DNA from: Nitrospirota bacterium
GTDB taxonomy: Bacteria; Nitrospirota; Nitrospiria; JACQBW01
Assembly (NCBI GenBank): GCA_016178585.1
Contig: JACOTA010000067.1
Location: forward strand, 1-59,207
Reading direction: 5' to 3'
Length of the DNA: 59,207 nucleotides
Below, piece by piece: positions 1 to 59,207 of the stretch. Numbering within the stretch: the first letter of the stretch is position 1; every line of letters starts with the position of its first letter. Position numbers and translations under genes: made by a program. The notes below the pieces were generated by a model, which worked only from the letters and a program-made list of their open reading frames with translations, did no database searches and had not been told where the DNA came from.

Positions 1-316
1 TATGGATCATCAGGACTCCTTAGGAGGATGAAATTAAGAAGTTATTTACCACAAAACTCATTGAAAATAAAGGGGAAAATGAACATTTTATCGAATATTT
101 TCATCCCATCACATTGAACAAACTTTTTACGAGACCATCAAAGTTCTTCCAGCACTCAAGTATCAGCACAATTTTGAAAACACCGTCGATAGCTAACGGT
201 AATAGTCAATTTTTTATTAGAGCGGAAGTGTTTAGTTGTAGGTGCTACCCTCAAAACGTACAGGTTCTTAGACAATGTCAGTTTGGTGGGGTTTTGCCTC
301 ACCCAAATAAAGCTCC
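1..316. other. Intergenic stretch downstream of glpK, no supported gene
   Basis: No reading frame here has a convincing start, ribosome site and family resemblance. Short open frames exist on both strands, but the plus-strand one runs into the 3' end of glpK and looks like a shadow. The minus strand near 127-143 contains a GATGGTCTCGTAAAAAG-like string that nearly matches GATGGTCTCGTCAAAAG at 58416-58432, beside the repeat cluster there. This may therefore be a decayed repeat remnant. Confidence 0.4.
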
Positions 317-1795
317 TCATCTTGATTTTTCCACTGCCCTTTTCCATTCATTGTAATATTGATTTCTTTGGGTTTCCCCCATAGAAGGAAGAAACCGCCG
401 TTCCTCCTGCCAGTTTTTTTGAATTTCTTCTAAATTTTTCCAAAATCCAACAGCCAGGCCCGCCAAATACGCGGCGCCCATTGCAGTCGTTTCAGTGACT
501 TTGGGTCTGATAAGCGGTGTGTTTATCATGTCTGATTGAAACTGCATTAAAAAATTATTTTTTACCGCTCCTCCGTCTACCCGGAGGTCTTGTAAAGAGA
601 ATCCAGAGTCTTGTTCCATAACCGTCATGAGATCTTTTACCTGGTAAGCAATCGATTCCAGGGCCGCCCTCGCGATATGTGCCCGGCCGGCGCCCCGGGT
701 CAGTCCGACGATAATGCCCCTGGCCTCCATATCCCAGTAAGGAGCCCCAAGGCCTACAAAGGCTGGAACGAGATAGACGCCGCCGTTATTTTTAAGGGAA
801 AGGGCAAGATCCTCGCTTTCAGCCGCGTTCTGAATAATTTTCAACTCATCCCTTAACCACTGAATCACCGCTCCGCCTATAAAAACAGACCCTTCCAGGG
901 CATAGGTGATTTTATTTTCAAGCCCCCAGGCAATCGTTGTGAGAAGCCCGGTTTTTGAAACGACAGGCTGGTCTCCCGTATTCATCAGAAGAAAACATCC
1001 TGTCCCGTAGGTATTTTTCCCGCTACCTTTTTGAAAAGCGCCCTGGCCAAAAAGCGCCGCGTGCTGGTCCCCGGCCATTCCCGAAATTGGAATAGACACT
1101 CCCTCGAATAAATCAGGATGGGTGTATCCATAAATTTCGGAGGAGTTTTTTACTTCCGGAAGTATCGAAACCGGGATGCCAAACCTTTCAAGAAGCTCCT
1201 GATCCCATGAAAGTTTGTGGATATTAAAAAGCATGGTACGGGAGGCATTGGAGTAATCTGTCGCGTGAACTTTTTTCCCGGTTAACTGATATAGCAGCCA
1301 GCTATTCACCGTGCCAAAGAGCGCTTCTCCTTTCTTTGCTTTTTTTTGAATTTCAGGAATGTTCTCGATCAGCCACTTGATTTTAGTGGCAGAAAAGTAA
1401 GCGTCAACCACAAGCCCGGTTTTCTTCCGGATGGGTCCGGCGAAACCTTCCGCCTTGAGTTGATGACAAAGCGGGCTGCTCCGGCGGCACTGCCAGACAA
1501 TCGCATTGTAAAGAGGTTCGCCGGTTAATCTATCCCAGAGAATCGTGGTTTCTCTCTGGTTCGTGATCCCAATCGTAAGAATTTCCCGGGGAGAAATTCC
1601 TCCTTTAATAACAGCCTCTTTTGCGGAAGAGATTTGAGAGTTCCAAATTTCCGCCGGATTATGTTCAACCCATCCGGCCTGGGGATAAATCTGGGCCACC
1701 TCCCGGAATGCGGATGAAACAATCTCTCCCTTTTGATTAAAAAGAATGGCGCGGGAACTGGTCGTCCCTTGATCCAGAGCAAGAATATATCCCAT
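317..1795 (-). CDS. glpK: Glycerol kinase
   Basis: This is an FGGY-family kinase that phosphorylates glycerol to sn-glycerol 3-phosphate with ATP in the cytoplasm. At 492 residues it has the usual length for GlpK. The N-terminus carries the phosphate-1 loop DQGTTSSRA (residues 8-16), the middle has the [15 protein letters not shown] segment, and the C-terminal half has [19 protein letters not shown] and the [11 protein letters not shown] adenosine-binding region. The AAGAAAG string before the ATG is a modest ribosome site. It lies 24 bases downstream of the DnaJ-like gene on the same strand, so the two may be cotranscribed, though no functional link is apparent. No glpF or glpD is adjacent. 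Confidence 0.95.
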
Positions 1796-1819
1796 GACGA
1801 AACTTTCTTTTCTTTTTAA

Positions 1820-2746
1820 TTATTTTGAAGAAAGGGTCTTAAGCTGATGGTAGAGTTCTTTTTCTTTTTCCGTTATTTTTTCAGGAAGGACGATTTGAAG
1901 GACAACGTAGAAGTCCCCTCTTTCTCCTTTTTTCTTTTGGAGTCCCTTTTCTTTCACCCGTAATTTTTGTCCACTTTTGCTTCCGGCGGGAATTTTTAAC
2001 CTAACGGTCCCATCAAGCGTTGCAATTTCAAGGTCTGTCCCAAAAACAGCATCCCACGGATAAATCAATTGGGTCAGGATAATATCATCCCCCTCGATTT
2101 TAAACAGAGGATGGGGTTTTAGTTTTACGATTAAATAGAGATCGCCGGGATTTCCTCCATCGGGATGTCCCTGGCCGGCAAGCCGGATTTTCGACTCCTC
2201 CCGAACGCCTGGCGGGATATTGACTTCGAGATGTTTTCGGCCATATCCCAAATCGATGGTTATCTTTTTTATCCCGCCGCGGTGGGCCTCTTCCAGGGTC
2301 AGTTCAATTTCGGCTTGAACATCCTCTCCTCTAACGGTTCTTCTCTGGTGGGCAGCCGTTTGCCGATGGCCCTCGCGCCCCCTCTGCGAACCAAAAACAG
2401 CTTCAAAAAAGTCGCTAAAAGCTCCCATTCCGCCAAATTCAGCGCCAAAATCAGATGTGCGAAATCCTTCCCCGCCAGCTCCGAAACCAGGAGGAGTAAA
2501 CTCCATTCCCTCGCGGTAGTTGGCTCCTAAAAAATCGTATTTTTTCCGCTTTTCCGGATCGCTCAAAACTTCATTCGCTTCATTAATCTCTTTAAACTTT
2601 TCTTCCGACGATTTTTTTTGGGCAGGGCTGGCCAAATCAGGATGATGTTTACGGGCAAGTTTTCGGAAAGCAGACTTAATCTCCTGAGCGGAAGCATCCT
2701 TTTTGACCCCCAGGACTTCATAATAATCTTTAAATTTCACACTCAT
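1820..2746 (-). CDS. cbpA: DnaJ-family co-chaperone without zinc finger (CbpA type)
   Basis: The protein is a 308-residue Hsp40 that would deliver substrates to DnaK and stimulate its ATPase. The J domain (about residues 6-75) contains the essential HPD motif within [12 protein letters not shown] Gly/Phe-rich linker follows (about 75-135), then two beta-sandwich substrate-binding domains beginning near [17 protein letters not shown]. The CxxCxGxG zinc finger of true DnaJ is absent, which places it in the CbpA/DjlA-like group of type II Hsp40s. No dnaK or grpE is nearby. The family assignment is firm; the symbol is the closest familiar name rather than proven orthology. Confidence 0.88.
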
Positions 2747-2802
2747 ACTGAAGACTCTAACATGATTTCACTATAAACACAAAATCCCGTTTCTTGTCGT
2801 GC

Positions 2803-2943
2803 CCCAAGACCAGCGATAGACTTCGCACCCACTTATTAATCATGTCATTGCGAGCACCGAAGGGTGCGTGGCAATCTTATCGTAAAGTCTTAAGATTGCT
2901 TCACTTTGTTCGCAATGACAGCTTTCTAACTCTGTTCTTGGGT
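2803..2943. repeat. Family A palindromic repeat, copy 1 (between ligA and cbpA)
   Basis: An element of about 140 bp with ends CCCAAGACC / TTCTTGGG and an inner hairpin built from GTCATTGCGAG and its complement CGCAATGAC. It is nearly identical to copies at 11309-11444 (opposite orientation) and 24732-24869. Looser copies lie at 7248-7384 and 48279-48411. It fills the gap between two minus-strand genes. Confidence 0.9.
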
Positions 2944-2966
2944 CATGCCGCAATTCGTGGGCAGGA

Positions 2967-4991
2967 CTACTCTTTCACCATTTCAAGGAACTCCTCTTCG
3001 GAGAGGACCCTGACTTCCAACGCCCTGGCTTTATCCAGTTTCGAACCCGGGTTTTCACCTGCCAAAATAAAATGGGTTTTAGAACTGACCGAAGAAGTGA
3101 CCTCCCCCCCTTCTTTTTCAATTTTTTCGGTCAGTTCCTCCCTAGAATGAGATTTAAAAGTCCCTGTAATTACGACCTTTTTCCCTGCCCAGATTCCTTT
3201 GACGGGAACAGCCTCATATTCAATTTGGACCCCGGCTTTCAAAATACGGGCGATGGTCTCCCGGTTCCTCTCTTCATAAAAAAAATGGACGATATTATTT
3301 GCCAGCTCCGGCCCAATGCCAAAGATACCGGTCAACTCTTCCTGGGCCCCGTTCTCCAAACGATCGAGCGATCCAAAATGCTGACTTAAAATTTTACCAA
3401 CCGAGGAACCGATACCTCGTATACTTAAAGAATAGAGAAAACGGGAAAAAGAAATTCTTTTGGATTTCTCAATTTGTTCGATCAGGTTTTGGGTTGACTT
3501 TTCTTCCCATCCGGGAAGCCTTACCAGTTCGTCTTTTTTTGATTTTAAATAAAAAATATCTGAGAGATTTTTTAATAACCCGTTTTCATAAAGCTGGTCG
3601 ACCTTTTTCTTGCCTAAACCCGCGATATCGAATCCTTTTCTGGAGCAGAGATGGACAATTTTTCCCTGAATCTGTGCCGGACAGGAGAGATTAATACAAA
3701 AAAGATAGGCCCCCTCCTTTTCTACGGCGGCATGACAGACGGGACATTCTAAAGGCATATGGAAAGGAGTTTCCTGTCCTGTCCGTTTTTCAACAACCGG
3801 TTTAATCACTTCCGGAATAACGTCCCCCGCCCGTTCGACGAATACGGTATCTCCGACCAGGACATTTTTTTCAAGCATCTCTCCCTCGGTATGGAGGGTC
3901 GCCCTCGAAACGGTAACCCCGCCGATTTCCACCGGCTCTAAAATAGCGACAGGGGTTAAAATACCGGTCCGTCCGACCTGAACCTCGATCTTCAGAATTC
4001 GGGTCGTCATTTGCATCGGTTTAAATTTATAGGCCAGCCCCCACCTCGGATGACGGGCAGTTTCTCCGAGTTTTTGCTGATCGTCTATTTTATTGACCTT
4101 GATGACCACGCCGTCGATATCAAAGGTCATTTCTTTTCTCCCGGTTTCAATCTGATGATGTTTCTGAACGGCGGCTTCGATTGACGGACAGAGGGTCATC
4201 TCAGGAGACACCCTAAATCCCCATTCTTTCAACTGATTGAGAAGTCCGATCTGGGAATGAAATCGGGCCCCCTCGACTTTGCCTGTTCCCCATGCATAGA
4301 AATGAAGGTTCCTCCGGGCGGTAATCGCGGGGTCTAACTGCCTTAATGACCCGGAAGCCGAGTTCCTGGGGTTGGCAAATATCGGGAGGCCGTTTTCGGC
4401 CTGAATTCGGTTGATCTCCTTAAAAACCTCTTTTGGGATTAGAACTTCACCGCGGATTTCAATGTGCCGGGGAAATGGGGCGTCGGAGCCTTCGAGCCCG
4501 GGCATTTTTCTGAGACGCAGCGGGATCGTCTGAATGGTTCTCAAATTGCCGGTGATATCTTCTCCCCTAAATCCATCTCCCCTGGTCGATCCCCGGGTAA
4601 AAAGACCGTTCTCATAAACTAAAGAGGAGGAGACGCCGTCATATTTCGGTTCGACGACGTATTCAATTTCCTCCCTTTGGATCACCTTTCGAACTCGTTT
4701 ATCAAACTCAAGCGCCTCCTCTTCAGAAAACGCATTGTCAAGGCTTAGCATCGGAAGATCATGAAGAACCGTCTTGCCCAGGCTTTCTAAAGGGGCGCCC
4801 ACCCGTTGGGTCGGAGAATCGGGGGCAAGAAATTCCGGATATTTTTTTTCAAGTTCAACGAGCTGTTTGAAAAACCGATCATACTCGGCATCGGAAATGG
4901 AAGGCTGATTTAAGATATAATAAAGATAATTATGATGATTGATTTGCTCCCGAAGCGCTTTGATTTCTTTCAGAATGGGGTCCATCGTCAT
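2967..4991 (-). CDS. ligA: NAD-dependent DNA ligase LigA
   Basis: It seals nicks in duplex DNA during replication and repair, using NAD+ as the adenylate donor. At 674 residues it has the full family layout. The N-terminal Ia domain contains HHNYLYYILNQPSISDAEYD. The adenylation domain has the nucleophilic lysine in VEPKYDGVSSS (KxDG). An OB fold follows, then a four-cysteine zinc finger (CPVCHAAVEKEGAYLFCINLSC), helix-hairpin-helix repeats (IAGLGKKKVDQL, IRGIGSSVGKIL, IFGIGPELANNI) and a C-terminal BRCT domain starting at GIWAGKKVVITGTF. The start could be the first or third codon (both Met). It ends 24 bases before the family A repeat. Confidence 0.97.
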   Translation of the reverse strand: MTMDPILKEIKALREQINHHNYLYYILNQPSISDAEYDRFFKQLVELEKKYPEFLAPDSPTQRVGAPLESLGKTVLHDLPMLSLDNAFSEEEALEFDKRVRKVIQREEIEYVVEPKYDGVSSSLVYENGLFTRGSTRGDGFRGEDITGNLRTIQTIPLRLRKMPGLEGSDAPFPRHIEIRGEVLIPKEVFKEINRIQAENGLPIFANPRNSASGSLRQLDPAITARRNLHFYAWGTGKVEGARFHSQIGLLNQLKEWGFRVSPEMTLCPSIEAAVQKHHQIETGRKEMTFDIDGVVIKVNKIDDQQKLGETARHPRWGLAYKFKPMQMTTRILKIEVQVGRTGILTPVAILEPVEIGGVTVSRATLHTEGEMLEKNVLVGDTVFVERAGDVIPEVIKPVVEKRTGQETPFHMPLECPVCHAAVEKEGAYLFCINLSCPAQIQGKIVHLCSRKGFDIAGLGKKKVDQLYENGLLKNLSDIFYLKSKKDELVRLPGWEEKSTQNLIEQIEKSKRISFSRFLYSLSIRGIGSSVGKILSQHFGSLDRLENGAQEELTGIFGIGPELANNIVHFFYEERNRETIARILKAGVQIEYEAVPVKGIWAGKKVVITGTFKSHSREELTEKIEKEGGEVTSSVSSKTHFILAGENPGSKLDKARALEVRVLSEEEFLEMVKE

Positions 4992-5101
4992 TTTATTCTT
5001 CTCATGGGGTCTCCTTTACCCCTTATTTCATCATAATTAAAAATCCAAATCTATTGTTTTATTTGTAATAGGTATGCTACCCTTTTTTGAGGACAAATGG
5101 C

Positions 5102-5926
5102 ATGAAAAATTGGATTAAAATCGGGTTTATTCAAACCCGGCCGGGTTTTGGCGAGAAAAAGGCAAACGTTGATGAAGTGATCGAAATGCTCTCTTCCGCA
5201 AATGCCGACCTGATCGTCCTTCCTGAGTTTTTTAACTCCGGGTACCAGTTTACCTCCAAATCAGAAGTTTCTTCCCTTTCAGAAGAAATCCCGGACGGCT
5301 ATACGACCAAAAGATTAATCAGAATTGCCAAACAGAAAAAAATGTATATCGTCGCCGGATTGCCTGAGAAAAAGGGTAAATTATTTTTTAATTCGTCTAT
5401 TCTCGTCGGCCCTTCAGGTTTTATCGATGTCTATCGTAAAATCCACCTTTTTTATGAAGAGAAACTTTGGTTTTCCCCGGGTAACAAACACCTGAAGGTC
5501 CACGACATCGGCAAAGCCCAGATTGGCATGATGATCTGTTTTGATTGGTTTTTCCCGGAGGTATTCCGCGTTCTAGCCCTGGCTGGCGCAGACATTATCT
5601 GCCACCCCTCCAATCTTGTCCTTCCGCACTGTCCCCAGGCCATGATTACCCGTTGTCTTGAAAACAGGGTTTTTGCCATCACCGCCAATCGGGTGGGTTT
5701 CGAGGAACGGGAAGGGAAAGAACGCCTCACCTACATCGGCATGAGTCAAATCGTCAGCCCTAAAGGAGAGGTTCTCTACCGGGCTTCAAGCGAAAAGAGT
5801 GAGATGCAAATTATGGAAATCAATCCCGCGGAAGCAAAGAAAAAATCGATCAACAGGTACAATCATCTTTTTGAAGACAGAAGGTCTGAGTTTTACGAGG
5901 CTTTGCTCTCTCCTCCCGAGGAATAA
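5102..5926 (+). CDS. Nitrilase-superfamily carbon-nitrogen hydrolase
   Basis: This is a cytoplasmic amidase of the nitrilase superfamily, predicted to hydrolyse an amide or carbamoyl C-N bond; the substrate cannot be read from sequence. The Glu-Lys-Cys catalytic triad is visible: Glu in LPEFFNSGY, Lys in YRKIHLF and Cys in MMICFDWFFPEV. The length, about 274 residues, is typical of stand-alone members such as N-carbamoylputrescine amidase or omega-amidase. I place the start at ATG 5102 because a GAGG site lies nine bases upstream; a TTG five codons earlier is the alternative. The endonuclease III gene follows after 23 bases on the same strand. Confidence 0.88.
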   Translation: MKNWIKIGFIQTRPGFGEKKANVDEVIEMLSSANADLIVLPEFFNSGYQFTSKSEVSSLSEEIPDGYTTKRLIRIAKQKKMYIVAGLPEKKGKLFFNSSILVGPSGFIDVYRKIHLFYEEKLWFSPGNKHLKVHDIGKAQIGMMICFDWFFPEVFRVLALAGADIICHPSNLVLPHCPQAMITRCLENRVFAITANRVGFEEREGKERLTYIGMSQIVSPKGEVLYRASSEKSEMQIMEINPAEAKKKSINRYNHLFEDRRSEFYEALLSPPEE

Positions 5927-5949
5927 TCCAAAAACTCCCGTCGTTAAAA

Positions 5950-6606
5950 ATGGATCTTGCCGGAATTAATAAAGCGGTTTCAATTCTAAAAAAAGAAATC
6001 AAACAGTGGAAAATCCCTGTTGTCGGCGTCATCGCCAATGAGTCCAGAGATCCCTTTCTGGTTCTTATTTCGACCATCCTTAGTTTGAGAACGAAAGACA
6101 AAACAACGTTTGAGGCGTCCAACAGGCTTTTCACCCTTGCCTCCACCCCCGAAGAAATGATAAAGCTTTCTCCGGCTCAGATTGAAAAAGCCATCTATCC
6201 GGTCGGTTTTTATAAAACCAAAGCCAAATCAATTCTTCACACGTGTAACGATCTAATCAATCGGTTCCATTCCAAAGTTCCCGGCAATCTGGAAGACCTC
6301 CTGACGTTGAAAGGGGTCGGAAGAAAAACGGCGAATCTCGTCTTAACGCTTGGTTATGATCAATACGGCATTTGCGTCGATACCCATGTGCACCGTATTT
6401 CCAACCGGTTTGGGTTTATTAAAACAAAGACGCCCGATGAAAGCGAAATAGTCCTCCGGCAAAAACTTCCCAAACGTCATTGGAAGATTTACAATGACCT
6501 GCTCGTAGCCTTTGGCCAGAATCTTTGCAAACCTGTATCCCCTCATTGCAGTCACTGTAAGCTCCTTTCACTGTGTAAAAGGGCCGGAGTAAAATCCTCC
6601 AGATAA
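5950..6606 (+). CDS. nth: Endonuclease III, DNA glycosylase/AP lyase
   Basis: It excises oxidised pyrimidines and cleaves the abasic site in base excision repair. The helix-hairpin-helix segment LTLKGVGRKTANLVL contains the catalytic lysine, and the following VDTHVHRISNR supplies the catalytic aspartate of the GPD loop. The C-terminus has the [4Fe-4S] cluster pattern C-x6-C-x2-C-x5-C (CKPVSPHCSHCKLLSLC). At 218 residues it is close to the E. coli enzyme (211). It runs in the same direction as the upstream amidase and the downstream ferredoxin gene and could share their transcript. Confidence 0.95.
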   Translation: MDLAGINKAVSILKKEIKQWKIPVVGVIANESRDPFLVLISTILSLRTKDKTTFEASNRLFTLASTPEEMIKLSPAQIEKAIYPVGFYKTKAKSILHTCNDLINRFHSKVPGNLEDLLTLKGVGRKTANLVLTLGYDQYGICVDTHVHRISNRFGFIKTKTPDESEIVLRQKLPKRHWKIYNDLLVAFGQNLCKPVSPHCSHCKLLSLCKRAGVKSSR

Positions 6607-6648
6607 ACTGAGTTGCCAAACTCCATCTATTTGTTAAGCTTAATACAT

Positions 6649-6930
6649 ATGAGCAAAGTTATGGGAATATCGACGGAAAACGTCACCATTACCATCATGG
6701 GGAAGCCTTATCTTGTCCCAAAAGACAAGCTCCTTTATGTATTTCAGGACTTAGAAATGCTTCGAACCCGGAACAAGTTCTGCTGGAACGGAGAATGTAA
6801 AAATTGCGCAATTTCGTTTCGTGAAACTTCCGATTCTCCTGTCGTGATCACAGAAAGAGCCTGCCAGACCACGGCGACCGAAGGTCTTTGCGTCGTCGAT
6901 ATGCCAGGTGAATTTTATCTGACCAGGTGA
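6649..6930 (+). CDS. Small [2Fe-2S] plant-type ferredoxin-like protein
   Basis: The product is about 93 residues and resembles plant-type [2Fe-2S] ferredoxins. The cluster ligands appear as FCWNGECKNC (C-x4-C-x2-C) plus a later cysteine in ERACQT. It would act as a cytoplasmic one-electron carrier; the partner is unknown. Several starts are possible: a TTG at 6613 gives an unlikely N-terminal extension, and ATG 6649 or ATG 6661 fit the domain border better. None has a strong ribosome site. It ends seven bases before the 3' end of a small convergent gene. Confidence 0.75.
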   Translation: MSKVMGISTENVTITIMGKPYLVPKDKLLYVFQDLEMLRTRNKFCWNGECKNCAISFRETSDSPVVITERACQTTATEGLCVVDMPGEFYLTR

Positions 6931-6937
6931 ACTGAAT

Positions 6938-7114
6938 TTATTTCTTTTTAGAAGATGTTAGGATAACCCCCTTCAGACGTTTGGTCCCATGATAAAAGTG
7001 ATCTTTAATATATTCTTTTCTGGCCCGCTCATCACTCATCTTTTCAAGCAATTCCTCTTTATCCAGAATCGCGTCCAAACCTTTGTCCCCAATACGTCCT
7101 ATCGAGACTTTCAT
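6938..7114 (-). CDS. Conserved-looking 58-residue basic protein, function unknown
   Basis: This short frame begins MKVSIGRIGDKGLDAILDKE and ends with a lysine-rich tail (TSSKKK). It is preceded by a strong GGAGGGG ribosome site five bases before the ATG, which is the main reason to call it a gene. Composition is soluble, charged and helical, with a central MSDERARKEYIKDHFYHGTKRLKG segment that looks like a helix followed by a basic turn. There is no signal peptide or membrane span. It is convergent with the ferredoxin gene and I do not recognise its family. It may be a small nucleic-acid or protein-binding factor, but that is a guess. Confidence 0.6.
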   Translation of the reverse strand: MKVSIGRIGDKGLDAILDKEELLEKMSDERARKEYIKDHFYHGTKRLKGVILTSSKKK

Positions 7115-7497
7115 CTACACCCCTCCCACAAAGCTTGCTCGCAAGCGACCCCGCAGCGAAGCTATGCTTAATTAATAATGGGTTATCTCTATCCCTAAGT
7201 CAAATGGTACCAAAAAGAATTTTCGTCTGTCAAGCTACTGTGATATCCCTAGAACAGCGATAGAAAGTTGTCATTGCGAGCGAAGCGAAGCAATCTCGCC
7301 ATCTTGAGCCGAGATCGCCACGCACCCTGCGGGCGCTCGCGATGACAGGCAAAACAAGGAGTTACAAATCCTATCTCCTGGGGATATCTTGTCCACCCCC
7401 AGTTTTATCCGTAGCTTTAGAACTGTGGCCAGGATCAGGGGAGGGGATGAACGGATATTTCTAAAAACCGGAAGGCGGGCAAGACGATGAGATAAGT
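7115..7497. other. Non-coding gap with repeats upstream of the small gene
   Basis: The gap holds a short CTTGCTCGCAAGCGA hairpin with AGCGAAGC-type sequence near 7130-7155, resembling the end of family B elements. It also holds a diverged family A repeat at 7248-7384. The rest, up to the smc stop codon, shows no gene or clear signal. Confidence 0.5.
7248..7384. repeat. Family A palindromic repeat, copy 2 (diverged)
   Basis: It contains the GTCATTGCGAGCGAAGCGAAG core and the complementary GCTCGCGATGACAGG. The ends, CCTAGAACAGCGATAG and CTATCTCCTGGG, form a loose inverted repeat. It matches the copy at 48279-48411 better than copies 1, 3 and 4, so family A has two subtypes. Confidence 0.85.
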
Positions 7498-10400
7498 TTA
7501 TGATGCTACAACCGGCTGTAACTCTTGAGGCGCCCCCGCATGATTCATTCGGACGGAAATCAGCCTGGAAATCCCCGGTTCTTCCTGGGTCACCCCGTAG
7601 AGAATATCCGCAATCTCCATGGTTCGTTTATTGTGGGTAATGACAATAAACTGGGAATGATCGGTCATTTTTTTAAGCACCGTCGTAAAACGCCTGATAT
7701 TTTCTTCATCAAGCGGGGCATCGATTTCGTCGAGAATACAAAAAGGGCTCGGATGAATCAAGAAACTGGCAAACAAAAGGGCAATCGCCGTAAGCGCCTT
7801 TTCTCCCCCTGAAAGCATCGATACATTTCTCACCTTTTTACCGGGCGGCTGAACAATAATATCCACCCCCGACTCAAAAGGATTGCTGTCATCCAATAAA
7901 ATGAGTTCGGCCTTCCCGCCTTCAAAAAACGACACAAATACTTCCATAAATTTTTGATTGAGCGCGACGAAGGTTTCATTGAAAAGAATCCGGGTCGTTT
8001 TATTGATTTTTTGAATGGCCTCCTGAAGGGACTGAATCGATTGCGTTAAATCGCCTTCCTGTGCCGTAAGAAAATTAAATCTTTCCTCTAATTCTTTAAA
8101 TTCATCAATGGCCGTCACATTCACGGGCCCGATCTGGTCAATTTTCGCCTTTAACTCTGAAAGGGTGGTTTTGGCCAATTCATACTCGAGCTCCGGATAT
8201 TCTTCCTGCATAGCGTTTTGGAGCGTTGTTTGATAGTGGGTCTGCAAAAATTGATCGATATGTTCCAGTTTTATCCGAACCTCGGTCCACTTGACCTCTA
8301 AATCATTTTTCTTTTTGACCGCCTCGTCAATTTCTTTTCGATTGAGGCGATAGGCGTCTTCTTTGGTCCTTAAATTGTTAATCAAGACTTCATGATCTTC
8401 AACAAGGACTGTCTTTTGGCTTTTAATCAGGCCCAAATCCTGGTTAAGCTCAGAAATGGTTTGAAGAACCGTCTTTTTTTCCAAAAGGGCCCCGTTTTGC
8501 TTGATCTCCAGGTTCAAAGCGGTTTCTTCTTTAAAAGCGATTTTTGCGGCGGCGTCTTTTTGTGAATTCTCCAATTCGTTTAAATTAAGGAGGGTGTGAT
8601 TCACCTTGCTCTTGAGGGACGTTGCCTCGATTTTTATTTCCGTGAGTTGAACGGCAAGCTGGTCTTTCTCGGTCATTTTTTCCTGAAGGGAACGTTTCAA
8701 GCCGGCAAGCCGTTCTTCCAGTTGAATTTTGGATTCCTGGATCGTAAGACTTTCTACCTGCAACAATTGAGCGTCCCTGTCAATCAAAGAAATCGATTCG
8801 AATCCCTTTTCCATCTCTTTTTTCAGTTGAGCTTCCCGGGCTTCAAATCGCTCACAATCATGTCTGAGCTTTTCAAGCAGGTTTGCCTGCATCGTCTTTT
8901 CAATTTCTAACTGATGGAGGGCCTCTTCCTGGTTTTTCTTCTGTTGAATCAGCGTTTGCACCCGTGATTGGAGTTGTGCCTGCTCTTCATCCATCTGCTT
9001 AAGCTCAAGCGAAAACTGGTTGACGTCATTTTGTAATTCTTTAATTTCTCTCTGCCTTTGAAGAAGACCTCCGCCGCCGTTTTCTTTAGATCCGCCCCAA
9101 ATCATACCGGAACCTTCAATGACCTCTCCTTCCAGGGTCACAAAGGTAAACGGTCCTCCGTTTTGTTCCCAGAGGGCATAGGCCGTCATTAAATCTTTTA
9201 CAATGACAACATGACCCAGCAGCGATTCGACGACTTTTTCATAGCCAGGTTTACATATCACCTTTTCGAGGGCGGGACCAAAAACAGCTTCATTTTTTTC
9301 AATCCAGGGTTCCCCTCTTAACAGGCGAGGCTCCCTTAATATGAATAATCCTTTTCCAAAATTTTTAGATTTCAGGTATTGAATCAAATCATGACTTTCG
9401 ACCACTGAATTGACCAAAATCCCTTGAAGTTTTTCATTTAATACCGATTCAATGGCTTTTTCAAACTGGGGCTGAACTTCAATGAAATCGGCCACACACC
9501 CCTTCAAATCAACTGTAATTTCCCCGGTTTCTTTTCCCTTTAAAAGTGATTTTATTCCCTGCCAATATCCAACCCGGTTTTTTTGAAGATCATTTAATGA
9601 TTCTAACCGCGCGCGGCTGGAATGAAGCTTTTCCTTCTTTTGAGACAGAGCTTCTCCTACACCGTGAGATTCAGCCTGTAGAGACTTCAACTCTTCTTCC
9701 AGCCTCAAGCGCTCCGTCACCATTTGCTCAAACGCTTCCGCAAGACGGGTCTGCTTATTAAGCTCCTCTGACTCAAGCGACTTCGAGTTTAAGAGGTGGC
9801 GGCGCACCTCCTCGCATTCGCCAGACTCTTTTTCCAGCCTTTTCTGGATTTCTTCACGGCGTGAAGAATGGGTCGCCATGCGGGCGGCCAGATTTCCAGT
9901 TTCTGTAATGATTCGGGTGAAATTGGAATTTTCGGCGTCAAATTCAATCCGGTGCCGGTTCACTTTTTCAAACAGGTCATGGTCTTCTCTCTCTTTTTCG
10001 CGGAGAAGTTTTTCTTTTTCGACCAGTAAAATATTAACGGCTTCATGTGCTTTTTTTAAGTCGTTCTTTTTATTTTCCATCTCCGCGAAAGAAGCTTGAT
10101 ACCGCGCGCGTTCTTCAAGAGCCTGTCTGGCCTGTTCTTTCCATTCGGTCAGCTGCGACTCGAGGAGCAAAATTCGACTCTCTTGCTTTTGAATTTGCCC
10201 CTCTTTTTCACTGATATTCTGGATGAAACGATTGAGTTCGTTTTCTTTTTCAACGATCTGTAAACGGGCCTGTTCAATCTCGAAATCCATTTGAGTCAGT
10301 TTGGTATCCAATCCTATTGTTTTGATTTCATATTCATCGAGTTCTTTTTTTAATTCCTGAGCCGCCGCCTCGAGCGCCTTTCCTTCGTAAACCGACAAAG

Positions 10401-11094
10401 CCGCTTCAAGCTTTTTCATCTCCTGATTGACTGCCTGATACCGTTCGGCCTTTCGTGCCTGCCGGTCCAGGGAATTCATCTGCTTTTTAACCTCGCCCAT
10501 AATGTCCCGAACCCGAAGAAGGTTCTGCTGGGTAGCGTCAAGCTTCCGTAAAGCCTCATTCCGACGGATTTTGTACTTTGAGATCCCCGCCGTCTCTTCA
10601 ATGATTTCCCTTCGTCTGGCCGGAGAAGAATTTAAAATCTCATCGACCTTCCCCTGCTCGATAATCGTATGTCCTTTTGCCCCCGCACCGGTATCAATTA
10701 AAAGATCCCGAATATCCTTCAGCCGACACTGAATTTTGTTGATTAAATAATCACTTTCCCCGGATCGGTAAAGCCGCCGGGTGATTGTTAATTCCTGATA
10801 TTCGCTAAAATCCCCTGATAACTGACCGGTGGCAATGTCGCCCAGCGTCAGATTGACTTCCGACAATCCAAGACTTTTCCGGCTTTCCGTCCCGTTAAAA
10901 ATAACATCTTCCATCTTTTCACCACGGAGGGTTTTAGCGCTCTGCTCCCCCAGAACCCATAGTATGGCATCGGCAATGTTGCTCTTTCCGCATCCGTTAG
11001 GCCCCACAACGGCGGTCACACCCGATTGGAAGTTAATCGTCGTCTTGTCGCAAAAAGACTTAAATCCCAGGATCTCGATTTTTTTTAAGCGCAT
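7498..11094 (-). CDS. smc: Chromosome segregation ATPase SMC
   Basis: SMC forms the ring-shaped condensin core that compacts and segregates the chromosome with ScpA and ScpB. The 1198-residue protein has the full architecture. The N-terminal ATPase half carries Walker A (GPNGCGKSN, about residue 32). Two long coiled coils (about 165-500 and 680-1020) flank a flexible hinge containing GCVADFIEVQPQFEKAIESV. The C-terminal half has the ABC signature LSGGEKALTAIALLFA and Walker B CILDEIDAPLDEEN. A conserved QIGPVNVTAIDEF segment precedes the C-terminal head. No scpA or scpB is adjacent. Confidence 0.97.
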   Translation of the reverse strand: MRLKKIEILGFKSFCDKTTINFQSGVTAVVGPNGCGKSNIADAILWVLGEQSAKTLRGEKMEDVIFNGTESRKSLGLSEVNLTLGDIATGQLSGDFSEYQELTITRRLYRSGESDYLINKIQCRLKDIRDLLIDTGAGAKGHTIIEQGKVDEILNSSPARRREIIEETAGISKYKIRRNEALRKLDATQQNLLRVRDIMGEVKKQMNSLDRQARKAERYQAVNQEMKKLEAALSVYEGKALEAAAQELKKELDEYEIKTIGLDTKLTQMDFEIEQARLQIVEKENELNRFIQNISEKEGQIQKQESRILLLESQLTEWKEQARQALEERARYQASFAEMENKKNDLKKAHEAVNILLVEKEKLLREKEREDHDLFEKVNRHRIEFDAENSNFTRIITETGNLAARMATHSSRREEIQKRLEKESGECEEVRRHLLNSKSLESEELNKQTRLAEAFEQMVTERLRLEEELKSLQAESHGVGEALSQKKEKLHSSRARLESLNDLQKNRVGYWQGIKSLLKGKETGEITVDLKGCVADFIEVQPQFEKAIESVLNEKLQGILVNSVVESHDLIQYLKSKNFGKGLFILREPRLLRGEPWIEKNEAVFGPALEKVICKPGYEKVVESLLGHVVIVKDLMTAYALWEQNGGPFTFVTLEGEVIEGSGMIWGGSKENGGGGLLQRQREIKELQNDVNQFSLELKQMDEEQAQLQSRVQTLIQQKKNQEEALHQLEIEKTMQANLLEKLRHDCERFEAREAQLKKEMEKGFESISLIDRDAQLLQVESLTIQESKIQLEERLAGLKRSLQEKMTEKDQLAVQLTEIKIEATSLKSKVNHTLLNLNELENSQKDAAAKIAFKEETALNLEIKQNGALLEKKTVLQTISELNQDLGLIKSQKTVLVEDHEVLINNLRTKEDAYRLNRKEIDEAVKKKNDLEVKWTEVRIKLEHIDQFLQTHYQTTLQNAMQEEYPELEYELAKTTLSELKAKIDQIGPVNVTAIDEFKELEERFNFLTAQEGDLTQSIQSLQEAIQKINKTTRILFNETFVALNQKFMEVFVSFFEGGKAELILLDDSNPFESGVDIIVQPPGKKVRNVSMLSGGEKALTAIALLFASFLIHPSPFCILDEIDAPLDEENIRRFTTVLKKMTDHSQFIVITHNKRTMEIADILYGVTQEEPGISRLISVRMNHAGAPQELQPVVAS

Positions 11095-11196
11095 ACCGTT
11101 AATCTCCGAAGTTGATACACAAAAAACGTTTATTATTTATCATGAATAAGTTAAAAAAACAAGAAAAAACACAACAGGAAGGGGTAAACCTTAAAA

Positions 11197-13365
11197 TTAA
11201 TCTATATATAGAACGTAACCCTTCAGTGAAGGGTAGGCATTGACGAAAGTGCCTGGTATGCCATGGCGTTCCAGGCGCTTGAGAACCGTTGACTGAACGA
11301 TTACTATACCCAAGAACAGAGTTAGAAAGCTGTCATTGCGAACAAAGTGAAGCAATCTCAAGACTTTACGATAAGATTGCCACGCACCCTTCGGTGCTCG
11401 CAATGACATGATTAATAAGTGGGTGCGAAGTCTATCGCTGGTCTTTTCAAGGCTTACTTTTTCCACCCTGACCTTTATCGGATCACCGAGTCGAAACACA
11501 TTCCGGAACCTTGCCCCAACCAGGGAGTGCTTTTTTGCCTCATAGAGGTAATGATCTTCCAGCGACGAGATATGAACCAACCCTTCGACAAAAATATCGT
11601 TCAATTCAATAAAAAGCCCGAAGGAGGTCACTCCGGTAATATGTCCTTCAAACTCCTCCCCGAGCTTGTTATCCATAAACCGGACTTTTTTCAAAGCAAC
11701 CACCTGCCGCTCGGCGTCGACCGATATTCTTTCCTGGGCGGAACAATGGCTTGCGATTTCAGGCAACTCCTTTTTATAGATCCCCGCTTTTTTAGGGGAA
11801 TACTCTTTTTTTTGAGCCATTTTCAGGAGTCGATGGACCATCAGATCGGGGTATCTTCGAATAGGAGAGGTGAAATGCGCATAGTATTCCGCCGCCAGAC
11901 CAAAATGTCCGGGATTTTCCGTCGAATAAATGGCCTGCTTCATGGATCGGAGCATCAGGTGGTTGACGACCCTCTCTTCAGCCTTTCCTTTGACCTGATC
12001 CAAAACCTCCTGAAACGATTTTGGGGTGACTTTTTTGGGGGAACCTTTGAGAGAAAAACCAAGGCTTGAAATAAAAAATCTAAAATCCTCAATTTTTTCA
12101 GGAGAGGGGTTCTCATGAATCCTGTAGATAAAGGGGAGTTCCAGTTTTGCCATATGTTCTGCCACCGTTTCATTGGCCGCGAGCATGCACTCCTCGATAA
12201 TACGGTGCGCCAGGTTCCGTTCTTCTTTTAAAATCGACGTGATCTCCCCGTTAATATCGATTAAGATTTGCGGCTCGGGAAGATCAAAATCGATGCTCCC
12301 TCTCTTAAACCGTTTGTTTTTAAGCTTTAGAGCCAGATCCTTTAAAATGAAAATGGTATCGAGAAGTTCTTTCTTCCTGAGAGAAGACCTTCCGGGGCCG
12401 TTTAGAATCTCCCACACCTCCGTATAAGTCATTCTCGCATGGCTGTGGATCACGCTTTCGTAGATTTCATAATCGACCCGCTCCCCATGTTCATCAAAAA
12501 CCATTTCCACGGAATAGGTTAACCGATCCACCTGCGGATTCAGACTGCAAATTCCATTTGAAAGCGCTTCAGGGAACATCGGAACCACTTTATCGGGAAA
12601 ATAAACCGAGGTCCCTCTCTGATAGGCCTCCTTATCCATGGGACTCCCCCAGGGGACATAAGCGCTGACATCCGCGATGTGAACGCCGAGGCGAATCTGA
12701 TTGTTGGGGAGGTGTTCCGCGGAAACCGCGTCATCAAAATCTTTGGCATGCTCTCCATCAATCGTCAGGGTGACAACTTTACGCATGTCCTTCCTCCCGG
12801 CCGCCATTTTTTCATTCACTTCAGACGGCAGGAACCCTGCTTCCTCAAGCGTGGCAGACAAAAATTCCCTGGGTAGATTAAATTCCTCCATAATCATCGA
12901 GGTATCGAGAAATGGAGCATATGCCTCACCAAGGATTTTAATAATCTTCCCTTCCGGGCCCTTCCCAAAAGAAGGATAGGCCGTAATTTCAGCCACCACC
13001 ATCTCACCCACTTCCGGACGAAGTTCATAAAGCGCCGGGATATAAAGATCGTGAACCATTTTTCTGTCGTTGGGAGTGACCCATCCCCCTGTTTCGGTTT
13101 GGATATATTTTCCAACAACCTGAGTATGGCCTCTTTCAACGACCCGGACAATTTTCCCTTCGGGTTTTCCTTTTCTATTCTTTCCTTCGATCCGAATTTG
13201 AACCCTGTCCCCGTTCATGGCATCGAGCATCCGGTTTCGGGAAATATAAACATCCGGTTCCCCGGAAACCCCGGAAAGGACAAACCCGTAGCCCTCAGGA
13301 TGCACCTGGAGCTTTCCTGTCATGTCTCGCCTGGCTTCTTTAATCCGTCTTCTGATTTTTCTCAT
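11197..13365 (-). CDS. rnr: Ribonuclease R with repeat-encoded C-terminal tail
   Basis: RNase R is a processive 3'-5' exoribonuclease acting on structured RNA. Cold-shock/OB domains at the N-terminus (HPEGYGFVL) are followed by the RNB catalytic domain with its aspartates (HAKDFDDAVSAE) and an S1 domain (FEGHITGVTSFGLFIEL). The start at 13365 is chosen because GGTGGTGAA precedes that ATG and it lies one base after the fabH stop; a start at 13434 would overlap fabH. From about residue 641 the frame runs through family A repeat copy 3, giving TSDRLRTHLLIMSLRAP and a further 36 unfamiliar residues before the stop. The normal end of the S1 domain is therefore replaced. Confidence 0.93.
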   Translation of the reverse strand: MRKIRRRIKEARRDMTGKLQVHPEGYGFVLSGVSGEPDVYISRNRMLDAMNGDRVQIRIEGKNRKGKPEGKIVRVVERGHTQVVGKYIQTETGGWVTPNDRKMVHDLYIPALYELRPEVGEMVVAEITAYPSFGKGPEGKIIKILGEAYAPFLDTSMIMEEFNLPREFLSATLEEAGFLPSEVNEKMAAGRKDMRKVVTLTIDGEHAKDFDDAVSAEHLPNNQIRLGVHIADVSAYVPWGSPMDKEAYQRGTSVYFPDKVVPMFPEALSNGICSLNPQVDRLTYSVEMVFDEHGERVDYEIYESVIHSHARMTYTEVWEILNGPGRSSLRKKELLDTIFILKDLALKLKNKRFKRGSIDFDLPEPQILIDINGEITSILKEERNLAHRIIEECMLAANETVAEHMAKLELPFIYRIHENPSPEKIEDFRFFISSLGFSLKGSPKKVTPKSFQEVLDQVKGKAEERVVNHLMLRSMKQAIYSTENPGHFGLAAEYYAHFTSPIRRYPDLMVHRLLKMAQKKEYSPKKAGIYKKELPEIASHCSAQERISVDAERQVVALKKVRFMDNKLGEEFEGHITGVTSFGLFIELNDIFVEGLVHISSLEDHYLYEAKKHSLVGARFRNVFRLGDPIKVRVEKVSLEKTSDRLRTHLLIMSLRAPKGAWQSYRKVLRLLHFVRNDSFLTLFLGIVIVQSTVLKRLERHGIPGTFVNAYPSLKGYVLYID
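11309..11444. repeat. Family A palindromic repeat, copy 3, inside the 3' end of rnr
   Basis: This copy is the reverse complement of copies 1 and 4 with only a few differences. It lies within the rnr frame, so its sense strand is translated without a stop. It ends where native S1-domain coding (VRVEKVSLEK) begins. Confidence 0.93.
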
Positions 13366-13366
13366 T

Positions 13367-14359
13367 TCACCACCTGTACAGGGTCGATGCCCACGTGACC
13401 CCGCCTCCAAAAGAGGCCAGTAACAGCAGGTCACCCTTTTTTATCTTTTTTTTTGAAACCGCCTGGTCCAGCGTAATAGGAATGGAAGCTGACGACGTAT
13501 TTCCATACTGTTGGATGGTCAGCTCCACCTTTTCTTTGGGAATCTTCAGATTTTTCATAACCTTCTCCAGAAGCCTGAAATTGGCCTGGTGAAAGACAAA
13601 CAGATCAATCTCGCTTAATTTAATACCCTGCTCGTCCAAAACTTCTTGAATGACCTGCTCGAAATAAAGGACAGCGCTCCGGTATACCGAAAGCCCTTTC
13701 ATTTGGATTGAATGAAGACTTTTTTTAAGGGTTTCTGGGCTGGAAGGAAGCCTCGACCCTCCTGCGGGAAGCTGGATAAAATCGTGTTTTCTCCCATCGG
13801 AATGAAGATGAAACGACAAAAACCCTTCTTTTTTCCGGGTTTTTGCAAGGACAACAGCTCCTCCCCCGTCACCAAATAAAATAGCGGTTCCCGGATCCCC
13901 AAGATTCAGCGTCTTCGATTTTACCTCACCTGAAGCCACTAAAGCAAACCTTGCCCCGGTTTGCTTTAAATGATTGTCCGCGATGGTAAGCGCGTAGACA
14001 AACCCGGAACACGATGCCTGAATATCAAAGGCCGGAATCTTTCCCGCCCCTACATTTTTTTGAAGAAGAACGGCGGAAGAGGGAAAGGTCATATCCGGCG
14101 AGGTCGAAGAAAAGACAATGATATCAAGTTCTTTTCCTTGAATTCCGGCGACCTTAAGCGCTTTTAAAGAAGCAATCGTGGCCAGATCGGACGAAGCCTC
14201 TTTTTCTGACGCCCATCTTCGTTCATGAACGCCTGTTTTTTTAATGATCTGACTTTCCGAAATGTTTAACTTTTTGGCAAGGAATTGATTTGAAATCACC
14301 TGCTCGGGCAGATAGGAGCCTGTTCCCCGGATCACGGTGTGAGGATTCATGCCGGGCAT
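13367..14359 (-). CDS. fabH: Beta-ketoacyl-ACP synthase III (FabH-like)
   Basis: FabH condenses acetyl-CoA with malonyl-ACP to start fatty acid synthesis. The thiolase-fold protein of 330 residues shows the full Cys-His-Asn triad: Cys in DIQASCSGFVYA, His in FHQANFRLLEK and Asn in QYGNTSSASIP. The closing SFGGGVTWASTLYRW is typical of the family. It is not beside plsX, fabD or fabG, so it could be a specialised paralogue rather than the main initiating enzyme. The start may be the fourth codon, also a Met. rnr follows after a single base, which suggests translational coupling. Confidence 0.9.
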   Translation of the reverse strand: MPGMNPHTVIRGTGSYLPEQVISNQFLAKKLNISESQIIKKTGVHERRWASEKEASSDLATIASLKALKVAGIQGKELDIIVFSSTSPDMTFPSSAVLLQKNVGAGKIPAFDIQASCSGFVYALTIADNHLKQTGARFALVASGEVKSKTLNLGDPGTAILFGDGGGAVVLAKTRKKEGFLSFHLHSDGRKHDFIQLPAGGSRLPSSPETLKKSLHSIQMKGLSVYRSAVLYFEQVIQEVLDEQGIKLSEIDLFVFHQANFRLLEKVMKNLKIPKEKVELTIQQYGNTSSASIPITLDQAVSKKKIKKGDLLLLASFGGGVTWASTLYRW

Positions 14360-14428
14360 TATAGCATAGAGCGGCTCAAAAACTCTTTTTTAAATTTCAA
14401 TAAAGAAGGTCCCCTTTGAACCCGGTCA

Positions 14429-15781
14429 TTATCTCGGTCTTCCGCTTCTCCCCGGACCGGAGCTACGGCGCCCGGCTTCGGATGCTCCGGGCCTGGCGCC
14501 GCCCGGCCGCGGCCCGTTGGGCCTCGGCTGCCCCGGCGACGGATGGGTGGTCCGGCGGCCGGCCTTGGCCTTTGCCCGGGTGCGATCCTCCGCCTTTCTG
14601 GCGCGGATAGCGGCAATGCGTTCATTCAGCGGAACTTCAAGTCGTCCCGCAGGGCGGGCGGCATAGTCAAAATCGGGCACGGTCACCCGGGGCAGCCTTT
14701 TACCAACGGCTTTTTCGATGCTTCGGAGTTCACTCTCCTCCTCCGGCGACACAAAGGTAAACGCGTCGCCGGTCTCCTCTGCGCGGCCGGTCCGGCCAAC
14801 GCGATGAATATAATCCTCGGGCGCTTTCGGTACATCGAAGTTCACCACATGGCCGAGCGCATTAATGTCGATGCCGCGGGCGGCGATATCCGTTGCCACC
14901 AGAACCCGGTACTTTCCACTCTTGAATCCGGCAAGCGCCGCGGTCCGCTGGGCCTGCGAACGGTTCCCGTGGATCCGCTCGGCCATGATGCCCTGCCGAA
15001 CCAGGTAATCCGCGAGCCGGTTGGCGCGGTGCTTCGTGCGCGTGAAAACAAGCGCCTCCTTCATCTCTCCGCGCTGGAGGAGAGCGAGGAATAACGCCGA
15101 TTTGAGCTCCTGAGGAACCGGGTAAACGGCCTGGGTAATTCCAACCGCCGGGGCAGCCTGACGTTCGAGGTTTATCATTGCCGGGGTGCGGAGCAGTTCC
15201 CGTGTAAGGGCCATGATCGACCCGGGCATCGTGGCACTAAAGAAAAACGTTTGCCTATGTAAAGGAATATGGCGCAGGATACGGCGGATATCCGGGAGAA
15301 AGCCCATATCGAGCATCCGATCCGCCTCATCAAGGACCAAAAATTCAAGCCCATTGAGTTTCGCATAAGGGGACCTGAAATGATCGAGCAGACGACCCGG
15401 CGTTGCAATGAGGACGTCAACCCCGCTCCTGAAAGCGTGCTCCTGAGGCCCCATTCCTACACCGCCGAAAACTGCCGCACCGGTGATCGGAGTGTGTACC
15501 GCAAGGTCATTTAAATCTTCGAGGATTTGCGCCGCAAGTTCGCGGGTGGGGGTGAGAACAAGGGCCCGAGTGGCCCCGCGAGGCTTGTCAATCAGCCGGT
15601 GGAGGATCGGCAAAAGAAAAGCGGCAGTCTTGCCGCTCCCGGTCGAAGCGCAGGCCAGGACATCCTGACCTGCGAGCGCGGGTGGAATGGCGTCGGCCTG
15701 GATAGGGGTCGGGCGGACAAAACCCAGGTCCTTTAAGCCTTTGAGAAGGTTTGGGTGAAGCTTGAGAGCGCTAAAAGGCAT
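14429..15781 (-). CDS. DEAD-box ATP-dependent RNA helicase (RhlE type)
   Basis: This is an RNA helicase of 450 residues likely acting in ribosome assembly or mRNA turnover. All motifs are visible: Q motif (GFVRPTPIQ), Walker A ASTGSGKTAAF, PTRELA, TPGRLLD, DEAD in VLDEADRMLD, SAT in FFSATMP, then VATDIAARGID and HRVGRTGRAEETG. The C-terminal 80 residues are an Arg/Gly/Pro-rich basic tail (for example RRTTHPSPGQPRPNGPRPGG), usual in RhlE proteins. The gene is strikingly richer in G and C than its neighbours, especially at 14430-14700, which suggests acquisition from another genome. A family B repeat sits just upstream. Confidence 0.93.
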   Translation of the reverse strand: MPFSALKLHPNLLKGLKDLGFVRPTPIQADAIPPALAGQDVLACASTGSGKTAAFLLPILHRLIDKPRGATRALVLTPTRELAAQILEDLNDLAVHTPITGAAVFGGVGMGPQEHAFRSGVDVLIATPGRLLDHFRSPYAKLNGLEFLVLDEADRMLDMGFLPDIRRILRHIPLHRQTFFFSATMPGSIMALTRELLRTPAMINLERQAAPAVGITQAVYPVPQELKSALFLALLQRGEMKEALVFTRTKHRANRLADYLVRQGIMAERIHGNRSQAQRTAALAGFKSGKYRVLVATDIAARGIDINALGHVVNFDVPKAPEDYIHRVGRTGRAEETGDAFTFVSPEEESELRSIEKAVGKRLPRVTVPDFDYAARPAGRLEVPLNERIAAIRARKAEDRTRAKAKAGRRTTHPSPGQPRPNGPRPGGARPGASEAGRRSSGPGRSGRPR

Positions 15782-15801
15782 ATCAAATCCTTATCTTATT
15801 A

Positions 15802-15889
15802 TATTCAGGGGCCCGTCCGGTTTCACTCCGTGAAATCCTCCGATGCCCCCGAACCCCGTGTTACGCACCGGCTTAGCCGGTTGCTTCAC
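15802..15889. repeat. Family B palindromic repeat, copy 1
   Basis: It has the pattern TATTCAGGGGCCC ... GATGCCCCCGAACCCCG ... GCACCGGCTTAGCCGGTTGCTTC. It contains three nested small palindromes (GGGGC/GCCCC, TTTCACTCCGTGAAA and CCGGCTTAGCCGG). It lies in the divergent gap between the helicase gene and bamD. Close copies lie at 45880, 47102 and 49023. Confidence 0.88.
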
Positions 15890-16034
15890 TTTATTTAAGT
15901 GTAACCTAATTGGAATTAAAAAAGCAGGAATACTCCGGCATAGTAAGCCGACCAAAGAGTAAAGTCAAATATTCATCGACGGGAAGAAAAAATGGATTGA
16001 AGTTTCCTGATGGATTTGTTAAGTTTTAAACCTT

Positions 16035-16775
16035 ATGAAAAATTCAAGCGCTGTCTTGTACTCTGCCTTCTGTAACGGTTCCTTTTTCTTTGTCTTGATT
16101 TTTGCCCTTTTCCTTTTCAATGGGTGCGCAAGCCCGCAGAAAGATGAAATCGGGCCTGAACTCCGCTCGCTGTTAGGAATCGATGAAAAACTTTCTGAAA
16201 CCCCTCAGGAAGACCTGGAAAAAACGTTTGACGCCAATACGTTAATCAAGCGCGCGGAAACCTACTATGCCAAGGAGGAGTATGAATCTGCCCTTGTGGA
16301 ATATCAGCGCTTCCTGGATCTTCATCCCATCGACCGCCTTGCCCATTTGGCAAAATTCCGGATCGGCCTCTGTTATTACCATCAGATTAAAACGATTGAC
16401 CGGGACCTCGAACCGATTCAAAAGGCGTTGGCCGTTTTTCAAAATCTGGTGGCCGAAGCTCCCCAAAGTCTCTATGCCCAAAAAGCGGAACCGTATATTA
16501 ATGAATTAAAAATTAAACTCGCAAATCGTGAATTTTATATCGGTTATTTTTATTATAAGAAAGGCGCTTACCCCGCCGCTTTAGCGCGGATGAATCAGAT
16601 TCTTAAAGAATATCCGGAATCAAATAAAACCAACGATGCCCTCTTTTACCTTGGGTCATCTTACCAAAAAACAGGTGAATTGGAAAAAGCTAAAGAGATT
16701 TTTTCCCAATTGTTAAAAAAAGACCCTCAAACCCGTTACCGGGAACAGATCGACCAATTGTTCCCTTCGCTGTAA
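16035..16775 (+). CDS. bamD: Outer membrane assembly lipoprotein BamD-like, TPR protein
   Basis: The protein begins with a hydrophobic signal peptide ending in a lipobox (LFNGC, cysteine near residue 31), so it should be a lipoprotein. The mature part is made of tetratricopeptide-like helices, for example AETYYAKEEYESALVEYQRFLDLHP and FYLGSSYQKTGELEKAKEIFSQLLKKDP. At 246 residues it matches BamD, which assists the BamA complex in inserting beta-barrel proteins into the outer membrane. A generic TPR lipoprotein is the alternative. The siroheme dehydrogenase gene follows after ten bases, so the two are probably in one operon. Confidence 0.85.
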   Translation: MKNSSAVLYSAFCNGSFFFVLIFALFLFNGCASPQKDEIGPELRSLLGIDEKLSETPQEDLEKTFDANTLIKRAETYYAKEEYESALVEYQRFLDLHPIDRLAHLAKFRIGLCYYHQIKTIDRDLEPIQKALAVFQNLVAEAPQSLYAQKAEPYINELKIKLANREFYIGYFYYKKGAYPAALARMNQILKEYPESNKTNDALFYLGSSYQKTGELEKAKEIFSQLLKKDPQTRYREQIDQLFPSL

Positions 16776-16785
16776 AACCGCTCCC

Positions 16786-17430
16786 ATGCGTTATTACCCT
16801 ATTTTCGTCAATCTGGAAAACCGTGTCGTCATCGTCGTCGGTGGAGGACCGGTTGCGGAGCGGAAAACGCTTTCTCTGATCGAAACTGGCGCCAATGTGG
16901 TCTTAATAAGCCCCGATTTAACCGTAAAACTTAAAGAACTTGTCCATGCCCGTCAAATCCACCACCTTTGCCGCTTTTACCAGCCGGGGGATTTAAAAGG
17001 CGCCGCGCTGGTCATTGCCGCCACGGATTCCGTTGAAGCGAATATACAGATTGTCCGGGACGCTGAGTCGCTCTCCCTTTTTGCCAATAATGTCACCTCG
17101 CCCGATCATTCGACTTTTATTGTCCCGTCAGTTATCGCGAAAAAAGATTTGCAGATTGCCATTTCAACGAGTGGACAAAGCCCCGCGCTGACCAGGCATA
17201 TTCGTGAAAAATTGGAAAAAGAATTCGGCGGGGAATACGATCTTTTTATTGATCTGCTCAGTCAGGTTCGCAGACAGCTCCATAAACAGTCCGTTCCTGA
17301 AGAGCGGAGGGCTGGTATTTTGAATAAATTGGTGGAATCTGATATATTGGATTTATTAAAAAAAAATCAAAAAGAAAAAGCTTTAGAGAAGGCTAAGGAA
17401 ATCTCGCAACTAACCCAAATAATAATATAA
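16786..17430 (+). CDS. Precorrin-2 dehydrogenase / sirohydrochlorin ferrochelatase (Met8/CysG-N type)
   Basis: It oxidises precorrin-2 to sirohydrochlorin and may insert iron to make siroheme. The Rossmann NAD-binding motif VVGGGPVAERK is near residue 18, followed by VIAATDSVEANIQI and the STSGQSPALTRHIREKLE signature of this family. The length (214 residues) is that of the stand-alone enzyme, without the methyltransferase half of CysG. Siroheme is the cofactor of the NirB nitrite reductase at 36016-38445, so this gene supplies the nitrogen pathway although it lies 19 kb away. It ends four bases before a small membrane-protein gene. Confidence 0.9.
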   Translation: MRYYPIFVNLENRVVIVVGGGPVAERKTLSLIETGANVVLISPDLTVKLKELVHARQIHHLCRFYQPGDLKGAALVIAATDSVEANIQIVRDAESLSLFANNVTSPDHSTFIVPSVIAKKDLQIAISTSGQSPALTRHIREKLEKEFGGEYDLFIDLLSQVRRQLHKQSVPEERRAGILNKLVESDILDLLKKNQKEKALEKAKEISQLTQIII

Positions 17431-17434
17431 GAAT

Positions 17435-17596
17435 ATGCTTTATAGCCTGGCACGCGCACTCCAATTGATCGGTCTCATTATTACCTTCACCATCGTCATT
17501 TTATTCTTCGATTCGAGTTATCAAATGGGTTTCCTGCTGATCGGGACCATAACCGGGGTGGTCACCTTTTATGCAGGGTGGCTCCTCCAGCGTTAA
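17435..17596 (+). CDS. Small two-helix membrane protein, function unknown
   Basis: This 53-residue frame starts four bases after the siroheme gene. It encodes two hydrophobic helices: LIGLIITFTIVILFF (about residues 11-25) and MGFLLIGTITGVVTFYAGW (about 31-49), separated by a short DSSYQ loop. The tight spacing and clean hydrophobic pattern argue for a translated inner-membrane protein, probably made with the siroheme dehydrogenase. I do not recognise a family. Confidence 0.6.
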   Translation: MLYSLARALQLIGLIITFTIVILFFDSSYQMGFLLIGTITGVVTFYAGWLLQR

Positions 17597-17658
17597 ATGG
17601 CTTCCTCGCAAAATTCCTTTTTAAAGGTTCTTTTTGAGGGGTGGGACTTCGAAATCGT

Positions 17659-18537
17659 TTAACTTAACTGCGCCATTTTTTCGACAACGACGACCAGCGC
17701 CGCAAAATCCTGTTCATCAAGCCCATGTGACTTCGCAATATCAAAAAGCCCGTTAACGACGGACGTTACCGGCAAAGGGACCTCCAAACGCTTTCCCTCC
17801 GTTACCGCTAATCGAATATCCTTGGCCATATTTTTAAGGGAAAAATGAGTTTCAAAATTTTTCGTTAATGCCGCCATTCCCTTCATTTTCAGCAAAGGAG
17901 AAGCAAGGGCGCTGTCATTTAAGACCTCGAGGATTTTTTCCGGGACAAGACCAGACTTTCTCCCGAGGGTAAACCCTTCAAAAAAGGCCTCCATCGCGCC
18001 GGCCATTGAAAGGTTATTGACCAGCTTCATCATGGCCCCTGTTCCAATACTTCCCATATGGACAATTTTTTTCGACAGCGGTGTTAAGACCGGACGAACC
18101 CGTTCAAGGTCTTTTTCCTCTCCTCCCACCATTAAGACCAGCTCGCCAGAGGCTGCGGCTATTTTGCTTCCGGTTACCGGGGCTTCGATAAAATAAGACC
18201 CTTTTTGGTAAAAGGCGTTCCCGAGCCTTCTGGCCGTATTCGGATCGACCGTCGTCATATCGATATGGGTTGCCCCTTTTTTAATCCCTTCAAGAACACC
18301 CCCTTTCCCTAAAACCACTTCTTTGACAGAAGCAGGGTCTCCAAGCATCGTAATGCTCACGTCGGAGCCCGAAACCGCCTCGGCGGGGGTCGCGGCTTCC
18401 AGAGCGCCGAGAAGAAGGAGTTCTTTTGCTTTTCCTGGCGTCCGATTATAAACGGTTAGTTCGAACCCGGCCCCTAAAAGTCTTTTGCACATTCCGGCCC
18501 CCATGATTCCAAGGCCTAAGAAACCAATCTTTTTCAT
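17659..18537 (-). CDS. NAD(P)-dependent beta-hydroxyacid dehydrogenase (GLYR/HIBADH family)
   Basis: A 292-residue reductase of the 3-hydroxyisobutyrate / glyoxylate-succinic semialdehyde reductase family. The Rossmann motif FLGLGIMGAGM is at the N-terminus, the substrate-binding DAPVSG-type motif appears as EAPVTGSK, and the catalytic lysine lies in GAMMKLVNNLSMAG. The motif context (VYNRTPGKA) suggests an NADP preference and a role in reducing glyoxylate or succinic semialdehyde. The exact substrate cannot be fixed from sequence. It is the last gene of a tight minus-strand run that also holds the DUF2156, YkgJ, folB and ferredoxin genes. Confidence 0.88.
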   Translation of the reverse strand: MKKIGFLGLGIMGAGMCKRLLGAGFELTVYNRTPGKAKELLLLGALEAATPAEAVSGSDVSITMLGDPASVKEVVLGKGGVLEGIKKGATHIDMTTVDPNTARRLGNAFYQKGSYFIEAPVTGSKIAAASGELVLMVGGEEKDLERVRPVLTPLSKKIVHMGSIGTGAMMKLVNNLSMAGAMEAFFEGFTLGRKSGLVPEKILEVLNDSALASPLLKMKGMAALTKNFETHFSLKNMAKDIRLAVTEGKRLEVPLPVTSVVNGLFDIAKSHGLDEQDFAALVVVVEKMAQLS

Positions 18538-18557
18538 TTATCCACTCCTTCATTCAT

Positions 18558-19502
18558 TTAAAAAAGCGCCGGGACCTTCCGATGTTCAAGCGTATACGAA
18601 GGAACCAGCAGAAAGGGGTGATAAGAGTTCTTAACCTTTCTTAAAGGTAAAAGGCCGGAATCATCCATTGTATTCACCCACTGATAGGTATTTAATTCTT
18701 CACAAAAACGCCTGAAGATAAATTGCGCCAGCCCTTTAATAGAAATATCCGTGATTTCGGCCAGAACAATCAACGTGTTTTCATCAAGTTCCACGCCGAA
18801 GATATAACCTTTAACCATTGAACCCATGGTGACCACTCTCCCAATAATGCCCAGAGGCCCGGCTTCTTCCATCATCCTCCGATGGGCGACAGCGCTGTCT
18901 TCAATTAACTGGAGGGCGTACGACTTTTCCTGGTGAATCGAGGCGTTTTTCTTTTTTGCTCCCCATTCACCGAACAACGCCGTGCAACCGGGGATATCCT
19001 CCCGAATAAAAGGACGATATTCATAGGCCTGGTGTTTGATAAACGTGTTAAAACCCCATCTTTTTTCTTTGAAACCGGCTCCCTTTAACTCCGTGATCTT
19101 CGTTCTTTCATAAAGATAATCCCAGGATTTCAAATAACATTTAAACGGTTGTCCGTGAGTCTCCGAAACTTCCTTCATGCCTAAATTTTCGATACGGCTG
19201 AAGGACGGGTGTGGATTTAACCGGTCCATCATTTCAAAGGCACGGGGAATCGTCTCACTTAAGGGGCTTTCTCCCTGGGGAGGAATAGGCATATACCAAA
19301 TTCCGTCATACGAGGCCAACAGAAAAACCGTCTCGTTTTCTTTAAGGACAAAGTAATTAAAGAAATCTTTCCATATCCAGATGACCGGAAAAGCAATCCC
19401 CGAAAGAAAAACGGCTTTTTTTTTAAAATTATTAAAAAAAAGCCTGTCGCCAAGAGAAAGCGGGATCAAATGATGAAGAATGGATTTTTTTTTAAAAATC
19501 AT
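18558..19502 (-). CDS. DUF2156-type protein (GNAT-like acyltransferase fold)
   Basis: The 314-residue product resembles DUF2156 proteins, related to the C-terminal aminoacyl-transfer domain of lysylphosphatidylglycerol synthase. Recognisable parts are KCYLKSWDYLYERTKITELKG, EYRPFIREDIPGC and, near the end, the WVNTMDDSGLLPLRKVKNSYHP stretch with the conserved DDSGL..K..Y pattern. No transmembrane synthase part is present, so it would act as a soluble transferase of unknown substrate. It starts directly after the stop codon of the YkgJ-type gene with no gap, implying coupled translation. Confidence 0.7.
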   Translation of the reverse strand: MIFKKKSILHHLIPLSLGDRLFFNNFKKKAVFLSGIAFPVIWIWKDFFNYFVLKENETVFLLASYDGIWYMPIPPQGESPLSETIPRAFEMMDRLNPHPSFSRIENLGMKEVSETHGQPFKCYLKSWDYLYERTKITELKGAGFKEKRWGFNTFIKHQAYEYRPFIREDIPGCTALFGEWGAKKKNASIHQEKSYALQLIEDSAVAHRRMMEEAGPLGIIGRVVTMGSMVKGYIFGVELDENTLIVLAEITDISIKGLAQFIFRRFCEELNTYQWVNTMDDSGLLPLRKVKNSYHPFLLVPSYTLEHRKVPALF

Positions 19503-20114
19503 CTATACAGACAAACCTCTTAAGAGGAAGAGGACGACAACGTCTTCCTGAAACGGCCCGATGAGATCCGGGTTTTTTAATAACAGGGTCTGATAGGACT
19601 GCGCCTCAAGCCGTTGAGCCAATTCGGAACTAAAGGCCTGGATCTCCGGCCCGTTTAACCGATCCCTGATAAACGGACATTTCGTATCCATACCCAAAAC
19701 CACCCCATTTGGCTGATTGACATTCAGGGGCCTGTTCGCTTCGCTCTCAATGCCCCCGAATCCCGGCTCTCCCGCAGGCAAAGCCTGCCGGTCGAGCCTC
19801 ATCAAAACAAAAGGGTAAATTTCGCAGTCAAATGGTCTCACTTCATAAATCGAACAGCGATGTGAAGCCGGATCAAAACATGGGCATTGACATCCTCCGT
19901 TATGACCCGGGCTCTCGATTTCATCTGGAAAAGGGATTAAGCCGATCCTGCCCGATTTTTTTCCATTAAAAAAATCGAGGGAAAGGCCATACCGAGAAGC
20001 CTTCTGAACTTCTTCCTCCGTAAAAAAAGGAGCCAAAAAGCTATTCGCATCAGGAAAACGGCAGCAGATATCGCATTTCAAACAAAGGTCGGATGGCACG
20101 ATTTGGGACAGCAT
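19503..20114 (-). CDS. YkgJ-family cysteine cluster protein with repeat-encoded insert
   Basis: The protein belongs to the zinc/iron-chelating YkgJ (CxxCxxCC) family. Visible ligands are CLKCDICC (about residues 11-18), CQCPCF, HRCSIYEVRPFDCEIYPF and, later, TKCPF. Family roles are poorly known. Between YPFVLMR and NGVVLGMDTKCPF lies an unusual Gly/Pro-rich stretch (PAGEPGFGGIES and onward, about residues 108-132) encoded by a family B repeat at 19722-19790. The insertion keeps the frame and separates two conserved blocks that are normally adjacent. It is followed immediately by the DUF2156 gene. Confidence 0.8.
   Translation of the reverse strand: MLSQIVPSDLCLKCDICCRFPDANSFLAPFFTEEEVQKASRYGLSLDFFNGKKSGRIGLIPFPDEIESPGHNGGCQCPCFDPASHRCSIYEVRPFDCEIYPFVLMRLDRQALPAGEPGFGGIESEANRPLNVNQPNGVVLGMDTKCPFIRDRLNGPEIQAFSSELAQRLEAQSYQTLLLKNPDLIGPFQEDVVVLFLLRGLSV
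19722..19790. repeat. Family B palindromic repeat, copy 2, inside a YkgJ-type gene
   Basis: It carries CATTCAGGGGCC, TCAATGCCCCCGAATCCCGG and GCAGGCAAAGCCTGCCGG in the same order as the intergenic copies. The whole copy is translated in frame on the minus strand. Confidence 0.85.
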
Positions 20115-20118
20115 GGTT

Positions 20119-20511
20119 CTATTTCTTGGGGTGGGAGGATTGCGTTCTATTAATTTCCACGGCGAAAAACCCGCGAATGTCAGGCACCGGCGGGACGCAT
20201 TTCTTTAAAAAAATTCGCACCCCATGAATGGCAAACCGATTTAAGATTCGCTCCGCCATTTCCCCGGCCATAGACTCAAGCAGGATAAAGGGTTGACGAC
20301 CGGCTTCCAAAACCACGTTGCACACCGCTTCATAATCGACTGTGTCCCGCAGGTTTCCTGATCTTCCGGCCTGTTTCAAGTCAAGCGTTAATTCTATAGA
20401 GGCGGAGAAGCGCTGAAGCGCGTTTCGTTCTGTTTCAGAGACCCCGCAGTGCCCTAAAAAATCAACGCCTTCGACTAAAATCTTATCAAAAGAATGGGAA
20501 ACAGAAGTCAC
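20119..20511 (-). CDS. folB: Dihydroneopterin aldolase
   Basis: FolB cleaves 7,8-dihydroneopterin to 6-hydroxymethyl-dihydropterin in folate synthesis. The 130-residue protein has the family opening DKILVEGVDFLGHCGVSETER, with the conserved glutamate, the central DTVDYEAVCNVV segment, and LLESMAGEMAERIL followed by the IFLKKCVPPVP strand. Length and motifs match FolB. It sits between the small ferredoxin gene (three bases upstream) and the YkgJ-type gene (four bases downstream), which marks an operon. Confidence 0.9.
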   Translation of the reverse strand: MTSVSHSFDKILVEGVDFLGHCGVSETERNALQRFSASIELTLDLKQAGRSGNLRDTVDYEAVCNVVLEAGRQPFILLESMAGEMAERILNRFAIHGVRIFLKKCVPPVPDIRGFFAVEINRTQSSHPKK

Positions 20512-20514
20512 CGT

Positions 20515-20844
20515 TCAGGATTTCCCTCTGGTGAGTTTTTCAGAGGGCTCCATTTGAAAATGAAGAAGGTTTTGAACAATCTCGCCGCCCACAATATGTT
20601 TTTCAATGATTCTTTTCACAGCGGGTTTATCCACGTTGCAATACCAGATGCCTTCCGGATAAATCACAATATTAATCCCATATCGACATTGATCGAAACA
20701 TCCAGATTTGTTAACCTTCACCTCGGTGTTAAAGATTTCTTTTTCCATCAACTGACGCCTAAACTCGTCCCTGATTTCTTCAGATCCCTTTTGCAGACAA
20801 TCGTTTCCCTGGCAAATAAAAATATGTTTTGAATAGGCATTCAT
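20515..20844 (-). CDS. Thioredoxin-like [2Fe-2S] ferredoxin
   Basis: The product is about 109 residues from the ATG at 20844; a start 16 codons earlier is possible but reads poorly. It matches the thioredoxin-fold (2Fe-2S) ferredoxin family. The first ligand pair lies in HIFICQGNDCLQKGS, the second in NKSGCFDQCRYGINIVIYP, and a GIWYCNVDKPAVKRIIEKHI segment follows. Such proteins carry electrons or store a cluster in the cytoplasm; the partner is unknown. It heads the five-gene minus-strand run that ends with the hydroxyacid dehydrogenase. Confidence 0.85.
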   Translation of the reverse strand: MNAYSKHIFICQGNDCLQKGSEEIRDEFRRQLMEKEIFNTEVKVNKSGCFDQCRYGINIVIYPEGIWYCNVDKPAVKRIIEKHIVGGEIVQNLLHFQMEPSEKLTRGKS

Positions 20845-21005
20845 GAGGTTTTTCCATCTTGATAAAAAAAGGTTTTGCGGATGATTATACATGACTTCGC
20901 AAGCCCTTTCAATGTTTTCCCAAAAGACCTTGTTTATTAACCCGTTTTTAAATACAATCTTATTTTATATTTTATATTCCCCGGACCACCGGGATAGGGC
21001 TCTAC

Positions 21006-22877
21006 TTGAACTTCTTAAACTTCCTGAAGAAAACAGCGTTTCAACGCCGTTCCATTTCGACTGGCATCGCGATGATGACATTCCTTGTTGGAACCGTTTT
21101 TGCCTTCATCATCGCCGGCACCGCCTACCAACTTGAACATCAGCATGAGACTGAAGATTTAGAAAAGCGAGCTCATCGATTGACCGATAGACTAAGCCTG
21201 GTTTTCGGATTGATTCTCGAAAAGCAAGATTTCGTTTCAGCTCAAAAAATAGTTGAAAAAACCGCTTCTGATCCTGGAATTGCCTACATGGCCCTCATTA
21301 ATGATCAATTTAAAATTGTTGCTTCCAGTCAAAAACACCTTAACACATCTCTAGTATCCGCCGACACCGAAAATCCCGGTCTCTCGGAAATATTAACGGA
21401 GATGTTCAAAAATAAAAAAGAAAAAACCCTCCGCCATCTCAATAACGATCTGATCGATATCATCGTTCCGATTGAAACGTCATCACAGCCTCCACCGGGT
21501 TATGCCATGATCATTTCTTTCCGCAGCCGGTATATCTCCGCGGAATCAAAAAATTTGTTTTGGTCTTATTTGAAACTGACACTGGCGTTGACGTCAGTTG
21601 CCATGATCATCCTTTATTTTCTTTTACACCGGATCGTCACTTTCCCTCTTCGTCAACTGATCTCTGCCTCCAGGCGGCTCGGTCAAGGCGATTTGGGGTT
21701 TCAGGTCCCCATCACCTCTTCATATGAAATAAAAACACTTACCGAAACTTTCAATCAAATGTCGATTTCTCTTGAGGCCCAGCAAAAAGCCATCAAAACC
21801 TCCGAGGGAAAATACCTCCACATTTTCCATTTTTTTCCGGCTCCTTTGATTTTAATCGACCCGGCAGCGCGGATAATCAACGTAAATTCCGTTTACCTCT
21901 CACAGTCAAAATCCCGGATCTATCTGAAAGAATGGGAGGGCAAATTCGTCTGGGATATCCCCTTTGTGCAAAAAGGAGATTTTAAGACTGACATCCATCA
22001 TTTACTGGAGGAAGGGAAACCCTTTAAATTATGGAAAGTCCCGATTACCCTTTCCGAAAAACGGCCTCCTTCTATTTTCAATATCAGCGGGATACCGCTT
22101 TTTGAAAATCCGGGAAACATTTCAGGAGCTGTGCTGGCGATTGAAGATATTACGCTACAGCAAAACCTGGAGTCTCAACTCATTCAATCCCAAAAAATGG
22201 AAAGTCTGGAGATTTTAACGGGTGGGATCGCCCATGATTTTAATAATATTTTGACGGCCATTCTCGGCTATACCCAGCTCTTGTTGGAACAGCGACCCCA
22301 TGATGAATTTATCCAGAAAGCCTTAAAGGTTATTGAAAAATCGTCGTTGCGAGCGAGAGATTTAATCCAGCAAATGATCGGGTTTGCCCGTTGGCATCCT
22401 TTAGCCAAGTCCCGGGTAGATGTCGTCTCACTTATTTCAGAAACCGTCTCATCCGTCCAGAAAAACCTTGAAGCTGATATTACGCTTCATTATGAACCAA
22501 ACCACCACTCTATCTATATTTTTGCGGATGAAGACCAGATTCACCAGGCGCTTCTGAATCTTTGCATTAACGCCCGGGATGCCATCGAGACCTTGCCGGG
22601 CCACACCGGATATATCCGGTTAAGAACAGAGCTTACCGCACCTGGCGCCAGGGAGTATGTTTATATTCACATCCAGGACAATGGAACCGGAATGGAACCG
22701 GAAGTCCTTTCTCACATCTTCGAACCCTTTTACACAACTAAGGAGGTCGGAAAAGGATCAGGCCTCGGGTTGTCAGTGACTTATGGGATTGTAAAAGCAA
22801 ACGACGGAGACATCACCGTTGCTTCTGAGCCCGGTAAAGGGACCACTTTTATCTTACGGTTTCCCACGATTGCCTGA
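21006..22877 (+). CDS. Membrane-bound sensor histidine kinase (orphan)
   Basis: A 623-residue kinase. An N-terminal membrane helix (about 19-41) is followed by a periplasmic sensor region (about 42-185) and a second helix (about 190-212). A HAMP domain (HRIVTFPLRQLISASRRLGQGDLGF), a PAS-like segment and a HisKA domain with phospho-acceptor His in GGIAHDFNNILTAI come next. The HATPase domain has N box NLCINARDAIE, G1 DNGTGM and G2 GKGSGLGLS. The HDFNN version of the H box is typical of NtrB-like and hybrid kinases. No response regulator is adjacent. The start is a TTG at 21006; there is no better upstream ATG. Confidence 0.88.
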   Translation: MNFLNFLKKTAFQRRSISTGIAMMTFLVGTVFAFIIAGTAYQLEHQHETEDLEKRAHRLTDRLSLVFGLILEKQDFVSAQKIVEKTASDPGIAYMALINDQFKIVASSQKHLNTSLVSADTENPGLSEILTEMFKNKKEKTLRHLNNDLIDIIVPIETSSQPPPGYAMIISFRSRYISAESKNLFWSYLKLTLALTSVAMIILYFLLHRIVTFPLRQLISASRRLGQGDLGFQVPITSSYEIKTLTETFNQMSISLEAQQKAIKTSEGKYLHIFHFFPAPLILIDPAARIINVNSVYLSQSKSRIYLKEWEGKFVWDIPFVQKGDFKTDIHHLLEEGKPFKLWKVPITLSEKRPPSIFNISGIPLFENPGNISGAVLAIEDITLQQNLESQLIQSQKMESLEILTGGIAHDFNNILTAILGYTQLLLEQRPHDEFIQKALKVIEKSSLRARDLIQQMIGFARWHPLAKSRVDVVSLISETVSSVQKNLEADITLHYEPNHHSIYIFADEDQIHQALLNLCINARDAIETLPGHTGYIRLRTELTAPGAREYVYIHIQDNGTGMEPEVLSHIFEPFYTTKEVGKGSGLGLSVTYGIVKANDGDITVASEPGKGTTFILRFPTIA

Positions 22878-22898
22878 AAACCTCAAACGCCCTTTTGA

Positions 22899-22927
22899 TT
22901 GTATTCCCTTCTTAATCTTGTTATAAT
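22899..22927 (+). promoter_or_regulatory. Likely sigma-70 promoter of the zinc-ribbon/Tudor gene
   Basis: A perfect TATAAT box at 22922-22927 is separated by 17 bases from TTGTAT at 22899-22904. It lies about 85 bases upstream of the start at 23014 and in the correct direction. Confidence 0.6.
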
Positions 22928-23013
22928 GCTTTTTTAACCTTATAGAGATTCTTTGGAATCAAAATCGCCGGGACAGGATAGCGACTGATTTCAATAGGAA
23001 GACAGGAATAACA

Positions 23014-23448
23014 ATGGGCAACAAAACCATACCCGGTACCGCGGGAAAAGAAACTCTACCCACCACCGCTGGAAAAGAGATCGTCTCCATGTGCACAAAA
23101 TGCAAACTGCCGCTTGAGCATACCATCATCGCCGCGGCAGATGGAAAAGTGTTGAAAGTCCAATGTAAAATTTGCGGCGGTCAACATCGCTTTGTCTCTC
23201 CGGACGCTAAAGTAACGGTTCGACGCCCCAGAGTTAAAAAAGAACAAGTTTGGGAGCAATTGATTAAACCTGTATCCTCAAAAACAAAAATCCCTTATAC
23301 CCTTTCAGGACGATACAGAGGAAATGACCTCATTGACCATCCTGTTTTTGGAATCGGAATAGTCAAAGAGATTCTCTCCAAGGAAAAATTTCTAGTGGTT
23401 TTTAAAGAAGGAGAAAAACTGCTCGCCAGCGGAAGACTTCCGGTTTAA
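23014..23448 (+). CDS. Zinc-ribbon protein with UvrD/PcrA Tudor-like C-terminal domain
   Basis: The 144-residue protein has two visible modules. A zinc ribbon with CTKC (about residue 27) and CKIC (about residue 52) flanks a short strand. The C-terminal segment GRYRGNDLIDHPVFGIGIVKEILSKEKFLVVFKEGEKLLASGR resembles the small Tudor/KOW-like domain at the end of PcrA/UvrD helicases, which contacts RNA polymerase. A basic linker (RRPRVKKEQ) lies between them. This suggests a nucleic-acid or polymerase-associated role; nothing more can be said. An AGGA site precedes the ATG. Confidence 0.65.
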   Translation: MGNKTIPGTAGKETLPTTAGKEIVSMCTKCKLPLEHTIIAAADGKVLKVQCKICGGQHRFVSPDAKVTVRRPRVKKEQVWEQLIKPVSSKTKIPYTLSGRYRGNDLIDHPVFGIGIVKEILSKEKFLVVFKEGEKLLASGRLPV

Positions 23449-23459
23449 AATCGGAATCC

Positions 23460-23503
23460 GGATTGGGGATTTGGAAGAGGCCGCTTTTCCGAATCCCCAA
23501 TCC
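23460..23503. terminator. Inverted repeat between convergent genes, possible bidirectional terminator
   Basis: The arms GGATTGGGGATTTGG (23460-23474) and CCGAATCCCCAATCC (23489-23503) pair over 15 bases with one mismatch around a 14-base loop. The hairpin lies between the Tudor-like gene and the peroxidase gene, which converge. There is no long T run on either side, so terminator function is inferred from position. Confidence 0.5.
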
Positions 23504-23530
23504 AAATCAGATATCTCTCAGCCCTTTTTC

Positions 23531-24604
23531 TTATTGAGGAAACTCCGCGGGGGCCTTGATCCGCTGCCAGCCCTCTCCGCTTAGAGTCCTTAAAAAGTCC
23601 ACTACGTCTGTCTTTTCCTGCTCTGTCAGATCGAGGGGAATGATAAGTTCATCCTGAAACGGATTTTTAATCCCCCCCTTGTTATAAAACGAGACCACTT
23701 CTTCGAGAGTGCCAAACCGCCCGTCATGCATATAGGGCGCTGTATTCGCGATTTCCCGGAGTGTCGGAGTTTTAAACGCGCTAATTTCCGGACTCTTTTT
23801 GGTGACCAAATAACGTCCTAAATCGGGGGTCGCCGTGTCCCAACCAATCCCCAGGTTATGAAATTTTTCATCTGTAAAATTAAAACCGGAATGACATTTG
23901 GTGCAGCGGGCCTTTCCCCGAAACAATTGCAGTCCCCGTTTCGCGGAATCAGAGATCGCATCTTCTTTTCCTTCCGAATCATATTGATCCGCCGGACTGT
24001 TCCCTGACAGGACGGTTCTTTCAAAGGAAGCGATCGCTTTTCCAACCGCGCCGATTGTGATAACATCTGTACCAAAAGCCTTTTTAAACTCCTTTCCGTA
24101 TCCTTCGATGCCGCGGAGTTTCGCAACCACCTCCCCATGATCGCCAAAACCATGTTCCACAGGATTAATTAATGGACCCACAGCCTGTTCTTCCATCGTG
24201 GCGGCCCGTCCGTCCCAGAACTGGATCTTGCTAAAACCCCGGTTAATCACCGTCGGAGCGCTTCGCCCCCCCTGTAAATGTTTAATACCGGATGACACAG
24301 CCTGCCCATCGGTAAAAGCCAGAGCCGGGATATGACAGCTTGCGCACGCAATAGAATTGTCTTTTGAAAGGCGTCTATCGAAGAAAAGAAACCTCCCCAA
24401 TTCCACCCTCTCCCTTGTCATCGGATTGTCTTTGGGAACGTAAAAAGCGCTCTCCTCCAGCCCTAAAGGAATCGGCGGCTGAATTGAATCGCCCTGACCT
24501 TCCGCGCCAAACCCATCATGGGGCAAAAAAAGCATCACTAAAAGAGAGATGATGAATCGAGTCGTTGTCTTCCGTTGAACGCTTGAGAAATTCAGCAAAT
24601 CCAT
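23531..24604 (-). CDS. Di-haem cytochrome c peroxidase (MauG/CCP family)
   Basis: The enzyme reduces hydrogen peroxide in the periplasm with electrons from small cytochromes. Starting at ATG 24604, which has an excellent GGAGGT site eight bases upstream, a signal peptide ends near HDGFGAEG. Two haem-binding CxxCH motifs follow (CASCHIPALAFTD and CTKCHSGFNFTD). Typical family stretches are LFFDRRLSKDNSIACASCH, FWDGRAATMEEQAVGPL and TPTLREIANTAPYMHDGRFGTLEEVV. Length and motif spacing are those of bacterial cytochrome c peroxidases. A strong AT-rich palindrome upstream suggests peroxide- or metal-responsive control. Confidence 0.92.
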   Translation of the reverse strand: MDLLNFSSVQRKTTTRFIISLLVMLFLPHDGFGAEGQGDSIQPPIPLGLEESAFYVPKDNPMTRERVELGRFLFFDRRLSKDNSIACASCHIPALAFTDGQAVSSGIKHLQGGRSAPTVINRGFSKIQFWDGRAATMEEQAVGPLINPVEHGFGDHGEVVAKLRGIEGYGKEFKKAFGTDVITIGAVGKAIASFERTVLSGNSPADQYDSEGKEDAISDSAKRGLQLFRGKARCTKCHSGFNFTDEKFHNLGIGWDTATPDLGRYLVTKKSPEISAFKTPTLREIANTAPYMHDGRFGTLEEVVSFYNKGGIKNPFQDELIIPLDLTEQEKTDVVDFLRTLSGEGWQRIKAPAEFPQ

Positions 24605-24627
24605 AGAGATAACCTCCGCCATAATTA

Positions 24628-24672
24628 GTATTTAATATTATTTAATAATAATTATTAAATAATATTAAATAC
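24628..24672 (-). promoter_or_regulatory. Perfect AT-rich palindrome, possible Fur/PerR-type operator
   Basis: Two perfect 19-base arms (24628-24646 and 24654-24672) flank seven bases. The core TTAATAAT-A-ATTATTAA (24642-24658) is an exact 8-1-8 inverted repeat, the geometry of Fur-family boxes such as PerR. It sits 24-68 bases upstream of the peroxidase start, where it could block or cover the promoter. The regulator is inferred. Confidence 0.55.
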
Positions 24673-24731
24673 TTTTTGTCAAGCGAAAACTTCCCAAAAA
24701 CATTTTTTCATCGGTTTTAGTCCCGATGTTG

Positions 24732-24869
24732 CCCAAGACCAGCGATAGACTTCGCACCCACTTATTAATCATGTCATTGCGAGCACCGAAGGGTGCGTGG
24801 CAATCTTATCGTAAAGTCTTGAGATTGCTTCACTTTGTTCGCAATGACAGCTTTCTAACTCTGTTCTGA
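24732..24869. repeat. Family A palindromic repeat, copy 4 (upstream of acs)
   Basis: It is nearly identical to copy 1 in the same orientation, from CCCAAGACCAGCG to CTCTGTTCTGAG. It lies about 90 bases upstream of acs, so it separates acs from the peroxidase control region. Confidence 0.92.
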
Positions 24870-24960
24870 GCCTGACTTAAACAGGCCCTAAACTTTTTCA
24901 TTCAATTCCACGTCATCCATTTAAACATTTTGATTTAGACATTATCAAGGGAGAAAACCA

Positions 24961-26910
24961 ATGGCATCCGTCGATATCGAGTCCGTCTTAAAGGAAAAAA
25001 GGGTCTTCAAACCCGTCCGCCAATTTTCTAAAACTGCCCATATTAAGAGCATGAAAGCGTACCAGGCGCTCTATCAACAGGGAGCTAAAAACCCTGAAAA
25101 GTTCTGGGGAACCCTGGCTAAAGAACTGGATTGGTTTGCTCCCTGGAAAAAGGTCTTACAGTGGAAAGAGCCTTTTGCAAAATGGTTTGTCGGTGGAAAA
25201 ATTAATGTCTCCTATAACTGCCTGGACCGGCATATTAAAACCTGGCGAAAAAATAAAGCCGCCTTGATCTGGGAAGGAGAACCCGGCGATTCAAGAACCC
25301 TGACTTACCAGGACCTTTTCCGTGAAGTTTGCAAATTCTCAAATGTTTTGAAAAACCTCGGAATCCAAAAAGGCGATCGAGTGGCCATCTATATGCCGAT
25401 GGTCCCGGAACTCGCCATCGCCATGCTGGCATGCGCCAGAATCGGGGCAACCCATTCAATTATCTTCGGCGGGTTTTCTGCCGAGGCTCTAAAAGACCGG
25501 ATCCTCGATGCCGAGGCAAAGCTCGTCGTAACGGCGGATGGAGGATTCCGTAAAGGAACTGTGGTCCCCCTGAAAGAAAATGTGGATCAGGCCGTGAAAG
25601 CAACGCCTTCCGTACAGCATATCATTGTCTTTAAAAGAACGAAAAACCCGATTCAAATGGCGGAAGGCAGAGACCATGACTGGAATGACCTCATGGCCGG
25701 CGTTTCGGATGTCTGTCCTCCTGAAAAACTCGACTCGGAGCATCCCCTTTTTATCCTTTATACCAGCGGGACAACGGGAAAGCCGAAGGGCGTTGTTCAT
25801 TCTACGGGAGGATACCTCCTCGGCGCCCATATCACCAGCAAATGGGTGTTTGATTTAAAGGATGAAGACACCTATTGGTGCACAGCGGATATTGGCTGGG
25901 TTACCGGCCATAGCTATATCGTGTACGGCCCTTTGTCCAACGGAGCGACCAGCGTCATGTACGAAGGGGCTCCAACCTATCCCCAACCCGACCGTTTATG
26001 GGAAATCATTGACAAATACAAAATCAACATCTTTTATACGGCGCCCACGGCGATCCGCGCTTTGATTAAAAACGGAGACGAATGGCCCCTAAAACATGAT
26101 TTAGGAAGTCTCCGACTCCTTGGAACCGTTGGGGAGCCGATCAATCCGGAGGCCTGGATATGGTACCACACCATCATCGGTAAAAAGAAATGCCCGATCG
26201 TTGATACCTGGTGGCAAACAGAAACAGGATCTATTTTGATCACGCCTCTTCCAGGGGCAATCCCCACCAAACCAGGATCTGCAACGCTTCCATTACCCGG
26301 AATTATGGCAGATGTGGTCAATAAAGAAGGGAAACCGGTCGGTCCGAATCAGGGAGGGTATCTGGTCATTAAAAAACCCTGGCCCAGCATGATGAGAACG
26401 ATTTATAAAGATCCGGAAAGATTTAAAAAACAATACTGGACGCAGTTTAAAGGAATGTATTTCACAGGGGATGGCGCAAGAAAAGACAAAGATGGTTATT
26501 TTTGGGTCATGGGCCGGGTGGACGACGTGATCAATGTGGCCGGACACCGGCTCGGCACCATGGAAATCGAGAGCGCTCTGGTCAGTCATCAGAGTGTCGC
26601 GGAGGCTTCTGTCGTAGGCCGGCCGGACGAAATCAAAGGTACTGCCATTGTGGCCTTTGTAACCTTAAAAGGGAAATTGGACGGCTCGGACGAATTGAGG
26701 GACGACCTCCGCCGACACGTCGTTAAAGAAATCGGAGCGATTGCCAGACCCGATGAGATACGCTTTACAGAAAACCTTCCTAAAACCCGCAGTGGAAAAA
26801 TCATGCGGAGGCTCCTCAGGGACATTGCCGCCCATAACCAGACGATTGGAGATACTTCAACTTTAGAAGATATTTCGGTGTTGGCAAAACTGAGAGACGA
26901 TGAAGAATAA
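24961..26910 (+). CDS. acs: Acetyl-CoA synthetase
   Basis: Acs activates acetate to acetyl-CoA through acetyl-adenylate. The 649-residue protein has the adenylate-forming motif [20 protein letters not shown], the family segments [20 protein letters not shown] and [11 protein letters not shown], and the hinge [20 protein letters not shown]. The catalytic lysine lies in [13 protein letters not shown], which is also where acetylation by Pat-type enzymes would act. The start follows a GGGAG ribosome site. The end overlaps the acylphosphatase gene by 11 bases, so both are translated from one mRNA. Confidence 0.97.
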
Positions 26911-27214
26911 AGATAAAACATTAAATCTTGATTTGGCTCCTATCGAACGAAGAAACATCCTCGTCTCCGGAAAGGTCCAGGGCGTGGGGTACCGAAAGTT
27001 TGTTGTTGGCCATGCGGTGAAATTAAGCCTCACAGGTTTTTGCAAAAACCTCCCTTCGGGAGAAGTCGAGGTTGAAGCTGAAGGCCCTTCTGAAAAGATT
27101 CAAGAACTTGTCAGACATCTGCATCAGGGCCCTCCCGGAGGGGAGGTCGAAAAGGTCATTGTCTCATCTGCCCTTACCCTGAAACACAACGCTGATTTTA
27201 CCATCGCCTATTAG
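26900..27214 (+). CDS. acyP: Acylphosphatase
   Basis: This small enzyme (104 residues) hydrolyses acyl phosphates such as acetyl phosphate. The signature [14 protein letters not shown] supplies the phosphate-binding loop and catalytic arginine, and [15 protein letters not shown] supplies the catalytic asparagine. An N-terminal extension of about 17 residues precedes the usual fold. Overlap with acs and the shared acyl-phosphate/acyl-adenylate chemistry make a link to acetate metabolism plausible. Confidence 0.9.
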
Positions 27215-27302
27215 GGGTATGCATTTTGATTGCGAACTGTCCCATTAAATACTATAATTCAATTCGTATCGACATCTTACCGGCTCCAAAAGGAAAATCT
27301 GA

Positions 27303-28031
27303 ATGAAATTACAGGGAAAGATCGTCCTCGTAACCGGCGGGGGAAGAGGAATCGGGAAAGCAACAGCCAGGTGTTTTGCAAGAGAGGGCGCCAAAGTCGT
27401 CATTTGTTCGAGATCCGGGATGGAATTAAAGGAAACCGAAAAGGAAATTAAAAATGAGGGACATGACGTCCTGATTCATGTAGCCGACATTACTTCGATT
27501 CGGGAGGTTCAGCGGCTTTTTAAGACCATAAAATCCTATTATGGCTATGTCGATATCTTAATCAACAATGCTTCAATTCTCGGTCCGAAAACTGAAATCA
27601 TTTCTTATCCTTATCAAGAGTGGCTTAAAGTCATTGACGTCAATCTAAATGGGATGTTTAATGTCACCCAATCGGCCTTAAAACAGATGGTGTTAAAAAA
27701 TGGCGGCTGCATCATTAACATCTCCTCTGGAGTCGGCAGACAGGGAAAACCACACTGGGGAGCTTACGCCGTTTCCAAATTCGGAGTGGAGGGTTTGACC
27801 CAGGTGCTGGCGCCCGAAGTGTCTCAATATCATATCCGGGTCATGTCGTTGAATCCCGGTCCTACCCGCACTCAAATGAGAGCTGCAGCCTGCCCGGATG
27901 AGGACCCGCAAACAGTTCCTCCTCCGGAAAAGATCGCAGAAACCTGTTTATACCTGGCGACCTCCACAGATATTTCTGACTCCGGGAAATCATTTGATTC
28001 ACGGGAACTTTTCGATAAGATCTCCCGCTAA
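27303..28031 (+). CDS. Short-chain dehydrogenase/reductase
   Basis: A classical SDR of 242 residues. The cofactor motif TGGGRGIGKAT is at residues 11-21, NNASILG follows, and the catalytic Ser and YxxxK lie in NISSGVGRQGKPHWGAYAVSKFG. The LNPGPTRTQMR segment matches many 3-oxoacyl-reductase-like members. The lack of an acidic residue after the second beta strand (VVICSRSG) suggests NADP use. The substrate is unknown. The zinc alcohol dehydrogenase gene follows after two bases, so the pair may act on one compound. Confidence 0.9.
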   Translation: MKLQGKIVLVTGGGRGIGKATARCFAREGAKVVICSRSGMELKETEKEIKNEGHDVLIHVADITSIREVQRLFKTIKSYYGYVDILINNASILGPKTEIISYPYQEWLKVIDVNLNGMFNVTQSALKQMVLKNGGCIINISSGVGRQGKPHWGAYAVSKFGVEGLTQVLAPEVSQYHIRVMSLNPGPTRTQMRAAACPDEDPQTVPPPEKIAETCLYLATSTDISDSGKSFDSRELFDKISR

Positions 28032-28033
28032 AG

Positions 28034-29062
28034 ATGAAAGCCGTCGTTCTTTACCAGCCTGGCGGTCCTGAAAAATTAACGTATACGGATTATCCCACCC
28101 CTTCCGTCTCATCCGGCGAAATCCTCATAAAAGTCAAGGCCTGCTCAATTAACCATCTTGATCTTTGGATACGAAACGGTCTCTCCGCTTACAAAACCGT
28201 TTTTCCGCATATCCTCGGATCAGATATTTCCGGCGTCGTCGACACGGCGGGATCAGACGTTAAAGAATTCTCCCGGGGAACACCCGTAATCGTTTCTCCA
28301 AACTTCGGATGCTTTAAATGTCCCTATTGTTTATCCGGAAAAGATAACCAATGCAATGATTTTAAGATTGTGGGAGCCAGCCTTCCGGGCGGTTATGCGG
28401 AATTTATTAAAGTCCCCGTTCAACATCTCCTGAGAGCTCCCGAGAATCTTTCTTTTGAAGAATCCGCGGCCTTCCCTTTAACCTTTTTAACCGCATGGCA
28501 TATGGTCGTTACAAAAGGGAATTTACAGGCCGGTCAAACGATTCTAATTTTAGGAGGAGGAAGCGGCATCGGGTCCGCGGCAATTCAAATTTCAAAATTG
28601 CTGGGCGCAAATATTGTCGCTACGGCGGGATCGCCCGAAAAACTTGAAAAAGCAAAGGAATTAGGCGCAAATTGGGTCATCAATCATGAAACAGAAAATA
28701 TTCTCGAAAGGGTCAGGCAGATAACGCGTAGCGAAGGCGTCGATTTAGTTTTTGAACATGTCGGACCTAAAACCTGGAAACAGAGCATTGCCTCCCTGAA
28801 AAAAGGGGGACGGCTCGTCACCTGCGGTTCGACTACCGGTCCTGCCACCGAATTGGATCTCCGGTTTATTTTCTCCCGCCATTTATCCATCCTGGGATCA
28901 TCCCTTGGAACGCGAGCGGAACTTATGACAATTGTTAAACTGATGGAGCAAAAGAAACTGCATCCCGTCATTGACCGGACCTACCCTTTAAACGAAGCCT
29001 CTAAAGCCCATGAACGAATCGAATCGCGGCATTTTTTCGGAAAAATCGTCCTTATACCTTAA
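28034..29062 (+). CDS. Zinc-dependent alcohol dehydrogenase (MDR family)
   Basis: A 342-residue medium-chain dehydrogenase. The structural zinc site is complete: CFKCPYCLSGKDNQC (C-x2-C-x2-C-x7-C, near residues 95-110). A GroES-like N-terminal half with HILGSDISGVVDTAG is followed by the Rossmann motif LGGGSGIGSAAIQ. The substrate cannot be named; relatives include quinone oxidoreductase-like and alcohol dehydrogenases. It is probably cotranscribed with the preceding SDR gene and converges with the porin gene. Confidence 0.88.
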   Translation: MKAVVLYQPGGPEKLTYTDYPTPSVSSGEILIKVKACSINHLDLWIRNGLSAYKTVFPHILGSDISGVVDTAGSDVKEFSRGTPVIVSPNFGCFKCPYCLSGKDNQCNDFKIVGASLPGGYAEFIKVPVQHLLRAPENLSFEESAAFPLTFLTAWHMVVTKGNLQAGQTILILGGGSGIGSAAIQISKLLGANIVATAGSPEKLEKAKELGANWVINHETENILERVRQITRSEGVDLVFEHVGPKTWKQSIASLKKGGRLVTCGSTTGPATELDLRFIFSRHLSILGSSLGTRAELMTIVKLMEQKKLHPVIDRTYPLNEASKAHERIESRHFFGKIVLIP

Positions 29063-29141
29063 AAAATCCTCCCTGAGAAAAACTCTACCCGATCAGGCCT
29101 CCGAGGCGGCCAAATTGGGTTTCTTTATAACTCATGCCGGT

Positions 29142-30335
29142 TTAAAAGGTGTAAGCCACTGCTAGATTATAGTGGTTATCATCGCCGCTTGATAGATTCT
29201 TATAATCTGTTTTGATATTATTATACTCTATCCCCGATGAAAGCTTGGGTCCTAACTTCCAGATCAGGTTAGCCGTCAGCGTTTGATTTTTCGAACGGTC
29301 ACCGTTGTTCAATTGAGCGCTTTCAGGTCGATCTATTCCGTACGCCAGATTTAAATTGATCGACGGAAAGGGTGTAAATGAGAGCTGACTCCAGCCGCCA
29401 TTCGAAGAGATCTCACTAAAAGTCGTCGGGTTGACCCCTTGCAGAACTCCTCCTAAAAACTGATCTAAATTTTTTCCGGTAAACGCCTCACCTGTCAGGG
29501 TAACCGGTCCCAAAGGAAGGGTTAAATCAAGAACTGCGGCGCTGGTCTCCAGAGTTGTTCCACTACCGGTATTTTCATTTCCGCAGTGGCCTGAAACGCC
29601 TAACGTCGCAGGTTGATTCATGGCATTCACGGAAAGCGCTATCCTTCCCTGATAAAAGGGATGGGTGGTCTGTTCCCCATATCCGGAAATATCCAATTGT
29701 TGTGATCCATTGTTCGTCCAGTTATCACCGGCCATCGGTCTCAGAATTCCTGCGGTCACCAATATTTTTCCGAAATCGTTGAAGGTTATTTTTTGGTCCA
29801 CTCGAATCTGCGGCATCCGGTTCCATAGATTACCGGAAGAAGAAAGCGGCGCGATCGCGACGTGGGCCAGAGACGTCGGGTTTAACGGGGCGAGAATGAT
29901 CCAATCCTGTCCGACGGTCACACTGGCACCGGACCAGTCCATTTTAGCATAGGCCAGGCGCAACCGAGGCTGAGGTTGAGCCCCCGCGAAGGTGGAATTA
30001 GGGAAATTTCCAAGAAAATCGATTTCAAGAACGGCGCTGGTCTTTGCGTTCCCTAAAACCTCATCGAGGTTTGGTCCCGTTGCTTTAAGAGTAAGCCTTG
30101 ATTGACGGACCGTTCCTCCGAATGTTCCCGTCGAGGCCGCCGGTTTGCTGTCGGACGTGGCAAAGTTGGGAATATCCGTATTATTAACCCCGGAATCATT
30201 ATCATAGGTATTGCTTAAAATAAAACCTCCCAGATTAATTGCGCTTTCCTCCGCTTGTGCCAAAAGAACTGAAACAGTAAAATACGCAAAAAACAGGGTA
30301 AAATAAAGAAACAGCAAACGGACGTTCATTTTCAT
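29142..30335 (-). CDS. Outer-membrane porin (DcaP-like), possibly for nitrate
   Basis: The 397-residue protein has a signal peptide (hydrophobic core LFLYFTLFFAYFTVSVLLAQA, cut near AQAEE) and a beta-barrel pattern of alternating residues ending in an aromatic C-terminus (LAVAYTF), as outer-membrane porins do. Internal segments such as RQSRLTLKATGP and LRLAYAKMDWSGASVTVGQD resemble the trimeric DcaP-like porins. It follows the nitrate ABC transporter genes on the same strand, so a role in passing nitrate or another small anion through the outer membrane is plausible. A TAAGGAG site precedes the ATG. Confidence 0.8.
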   Translation of the reverse strand: MKMNVRLLFLYFTLFFAYFTVSVLLAQAEESAINLGGFILSNTYDNDSGVNNTDIPNFATSDSKPAASTGTFGGTVRQSRLTLKATGPNLDEVLGNAKTSAVLEIDFLGNFPNSTFAGAQPQPRLRLAYAKMDWSGASVTVGQDWIILAPLNPTSLAHVAIAPLSSSGNLWNRMPQIRVDQKITFNDFGKILVTAGILRPMAGDNWTNNGSQQLDISGYGEQTTHPFYQGRIALSVNAMNQPATLGVSGHCGNENTGSGTTLETSAAVLDLTLPLGPVTLTGEAFTGKNLDQFLGGVLQGVNPTTFSEISSNGGWSQLSFTPFPSINLNLAYGIDRPESAQLNNGDRSKNQTLTANLIWKLGPKLSSGIEYNNIKTDYKNLSSGDDNHYNLAVAYTF

Positions 30336-30410
30336 CGGATAATCTCCTTAAACGTTAGAATGAATAAAGGGGCCGGGTTGAAATCAATTTGGCAAAGGAT
30401 TGTTTGAGTC

Positions 30411-30859
30411 TTAGTGACGTTCATACAAAAATTTCAGAATAGGTTTTTTCAAAGATTGATAGGAAGATAATTCCATAACGGCCAAGCGAGCGCGACATTC
30501 TCATACACCGTAAGCCATGGAAGGAGCGCATGGCTTTGAAAAACTACCCCCCTGTCCGGACCCGGTTCTCTTATTTCTTTTCCCTCCAAAATAACCCCGC
30601 CAGAAGTCGGAGAGATCAGCCCGGCGGCAATGGAAAGAAGCGTGCTTTTACCGCACCCGGAATGACCGATCAGGGTGACAAACTCTCCTGAATCGATCTT
30701 GAGATTAACATTTTTTAATGCTTGATACTCCCCCCCTTTTGTTCGAAAAGTTTTAGACACCATGCTGATTTCCAGCAGAGGATGAAGTAAAGAAGGTTGA
30801 TTGGCCGGTTGGGTCAACCTACTTTCTGTCGCAGGAAAAGATTCGAATAAAGCGTGCAC
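30411..30859 (-). pseudogene. nrtD: Nitrate ABC transporter ATPase (NrtC/D type), internally deleted
   Basis: The 136-residue frame at 30449-30859 has Walker A (GHSGCGKSTLL) and the Q loop (VVFQSHALLPWLTVYENVALA). It then stops, without signature LSGG, Walker B or H loop; a normal NrtC/D ATPase is about 260 residues or more. Directly after the break, in a different frame (30411-30476), the sequence codes SSYQSLKKPILKFLYERH, which looks like the family's extreme C-terminus. About half of the ATPase is therefore missing and the frame is broken, so it should not hydrolyse ATP. The permease gene is eight bases upstream. An assembly error is the other explanation. Confidence 0.8.
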
Positions 30860-30867
30860 ACGACCTC

Positions 30868-31644
30868 CTAAGTGATATATTCATATCTTTTGGCAAGGGT
30901 TGAAATCAAGAAGTCCAGGATCAGTCCGGTTCCTCCGATAATCAGAATGGCCAGAATAATGTGTTCAAGACTCAGGTTGTTCCACTCATCCCAGATAAAA
31001 AATCCGATCCCGGTTCCTCCGGTCAGCATTTCGGCTGCGACAATCACCAGCCACGCGACGCCAAGACCCACTTTTAAACCGGTAAAAATATGAGGCAGCG
31101 TTGCCGGAAATAAGATTTTCCAAAGCGTTTGCCATTTTGAAAGTCTGAGAATTCGGGCCACAGCCAAATGGTCCCGATTAATTTGCGAAACGCCAAAAGC
31201 CGTATTAATCGTAACAGGCCATATCGCTGTGATAAAAATAACGAAAATAGCCGCCAGACTGGCCCCTTTAAAGGTTGCAAGGCCGATCGGCAGCCACGCA
31301 AGGGGAGAAACGGGCCGAAGAATCTGAATTAAAGGATTTAACGCCGCGAGAAATTTAGGAGATGACCCAATCAAAAAACCAAGCGGAACACCGACCAGGG
31401 CGGCCAATCCAAATCCGGTTAACACCCGCGTCAGACTCGCCAGGAGATGCCATCCTATCCCTTTGTTGTTGGGACCCGAATCAAGAAAAGGATGAATCAT
31501 TAATGTCCAGCTCCTGGTAAATGTTTTAATGGGATCGGGAAGAAAGGAACCTCCGAGATGACTGATACCTGCCCAAATTCCAGCCACCACAATAAAAGTG
31601 ACGGCGGGAAGAATGACTTTATCTGATAACGAAATCGGTTTCAT
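30868..31644 (-). CDS. nrtB: Nitrate/nitrite ABC transporter permease
   Basis: A 258-residue inner-membrane permease of the NrtB/SsuC/TauC family with about six helices. The conserved cytoplasmic EAA-type loop reads RILRLSKWQTLWKILFPATLPHIFTGLKVGLGVAW, and AEMLTGGTGIGFFIWDEWN is characteristic of the nitrate/taurine-type permeases. Its start overlaps the end of nrtA by four bases (ATGA). With the broken ATPase downstream, the transporter is probably inactive unless another ATPase serves it. Confidence 0.9.
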   Translation of the reverse strand: MKPISLSDKVILPAVTFIVVAGIWAGISHLGGSFLPDPIKTFTRSWTLMIHPFLDSGPNNKGIGWHLLASLTRVLTGFGLAALVGVPLGFLIGSSPKFLAALNPLIQILRPVSPLAWLPIGLATFKGASLAAIFVIFITAIWPVTINTAFGVSQINRDHLAVARILRLSKWQTLWKILFPATLPHIFTGLKVGLGVAWLVIVAAEMLTGGTGIGFFIWDEWNNLSLEHIILAILIIGGTGLILDFLISTLAKRYEYIT

Positions 31645-32858
31645 GACGTTCTCCTGATCGGAAATTTTTTCAAATAATCCTCGGGACGGGCGGGATCAAA
31701 CTCAATGCCGTCAAAAAGAATCTCTTTCCGACCCTCTTCTTTTGGAACAGGAATTCCCAGAGTTTTTGCGGCCTCTCGATAGAGATCGGTCCGGTTGACT
31801 GAATCAACGACTTTTTTATAATCAATCGGCTTATCAATAAATCCCCACCGCCGGTCCTGAGTCAGAAACCAGATAGCATGGGACTTCCAGGGAAAGTTGA
31901 CTTCACCGTTTATATAAAATTTCATGTAGTCAGGATCAACCTCTTTCCTGCCGTCTCCATAATCGTATTGGCCCTGCAACCGGCCGAGAACGACTTCTAA
32001 CGGCGCATTGACATACTCCTTCCGGGAAATCACTTCGGCGATATGAGGACGGTTCTCCATTTTGTCACAGTATCGTGAAGCTTCAAGAACAGCCATGATG
32101 AGTGCTTTAACGGTTTTTGAATTTTTTTCCGCGAATTCCCGAGTCATGCCAAGAACTTTTTCCGGGTGATTTTTCCATATCTGCTGGGTAGTGATCACGG
32201 TAAAACCAATATCATCCGCAACCGCTCTTGCGTTCCAGGGCTCTCCCACGCAATATCCATCCATGTTTCCTATTTTCATGTTGGCTACCATCTGCGGAGG
32301 CGGGATGGTAATCATTTTAACATCCTGATCGGGATCGATTCCGCCGGAGGCCAGCCAGTAACGAATCCACATCGCATGTGTCCCAGACGGAAAGGTATTG
32401 GCAAACGTATAAGTTTTTTTCCCTTTATCCTCGTCGATCACTTTCTTTAAATCCTTTGCTGTTTTTACTCCTCTTTTTTTAAGTTCGTTGCTCAAAGTAA
32501 TCGCCTGGCCATTTTGATTTAACCCCATGAGAATTGCCATCGGTTTTATCTTGCCTTCCGCCCCGGTGATTCCGAGAGTAGACGCGTAAGGCATTCCATA
32601 AAGAATATGGGACGCGGATAGATCCCCAACGGTGAGTTTATCTCTCACGGCCGCCCAGGAAGCTTCTTTGGATATCTCCACCTCCAAACCATATTTTTTA
32701 TAGAGGCCCAGTTCACCGGCCATCACCACCGAAGCGCAATCGGTCAAAGGAATGAAACCGATTTTTAATTTGGTGATTTCCGGCGTATCTCCCGTGCCCG
32801 CAAAAACACCTCTTGATAATGAGGGGAGGCCTGAAAGCAATATTCCCAGGGCGCTCAT
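31641..32858 (-). CDS. nrtA: Nitrate-binding protein NrtA, Tat signal out of frame
   Basis: The periplasmic substrate-binding component for nitrate/nitrite. TKLKIGFIPLTDCASVVMAGELGLYKKYGLEVEI opens the NrtA fold, and MDGYCVGEPWNARAV and YANTFPSGTHAMW-like segments are typical. The open frame begins at an internal ATG (32858). Just upstream the DNA codes SGISRRDFIKTTG, a twin-arginine signal, in the same frame. The only ATG with a ribosome site (32914, GAGGAG) is one base out of phase because of an A8 run (32898-32905). The secreted protein can therefore be made only if a slip or a one-base sequence error corrects the frame. Confidence 0.88.
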   Translation of the reverse strand: MSALGILLSGLPSLSRGVFAGTGDTPEITKLKIGFIPLTDCASVVMAGELGLYKKYGLEVEISKEASWAAVRDKLTVGDLSASHILYGMPYASTLGITGAEGKIKPMAILMGLNQNGQAITLSNELKKRGVKTAKDLKKVIDEDKGKKTYTFANTFPSGTHAMWIRYWLASGGIDPDQDVKMITIPPPQMVANMKIGNMDGYCVGEPWNARAVADDIGFTVITTQQIWKNHPEKVLGMTREFAEKNSKTVKALIMAVLEASRYCDKMENRPHIAEVISRKEYVNAPLEVVLGRLQGQYDYGDGRKEVDPDYMKFYINGEVNFPWKSHAIWFLTQDRRWGFIDKPIDYKKVVDSVNRTDLYREAAKTLGIPVPKEEGRKEILFDGIEFDPARPEDYLKKFPIRRTS

Positions 32859-32929
32859 TCCGGTGGTTTTGATAAAATCACGCCGGCTTATGCCGGATTT
32901 TTTTTCTCAGGCATAACCATCTCCTCATC

Positions 32930-33385
32930 TCAAGATTTAAGGTTTTTAGCGGCTCTTGGAGACACCCATTCCCCTTCTTTAATATTCCATGGATTCCAGA
33001 TTTCTAACCATGCCCGAAGCAGATCATGACGGGTAATATTTCCAACGAAACAACCTTCTTTTAAAACCGGAAGACGGAGGAGGTGCTGGGATTCCATGAT
33101 TTCAACGGCCTCCGTTAGGGAGGTTTCACTGGTAATAATGGGCGGTGGAGGTGACATCATTTCCTCTGCCAGAATTTGCTTAAGGTCTTGACCGGCCTTA
33201 AGGGCCTTTAATAAATCGATTTCAGTAATTTTTCCAATGACCCTCATTTCGGAGTCGAGTACAGATAGCCCTTGAAAACCTGTTTGAAGGAGTTTAACGG
33301 CCGCCTCGTAAGCGATTGTTCCCTCCGATACCGATAGGGTATTCGTGATCCTAACCTCCCCCACAGTTTTAAAAACAGTTTCCAT
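32930..33385 (-). CDS. Two-CBS-domain protein of the nitrate transporter operon
   Basis: A 151-residue protein made of two CBS domains: VGEVRITNTLSVSEGTIAYEAAVKLLQ to TEIDLLKALK, and MMSPPPPIITSETSLTEAVEIMESQHLLRLPVL to TRHDLLRAW. Such pairs bind AMP, ATP or similar nucleotides and act as energy sensors. It is the first gene behind a sigma-54 promoter and lies 15 bases before the ATG of nrtA, so it probably belongs to the nitrate uptake system. A strong GGGAGGA site precedes the start. CBS domains are known at the end of some ABC ATPases, and a free CBS partner here may replace that. Confidence 0.85.
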   Translation of the reverse strand: METVFKTVGEVRITNTLSVSEGTIAYEAAVKLLQTGFQGLSVLDSEMRVIGKITEIDLLKALKAGQDLKQILAEEMMSPPPPIITSETSLTEAVEIMESQHLLRLPVLKEGCFVGNITRHDLLRAWLEIWNPWNIKEGEWVSPRAAKNLKS

Positions 33386-33432
33386 GATTTTTCCTCCCTA
33401 TTTAAGTTTCTTAAGATTTCATTTATGATGAG

Positions 33433-33450
33433 TTGCAACTTATATGCCAA
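33433..33450 (-). promoter_or_regulatory. Sigma-54 promoter of the CBS-nrtAB unit
   Basis: TTGGCATATAAGTTGCAA matches the -24/-12 consensus (TGGCAC-N5-TTGCA), with GG and GC exactly 12 apart. It lies about 48 bases upstream of the CBS gene in the right direction. Sigma-54 control implies an NtrC-like activator and expression under nitrogen limitation. Confidence 0.85.
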
Positions 33451-33764
33451 CTAAAAAAAACCGGAAAAACCGTTAAAAACAGGTTTCTTTAGTAACGAAA
33501 GCACCCACACTAACAAAATTGTCTTGTCTTTAATTCGGAATTGTATGAAAAACGTTGCGCAGGGAAACACATCACTAAACAGATTGAAATGATTTGGCAA
33601 ATAAAAACGCGATCTGCCGCGGCTATTCTTACTTTTAACCGTAAGCTAATGCGTTTGAATTTATGGTGTGATATAACCTGGAATAAATTTTGCTTTTAAA
33701 TATAGAAAAAGGGAATCATCCATATGATCGTCGGAATGCTGATATCAAAATTAAAAATACCAGG
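33451..33764. other. Non-coding gap between moeA and the sigma-54 promoter
   Basis: Enhancer sites for a sigma-54 activator would be expected here, but I see no obvious NtrC consensus (TGCAC-N5-GTGCA). Short plus-strand frames near 33724 are too small to support. Confidence 0.4.
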
Positions 33765-34970
33765 CTAAAAATCGAAAGGAATCAAGGAAACTTTAGCCCC
33801 GTCCTCTAATTTTTCAAGGTGTTCAGGGAGGTCCATTAAACAATTCGCTTCGACCATGGAATGAATCAGGTGAGATCCCTGTTCTCCGGTTGTTTTAACC
33901 CTCCATTCATGGCCCTCAGAGAAAACAAGCCCTCTTAAAAAGGTCCGCAACCCTTTCTTTTTTCTGATTTCATGAGTGAGTCTGGCATTAAAGGGCGCCG
34001 GAAAATATTTAGCCGCGCCTCCCATTTTTTTCAAAAACGGCTCCACGAGAAGCTTGAAGGTCACCATGCAGGAAACCGGATTCCCCGGAAGTCCAAAAAA
34101 AGGTTTCCCATTGAATTCCCCAAAAGCAAATGGAGCCCCGGGTCTCATGGCTACCCGCCAAAAGTTCATCTTTCCATGGGTTGTCAGCACCTCTTTGACA
34201 TAATCAAAATCCCCCATTGAAACGCCCCCGGAGATTACAAGAATATCCGCTGAACTTCCCTCCTGAATCTTTCGCAACAGCGCGTCTTTGGAATCCGGAG
34301 AAACCCCCAGAAAAAGGGGCTCGCCGCCGGCTTCTAAAACCTGAGCGCAAAGGGCATGGCCGTTTGAATTGTAGATTTTATTTTCAGCTCTGGGTTCGTT
34401 TAATTCGGCCAATTCATCGCCGGTAGAGAGAACCGCGACTTTCGGCTTTTTAAAAACAGAGACGGACCCTTTCCCTAAAGAGGCCAGCATGGCGATTTCC
34501 GCGGGACGGATTTTCTTTCCTTGATTTAAAATGACTTCCCCTTTGCGAAAATCCTCCCCTTTACGACGAATATGATCCCCTTTTCCGCCGATCTTTTGAA
34601 TCAGAACCTTCTCTCCTGTTTTGTCGGTCACCTCCACGGGAACCACAGTATCGGCCCCAAACGGCACCTGTGCGCCGGTCATAATTTTTGCGCACTCCCC
34701 TTTTGAAAGCGGAAATCGAGGCGTATGCCCCGCGGGGATGACTTCAACGATTTTTAACGACGCCGGATTTCCCGTTAGGACAGACCGAATGTCTTCCCAC
34801 TGGAGGGCATATCCATCCATGGCCGAATTGTCCCAGGGAGGTTGATCATGCAAAGCCAGGATATCGTTTGCCAGAATTCGCCCGAGAGCGGACTGGAGCA
34901 AACATTCCTCCGGAGCAGTTCTCAGATTATTTTGAAGAATCCGGGCTAAAGCTTCGTCAACCGATATCAT
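33765..34970 (-). CDS. moeA: Molybdopterin molybdotransferase
   Basis: MoeA inserts molybdate into adenylated molybdopterin to make the molybdenum cofactor needed by the nitrate reductase nearby. The 401-residue protein has the family opening ISVDEALARIL, the PPWDNSAMDGYA motif, TGAQVPFGADTVVPVE and the MPT-binding region VLSTGDEL...NSNGHALCAQVLEAGGE with ISGGVSMGDFDYV and LPGNPVS. All are as expected for an active enzyme. It overlaps the end of mobA by 14 bases. It is the last gene of the long assimilation run before the 380-base gap. Confidence 0.96.
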   Translation of the reverse strand: MISVDEALARILQNNLRTAPEECLLQSALGRILANDILALHDQPPWDNSAMDGYALQWEDIRSVLTGNPASLKIVEVIPAGHTPRFPLSKGECAKIMTGAQVPFGADTVVPVEVTDKTGEKVLIQKIGGKGDHIRRKGEDFRKGEVILNQGKKIRPAEIAMLASLGKGSVSVFKKPKVAVLSTGDELAELNEPRAENKIYNSNGHALCAQVLEAGGEPLFLGVSPDSKDALLRKIQEGSSADILVISGGVSMGDFDYVKEVLTTHGKMNFWRVAMRPGAPFAFGEFNGKPFFGLPGNPVSCMVTFKLLVEPFLKKMGGAAKYFPAPFNARLTHEIRKKKGLRTFLRGLVFSEGHEWRVKTTGEQGSHLIHSMVEANCLMDLPEHLEKLEDGAKVSLIPFDF

Positions 34971-35550
34971 GCTGGCCCATCTCCAGGAATCGATTTAACT
35001 CTTCTGGCGTATTCACATTGACGAGACTTAAGAGGTTTGGATCTAAAGGCTTGATTTCGTCCGCCCCTATTTCAAGGGTCCTGATCCGTCCAAGAAAATC
35101 CATCATTTTAACCTCCCCTGTTTGGAGGCGTGTTTCCATCCGGGAAAGAACTCCTTTAGAATAAACACCGTGAAGGGGATGTAAACCGTCCGGGGTTTTC
35201 AGGACCACCGCGTCAAAACCCTTAAGTTTTTCGGTTAAAAACTGAATAACCTTTGGATTTAAGAACGGCATATCGCATGCCGCCGCAAAGACGGGGCCTT
35301 TTGAATAAAAAAGTCCCGTATAAATACCCCCTAAAGGGCCCCCGTTCGGATATCGATCGGTAAAAACCGGGATTTCAAAAGAAAGATAAGGCTCTCTCGT
35401 TTTAGCAATGATAAACCTTTCTTTAAAAAGGGGTTTTAAGGTATCAAGAGTCCGTTGAATAAGACTTTTTCCTTTAAATTCAATAAAAGCCTTATCCCTT
35501 CCCATCCGGAGGCTTTCACCTCCAGCCAGCACAATTGCGGTGTTAACCAT
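34957..35550 (-). CDS. mobA: Molybdenum cofactor guanylyltransferase
   Basis: MobA attaches GMP to the molybdenum cofactor to form the bis-MGD used by DMSO-reductase-family enzymes, including the nitrate reductase in this cluster. The GTP-binding motif LAGGESLRMGRDKA is at residues 8-21, followed by PNGGPLGGIYTGL and the metal site AACDMPFLNPKV. At 197 residues it is a stand-alone MobA. It overlaps moeA, so the two are translationally coupled. Confidence 0.95.
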   Translation of the reverse strand: MVNTAIVLAGGESLRMGRDKAFIEFKGKSLIQRTLDTLKPLFKERFIIAKTREPYLSFEIPVFTDRYPNGGPLGGIYTGLFYSKGPVFAAACDMPFLNPKVIQFLTEKLKGFDAVVLKTPDGLHPLHGVYSKGVLSRMETRLQTGEVKMMDFLGRIRTLEIGADEIKPLDPNLLSLVNVNTPEELNRFLEMGQHDIG

Positions 35551-35570
35551 TTTATTTCTTCGCTAAAAAT

Positions 35571-35672
35571 TTTGGGGCCCGTGTAGATAAATACTGAAAC
35601 CCTATGTCTGCTGTGAAACCGCTCCCAAAGCAAGCTCGGAGGCTCGGCCAAGCAAAGCCTGTTCCTCGCTTA
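35571..35672. repeat. Family B-like repeat, copy 3 (diverged), between nirD and mobA
   Basis: It begins TTTGGGGCCCGTG and ends GGCCAAGCAAAGCCTGTTCCTCGCTTAA, resembling the ends of family B, but the centre is unrelated. Membership is tentative. Confidence 0.45.
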
Positions 35673-35729
35673 ATTATTTTTTTAATCATAACTTAAAAAA
35701 TGGCGATGGGAAAGAAGAAAGGAGGGGGT

Positions 35730-36032
35730 CTAACTCTTTAAATAAATTTCTCCATTTTTAAGGACAACTTCATAGGTCCTCACTTTTTCATATTCGTTCT
35801 TTACGCAACCCGTCTTTAAATTAACCTTGCGGTAATGCAAGGGGCAGACCACTTCTTCTCCAAGGATTAACCCGTCAGAGAGAGGCCCTCCAAGATGCGG
35901 ACACAAATTTGAAATTGCGAAAATTTTATTTCCGAGATTAAATACCCCAACCGCTTCTCCATTAAGAAAGTATCTTCGCCCTTCCCCTTGAGGAATATCC
36001 TGGCAGTTGCCAACCTTAATCAGTCTTTCCAC
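35730..36032 (-). CDS. nirD: Nitrite reductase small subunit (Rieske type)
   Basis: A 100-residue Rieske-fold protein. The [2Fe-2S] ligands are intact: LCPHLGGPL (CxH) and VCPLHYRKV (CxxH), which means it could carry a cluster, unlike some NirD proteins that have lost the ligands. NirD partners NirB in NAD(P)H-dependent reduction of nitrite to ammonium. It overlaps the nirB 3' end by 17 bases. Confidence 0.92.
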   Translation of the reverse strand: MERLIKVGNCQDIPQGEGRRYFLNGEAVGVFNLGNKIFAISNLCPHLGGPLSDGLILGEEVVCPLHYRKVNLKTGCVKNEYEKVRTYEVVLKNGEIYLKS

Positions 36033-38445
36033 CTGACACCAATTCTTTAAATTGATAGGGGTGTACCGGCCTCTGACTCTCCGTTTTCCAGGGATCGACG
36101 ACCGCTTCTTTTGAAAGCCTGAAATGTTCTAAAAGCTCGGAGGGCCGTGGAGACTCCGAATCAAAAAGCTCCTGTCTTATTTTTTCTATCCCGACGCGAA
36201 TGGCAAAATCGTAGGTCCTCTCAAGATAGTTCCCCTCCTCCCGGTAATATTGTAAAAAAAGAGTTGCGGCTCTGATCGCTTCTTCACCCGTTTTAACGGC
36301 GATCAGCAAATCCCCTTTTCGAACCGTCATCCCCGCCGCGCCGCCGACGTAAATTTCCCAACCGGTCTGGATTGCCACGATGCCAATGTCTTTCACATAG
36401 GATTCCGCGCAATTCCGGGGACACCCGGATACCGCCATTTTAACCTTATGGGGGGTGTAAAGCCCTTCAAACAGCTTTTCCATTTCAATCCCGAGAGAAG
36501 TCGAATCCTGGACCCCAAAACGGCAAAACTCGGTCCCGACACAGGTTTTTACCGTCCTGATTGCTTTGGCATAAGCATGTCCCGACGGCATTCCAAGATC
36601 GGCCCAAATGAGCGGGAGCTGGTCTTTCTTAACGCCGAGGAGATCGATCCTCTGTCCGCCGGTTAATTTCACCATAGGGACTTCGTATTTGTCAGCCACG
36701 TCAGCAATTCGGCGCAACTCAGAGGAAGACGTTACCCCGCCGTAAATCCTCGGAACCACCGAAAAGGTACCGTCCTTCTGGATATTGGCATGAACCCGAT
36801 CGTTAATATATCTGGCGTTTCGCTCCTCTTTGTGACGCTCCAGCCAGATTTCAGACAAAAGATAACTCAATCCGGGCTTGCAATAGGCGCACCCCACGCC
36901 GTTTCCCAACCGGGTTAAAACCTCTGAAGGGGCCCTTAACTCCATTTCGCGGATCTGACTCACGAGTTCCTTTCTTGACAGGATAAAACAGGGACAAAAG
37001 AAATCCTGTTTTTTGCCTACCGCCACATATTCCCCTCCCAAGACCTCTTGAAGAATTTGGTCAACCAGCGGTCCACAGCTTTTGCAGGAGGTACAGGCTT
37101 TCGTTTTTTCGCCAACCCCCTCCCGGGTCGTTAATTCATACTCTTTAACGGCACAGACAATCGTCTTTTTGGTTACCCCCATGCATCCGCAAATGGTGTC
37201 GTTATCTCCCAAAACCATCTGCGCCTGACTACCGGGTGTAGTTTCACCTAATAAAAGGGTCCTCCGGAAGAGCGTGACATCGGTCTGATTTTTAACCAGT
37301 TGAAGCAGACGGCCTCCATCGTTGATATCTCCCAGCAAAATTGCCCCAACGATCCGATTCCCCTGCAATACAATTTTTTTATATAAAGAAATCCCCCTGT
37401 CTGAATAGGTCAGTGACTCACATCCCGGGCCCGTCCCCATAAAATTACCCATGGAAACCAGGTCAATTCCAGCCACCTTTAAGGTGGTGGCCACCACCGA
37501 TCCTTCATAATTCTGAGCCGGTTTTCCAATCAGGGTATTGGCCGCCACTCGCGCCTGTTCATATAAAGGGGCAACGATTCCATAGGTTTTTCCCCGATGT
37601 TCAACACATTCTCCCACCGCGTAGACTCCGGGATGGCTGGTTTCCATCGCGTCATTAACGATGATCCCCCGGTTCGTTTTAATCCCCGCCATTTTTGCCA
37701 ATTCGATATTCGGCCGAATGCCGGTCGAAATGACCACCATGTCTGCTTCGTACGCTTTTCCGTTTGAAAATTCGACCCCTTCGACGGTACCGTTGCCGAT
37801 AATTTCCGTTGCTGAATGATTTAAATGAACCGTCATCCCTAAATGTTCAATCTCCTTCTTTAGGATTAATCCGGCTTCATCATCCAGTTGCAGTTCCATT
37901 AACCGGTCAACCAGGTGAAAAATGGTGACGTTCAGTCCCCGTTGAACCAGCGCTCTCCCCGCTTCGAGCCCCAGCAACCCTCCCCCGATTACGGCGACTC
38001 TTCTGGACTGTTTCGAAAATTCAATCATTCCCTCCGTGTCCTCCATATTCCGGTAGGCAAAGACGCCCCTTTTTTCGACCCCTTTGACGGGTGGAATAAA
38101 GGGATGACTCCCCGTGGCGATGAGAAGTTTGTCATAAGGGGTAACTCTACCTTCATCGTCCTGGAGGGTTTTGGCCGTGGGATCAATGGCGGTCACTTTT
38201 TTGTTCAGATGGAGATGAATATGGTTTTTGAAGTACCACTCCATGCTATTTAAATAGGTCTCTTCGGGCTTTATTTTACCGGAGAGGATATCGGACAAAA
38301 GAATCCGGTTATAGTTGACATACGGTTCCGCGCCAAAAACGGTAATATCAAAATCTCCCTTGAGCGCAAGAACGTTTTCAACCACCGCGATCCCGGCCAT
38401 CCCGTTCCCGATGACTACTAATTTTGGCTTACTTCCAATTTGCAT
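36016..38445 (-). CDS. nirB: Assimilatory nitrite reductase large subunit
   Basis: The 809-residue flavo-sirohaem enzyme reduces nitrite to ammonium with six electrons from NAD(P)H in the cytoplasm. The N-terminal FAD and NAD domains show VVIGNGMAGIAVVENV and AVIGGGLLGLEAGRAL. A BFD-like [2Fe-2S] domain follows with CGCMGVTKKTIV...CTSCKSCGPLV. The C-terminal sirohaem domain has the [4Fe-4S]/sirohaem ligands TCVGTEFCRFG (C-x5-C) and SGCPRNCAES (C-x3-C). An extra Cys-rich segment (FFCPCFILSRKEL...GVGCAYCKPGL) lies between. A GGAG site precedes the ATG, which is just beyond a family C element. Confidence 0.95.
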   Translation of the reverse strand: MQIGSKPKLVVIGNGMAGIAVVENVLALKGDFDITVFGAEPYVNYNRILLSDILSGKIKPEETYLNSMEWYFKNHIHLHLNKKVTAIDPTAKTLQDDEGRVTPYDKLLIATGSHPFIPPVKGVEKRGVFAYRNMEDTEGMIEFSKQSRRVAVIGGGLLGLEAGRALVQRGLNVTIFHLVDRLMELQLDDEAGLILKKEIEHLGMTVHLNHSATEIIGNGTVEGVEFSNGKAYEADMVVISTGIRPNIELAKMAGIKTNRGIIVNDAMETSHPGVYAVGECVEHRGKTYGIVAPLYEQARVAANTLIGKPAQNYEGSVVATTLKVAGIDLVSMGNFMGTGPGCESLTYSDRGISLYKKIVLQGNRIVGAILLGDINDGGRLLQLVKNQTDVTLFRRTLLLGETTPGSQAQMVLGDNDTICGCMGVTKKTIVCAVKEYELTTREGVGEKTKACTSCKSCGPLVDQILQEVLGGEYVAVGKKQDFFCPCFILSRKELVSQIREMELRAPSEVLTRLGNGVGCAYCKPGLSYLLSEIWLERHKEERNARYINDRVHANIQKDGTFSVVPRIYGGVTSSSELRRIADVADKYEVPMVKLTGGQRIDLLGVKKDQLPLIWADLGMPSGHAYAKAIRTVKTCVGTEFCRFGVQDSTSLGIEMEKLFEGLYTPHKVKMAVSGCPRNCAESYVKDIGIVAIQTGWEIYVGGAAGMTVRKGDLLIAVKTGEEAIRAATLFLQYYREEGNYLERTYDFAIRVGIEKIRQELFDSESPRPSELLEHFRLSKEAVVDPWKTESQRPVHPYQFKELVSGGKTD

Positions 38446-38460
38446 AAATGACTCCGGTCA

Positions 38461-38583
38461 GGGTATGCCGGGGTGTGTTCCGAACAGCGACCTCTTCGAA
38501 GTTTGGTTACCTTTTATTAATGTATAAAAGATAGCTGGTAAACTTCGGAGCGCGAGCAGATCGGAATTCATCCTGGCATGCCC
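38461..38583. repeat. Family C structured element, copy 1, between the DmsBC and nirB genes
   Basis: A hairpin of about 120 bases. The inner stem (CTTCGAAGTT ... GGTAAACTTCGG) and the strings GAACAGCGACCTCTTCG and GGAGCGCGAGCAGA are shared with the copy at 54961-55081. The outer arms (TATGCCGGGG / CCTGGCATG) are unlike the other copy's but still pair. It fills the whole gap upstream of nirB. Confidence 0.8.
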
Positions 38584-38590
38584 GTGTTAA

Positions 38591-40252
38591 TCAATGACAT
38601 TGATCTAATACCCCGACAACCCGATCCTTTGCCAGTCCTGTTTCCCTGGCAAAATTTTCAAACCCTTTATTTTTCAGAAAAAAAGCTCCCGGCATCGTGG
38701 TGGGAATGACCACGTTGTAAAAAATAGCCCGATCAACGATTTGCCAAGCCGCCGCGGTCAAAAACGAAATTAGGATCGATCCGAAAAGAGCTCCCGAAAC
38801 CGGTAGAAACAGCATGACGACCAGGTTGAGAAAAAGAAAACCCTGTAAAACCCAGTCGAGTTTGAGGAACCCCGGGTAAGCCTCCTGAAGGTGCTGAAAC
38901 GACGCCTGAGACTCTCCGCTGTGACCTTTTAGATACCGGAAAAACAAAATTCGGGAAAAGTAACGAATGAGAAGATAAAGTGAAACCAATCCCAGGAGGC
39001 CTTGTTTTAACCCGGTATAAAAGGAGATCTGCCGACCGCTAAAGACGCCACCGATGAGCGGATAGGCTAAAAAGAGGCTCGTCATTAACAAACCTAAAAT
39101 CGTCATGGTTCCGAAAAACGAGACAACCGTATGGGGGTGATTCCAATAGGGTCGGGCCGGAATCAAATAACAGTTGGACATGGCGACGAGACTCAAAATT
39201 CCCATTATCGCCGTTCCTCCTCCCAACAGGGTCAACAGCCCGGAAGGAAGCAGGTGAAAGGTCTGAAAAAAGATATAAGCGGCCAACCCGCCGAAAAAAC
39301 TCCCGACGGTCAAAATCTCCCGGCTGACCCAGGAATAACGGAGATTATTCAGCGCCCGGTAGCAATATTGAGGTTTTCCCAGGTGTCCGGTCGAAAGCGC
39401 CAGGGCGGTAAATAAACAGCCCGCCAACGTCAACAACATCGCCCTCTCCGGAGCGAGAGGGGAGAGCGGACTGCCAAAAAAAGAGTAACCGATGAAGGCT
39501 AAAAACCCTCCGACGACCATTTGAGACAACAGCGTAAAAAAGACCAGGGGCGTTTCGTTTGAAGCGAGGGAATTCCAGGTCAGGGGTTTGAGCGCCAACG
39601 GCTTTATCCCTCCCCCTTGGGAATGTTTGTTGGAGTAGTTGACCGGTTCCACATCGGTACGATATTGGATATCCGGGGTTTCTTTTATCTGCTTAAACCG
39701 GATATTCGGTTGGGAAAGGGAAGGGTCGGGAAAACCTGAAATCTGAAGGAGGGCCTGACCCCTTTCATTCTCCATCTTTGCAACCTCGCCGAATTCAAGC
39801 GCATGGCCAAGACAGGCAGAAACGCACGCCGGTTTCAGTCCCACGTCAAGCCGATCGACACACATATTACATTTGCTGACCGACCCCGTTTCAGGGTTAT
39901 AGGCAGGCGCGTTATAAGGGCAAACCCACGTGCAATATTGACAGCCGAAACAGATATCCGAGTCCTGAATCACCGCGCCATATTTTTCATATTTAACGTA
40001 AGCGCCCGTCGGGCACCCTTTCAAGCAGACCGGGTCTGTACAATGATTGCAGGCCATCGACGTGTTGACCCGTGTAAATTGGGGATAAGAGCCCCCTTCG
40101 ACATAACCGACCTTTCTCCACGCGATATGAGACGGGAGATTGTTTTTTTCACTGCAGGCCGCCTCGCAGGAATGACATCCGATACAGTTATCTGCCGTAA
40201 AATGGAAGCCCATCTGGGTTTGAACCGGGAACATCACTTCGGCTTTAGACAT
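38591..40252 (-). CDS. Fused DmsB-DmsC type electron-transfer subunit of the nitrate reductase
   Basis: The 553-residue protein joins two modules. Residues about 1-190 form a four-cluster ferredoxin like DmsB, with CIGCHSCEAAC, CNHCTDPVCLKGC, CFGCQYCTWVC and CNMC...CVSAC. After a linker, residues about 225-530 form roughly eight membrane helices like DmsC, the quinol-oxidising anchor (for example VVSFFGTMTILGLLMTSLFLAYPLIG). This would pass electrons from the quinol pool to the catalytic subunit encoded directly upstream, whose end it overlaps by 19 bases. AGGTGGGG precedes the ATG. Assimilatory nitrate reductases usually use ferredoxin or NADH partners, so this pairing is unusual. Confidence 0.85.
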   Translation of the reverse strand: MSKAEVMFPVQTQMGFHFTADNCIGCHSCEAACSEKNNLPSHIAWRKVGYVEGGSYPQFTRVNTSMACNHCTDPVCLKGCPTGAYVKYEKYGAVIQDSDICFGCQYCTWVCPYNAPAYNPETGSVSKCNMCVDRLDVGLKPACVSACLGHALEFGEVAKMENERGQALLQISGFPDPSLSQPNIRFKQIKETPDIQYRTDVEPVNYSNKHSQGGGIKPLALKPLTWNSLASNETPLVFFTLLSQMVVGGFLAFIGYSFFGSPLSPLAPERAMLLTLAGCLFTALALSTGHLGKPQYCYRALNNLRYSWVSREILTVGSFFGGLAAYIFFQTFHLLPSGLLTLLGGGTAIMGILSLVAMSNCYLIPARPYWNHPHTVVSFFGTMTILGLLMTSLFLAYPLIGGVFSGRQISFYTGLKQGLLGLVSLYLLIRYFSRILFFRYLKGHSGESQASFQHLQEAYPGFLKLDWVLQGFLFLNLVVMLFLPVSGALFGSILISFLTAAAWQIVDRAIFYNVVIPTTMPGAFFLKNKGFENFARETGLAKDRVVGVLDQCH

Positions 40253-42630
40253 AGTTCCCCACCTATCTTATTTGGGGGCCCTTCGTGAAATCCTCCGATG
40301 CCCCCAATCCCCGTCATTCGCACAGGCACAGCCTGATGCTCATTCCCTTTCCGATGAGTCGTATGGTTCAAATTCAAAGACCCTGATTCATTGACAGGAG
40401 CGATCTTAACGGCACACTGCTTGTAGGCTGGTTGACGGGAGTAAGGATCCAATAACCCCAGCGTAAGCAAATTCGCCCCCTTTGCAAAATGAAACGGGAT
40501 AAAAACCATGCCGGGAGCAACCCGCTCCGTCAATTGCACCATAACCTGCAACTTTCCCCTCCGTGATTCCATTTGAGCATGGTCCATGTGGGATAAATCT
40601 AACCTCCGAGCGTCTCCCGGATGCATTTCCACGTACGGAACAGGTGAAAATTTGTTTAAATTTCCAATTTTTCCCGTTTTAGTCCGCGTGTGCCAATGTT
40701 CAATGACCCGGCCGGTATTAAGCCAGAAAGGATATTCAAGATCAGGACGTTCGTTATTATCGATAAAATCGAGCGGGATAAGATTGGCTTTTCCTGATTC
40801 CGAAGCAAATTTTCCGTCCGAATATAACCGGGGGGTTCCCGGTCCTTCTGAAGAGTTAGCTTCGCTGGTGAACCCGGGCTTGCGCATCAGGCTTTGCCTG
40901 TGCGAAAGCGGGGCTTGGGGGTATTGAGAGCTTTGCTCGAAGACCCCCAAATCTGATCGAGCGGGCCACTGAATGCCGCCATGCTTCTTCAGCAGATCGT
41001 AAGTCATCCCGGAATAGTCGCATAACCTTCCTTTGCTGACCTCCCCCATCTCGGCAAAAACTGCCTCCGGTGTTTTACTTTTCATCAACGGGCCCAGCCC
41101 CATCTTTTCAGCAAGCCCGATAAAAATATCGAGGTCAGGTTTTGCTTCACCAGGCGGATCGACCGCTTTTTCGACCAGGTTGACTCTCCGTTCGGTGTTG
41201 GTAAATGTTCCGGTTTTCTCCGACCACATCGCCGCCGGAAGGTAAACATCCGCGTATTTTGCCGACTCAACCGAATAGTAAACGTCCTGTACAACTAAAA
41301 ATTCCAATTGATTTAAGATCTTTTCAATCCGCCCCGTATCCGCCATCGACGTCATCGGATTGGTGGCAATCAACCAGAGCCCTTTAATAATCCCCTTCTC
41401 GATTTCCGGAAAAATATCGGTCATCTGGAGACCCCGTTTTGCGGGAAAAATCGATTCATCCAGCCCCCACAATCGGGCGATTTCTTCGCGATGCTCAGGG
41501 TTTTCCAATTGACGATACGCTGGAAGGCCGGAGCAGGATGAAAACTCCCGGGTTCCCATCGCATTGCATTGTCCGGTAATGGAAAGTGACGTTCCTCCGG
41601 GTTTTCCGATATTTCCGGTAATCAGCGCCAGGTTATTGATCGCTACAACGCCATCTGTTCCGTGTGTTGACTGATTAATGCCCATGGTCCAAATCGACAT
41701 GGCAGATTTAGCTTTTCCGTAAATCCTGGCGACCCGGATGATTGTGTCTCTGGGGATACCGGTTATTTTCTCCGCGTAAGCCGGGGAAAATTTCAAAACC
41801 ATTGATCTAAATTCAGAAAATCCTTTAGTATGAGAGGCAATATAATCCTCCTTATGAAGCCGCTCTTCCAAAATGACATGGGCCAGAGCGTTTAATAAAA
41901 CAACGTCAGTTCCAGGTAAAATAGGGAGATGAATGTCTGCCATCTGGGCGAAGGTCGTTACCCGCGGATCAATCACAATGACCGGAAAATGCCGTTTCTC
42001 TAATTCTGTCTTAAGCCGGTAATAAATAATAGGATGGCACTCGACCAGATTTGATCCAAAAGCCAGGAGACATTCCGTATGCTCAAAATCGTCATAACAG
42101 CCCGGCGGGCCGTCGCTTCCAAATGATTTTTTATATCCCGAAACCGCGCTCGCCATGCATAAAGTGGTGTTTCCATCATAATTGTTGGTCCCCAGTCCTC
42201 CCCGGACCAACTTTCCAAGGGTGTAAAATTCTTCCGTATAAATCTGTCCGGTGCTTACAACCGCCAGCGCGTCTTTCCCATAGGTTTTCATGATCCGGCT
42301 GAATTCAAAGGCCGTGTGGTCCAAAACCTGATCCCAGGAGAGTCGTTCCATCGGTAGATTCCGGTTCTTTCGGTGTAGCGGGTATTCCCCTCTCTCGCGG
42401 GTTGTCATCACCTCAAATTCCCAGATCCCCTTCAGGCAAAGCTTTCCTTGATTAACGGGATGATCTGCTTTCCCGCGAACGGTTACGGCTTTTCCGTCTT
42501 TAACCCCCAGTTCGATACCGCATCCGGTTGAACAGTAGCCGCAGGTCGTGTAGACCCATTTATCAACCGGTTTCTGGTGAATCTTCGGAACCCGGGTTTG
42601 CCGCTGTTTATTGGTAAACCATAAATTCAT
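40234..42630 (-). CDS. nasA: Molybdopterin nitrate reductase catalytic subunit (NasA type), carrying two repeat-encoded segments
   Basis: A 798-residue DMSO-reductase-family enzyme reducing nitrate to nitrite. The [4Fe-4S] motif TTCGYCSTGCGIELGV...GKLCLKG is near residues 28-67. NYDGNTTLCMASAVSGYKKSFGSDGPPGCYDDFEH, with the Mo-binding cysteine, and WTMGINQSTHGTDGV are classical Nas/Nap segments. No Tat signal is seen, so it is cytoplasmic, which suits assimilation. Residues about 560-584 (FEQSSQYPQAPLSHRQS) come from a family B repeat at 40881-40951. The tail from about residue 760 (MTGIGGIGGFHEGPP) comes from another at 40268-40351, carrying the frame over the start of the next gene. An AGGTGA site precedes the ATG. 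Confidence 0.92.
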   Translation of the reverse strand: MNLWFTNKQRQTRVPKIHQKPVDKWVYTTCGYCSTGCGIELGVKDGKAVTVRGKADHPVNQGKLCLKGIWEFEVMTTRERGEYPLHRKNRNLPMERLSWDQVLDHTAFEFSRIMKTYGKDALAVVSTGQIYTEEFYTLGKLVRGGLGTNNYDGNTTLCMASAVSGYKKSFGSDGPPGCYDDFEHTECLLAFGSNLVECHPIIYYRLKTELEKRHFPVIVIDPRVTTFAQMADIHLPILPGTDVVLLNALAHVILEERLHKEDYIASHTKGFSEFRSMVLKFSPAYAEKITGIPRDTIIRVARIYGKAKSAMSIWTMGINQSTHGTDGVVAINNLALITGNIGKPGGTSLSITGQCNAMGTREFSSCSGLPAYRQLENPEHREEIARLWGLDESIFPAKRGLQMTDIFPEIEKGIIKGLWLIATNPMTSMADTGRIEKILNQLEFLVVQDVYYSVESAKYADVYLPAAMWSEKTGTFTNTERRVNLVEKAVDPPGEAKPDLDIFIGLAEKMGLGPLMKSKTPEAVFAEMGEVSKGRLCDYSGMTYDLLKKHGGIQWPARSDLGVFEQSSQYPQAPLSHRQSLMRKPGFTSEANSSEGPGTPRLYSDGKFASESGKANLIPLDFIDNNERPDLEYPFWLNTGRVIEHWHTRTKTGKIGNLNKFSPVPYVEMHPGDARRLDLSHMDHAQMESRRGKLQVMVQLTERVAPGMVFIPFHFAKGANLLTLGLLDPYSRQPAYKQCAVKIAPVNESGSLNLNHTTHRKGNEHQAVPVRMTGIGGIGGFHEGPPNKIGGELCLKPK
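40268..40351. repeat. Family B palindromic repeat, copy 4, in the nasA tail
   Basis: It reads TATTTGGGGGCCC, TTCGTGAAATCCTCCGATG, CCCCCAATCCCCG and CACAGGCACAGCCTGATGC in the standard order. It is translated in frame on the minus strand at the end of nasA. Confidence 0.82.
40881..40951. repeat. Family B palindromic repeat, copy 5 (opposite orientation), within nasA
   Basis: GCGCATCAGGCTTTGCCTG, GAAAGCGGGGCTTGGGGG and GAGAGCTTTGCTCGAAGACCC are the reverse of the usual order. It is translated in frame on the minus strand and adds about 24 residues inside the reductase. Confidence 0.8.
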
Positions 42631-42659
42631 CTATTATCACCTATTCAAACAATACGTAT

Positions 42660-42795
42660 CAGCAACCTAGCCGTTGAGAAGGGGTTAGTTGCAAGGCGGA
42701 ACGAGACCTCGCACCGGAGCGTACAGAGTTAGTACGTGAGGATGCGAGGGTGAAGTGACAACGCAGCAAATAGCCCCTTATCGACGGATCAGTTA
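42660..42795. repeat. Family D repeat, copy 1, between narK and nasA
   Basis: It shares the layout of the copy at 55452-55578. On the minus strand TTGCTGCGTT is followed by a CACGTAC...GTACGC centre and CTTGCAA near the other end. Sequence identity is moderate. Confidence 0.55.
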
Positions 42796-44049
42796 TCCGC
42801 CCCAGACCACGTCCATGGATACCCGTCCTGATGCAGTCAGTCCCTGTGAACGACTGGCCCCGATCAGCCATTTTCTTCTTTTCCAGGATCTTTGATAAAT
42901 CAAGACCAGACTCAGAAAACCCGAAAAAAGCACCGCGCCGAAAACAAAAAAGCCGTTTCCAAAAGAGCCGGTCATATCTTTTAGAAAACCAAAAAGGGTG
43001 GGAAGGAAAAATCCTCCCATCCCTCCTGCCGCTCCGACAATTCCGGTAATCATTCCTATTTCTGCTTTAAACCGTTGAGGAATAATTTGGAAAACCGATC
43101 CATTTCCCATTCCCAAACAAAGTAACGTAAAAAATAGAAAGAAAATTGCCCATTTCAAGGAAGGGAGCATTCCAATGCCTGCCATTAAAACCGTCACGGT
43201 CATAAACAATACCGAAAGAACTTTCACCCCTCCAAACCGATCAGAAATATATCCTCCGATAGGACGGCAAAACGAGCCGGCAAACACACAAAGCGCCATG
43301 AGATTTCCCGCCATGATTTTGCTTAATTGATACTGGTCATGAAAAAAAATCGGCAAATAACTCGCCAGCCCGACGAACCCTCCAAAAGTCACGGCATAGA
43401 AGAAATTAAACCACCAGCAATCCGAAGTTTTGAGAATCTGCAAATACGACCGGAACTGTTTCGGTTCAGGTTGATGAGGACTGTCTTTAGCAAAAAATAA
43501 AAAAGCCGCCAAAGTCATCAAGACAGGGACTAAAGCCAGACCAAAAACGGCATGCCATCCCCAGAGACCGGCTAACCGCGGAGCCGCCAATGCGGTAAAC
43601 ACTGTTCCGCTGTTCCCTGCGCCTGCAATTCCCAGGGCCATCCCTTGAGATTCAGGAGGATACCAGCGGCTGGCCAGAGGAAGGGCAACGGCAAAACTTG
43701 CCCCTGCCACTCCTAATAAAAGACCCATCGCCAGAACTTGTGAAAAAGAGCCTGCAAACAACCACCCCCATAAGAGAGGAATCGTGGTGAGAAGCAACCC
43801 TATGACTCCCGTTCTTTTTGGACCCAGGTAATCGGTTAAAAATCCCGCCGGAAGCCTGAGCATTGCCCCGCCAAGAAGCGGGAAAGCCACCATGAGTCCT
43901 TTTTGTGTCGACGTTAAGGCAAGATCCTGAGTCACATACAAAGCAAGCGGGCCTAATAACACCCAGACCATAAAACTGATATCAAAATAAAGAAAGGCAG
44001 AAAATAAAGAGCCGGGATGTCCCTGTTTGATCGCTTTAATGAGTGTCAT
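42793..44049 (-). CDS. narK: Nitrate/nitrite MFS transporter
   Basis: A major-facilitator protein of 418 residues with 12 membrane helices. Both nitrate signatures are present: AGAGNSGTVFTALAAPRLA in helix 5 and GMGNGSVFQIIPQRF in helix 11. It should import nitrate, or exchange nitrite for nitrate, across the inner membrane. The start is set at 44049 (MTLIKAIK) because it overlaps the stop of the NifI1-like gene by four bases (ATGA); an earlier in-frame ATG would lie deep in that gene. With the NrtABC genes damaged, NarK is probably the main importer. Confidence 0.94.
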   Translation of the reverse strand: MTLIKAIKQGHPGSLFSAFLYFDISFMVWVLLGPLALYVTQDLALTSTQKGLMVAFPLLGGAMLRLPAGFLTDYLGPKRTGVIGLLLTTIPLLWGWLFAGSFSQVLAMGLLLGVAGASFAVALPLASRWYPPESQGMALGIAGAGNSGTVFTALAAPRLAGLWGWHAVFGLALVPVLMTLAAFLFFAKDSPHQPEPKQFRSYLQILKTSDCWWFNFFYAVTFGGFVGLASYLPIFFHDQYQLSKIMAGNLMALCVFAGSFCRPIGGYISDRFGGVKVLSVLFMTVTVLMAGIGMLPSLKWAIFFLFFTLLCLGMGNGSVFQIIPQRFKAEIGMITGIVGAAGGMGGFFLPTLFGFLKDMTGSFGNGFFVFGAVLFSGFLSLVLIYQRSWKRRKWLIGASRSQGLTASGRVSMDVVWGG

Positions 44050-44372
44050 TTTTGGATCTCTCCCGTCCGGATGGTAAAGACTTCCTCTATCGATGATACG
44101 AAAATTTTCCCATCGCCGTAATTCCCTGTAAATGCGGCTTTGGAAATAGCATTGATTGCTTTTTCGCATTCTTGATCTTCCACAACAATCATGAGCATGA
44201 GTTTGGATAACTCTTCATAGATGGTGTCCCCCACCTGAACCCCCCGTTGTTTCCCACGCCCTAAGACATCCACTTTCGTCATTCCATAAATTCCTTCAGA
44301 TTCCAATTGCCGCAAAACTTCCGCTTCTTTTTCCGGGCGAATAATGGCTTTAATCATTTTCATTGGAGGCAT
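44046..44372 (-). CDS. NifI1-like P-II protein
   Basis: A 108-residue P-II fold protein. Its T-loop region reads GRGKQRGVQVGDTIYEELSKLMLMIVVED, which resembles the NifI1 group and not GlnB/GlnK, where the uridylylated YRGAEY motif would be. The start MKMIKAIIRPEKEAEVL and the end TGNYGDGKIFVSSIEEVFTIRTGE are standard P-II blocks that bind ATP and 2-oxoglutarate. NifI1 and NifI2 together inhibit nitrogenase in methanogens; here the pair leads into narK and the nitrate genes. AAGGAG lies six bases before the ATG. It overlaps the upstream NifI2-like gene by 13 bases. Confidence 0.85.
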   Translation of the reverse strand: MPPMKMIKAIIRPEKEAEVLRQLESEGIYGMTKVDVLGRGKQRGVQVGDTIYEELSKLMLMIVVEDQECEKAINAISKAAFTGNYGDGKIFVSSIEEVFTIRTGEIQK

Positions 44373-44725
44373 ACTTCTCCTTCTAATCCATTTCTAATTT
44401 GAATTGCCTCTTCGACAGGAAGGACAAATATTTTGCCGTCCCCCGGTTTTCCACTCTGATTTGATCGGATCAAACTTTGAATGACCAAAGGGACATCCCG
44501 GTCGGCAACAATTAAAGAAAGGTATATTTTAGGAACAAACTGGATTTCGATTTTGTCTTTCTTTCCTCTCCAAAAAAAGAACGCCCTCGGCGCATATCGA
44601 AGACCTCTCTGCCGGCTCCTCCCCAACACGCGAAAAACGGTATAAGCAGGAAACCCTTCGGATTGAAGATTTTGCTTGGTTGCAAAAGCTTTGGACGGTC
44701 TGATCAATGCAATGATTTCTTTCAT
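44360..44725 (-). CDS. NifI2-like P-II protein
   Basis: A 121-residue P-II protein resembling NifI2. The start MKEIIALIRPSKAFATKQNLQSEGFPAYTVFRVLGR fits that group. The T-loop is longer and very basic/aromatic (RAFFFWRGKKDKIEIQFVPK), with no uridylylation tyrosine motif. The end TGKPGDGKIFVLPVEEAIQIRN-like block keeps the nucleotide-binding loop (the actual residues are SGKPGDGKIFVLPVEEA). It is the first gene of the assimilation operon, only about eight bases from the expected start of a sigma-54 transcript, so its leader is very short. Confidence 0.82.
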   Translation of the reverse strand: MKEIIALIRPSKAFATKQNLQSEGFPAYTVFRVLGRSRQRGLRYAPRAFFFWRGKKDKIEIQFVPKIYLSLIVADRDVPLVIQSLIRSNQSGKPGDGKIFVLPVEEAIQIRNGLEGEVCLQ

Positions 44726-44741
44726 ATACGTTGAAAGAATA

Positions 44742-44759
44742 ATGCAAACGCTATGCCAT
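44742..44759 (-). promoter_or_regulatory. Sigma-54 promoter of the nitrate assimilation operon
   Basis: TGGCATAGCGTTTGCA carries GG and GC 12 bases apart, as in the -24/-12 consensus. It is the only good promoter seen upstream of the NifI2-like gene. Transcription would start near 44732. Confidence 0.82.
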
Positions 44760-44828
44760 AAAATTAAATCAGTTTAACCTATTGATTTAAAAGATATTTT
44801 TTATAAATTGGTTTAAACGAGAGACATT

Positions 44829-44870
44829 ATGACATTCAAAAATGTTGGAATGCGTGGAGAACATGACATT
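44829..44870. promoter_or_regulatory. Repeated ATGACATT sites, possible enhancer for the sigma-54 activator
   Basis: ATGACATT occurs at 44829-44836 and 44863-44870, 34 bases apart (about three helical turns). The first overlaps a perfect ACATT-N4-AATGT inverted repeat. The pair lies about 85-125 bases upstream of the -12 box, the usual distance for activator binding. Confidence 0.45.
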
Positions 44871-44894
44871 TTTGTTTTATTAGAAAGTGGTTTT

Positions 44895-45857
44895 TTAATC
44901 GAGGGAGAACTCTTTTCTCCAGTAATTTAAAATATCTTCCAGGGTCTGTTTGAGAGGGATCGATGGAGTCCATCCTGTGGCTCCCTTTAACCTGGAACAA
45001 TCCCCTATTTGAATCGGCGTATCGGACCTTCTTAATTTGGTCGGGTTGATCCGAATCTCGATCGGAACCTGAGACATCCCCAAGAGGGTCTCTAAAATAA
45101 AACCAACGGAAACGGCCTTTTCTGACGCGACATGGTATACCTCTCCGGCTTTTCCCTTTTCGATGAGCATCCCGTAGGCCCGTACCATATCCCGAACGTC
45201 GGTAAAATCCCTTTCGGCTTCTAAATTTCCTATTTCAATAAAAGGTTCATGAAGCCCATGTTCAATTCTTGCGATTTGCCAGGCAAAATCAGAACAGACA
45301 AACTTCGGACTCTGACGCGGCCCAATATGATTAAATGGACGCACCCGGATGATGGGAAGGTTGTAGGCATAAAAATAATGGTAGCCGATTAAGTCCGCGG
45401 CCGCTTTACTTAACCCATAGGGATGAATCGGACGAAGCGCCTGTTCTTCTTTCAACGGCATCTCCTCTTCATTGACGATTCCATAAACATCCGCAGAAAG
45501 CACCGAAAGAATCCAGGGATTCAGGCGGTTTTTAATCACCGCTTCGAAAAGATTCATCGTCCCGATGGCATTTATTTCAAACGCCATTCTGGGGTCTTGC
45601 CAGGCATCCACCACAAAAGCCATTCCCGCCAGATGATAAATTTCATCCGGCAAAACGGTTTGGATAATTTGAAAAACTTCTTTTTCGTTTTGAATCATGC
45701 AAGGGAATAGATTGACCCTTTCGCGGATTGCCGAAAGATGATTTAGATGATCCGCCTCAATATAGGTTCCTGATACCTCTCGCCCGGTTGAAAGGAGGTA
45801 TTCAGCAAGGTGGCTCCCGACGAATCCGCTCATTCCTGTAATCAAGGCTTTTTTCAT
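44895..45857 (-). CDS. NAD-dependent sugar-nucleotide reductase/epimerase (GDP-6-deoxy-mannose reductase-like)
   Basis: An extended short-chain dehydrogenase of 320 residues with TGMSGFVGSHLAEYLL (cofactor loop), a catalytic Ser/Tyr region LSVLSADVYG and HPYGLSKAAADLIG (YxxxK), and the RPFNHIGPRQSPKFVCSDFA segment. The last is typical of GDP-4-keto-6-deoxy-mannose reductase (Rmd) and GDP-mannose dehydratase relatives. It would provide a deoxysugar donor for surface polysaccharide. Two glycosyltransferase genes lie upstream on the same strand, supporting that role. It is not part of the nitrate operon, whose promoter lies beyond its 3' end. Confidence 0.83.
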   Translation of the reverse strand: MKKALITGMSGFVGSHLAEYLLSTGREVSGTYIEADHLNHLSAIRERVNLFPCMIQNEKEVFQIIQTVLPDEIYHLAGMAFVVDAWQDPRMAFEINAIGTMNLFEAVIKNRLNPWILSVLSADVYGIVNEEEMPLKEEQALRPIHPYGLSKAAADLIGYHYFYAYNLPIIRVRPFNHIGPRQSPKFVCSDFAWQIARIEHGLHEPFIEIGNLEAERDFTDVRDMVRAYGMLIEKGKAGEVYHVASEKAVSVGFILETLLGMSQVPIEIRINPTKLRRSDTPIQIGDCSRLKGATGWTPSIPLKQTLEDILNYWRKEFSLD

Positions 45858-45879
45858 TGACCAACGCTCCCCGTCGTTC

Positions 45880-45956
45880 TATTCAGGGGCCTTCGCAAAC
45901 TGAGCTCAATGCCCCCGAACCCCGTGCTACGCACCGGCTAAGCCGGCTGCTTCGCA
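45880..45956. repeat. Family B palindromic repeat, copy 6
   Basis: It runs from TATTCAGGGGCC to GCACCGGCTAAGCCGGCTGCTTCGC. It overlaps the last codons of the GT4 glycosyltransferase gene and supplies its stop codon. Confidence 0.88.
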
Positions 45957-47095
45957 ATAACCTCCTGATAAGCTTTTTCCACCTGACCCACAATCGGGGT
46001 CCATCGAAAATGTTCTTCAACCTTTTTAAAACCAGAAAGACCGTACCGCTCACCCGTTTCCCGATGATCCAAAATAAATTGGATTTTTTCCTTCAGGTCT
46101 TCAGAATCACCAGGCTGAAAGAGAAGACCATTCTTACGATCTTCAATCACGGCTCTAACACCCGGGAGGGAAGAACCAATAACCGGTTTTCCACAGGCCA
46201 TCGCTTCCAACAGCACAAGGCCAAAAGCTTCAGAACGATTGATGGAGGGGAGAATGGTCATATCAGCCAGGTTATAGTAATCGGGCAATTCCTGATCGGT
46301 CACCCCTGTAATAAATGCGACCTGATTCTGCATCTCCCTTTTTCTAACCTGATCCCGATAAACGGGGATCAGGTCGCCATTTCCGACGATCAGAAGCTTA
46401 ATCCCCGGGCGTTTTAATTTCGCAACGGCTTCGATGAGGAGGTTCACCCCTTTAAAATAATGAGCCCGGTCCAATCCTCCCACGAATAAAATCACCGAAT
46501 CGCTGGAGGAAAGGTTTAAACGGCCTGCTAACTTTTCATTTCTCTCTTTAGGCTGGAATAAATTAGAAACGCCGTAGGGAATAACCTTTACAGGTTTTCG
46601 AGTCATGTAACGGGAGATCGCACTGCTGTCCGAATAATCCTGGGTGGCGGACAAAATAGCGGAAGATTGGTTAATTAATACAGGTAAAACTGTCTTTGCG
46701 TACCCTTTAAAAAATAACTTAATGACCCCGTCTCCGATAACATCCATGTGATAACTTAAAATGATTCTGGGAGGTTTGACGAAAATCCACGGAAGAAAAA
46801 GAGTCCATTCAGCTCCTCCGAAAAATGGATAATGAAGATGAACAATGTCAAAAGAGGAAAGTTTCCAGAGAAGTTGGGGTACCAGCGCGGCATTCCCATA
46901 TTTTAGCCAGGGTCCCAGCCGATGGACCTTAAACCTGTTTTCCCGATCCAGCGCCCTGGCTCCCTCATCATAATTAGGTGTAAACACCTCAATCTCATGG
47001 CCCAGAAGAGCCAGTTCTCTGGCATAATGGTACGCGATGTTTCCAATTCCCCCGTGGTACGGAGGAAAGGTCGAAACCAGATGTGCAATTTTCAT
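45938..47095 (-). CDS. Glycosyltransferase family 4
   Basis: A GT-B fold retaining glycosyltransferase of 385 residues. The N-terminal domain opens KIAHLVSTFPPYHGGIGNIAYHYARELALLGHEIEVFTP. The C-terminal domain has LFVGGLDRAHYFKGVNLLIEAVA and the donor-binding motif PSINRSEAFGLVLLEAMACGKPVIGSSLPG, with the EX7E glutamates. It probably adds a sugar to a lipid-linked or surface polysaccharide precursor in the cytoplasm. The last few residues (AKQPA) and the stop lie in a family B repeat, so the original C-terminus may have differed slightly. Confidence 0.9.
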   Translation of the reverse strand: MKIAHLVSTFPPYHGGIGNIAYHYARELALLGHEIEVFTPNYDEGARALDRENRFKVHRLGPWLKYGNAALVPQLLWKLSSFDIVHLHYPFFGGAEWTLFLPWIFVKPPRIILSYHMDVIGDGVIKLFFKGYAKTVLPVLINQSSAILSATQDYSDSSAISRYMTRKPVKVIPYGVSNLFQPKERNEKLAGRLNLSSSDSVILFVGGLDRAHYFKGVNLLIEAVAKLKRPGIKLLIVGNGDLIPVYRDQVRKREMQNQVAFITGVTDQELPDYYNLADMTILPSINRSEAFGLVLLEAMACGKPVIGSSLPGVRAVIEDRKNGLLFQPGDSEDLKEKIQFILDHRETGERYGLSGFKKVEEHFRWTPIVGQVEKAYQEVIAKQPA

Positions 47096-47101
47096 CGATA
47101 T

Positions 47102-47191
47102 ATATTCAGGGGCCCGTGCGGTTTCACTTCGTGAAAACCTCCGATGCCCCCGAACCCCGCGCTCCGCACTGGCTAAGCCAGTTGCTTCGCT
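47102..47191. repeat. Family B palindromic repeat, copy 7, between two glycosyltransferase genes
   Basis: It runs TATTCAGGGGCCCGTGCGG, TTTCACTTCGTGAAA, GATGCCCCCGAACCCCG, CACTGGCTAAGCCAGTTGC. Compared with copy 1, the CCGGCTTAGCCGG hairpin is ACTGGCTAAGCCAGT here, so both sides of that stem changed together. Confidence 0.9.
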
Positions 47192-47193
47192 TA

Positions 47194-48231
47194 TTAATCA
47201 CGTGTTTTTCCAAAGGCGATGACTCTGGCTGACACGCGATATTTTTCCAATAAAACACCGATTTCTTTTGATGAGACTTTCTTCTTTTTGAAAAGGTCTT
47301 TTCTATCCTTTAACATCCCGGGAACACCCAGAACCATATAAAACCAGGCCTTTAAAAGAATAACGAGGCCCGAAAAAAATGAGTTTTGCCGGAGATATTC
47401 TCCGGCGAGGCCCTGCCCGGTTACGGCCCCGCAGGTTTGGCATGATAAACGTTTTAACGTAAACCAGGGGCTCTTCATCAGGTCAATAAACGGAAAATTC
47501 TTGACCACAACCCAGCCCCTGTTCCGTTCGACCAGGAAAGCCTTCATTTTCGAGGCGCGAGAGGTTGAACCCGAAAAATGATGATAGACAACCGCCCGGG
47601 GGGAATACACGGCTCTCCAGCCAAAAAGCCGTCCGCGAAGCCCCAAATCGGTATCTTCACAATAAGCAAAAAAACGTTGATCAAAAAGCCCGATTTCGTC
47701 GAGCATCTCTTTTTTATAAAGAGCCGCGCAACCGCTTGGGAAAATGACCTCTTCTTCTTTGTTGAATTGACCGTCATCTTTCTCAAGTCGTCCACGGCCC
47801 CAGCTTAAGCCATCGGGGTAAATCAAGTGGCCGGTATTGTCGATCAAATTATTTCCTCCGGCCAAATAGATTTTGGAGGCGCACATTCCAATCCTGGAAT
47901 CTTTCAATGCCGTTTTGACGAGTGAAAATATCCAATCCTGATCGGCCCAGGCGTCATTGTTAAGCAAGGCAATATACGCTCCCTTTGAAGCTTTAATTCC
48001 CTGATTATTCCCTCCGGCAAATCCTTCATTCTGCTCATTTAAAATAATTACAGCCTTCTTTCCATAAAGCGCATTAATTTTTTCTCGTGAGCCGTCTTCG
48101 GAATGATTATCAACCACGACAATTTCACATTTTGGATAGGATTGGGCTAAAAGGGATTCAATGCATTTTTCAATCGTGTCTAATCCATTCCAATTCACGA
48201 CGATGATTGAGACTAAAGGAAATTGGCCCAT
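47194..48231 (-). CDS. Glycosyltransferase family 2
   Basis: A GT-A fold inverting glycosyltransferase of 345 residues, rhamnosyltransferase-like. The nucleotide-sugar domain begins SIIVVNWNGLDTIEKCIESLLAQSYPKCEIVVVDNHSEDGS. LLNNDAWADQDW contains the metal-binding DxD-type position, and FFAYCEDTDLGLRGRLFGW is the ED-type catalytic region. The C-terminal third has a hydrophobic stretch (FSGLVILLKAWFYMVLGVPG), suggesting membrane association. It likely works with the GT4 enzyme and sugar reductase downstream. Confidence 0.9.
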   Translation of the reverse strand: MGQFPLVSIIVVNWNGLDTIEKCIESLLAQSYPKCEIVVVDNHSEDGSREKINALYGKKAVIILNEQNEGFAGGNNQGIKASKGAYIALLNNDAWADQDWIFSLVKTALKDSRIGMCASKIYLAGGNNLIDNTGHLIYPDGLSWGRGRLEKDDGQFNKEEEVIFPSGCAALYKKEMLDEIGLFDQRFFAYCEDTDLGLRGRLFGWRAVYSPRAVVYHHFSGSTSRASKMKAFLVERNRGWVVVKNFPFIDLMKSPWFTLKRLSCQTCGAVTGQGLAGEYLRQNSFFSGLVILLKAWFYMVLGVPGMLKDRKDLFKKKKVSSKEIGVLLEKYRVSARVIAFGKTRD

Positions 48232-48278
48232 GGTATCACTATATGAAAATCGAGCGCTCCTTGCAATTGAAGAGTGTA

Positions 48279-48411
48279 AAACAGAGATAGAAAGTTGTCA
48301 TTGCGAGCGAAGCGAAGCAATCTTGCCATCTTGAACAAAGATCGCCACGCACCCTACGGGTGCTCGCGATGACAGGCAAAACAAGGAATTGCCAATCCTA
48401 TTTCTGTTCCT
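48279..48411. repeat. Family A palindromic repeat, copy 5
   Basis: It shares GTCATTGCGAGCGAAGCGAAG and GCTCGCGATGACAGGCAAAA with copy 2 at 7248-7384. It lies between the atpF terminator and the GT2 gene. Confidence 0.87.
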
Positions 48412-48424
48412 GGGTGAAGAGTAT

Positions 48425-48455
48425 AAAAAAATGCCATGAAATCACTCCCATGGCA
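48425..48455 (-). terminator. Rho-independent terminator after atpF
   Basis: On the minus strand TGCCATG and CATGGCA form a seven-base stem with a ten-base loop, followed directly by seven T. It ends the F0 operon about 40 bases after the atpF stop. Confidence 0.85.
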
Positions 48456-48494
48456 CTTAAAATAAAATAGTTTTTAAATTGAAAAGCGTCTTTA

Positions 48495-49007
48495 TCAATC
48501 AGGGCTTTTATAGCTTTGAGCGGCTAATTCGATCGATTCCTCAATTAACCGCTGATGGTCGGTTTTATTTAAGGTCCTCTGGAGCAATTTTTCGGTAGCG
48601 GAAACAACCAAATCGCCCGTAAATTGGCGAACTTCTTTCATCAGTTTTATTTTCTCACGCTCAATTTCCTGGCGCGTAGAAGCAATCATTCTCTCCGATT
48701 CCTGGCGGGTTTTTTTTTCACTTTCTTCCAGGATCTGCTGGCTCCGGGCCTTGGCTTTTTCGAGAATCGCTTCCGTTTCCTGCCTGGCGTTTTTTATCCT
48801 GGTTTCATATTCGCTCATTAGAGCCCTGGCTTCTTGTTGTAGACGCTCCGCATGCTCAAGGCTTTCTTTAATCTTTTTCTCCCTGGCATCGAGAACTTCT
48901 AAAAGAGGCGGAAAAGCGTACTTATAGAGAATAAAGAGCAATAGGCCAAATGAGACAATCGACCAGAAAAGAAGCGGTGTTAAAAATTGGGTGTCAAACT
49001 GAGGCAT
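48495..49007 (-). CDS. atpF: ATP synthase F0 subunit b
   Basis: Subunit b is the peripheral stalk linking F0 to F1. The 170-residue protein has one N-terminal membrane helix (TPLLFWSIVSFGLLLFILYKYAF). A long charged coiled coil follows (EVLDAREKKIKESLEHAERLQQEARALMSEYETRI onward), as usual. The start at 49007 is preceded by AAGGAAA. A longer frame to 49085 would translate part of a family B repeat and is rejected. The gene is followed by a terminator, so no atpH or F1 gene is attached. Confidence 0.93.
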   Translation of the reverse strand: MPQFDTQFLTPLLFWSIVSFGLLLFILYKYAFPPLLEVLDAREKKIKESLEHAERLQQEARALMSEYETRIKNARQETEAILEKAKARSQQILEESEKKTRQESERMIASTRQEIEREKIKLMKEVRQFTGDLVVSATEKLLQRTLNKTDHQRLIEESIELAAQSYKSPD

Positions 49008-49022
49008 ACATTTCCTTCCATT

Positions 49023-49102
49023 TATATTCAGGGACCTTCGCAAAATACGCTCAATGCCCCCGAACCCCGCGCTACGCACCGGCAAAGCCGGTTGCTCCGC
49101 TT
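49023..49102. repeat. Family B palindromic repeat, copy 8, between atpE and atpF
   Basis: It runs TATTCAGGGACC, TCAATGCCCCCGAACCCCG and GCACCGGCAAAGCCGGTTGCTCCGC. It occupies nearly the whole gap between the two genes. Confidence 0.88.
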
Positions 49103-49111
49103 TTTTAATTC

Positions 49112-49342
49112 CTACTTTCTTAAGCCCATGATGATAAACGCGATGACCAGGCCATAAAGTGCGATTGCTTCAACGAGGGCAAAACCAATCCACATATATT
49201 TTCCGATTTTGGCTTCGGCCTGGGGTTGTCTTGCCACCGATTCAATCATTTTTCCGAAAATATAGCCAATTCCAATACCGGAACCTGCAAACCCTGCTGC
49301 GGCAATACCCATACCAATTAAAGCGGCTGACGATGAATCCAT
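49112..49342 (-). CDS. atpE: ATP synthase F0 subunit c
   Basis: The 76-residue proteolipid forms the rotor ring. Two membrane helices flank the polar loop SVARQPQAEAKIGK. The ion-carrying glutamate is in FALVEAIALYGLV; the absence of the Na+-type Gln/Ser-Thr ligands suggests proton use. A gap of 163 bases separates it from atpB and contains a family D repeat, which is unusual within an F0 cluster. Confidence 0.95.
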   Translation of the reverse strand: MDSSSAALIGMGIAAAGFAGSGIGIGYIFGKMIESVARQPQAEAKIGKYMWIGFALVEAIALYGLVIAFIIMGLRK

Positions 49343-49394
49343 ACTTTTCTCTCCTTCTTAAAATTAAACGTTAAAATACATTTCATAGACAAAA

Positions 49395-49502
49395 CTGCTC
49401 AAAAAGGCTCAGTTGCCCCCTCCGGGGACTTCCCACATTAAATCTTTTGAAGTGGGTCGAAAACCGCAGGGACGAGAACGCCGCAAATGACCTTTTTCAG
49501 GG
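49395..49502. repeat. Family D repeat, copy 2, between atpB and atpE
   Basis: On the minus strand it starts CTGAAAAAGGTCATTTGC, then GCGTTCTCG, and ends CTGAGCCTTTTTGAG. These ends match the copy at 55452-55578, but the centre differs. Confidence 0.65.
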
Positions 49503-49505
49503 ATT

Positions 49506-50237
49506 TTAATGGTGCATCTTAATGGCGTCACCTAGATAAACCGTTGTCAAAATCACAAAGATATAGGCCTGAATAAAGGCGATACCCACTTCCAGCAGGT
49601 TAATTCCGATGGAAAAAGCAAACGGAAGCCATCCAATTAGAAAACCTAAAGAAATCGCCATGCCCAGTAAAACACCCAAAACGGTATGCCCGGCAGTCAT
49701 ATTGGCAAATAAACGAACAGCAAGTGAAATGGGACGGGCCAGCTGGCTGACAATTTCAATCGGAATCATCAGAGGCAACAACCATCCAGGTGTCCCGGGC
49801 GGCACTAAAATCTTTAAAAAACCCAGCCCGTGATAAATAAAACCCGTCATCAGGCTGAGCAAGTAAACCGTCACGGCAAAGGCGGCCGTCACGATCAATT
49901 GACTGGTAACCGTATAAAGACCCGGGATTAAACCGAGTAAATTTGAAAACAGAATAAAAAAGAAAAGGGTCGCTATAAAAGGAATAAAGATTAGACCTTT
50001 TTCACCCATATTTTCCAGGACCATATTTTTAAGAAAATCCATTGCCATTTCAGCGAGGCTTTGCATCCTGGAAGGCACTAAACGCACCTTTCTCCCTGCC
50101 ACGAGAAAAAACAGAATAACCGCCGCGCAAACCATCCACATCATGATGACCGCTTTGTTAATCGAGACGTCTATTCCAAACAGATGGAGATTGAGAAGAT
50201 TGTAGAGTTGAAAATGTTCTAACGGGTTGTGCTCCAA
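49506..50237 (-). CDS. atpB: ATP synthase F0 subunit a
   Basis: The proton channel subunit, 243 residues with five or six membrane helices. The essential arginine is in PISLAVRLFANMTAGH, and the last helix carries GIAFIQAYIFVILTTVYLGDAI. Start and length are normal for the family. It follows atpZ by nine bases. Confidence 0.95.
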   Translation of the reverse strand: MEHNPLEHFQLYNLLNLHLFGIDVSINKAVIMMWMVCAAVILFFLVAGRKVRLVPSRMQSLAEMAMDFLKNMVLENMGEKGLIFIPFIATLFFFILFSNLLGLIPGLYTVTSQLIVTAAFAVTVYLLSLMTGFIYHGLGFLKILVPPGTPGWLLPLMIPIEIVSQLARPISLAVRLFANMTAGHTVLGVLLGMAISLGFLIGWLPFAFSIGINLLEVGIAFIQAYIFVILTTVYLGDAIKMHH

Positions 50238-50246
50238 AGTAATTTC

Positions 50247-50480
50247 CTATTTTTTATCGTTCTGGGACTGAACAAACCGAAAAATATTCAAAAAACCGGC
50301 GGCCGATCCGACCAAAACCCCTAAAATCAATAACCAGGGAGAGGAATTAAAATACTGGTCCGCAAAATATCCGATTCCCGTTCCGATTAAAGTCGCCACC
50401 ACCAGGTCGACACCGATACGGGTTGCATAGGAAAGACCTTGATAGAAGGCGTCATCGTCTTCTTTGTCTTCTTTCCCCAT
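50247..50480 (-). CDS. atpZ: AtpZ/AtpI-family protein
   Basis: A 77-residue protein with two membrane helices (VDLVVATLIGTGIGYFADQYF and WLLILGVLVGSAAGFLNIF) joined by a short loop with FNSSP. This is the pattern of AtpZ/AtpI, which helps assemble the c-ring or brings Mg2+ for it. An acidic head (MGKEDKEDDDAF) precedes the first helix. It is the first gene of the F0 operon. Confidence 0.85.
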   Translation of the reverse strand: MGKEDKEDDDAFYQGLSYATRIGVDLVVATLIGTGIGYFADQYFNSSPWLLILGVLVGSAAGFLNIFRFVQSQNDKK

Positions 50481-50576
50481 CGTTGAAACCTATACGTTTT
50501 TTTTGGCAAATGAAAATCAGGTAAGTTAACCAAAAAAGCGGGTCGAAGTCAAGAAAAAGTGTATGTGAAAATCTGA

Positions 50577-52079
50577 TTAGAAGAGCATGGAGAGAGAGAA
50601 ATCGACTTTACTTTCGACAGGAACACTCTGAGTATCAATTTGGGTGGTATTTTTGGCCATAGCCGCTCCAATATCCAGTTGTAACAGCCAGAGGTTGATC
50701 CCTAACCCTGCCGTATAAACCAGCCCGATATCACTTTGCGCCAGATTGGTATAGGCCCCTCCCCGAAGAAGCAAGAATTTAAACAGGCTGAGCTCCAAAC
50801 CCCCGCCAACATTCTGGGATTTGTAATTTCCAGTGATATTGGTATTGTTTCGTGTCAGGTCGATATCCGCGGCAAGCCTTAAGAAACTTAAGGGCTTGTA
50901 AAGAAGCCCGGCTCTGACCTGCATCTGTTCGGCAATGGAATCTGTCCCATCCTCGGGAAGCGGTTTTAAGGCAAAGGAAGGGGAGTTAATATTTCTCGCC
51001 GTAAGTCCCGCTCTCAGCTTATCTCCAAAACGATAAAGCAGGCCTAAATCAATACCGACTGTACTGCTTTCAACATAATCGTTACCGTTTAGGGCATCTC
51101 CTAATTTGTTGTTAAACACCCGGGGAGCCGCATGGTAGGCTCTCCCTCTCATATATTTTAAATTCCCCCCGACGGCAAAATCCTCGGTAATGGCACGACC
51201 GTAGGTAAAAGGAACTTCCGCCACTGCCAGGCCTTTGATAAGGAGCCTCGAGGTGTTATTTGAAAAAGTGCCGCCGCTATTGGCCGTGGCAGTCGCTACA
51301 GAGGCAGTCGTTTCGATTTGGGTGATAGTCTCAGACGTTGCCGTGACACCCGCCTGGGTTAACCCGTAATCCATCGCGTAGATAAAGTTATTCGTCTGAG
51401 TCGCGTTCCATCCTAAACTGGTTAAGGATGCGTTGAGTTCGGTTCTCTGCGCGCCCGACAAAGTCCCCGACGGAGTGTTGCAAGGAGCCGGACATCCATA
51501 ATTCGTTGGATTAGTAAAATCATCAATCGTAAACGTTGATCCTGTTGAAGAAGGAGATATGTTGATTAAGTCAATTTGGGGGACTGCCGATAGATCGCTA
51601 AAAACATTCAGGCCGATCCCAAAATGCCCGACCTCGCCCCCAATACCTGCATGGGCCAATACTTCGGCTGAACGGTTTGGGTTGTCATTAAATACTTTTA
51701 GTTCATTGATTAATCCGATAAAGTCCTTCACCTGGGCAGGAGTTAACGGCGGCGAGGAAAGGACCTTGAAATCATACTTTGATATCTTATTAATCTCTTC
51801 TCCCAATCCTTCATGAACTTCTGTTCCCACACCTGCGTCGGGAATTAAAAGACTCCATTTCCGTTTTCCATAATCCCCCCCTGAAGCGTTTTTAAAAAAA
51901 CCATACGCCGCCGGGTTCCAATAGTTGGCTGTGGCATCATCGGCTACCGCCACACTGGCTCCCCCCATTCCCAATGCCCGGGGACCTAAAATTTCCCATT
52001 CCCGGGCCTCCACCTCCGCTCCTTGTCCGCAAAATAACAGGATGTAAAAGATCATGAATAAGTTCGCTCGGATTCGCAT
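50577..52079 (-). CDS. Outer-membrane beta-barrel protein (PorV/TraF-like)
   Basis: A 500-residue secreted protein with a signal peptide (MIFYILLFCGQGAEVEA). It contains the PorV/FadL-like start LGPRALGMGGASVAVADDATANYWNPAA, which marks the family annotated as TraF-like or PorV-like beta-barrels. The C-terminal part alternates hydrophobic residues and ends VDFSLSMLF with a terminal phenylalanine, as required for outer-membrane insertion. The middle third (about 190-260) is Ser/Thr/Asn-rich. Function is unknown; transport of a hydrophobic compound is possible. No conjugation genes are nearby. Confidence 0.7.
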   Translation of the reverse strand: MRIRANLFMIFYILLFCGQGAEVEAREWEILGPRALGMGGASVAVADDATANYWNPAAYGFFKNASGGDYGKRKWSLLIPDAGVGTEVHEGLGEEINKISKYDFKVLSSPPLTPAQVKDFIGLINELKVFNDNPNRSAEVLAHAGIGGEVGHFGIGLNVFSDLSAVPQIDLINISPSSTGSTFTIDDFTNPTNYGCPAPCNTPSGTLSGAQRTELNASLTSLGWNATQTNNFIYAMDYGLTQAGVTATSETITQIETTASVATATANSGGTFSNNTSRLLIKGLAVAEVPFTYGRAITEDFAVGGNLKYMRGRAYHAAPRVFNNKLGDALNGNDYVESSTVGIDLGLLYRFGDKLRAGLTARNINSPSFALKPLPEDGTDSIAEQMQVRAGLLYKPLSFLRLAADIDLTRNNTNITGNYKSQNVGGGLELSLFKFLLLRGGAYTNLAQSDIGLVYTAGLGINLWLLQLDIGAAMAKNTTQIDTQSVPVESKVDFSLSMLF

Positions 52080-52225
52080 ACCCTGGGCCTCCTGAATTCA
52101 AACGGTTATTGTTTTAGCGGGCATCTCTTTTAAAAGGACCGCCAGCACCTCTAAACCTCGTGATCATATTAGAAAAACTTTTCCCGATCAAGAACTGATT
52201 TTTGAACTGATTTTTGATGATTTAA

Positions 52226-54907
52226 TCAGGAAGGCGGACAATAGGCATCAATGACATCGAGAAGCTTCTCTTTAATTTCGCGAAGACGCTCTGGCTGAGT
52301 AACCTTTCCCTCATTTTGATCCTTTACGTAAAAAACGTCGACGATCTGGTCGAGGCGTGTCGCGATTTTAGCGGAATAGACGGATAATCCCAGATCAAAA
52401 ATGGCTTTCGTCATCACATAAAGGAGTCCCTGCCTGTCCGAGGCGAAAATATCAATAATCGTACATTCATCTGATGTATCGTTATCGATCTCCACAAGAG
52501 GGGGGATCGTCTGTAAATGCTCTTTAACGCCCCGGCCGGACCGCATCTGGTTTTGAAACAAAGCTTCCACGGTTTGTTCGCCCTTCAACACCTCCTGGAT
52601 ATTTTTCTTGACTTTTGCCCACCGTTCTTCAAAGTGAATATCTTCGGAATCCACGTCGTAAACCTGAAAGGAATCCACCACAATCCCTTTCAGGGTCGTA
52701 TGAACCTGAGCGCCGGCAATTTCCAGTCCGTTGGCCGCAAGACAGCCTGAAATTTTTGAAAAAATGCCCGGTGTAATGGCATCCAGGGTATAGACCGTCA
52801 ATTCCGCCAACCCTTTTTCTTTATTTCGGCAGACATCGGCCAAAACAGGGTCAGATTTGAGCGCGCTAGCACGCAAAAGATAGGTCAAAAGTTTAGAAGG
52901 CTCCATGGCAAACAAGATCCGCCGCGGAAGAGAATTAAAAATCTCTCGTATTTCTTCCGGGGAATAATTTTTTTGCAGTTCTTTTTCAAGAAATTTAAAG
53001 ATGTTTTCTTCTCTGGCCTTTTCCGAAGCTTCGGTTTTTGCTCCCGTGAGCGCTTCGATGGTTTTTTGATAAAGTTCGATCAATAAACTTCGTTTCCAAT
53101 CCGTCCAGGCATCAGGCCCCACACCCTTGATATCGGCGTAGGTTAAAAGGCAGAGCATTTTCAACATTTCAGGTTGTCCGACCAAACGGGCGAACTGAAG
53201 AAGCACCTTTTCATCGCCTAAATCGCGGCGGAAGGCCAGATGAGACATTAAGAGATGATTTTGAACAAGGAAAATAATTACATCCCCTTCTTCCCTGGGA
53301 AGGCCAAGAGACTGGTTAACCCTTTTTGAAATTTCAATCCCCCATTGGGTATGGTCCCCTCCTCTACCTTTACCAATGTCATGCATCAGAAGCGCAAGAT
53401 GGAGTAAATCCTTCCGTTTGATTTCGCGATAAATCTGCGCCAGCACCCCTGTCTCTTCGCTTAACGCTTCTGCTTCCTCGATACACTTGATCAAGTGCTC
53501 ATCCACCGTATATTTGTGATACTGGTTATATTGCATTAGCCGGTTCACATGGCCAAAATCAGAAATAAAGGTATCCAGTACGCGGGTTTGGCGCATCTTC
53601 CTTAGAAGAGGCGCAATGCACCCCGGCCGGCTCAAAAATTCCATAAATATCTTTTTGCTTTCAGGAGAGGCGAAAAACGCGGCGTCACGAAATTCCACAC
53701 TCCGTCTCAAAAGGTCGAGCGCCCCTTCTGAAATTGGGAGCCCGCGGGCCTGGGAAATCAGAAAGAGTTTTAAAACATATTCTCCTGAACTTAAAAACAA
53801 CTTTCTCTTTTTTTCGTCGACCGATACTTCGCGGGGAGTCGCTATAAAACAGGGAGAAATTTTTCTGGCCAGGAGTTTATCCCATATTTTTCTAACGAAC
53901 GAACGAGGGATAGCCCTCCGGATAAATTGGGAAAAAATCTGGTGAATGGCCGTCGAATGTTTATAATATTGCTGCATAAACTGTTCGACCCCTAATAAAT
54001 GGGGCTGATCCTGAAATTTAAAAAACTCCGAAAGTCTTTTTTGCTCCCGGAAGGTCAGGATATCGGAGCTTTTACCGGCATTAAAATGCATTTCATTCCG
54101 GACAATCCAGAGGAAATTTTGCGCCTCGGTTAAAGCATTATATTCGTAGGCGGTCAGGAGTCCCTGTTTATGGAGTTCAACCAGAGAATAGGTCCCGTAA
54201 CAGGTAAATGCAGCCCATTGCAAATAATGGATATCCCTTAACCCGCCTTCGCTTCTTTTGATATTCGGTTCCAGGATATAAACGGTCGAGCCGAATTTCT
54301 GGCGTTCTTTTTTGATCTGCTGAAGGAGTTCGTTGACATATCTTTTTTTATCCCGTTCTACCACTTTTTGATAATAAAGACGTTGAAACTCCTGAAATAA
54401 GGTTTCACTTCCTGCCAGGAGCCTTGATTCCATAAGAGCGGTTCTGGCTGTTAAATCATGGAAACCGATATGAATCGAATCTTCGATCGTCCTGACGCTA
54501 TGGCCGATGGTAAACTCCAGGTCCCAAAGAAGATAAAGCATCTCTTTCGAAATCTCTTCGACCGCTTCTTTACATTCAGGCTGATAAAGGAACATAATAT
54601 CCATATCAGAAAACGGATTGAGTTCTCTCCTCCCGTAACCTCCCACGGCAACCAGACAGATTCCTTCTTGAATGTAGCCGGGAGACGATATCTCATACTG
54701 AATAACGGCTTTACGATAAAGTCCTGTCAGAATTTCGTCGGTCAGGGTCGTCAATTCACGGACAATATGACGGCCGGAGGCTCCCTTTTTATGGAGATCA
54801 TAGAGGTCACGCCTTCGGCGCTGGAGATAGTTTTTAAGGATTTGAATCCGCGTCTGCCGGTCAGAAGAGCGGTCGAGAATTTCTTTAAGAGATAAGGAGG
54901 AACTCAT
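52226..54907 (-). CDS. glnD: P-II uridylyltransferase / uridylyl-removing enzyme
   Basis: GlnD senses glutamine and adds or removes UMP on P-II. The 893-residue protein has all domains. The nucleotidyltransferase domain has VGGYGRRELNPFSDMDIMFLY, the HD domain has LALLMHDIGKGRGGDHTQWG, and two C-terminal ACT domains are visible (ELTVYTLDAITPGIFSKISGCL and CTIIDIFASDRQGLLYVMTKAIF). Its substrate would be GlnB at 55084, which keeps the YRGAEY site, but not the NifI-like proteins, which lack it. It is separated from glnB by a family C element, the same element found upstream of nirB. Confidence 0.95.
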   Translation of the reverse strand: MSSSLSLKEILDRSSDRQTRIQILKNYLQRRRRDLYDLHKKGASGRHIVRELTTLTDEILTGLYRKAVIQYEISSPGYIQEGICLVAVGGYGRRELNPFSDMDIMFLYQPECKEAVEEISKEMLYLLWDLEFTIGHSVRTIEDSIHIGFHDLTARTALMESRLLAGSETLFQEFQRLYYQKVVERDKKRYVNELLQQIKKERQKFGSTVYILEPNIKRSEGGLRDIHYLQWAAFTCYGTYSLVELHKQGLLTAYEYNALTEAQNFLWIVRNEMHFNAGKSSDILTFREQKRLSEFFKFQDQPHLLGVEQFMQQYYKHSTAIHQIFSQFIRRAIPRSFVRKIWDKLLARKISPCFIATPREVSVDEKKRKLFLSSGEYVLKLFLISQARGLPISEGALDLLRRSVEFRDAAFFASPESKKIFMEFLSRPGCIAPLLRKMRQTRVLDTFISDFGHVNRLMQYNQYHKYTVDEHLIKCIEEAEALSEETGVLAQIYREIKRKDLLHLALLMHDIGKGRGGDHTQWGIEISKRVNQSLGLPREEGDVIIFLVQNHLLMSHLAFRRDLGDEKVLLQFARLVGQPEMLKMLCLLTYADIKGVGPDAWTDWKRSLLIELYQKTIEALTGAKTEASEKAREENIFKFLEKELQKNYSPEEIREIFNSLPRRILFAMEPSKLLTYLLRASALKSDPVLADVCRNKEKGLAELTVYTLDAITPGIFSKISGCLAANGLEIAGAQVHTTLKGIVVDSFQVYDVDSEDIHFEERWAKVKKNIQEVLKGEQTVEALFQNQMRSGRGVKEHLQTIPPLVEIDNDTSDECTIIDIFASDRQGLLYVMTKAIFDLGLSVYSAKIATRLDQIVDVFYVKDQNEGKVTQPERLREIKEKLLDVIDAYCPPS

Positions 54908-54960
54908 ACAGATAATCTAACATAAAAAAGAATCGGTAAGAATATAAAAATAGACCCAAA

Positions 54961-55081
54961 AATAGAGCGGGGTGTGTCCCGAACAGCGACCTCTTCGAAG
55001 TTCGTTTACCCTTCCACAAGCATGTAAAAACAGGTGGTAAACTTCGGAGCGCGAGCAGAGAGGGATTCATCCCGCTCTATT
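54961..55081. repeat. Family C structured element, copy 2, between glnB and glnD
   Basis: It shares GAACAGCGACCTCTTCGAAG and GGTAAACTTCGGAGCGCGAG with copy 1. The outermost arms AATAGAGCGGG and CCCGCTCTATT pair perfectly over 11 bases and differ from copy 1's arms. It spans most of the gap. Confidence 0.82.
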
Positions 55082-55083
55082 CT

Positions 55084-55443
<360 letters not shown>

Positions 55444-55451
55444 TTACACTT

Positions 55452-55578
55452 TTTGAGGCTTCTCAAAAAGATTCAGGTGCAAGGCCGCAGCCCTGAGGGC
55501 GACCGAGGCGTACGAAACAGGTACGTTGAGGAGCCCGAAGGGCGAGAACACAGCAAGTGAACTTTTTCAGAAACCTTT
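55452..55578. repeat. Family D repeat, copy 3, between amtB and glnB
   Basis: It has outer ends CTTCTCAAAAAGATTCAGG and CTTTTTCAGAAACC, a GCGTACGAAACAGGTACGTTG centre and a GCCCGAAGGGCGAGAACAC arm. It fills the amtB-glnB gap and just touches the amtB stop. Confidence 0.75.
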
Positions 55579-56950
55579 AATTATAGCCGCGTTCATTGTG
55601 CTGACTTAGATCCAACCCGTTCTGCTCATCTTCAGAAGTTACCCTCAAACCGATGATGGAATCAACCACTTTAAGTATAATTAAAGTTCCAACAAATGAA
55701 AACACCCAGCTTGCAACGATCGCAGTCAGTTGGACCACGACCTGATGAGAATTTCCATAGAAAAGTCCATCTCCACCAGCCGAATTGACTAACTTCGTGG
55801 CGAAAAGACCCGTTGCCAGAGCGCCCCAGGTTCCACCAATTCCATGGACACCAAAAGCATCCAGTGAGTCATCATACCCAAACTTATTTTTAATGACAAC
55901 CGATGCGAGGTAACAGAACACCCCGGCTCCGACTCCCACGAGAATCGAAGATAAAACGGTGACAAATCCTGATGCAGGGGTAATGGCAACAAGTCCCGCC
56001 ACCGCACCGGAAGCGGCGCCTAAGACAGTCGGTTTCCCGCGATGGAGCCATTCTGTTACCATCCATGCAAGTGCGGCGGCCGCAGTCGCGGTATTGGTCA
56101 CCACAAAAGCGACGGTGGCCAACGTTCCAGCAGAAAGGGCGCTTCCGGCATTAAAACCAAACCAGCCAAACCAGAGGAGCGCCGCGCCCAAAACGGTTAA
56201 TGGAAGGTTATGAGGCGCCATTGCTTCAGTTCCATATCCTTTTCGCTTTCCAAGATAGAGCGCACACGCTAAACCGGCAACTCCGGAACTGATATGAACG
56301 ACAGTACCGCCGGCGAAATCAAGCGCGCCTAAATTATGGAGCCACCCTCCGACTCCCCAAACCCAATGGGCAATCGGATCATAAATAAAGGTTGCCCATA
56401 ATAGCGTAAACAGAATAAAAGCGCTAAATTTCATTCTTTCCGCAAAAGCCCCCGTAATCAACGCCGGGGTGATCACGGCAAACATCGCCTGGAAGATCAT
56501 AAAGGCCTGATGCGGAATCGTCGCCGCATAATCGGGATTGGGATCATAGCCAACTCCGCTTAAACCAAACCAGGCAAGACTTCCGATCAAACCTCCTTTG
56601 TCGGGTCCAAAGGCGAGGCTATATCCCCAGAGAACCCATTGAATACTGATGATGCAAAGAATAATAAAGCTCTGCATGATGGTCGCCAAAACGTTCTTTT
56701 TTCGTACCATGCCCCCGTAAAATAATGCTAAACCCGGGGCCGTCATCAATAAAACCAGCGCAGAAGAGGTCAGTACCCACGCCGTATCTCCGGAATCGAT
56801 TTTAGCCGGCGGGGCAGGAGCCGCTGCTGGTGGTACCGCGGGAGCCGCTGCTGCCGGAGCCGTAGTCGGAGGCGTTTCGACCTGGGCAAAAGCGATGCTG
56901 ACCATTCCTAGCAACAGCATCAACATGATCATGGTATATTTAAGTTTCAT
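55577..56950 (-). CDS. amtB: Ammonium transporter
   Basis: An Amt channel of 457 residues with an N-terminal signal peptide (MIMLMLLLGMVSIAFAQ). An Ala/Pro-rich linker (about 25-48) and eleven membrane helices follow. Family landmarks are LFYGGMVRKKNVLATIMQSF, FAGGTVVHISSGVAGLACAL with a pore histidine, and DAFGVHGIGGTWGALATGLFA with the second histidine. The tail GLRVTSEDEQNGLDLSQHNERGY is the region that binds GlnK. It follows the porin gene by 28 bases. Confidence 0.96.
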   Translation of the reverse strand: MKLKYTMIMLMLLLGMVSIAFAQVETPPTTAPAAAAPAVPPAAAPAPPAKIDSGDTAWVLTSSALVLLMTAPGLALFYGGMVRKKNVLATIMQSFIILCIISIQWVLWGYSLAFGPDKGGLIGSLAWFGLSGVGYDPNPDYAATIPHQAFMIFQAMFAVITPALITGAFAERMKFSAFILFTLLWATFIYDPIAHWVWGVGGWLHNLGALDFAGGTVVHISSGVAGLACALYLGKRKGYGTEAMAPHNLPLTVLGAALLWFGWFGFNAGSALSAGTLATVAFVVTNTATAAAALAWMVTEWLHRGKPTVLGAASGAVAGLVAITPASGFVTVLSSILVGVGAGVFCYLASVVIKNKFGYDDSLDAFGVHGIGGTWGALATGLFATKLVNSAGGDGLFYGNSHQVVVQLTAIVASWVFSFVGTLIILKVVDSIIGLRVTSEDEQNGLDLSQHNERGYN

Positions 56951-56978
56951 TCGATAATCTCCTTATTTTTTCAATCAT

Positions 56979-58124
56979 TTAGAAGGTGTGAACCACGCCT
57001 AAAGTCACCGTGTTTTGAGTGCTTGTTGGTGTACCATCTTCCTTCGTAAAGACATCTTGATCTGACTTATCTTGACGTAAATCTAAACGAACCAAACATC
57101 CACCCGGAGCGGAATGCTCAAGGGTCAGGGTCCCTTCTTTTAATTTTTGACCACCGGTACCGAGATTGGTGGCTGTCGCAAAACCATCTTTATCGTCTAA
57201 TTGCTCAACTCGAGCCACGATTGCCATAGAAGGGGTGATGGCGTATTTACCATAAAGAGCATATCCTGACCATTTAGCATCTCCCGCACCAACCCCAAGT
57301 CCCTGTTTTTGGATGCCATCATCATAATTGGCCATCAACGAGATGGAATCGGTCACATTGTAGGTCACAACCACGTCCAAAAGAGATTTTGTATCGCTTA
57401 CGGTTCCAGCGATAATCTCAGGGCCGGTCATATAATTTATGATAATCGGAAGCGACTTGACCGGCGTGACCATCGCCTGAATACCGTAGGTTTTGCCGTT
57501 ATTGGTTTCAACCGTACTGTTCCAGCCATTGACGACATCGCCCATGAGGGTCAATTGATCATTGAGGGTATAAGTCAGCCTTGCTCCGGTATGATAATAA
57601 GGAATAGCCCAGGCAAAGAGAATGGAACGGGTATAGTTCCAGTTATCTTTGCTTTCAATCACTTCGGACCCATGCTGGGTCACAAATTTTCCAAAATCCA
57701 ACTGCAATCCAGGCATTAAGAGCATGCTGGCATATGCCTGACGGAAGTTTTTATAGGTGGACTCAAGATTTGTTGCAGGACAGGGAATTGTTCCAGCGCA
57801 GGCCACGGCATCAGCCGCCTCGCCAAAAGCCAGGCCGATATAGAATCCGGCTCTGTTTGTTTCATCCACTGGTTTAACAATATTTAATTCCACCAGACTG
57901 ACATTGAAATCATTGGAAACAAAATCAAAGTTATGAAACGCGTTTTTATGGCTTTGAGGACCGTTCATATTGTAGCTGTAGTAGCCATCCACAAAACCGC
58001 TCACATTGACCGTGTCGTACCATTTTGGCGCTTTTGCGTCTTCTGCATAACTGACCTGGACTGATCCAAGTCCGATTAAAGTAAAAAAGGCTGCTGCTAA
58101 ACTCATATTAAATTTTTTAAACAT
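56979..58124 (-). CDS. Outer-membrane porin of the amtB operon (BBP2-like)
   Basis: A 381-residue beta-barrel with signal peptide (MSLAAAFFTLIGLGSVQVSYAED). VNVSGFVDGYYSYNMNGPQSHKN and LDFGKFVTQHGSEVIESKDNWNYTRSILFAWAIPYYHTGARLTYTL resemble the putative beta-barrel porin-2 family. It ends TLGVVHTF with terminal Phe. As the first gene after a sigma-54 promoter and directly before amtB, it likely admits ammonium or small nitrogen compounds under nitrogen limitation. This role is inferred from context. Confidence 0.85.
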   Translation of the reverse strand: MFKKFNMSLAAAFFTLIGLGSVQVSYAEDAKAPKWYDTVNVSGFVDGYYSYNMNGPQSHKNAFHNFDFVSNDFNVSLVELNIVKPVDETNRAGFYIGLAFGEAADAVACAGTIPCPATNLESTYKNFRQAYASMLLMPGLQLDFGKFVTQHGSEVIESKDNWNYTRSILFAWAIPYYHTGARLTYTLNDQLTLMGDVVNGWNSTVETNNGKTYGIQAMVTPVKSLPIIINYMTGPEIIAGTVSDTKSLLDVVVTYNVTDSISLMANYDDGIQKQGLGVGAGDAKWSGYALYGKYAITPSMAIVARVEQLDDKDGFATATNLGTGGQKLKEGTLTLEHSAPGGCLVRLDLRQDKSDQDVFTKEDGTPTSTQNTVTLGVVHTF

Positions 58125-58200
58125 AATTTCTCCTTTTTTTTAAATTTTAAAATAGATAACCTGGTCTTTGACCTCCGGATTCTATAATTTATATAATGAT

Positions 58201-58219
58201 TTTGCAACCTTAATGCCAA
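58201..58219 (-). promoter_or_regulatory. Sigma-54 promoter of the porin-amtB-glnB operon
   Basis: TTGGCATTAAGGTTGCAAA fits the -24/-12 consensus almost perfectly. Transcription should start near 58192, leaving a leader of about 68 bases before the porin. Confidence 0.88.
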
Positions 58220-58302
58220 ATAGGAACAATATGCATAACCCATTGTTTTAAAAGATATTGTTAATTAAACTTATTTTTTCACCTCCTTTTTTACGACAGT
58301 TT

Positions 58303-58316
58303 TGTCGAGTTTTAAA
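58303..58316. promoter_or_regulatory. Small inverted repeat CGACA-N4-TGTCG
   Basis: It lies about 90 bases upstream of the sigma-54 promoter, in enhancer range. It has the same 5-4-5 geometry as the inverted repeat upstream of the nitrate operon promoter, though the sequence is different. Confidence 0.3.
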
Positions 58317-58382
58317 ACAAATTAAAAAATTTTTATTTTATAACTATTTGATTTTAAACAATATTTTAACAACTTACCCATT

Positions 58383-58400
58383 TTTGTAGGATCCTACAAA
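58383..58400. promoter_or_regulatory. Perfect 18-base palindrome, possible operator
   Basis: TTTGTAGGATCCTACAAA is its own reverse complement. It lies about 165 bases upstream of the amtB-operon sigma-54 promoter and just before the tandem repeats. A dimeric regulator site is likely, but the regulator is unknown. Confidence 0.45.
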
Positions 58401-58436
58401 TTTGTATTAACATTGATGGTCTCGTCAAAAGCCTGT

Positions 58437-58564
58437 GACGGACTTTGGAATGGTCGCACTTAGACCGAGACGGACTTTGGAATGGTCGCACTTAGACCGA
58501 GACGGACTTTGGAATGGTCGCACTTAGACCGAGACGGACTTTGGAATGGTCGTAGTTAGACCGA
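58437..58564. repeat. Four tandem copies of a 32-base unit
   Basis: Units begin at 58437, 58469, 58501 and 58533. The first three are identical (GACGGACTTTGGAATGG start, CACTTAGACCGA end) and the fourth differs at two bases. An inverted, diverged copy follows at 58596-58626. Confidence 0.95.
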
Positions 58565-58580
58565 AAAAACGGTTTTCTAT

Positions 58581-58685
58581 CATTCCCGTGCAAGCGGTCT
58601 TACTGCGACCATTCCACAATCCGTCACGGAAATCCAGTTTTTTCAAGTAATTATGTTCTCCCCAGATTCCCGCTTGCACGGGAAT
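58581..58685. repeat. Inverted repeat unit enclosing the 3' end of the Fis-type gene
   Basis: CATTCCCGTGCAAGCGG (58581-58597) and its complement CCCGCTTGCACGGGAATG (58668-58685) enclose about 70 bases. The right arm is coding for the last residues of the HTH protein (SRHSRASGN). This is the common CGTCATTCCCG..GCGGGAAT type of bacterial repeat. Confidence 0.85.
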
Positions 58686-58878
58686 GACGACTTTTTACGA
58701 CTTCATCAACATTCATTTGATACTTTTTAATTTTATAAGATAAGACTCTTTCTGTAAGATTCAGTTGTCTCGCGGCCTTTGCGATGATCCCTTTATTGGC
58801 CTTCATGGCTTCGGTAATGAGCTCTTTTTCTAAGGCCTCAATGGCTTTCTTAAATGAAATTGTCGGAAGATATTCCAT
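58651..58878 (-). CDS. Stand-alone Fis-type HTH protein (NtrC/NifA C-terminus-like)
   Basis: A 75-residue protein. Residues about 10-55 (KAIEALEKELITEAMKANKGIIAKAARQLNLTERVLSYKIKKY) match the DNA-binding end of sigma-54 activators such as NifA and NtrC, including the recognition helix TERVLSYKIKKY. No AAA+ domain is present, and the frame starts cleanly at ATG with an AAGGAG site five bases upstream, so it is a complete small protein. The last 13 or so residues (KSRHSRASGNLGRT) come from a repeat. It lies upstream of the sigma-54-driven porin-amtB operon and could bind its enhancer. Confidence 0.75.
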   Translation of the reverse strand: MEYLPTISFKKAIEALEKELITEAMKANKGIIAKAARQLNLTERVLSYKIKKYQMNVDEVVKSRHSRASGNLGRT

Positions 58879-58923
58879 TTTTACTCCTTATCTTATGATT
58901 CCAAGAAAAATAGTAATATCATA

Positions 58924-58940
58924 GAGCAATAGTTATACCG
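58924..58940 (-). promoter_or_regulatory. Weak sigma-54-like site before the Fis-type gene
   Basis: CGGTATAACTATTGCTC keeps GG and GC 12 bases apart and the TTGC, but lacks the rest of the -24 block. It is about 46 bases upstream of the ATG. Chance occurrence is possible in this AT-rich gap. Confidence 0.3.
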
Positions 58941-59083
58941 AATTCTGCCTTACTTCTATCTGATTGATTTATAAAAATTTTTTTATTTTCAAAAATAAAT
59001 GAAAAAAATTTAAAGACAGGTTCACTACAAAAATGTTATTTTATGGAGGGAAATCCTACTAAAATGGTAACTACTCAGGAGTG

Positions 59084-59207
59084 TCAGGGAGGAAAAAGCA
59101 TTTCAGGCAAGTACGGTTGACCTGTCAGGGACTGGGTAATGGATTGCAAGAGGTTCCAGCCGTTTTTACGAGCTGTGGATAGGTAGCTTCTGATGCGGGC
59201 AAAGTTT
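59084..59207 (-). mobile_element. IS66-family transposase, C-terminal fragment at window edge
   Basis: The minus strand from the window end codes [20 protein letters not shown] and then [20 protein letters not shown] before a TGA. This matches the conserved C-terminus of IS66-type transposases (SYxSTARKxG). The frame enters from outside the window, so completeness is unknown. The element end is probably near GTAACTACTCAGGAGTG at 59067. Confidence 0.7.

Follow-up and report, generated by a model that had tools for sequence, protein, structure and literature searches.

A NifI-type P-II pair at the head of a nitrate assimilation operon in a Nitrospirota bacterium, a candidate nitrogen-status brake on nitrate use

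In the 59-kb window analysed here (the whole stretch of 59,207 nucleotides from a Nitrospirota bacterium), two adjacent P-II genes, one of NifI1 type and the other best read as NifI2 type, head an operon for nitrate assimilation, and pairs of the same kind are found beside nitrate genes in six phyla. With a probability of about two in three, they are a nitrate-dedicated NifI1,2 module that would inhibit nitrate import or nitrate reduction at low 2-oxoglutarate; the proposal of the initial annotation, made from the sequence alone, that the pair may gate nitrate import or the reductase fits the evidence set out below. As far as could be found, NifI1,2 is known only as a regulator of nitrogenase, where it blocks the NifH site on NifDK, an effect reversed by 2-oxoglutarate and Mg-ATP (PMC9765008). 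The recurrence of the arrangement in at least six phyla suggests that this switch has been reused for the control of nitrate assimilation.

The genes of the operon are the following:
44360-44725 (including the stop), minus strand: PII-A, P-II protein of 121 residues, best read as NifI2-type, operon gene 1 (PF00543, 66.8 bits, cut-off 25)
44046-44363, minus strand: PII-B, NifI1-type P-II protein of 105 residues (PF00543, 95.9 bits, cut-off 25)
42793-44049, minus strand: narK, nitrate/nitrite transporter of the MFS type (TIGR00886, 302 bits; PF07690)
40234-42630, minus strand: nasA-type molybdopterin nitrate reductase, 798 residues (PF00384, PF01568, PF04879)
38591-40252, minus strand: single DmsB-DmsC fusion, Fe-S protein and membrane anchor, 553 residues (PF13247, PF04976)
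36016-38445, minus strand: nirB, large subunit of NADH-dependent nitrite reductase (TIGR02374, 906 bits, above cut-off)
35730-36032, minus strand: nirD-like Rieske subunit (PF13806, PF00355)
34957-35550, minus strand: mobA-like molybdenum cofactor nucleotidyltransferase (PF12804)
33765-34970, minus strand: moeA, molybdenum cofactor insertion (PF03453, PF00994, PF03454)

The NCBIfam and Pfam models thus bear out the gene order read from the letters alone, in which the two P-II genes lead into narK, nasA, DmsBC, nirB, nirD, mobA and moeA; the nasA product scores 524 bits with the NCBIfam model for NasC and 612 bits with a formate dehydrogenase model, in both cases below the model's own cut-off. 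PII-B begins with the ATG at 44363, which shares 4 bp with the stop of PII-A (caATGAaa), and there is no need for the longer open reading frame starting at 44372; the ATG of narK at 44049, which supersedes the start at 44169 given by the ORF-caller, overlaps the PII-B stop, also by 4 bp. On the strength of these overlaps, the three genes almost certainly share a single transcript.

Upstream of the operon, and of two others, lies a sigma-54-type promoter element:
44743-44758, minus strand: -24/-12 element TGGCATAGCGTTTGCA, exact match, 33 bases before the PII-A ATG
33434-33449, minus strand: second element, perfect match, before CBS-nrtAB
58203-58218, minus strand: third element, perfect match, before porin-amtB-glnK-glnD

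The pattern TGGCAY-N5-TTGCW thus occurs three times in the window against 0.07 expected, each time before a nitrogen operon; as it was written after the first element had been seen, it is the other two that provide independent evidence. In both same-family relatives (L100 and L101) the element precedes PII-A at the same distance (-31 to -33), although the flanks differ. A gene for rpoN, which same-family G198 possesses, was found neither in the source genome nor in the assembly G199; its neighbour lptB, a normally essential gene, is missing from these two assemblies as well, which makes an assembly gap likelier than a loss. As a separate observation, the ABC ATPase frame that follows nrtAB (30449-30859) is short, 136 residues, and covers only the first half of PF00005, so that this nitrate-type ABC importer may be broken or served by another ATPase.

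The assignment of PII-B to the NifI1 type is firm on the combined evidence of sequence comparisons, and the NifI2 type is the best, though not the exclusive, reading of PII-A. Both proteins find their best PDB match in 9p1x, an entry whose chain A is nitrogenase alpha, and which is thus a nitrogenase-NifI complex, with chain G in six and chain H in 12 copies: PII-A matches chain G (1e-23, 87 bits; best GlnB 71 bits) and PII-B chain H (5e-32, 113 bits; best GlnK 82 bits, 3e-22). Profiles were built for nif NifI1 and nif NifI2, from six sequences each, and for GlnK, from 23, the nif reference operons being L064, L074, L076 and L082, verified with nifH and/or nifD models, and L072, similar by eye. 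The NifI1 profile wins for 50 of 50 PII-B proteins, by at least 36 bits over GlnK, and the NifI2 profile for 41 of 41 PII-A proteins, with a smallest margin of 4 bits; for the pair in the window the scores are 149 vs 92 bits (PII-B) and 113.7 vs 84.2 bits (PII-A). A tree of 115 P-II domains resolves GlnK as one clade (93), NifI2 with PII-A (87-88) and NifI1 with PII-B (99). In the phylogeny, which had been suggested as a check on the NifI reading, 20 GlnK rows thus stand apart from both proteins, PII-B falling within the NifI1 clade and PII-A grouping with NifI2, with the caveat that, the domain being short, the AU test does not reject a tree joining GlnK and PII-A (p 0.56) and does not strictly exclude one joining GlnK and PII-B alone (p 0.18). 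The same test rejects the nif pair as one clade excluding the nitrate pair (p 0.007), and the nitrate PII-A and PII-B proteins form subclades of their own, distinct from nif NifI. Among the NCBIfam models no NifI model matched, even on NifI proteins of nif operons, and the E. coli GlnB and GlnK models match below cut-off. An AF2 model of PII-A (pLDDT 82.5) confirms the P-II fold, and its Foldseek search returns many GlnK and GlnB structures, without separating GlnK from NifI2.

The T-loops, taken from Q39 to K58, point in the same direction for PII-B, being of 14 residues in 56 of 56 NifI1 and PII-B proteins and of 18 in 23 of 23 GlnK proteins; in the window PII-B also has T at position 101 in place of R101, as in NifI1. 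By alignment, neither P-II protein of the operon has Tyr51, as had been stated of the uridylylation tyrosine. The loop of PII-A is of another kind:
44531-44608, minus strand: PII-A T-loop RGLRYAPRAFFFWRGKKDKIEIQFVP, between the equivalents of Q39 and K58, from alignment and charge count

It comprises 26 residues, with a net charge of +5 and six aromatics, contains the FFFWRGKKDK motif already remarked upon, and is a low-confidence loop in the AF2 model. Kept in L100 and L101, the loop is shared by three genera of its family; a second family, whose cluster has NarK and lacks DmsBC, possesses a related loop that is likewise basic. In six nif sequences the NifI2 T-loop spans 24-33 residues with a charge of -6 to 0, whereas nitrate PII-A loops span 16-26 residues; the long acidic loop, whose status as a defining trait of NifI2 is not certain given the six sequences, is absent from PII-A. 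The mean charge is +2.3 in PII-A and -2.7 in nif NifI2 (p 1.6e-4, with rows that are not independent), a difference which implies that the contacts must differ as well. The idea that the basic and aromatic loop faces a membrane partner is partly supported by the conservation in three genera; DmsBC is disfavoured as that partner, since the second family with such a loop has no DmsBC in its cluster, and NarK is favoured, if there is a membrane partner at all. In Omnitrophota, the PII-A T-loop differs between the NirA-linked and the NarK/NasA-linked copies of one genome, which suits target-specific contact surfaces. The ligand residues Q39, K58, G87 and G89 and the GDG(K/R) motif are kept in most members of nitrate pairs, so that effectors similar to those of NifI1,2 are expected; PII-A lacks R103 in the SUOX branch described below and R101 in the window, and its nucleotide binding may be altered.

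The pair is by no means confined to one assembly, as a survey of genomes of the kind initially proposed as a check made clear. Of 198 evenly drawn genomes of Nitrospirota (a phylum assignment based on the named records that matched), eight have PII-A in addition to GlnK, each time directly before PII-B and mostly followed by narK; the majority of PII-A matches in the phylum, being GlnK genes next to amtB, were excluded on the grounds of their context. About 16 of 40 close relatives carry PII-A, as judged by score, with the context read for most. When 84,980 species were scanned for a PII-A pattern, open by construction to contexts other than nitrate, 41 loci were obtained: about 22 nitrate-type pairs (a lower bound owing to the pattern), five nif operons and ten GlnK-amtB loci, the few others being fragments. 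The nitrate-type pairs belong to Nitrospirota, Acidobacteriota, Lindowbacteria, Omnitrophota, Chloroflexota (SAR202/Dehalococcoidia) and a euryarchaeal MAG; the carriers are mostly MAGs, a few of which could be misbinned, and the pattern rests on many assemblies. As the order PII-A, PII-B, narK recurs in several families and phyla, the placement of the pair at the head of a nitrate operon is real and not due to chance.

The architecture of the clusters varies around the pair. The window and L100 share the order A-B-narK-nasA, while in L101 A-B-narK is followed by a single NasA-NirB fusion of 1603 residues (L101:8252-13060), which brings nitrate and nitrite reductase into one chain. A second family (L102, L104-L107) has a protein of the sulfite oxidase (SUOX) family, a NirB-like protein, A, B and narK, followed by amtB-GlnK-glnD; in many other clusters, SUOX is fused to A, followed by B, narK or another MFS protein, the NirB-like protein and a third P-II that is NifI1-like. 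The NirB-like protein, of about 1090 residues with two NIR_SIR modules, is longer than classical NirB (L040:12008-15298, L042:6201-9473, L043:6208-9465). In Omnitrophota, one set of PII-A and PII-B lies around NirA and a second, A-B-narK-nasA, in the same genome; in SAR202 the order is A-SUOX-MFS-NirA-B. Where A and B are adjacent, a 4-bp overlap is common, and the order is A-B in nitrate clusters and B-A in nif operons. The pair is found with nitrate genes whichever the reductase-side partner, be it NasA, the NasA-NirB fusion, NirA or a probably cytoplasmic SUOX molybdoprotein, and narK is a further partner. The third P-II gene stands without a NifI2-like partner of its own at the end of many clusters (e.g. 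L040:15229-15633, L042:5844-6197), which counts against the preferred explanation, as do the altered T-loop charge, the arginines missing from PII-A and the tree of PII-A with GlnK that the AU test does not reject; in a Nitrospira MAG, a NifI1-like P-II gene, also without a NifI2-like partner, directly precedes nasA (L077:2199-2531).

A stronger clue to the target than any T-loop, and one that could not be seen from the window alone, is that relatives carry PII-A covalently fused to a molybdoenzyme. Frames of 371-406 residues in 13 distinct genomes join a SUOX-type molybdopterin domain (PF00174, 87-91 bits) in their N-terminal part to PII-A at the C-terminus, and examples adjoin narK and nitrite reductase genes (L040:9354-10454, L042:9846-10967, L057:720-1808 and others). 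The fusion retains the invariant Moco cysteine, the likely molybdenum ligand; conservation extends over the two domains but not over the linker. No signal peptide is visible, so that the protein is probably cytoplasmic. Among 21 pair-bearing genomes, one has both NasA (scored as present from 66% identity upwards or when part of the cluster) and SUOX, six have NasA only, 13 SUOX only and one neither (Fisher p 8.5e-4, a generous value as the genomes are related); this near-exclusion suggests, although it does not prove, that the SUOX protein performs nitrate reduction. In the PDB it is related to sulfite oxidases and MsrP and, most weakly, to yeast nitrate reductase, so that sequence alone does not decide the substrate. 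The MsrP-like protein found elsewhere in the source genome (L050) matches at 32% and was rejected as the fusion partner. On the complete chromosome of Manganitrophus GAC4 the fused gene is split over shifted frames (L052:7098-8354), perhaps by a sequencing error, and it is intact in a relative (L111).

From the observed family, operon linkage, conservation and fusion, we infer complex formation, effectors, inhibition and target as follows. PII-A and PII-B would form a mixed complex like NifI1,2 that senses 2-oxoglutarate and ATP/ADP; with plentiful fixed nitrogen, and hence low 2-oxoglutarate, the complex would bind and block the nitrate assimilation machinery, in the window NarK and NasA-DmsBC, from which 2-oxoglutarate and Mg-ATP would release it. 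The sigma-54-type promoter would serve to co-produce sensor and target under nitrogen limitation. The most likely contact would be the reductase, slightly ahead of NarK as a close second: by analogy, NifI1,2 keeps the electron donor from docking on nitrogenase, and in relatives PII-A is tethered to a molybdoenzyme, while the transporter has in its favour that A-B-narK is a constant order and that two families with NarK have the basic aromatic loop in common.

The narrower case of such gating in which the pair plugs NarK directly, as GlnK blocks AmtB, and leaves the reductase untouched, is the less probable one, though the best placed of the alternatives. PII-A, PII-B and narK adjoin one another in most clusters, and in the window PII-B and narK overlap by 4 bp, while the reductases vary; NarK and not DmsBC is the partner common to the two families with the basic aromatic loop, and cyanobacterial P-II inhibits nitrate import through NrtC/NrtD (PMC6603209); however, PII-A is fused to a soluble molybdoenzyme, and sets of PII-A and PII-B flank NirA in Omnitrophota with no narK between them. 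It seems unlikely that the pair activates or assembles enzymes without inhibition, for instance as a channelling scaffold that links SUOX or NasA with NarK and NirB: a scaffold would also be compatible with the covalent fusion and the close co-occurrence, but NifI1,2 on nitrogenase (PMC9765008) and P-II on the cyanobacterial nitrate importer (PMC6603209) are inhibitory, and the ligand residues are kept.

That the two proteins are GlnB/GlnK paralogs which signal to general targets, e.g. NtrB, GlnE or AmtB, and lie by nitrate genes through chance is very improbable and largely refuted. They are P-II proteins by Pfam, and the AU test does not reject PII-A with GlnK, but PII-B falls in the NifI1 clade, NifI profiles are favoured in 91 of 91 cases, Tyr51 is absent, the PII-B loop has 14 and not 18 residues, and the linkage to nitrate genes extends over six phyla. 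Furthermore, the P-II genes of the source genome (2.45 Mb, 96% complete, 82 contigs) number three, and the amtB/glnD neighbourhood is occupied by the third and last, not by PII-A or PII-B:
55084-55422, minus strand: ordinary GlnK with Tyr51 present, between amtB and glnD

The absence of nif genes, initially noted for the window, holds for the genome, in which a PF00148 search for nifDK gave no match and no convincing nifH was found, the PF00142 matches reaching at most 38.7 bits, in our reading the level of ParA/Mrp-like ATPases, against 440-454 bits with the nifH model for the true nifH of relatives. The lack of nitrogenase might recall a functionless remnant of a lost nif operon, an idea hardly credible in view of the 81-87% identity to relatives, the conserved T-loop, promoter element and overlaps, the nitrate-specific subclade and the order A-B instead of the nif order B-A.

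Compared with known systems, the preferred reading, a nitrate-dedicated NifI1,2 module, comes closest to the nif NifI1/NifI2 of methanogens and anaerobes (9p1x), with which the pair shares the two sequence types, for PII-A as the best reading, the adjacency of the genes inside the operon of the enzyme, the 14-residue T-loop of PII-B, T at 101 and the ligand residues; it differs in its nitrate genes instead of nifHDK, in gene order, in the shorter and basic PII-A loop and in its own subclades. With sigma-54-dependent, nitrogen-controlled GlnK/AmtB it has in common the P-II fold, the type of promoter and the adjacent transporter gene, but not Tyr51, T-loop lengths or clade, and the genome has its own GlnK-AmtB. 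P-II acts on nitrate use according to nitrogen status also in cyanobacteria, by control of uptake through NrtC/NrtD of NrtABCD (PMC6603209), and in mycobacteria, where it affects nitrate and nitrite assimilation (PMC11001197); in those organisms one general P-II has many targets, with an ABC importer in cyanobacteria, whereas here a dedicated NifI-type pair goes with an MFS importer. The fused protein shares the PF00174 domain and the invariant Moco cysteine with sulfite oxidase, MsrP and eukaryotic nitrate reductase, but is short, has no visible signal peptide and carries P-II at its C-terminus; P-II is not among the sulfite oxidase-family fusions of Table 4 in PMC6147048. The open-access literature searched gave no description of nitrate operons that contain a NifI-type pair, nor of a fusion between P-II and a SUOX protein, although mention elsewhere is possible.

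With a nitrate branch in six phyla, NifI1,2 would be a re-targetable control module, and the branch would offer comparative material on how P-II T-loops choose their partners; if true, it would account for ammonium rapidly halting nitrate use in uncultured members of Nitrospirota, Omnitrophota and SAR202. Somewhat short of even odds is the wider proposal that NifI1,2 is a general post-translational brake, re-targeted from nitrogenase to nitrate assimilation and, in some bacteria, covalently built into an unrecognised cytoplasmic nitrate reductase of the SUOX family, a molybdoenzyme with its own nitrogen-status sensor; the fused protein may be a bacterial counterpart of the eukaryotic-type nitrate reductase.

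Elsewhere in the window, one peptide stretch (SDRLRTHLLIMSLRAPKGAWQS...LLHFVRNDSFLTLFLG) has two coding copies, at about 2794-3150 and 11197-11400, one copy forming the C-terminal end of an RNase R-like frame; it looks like a dispersed repeat.
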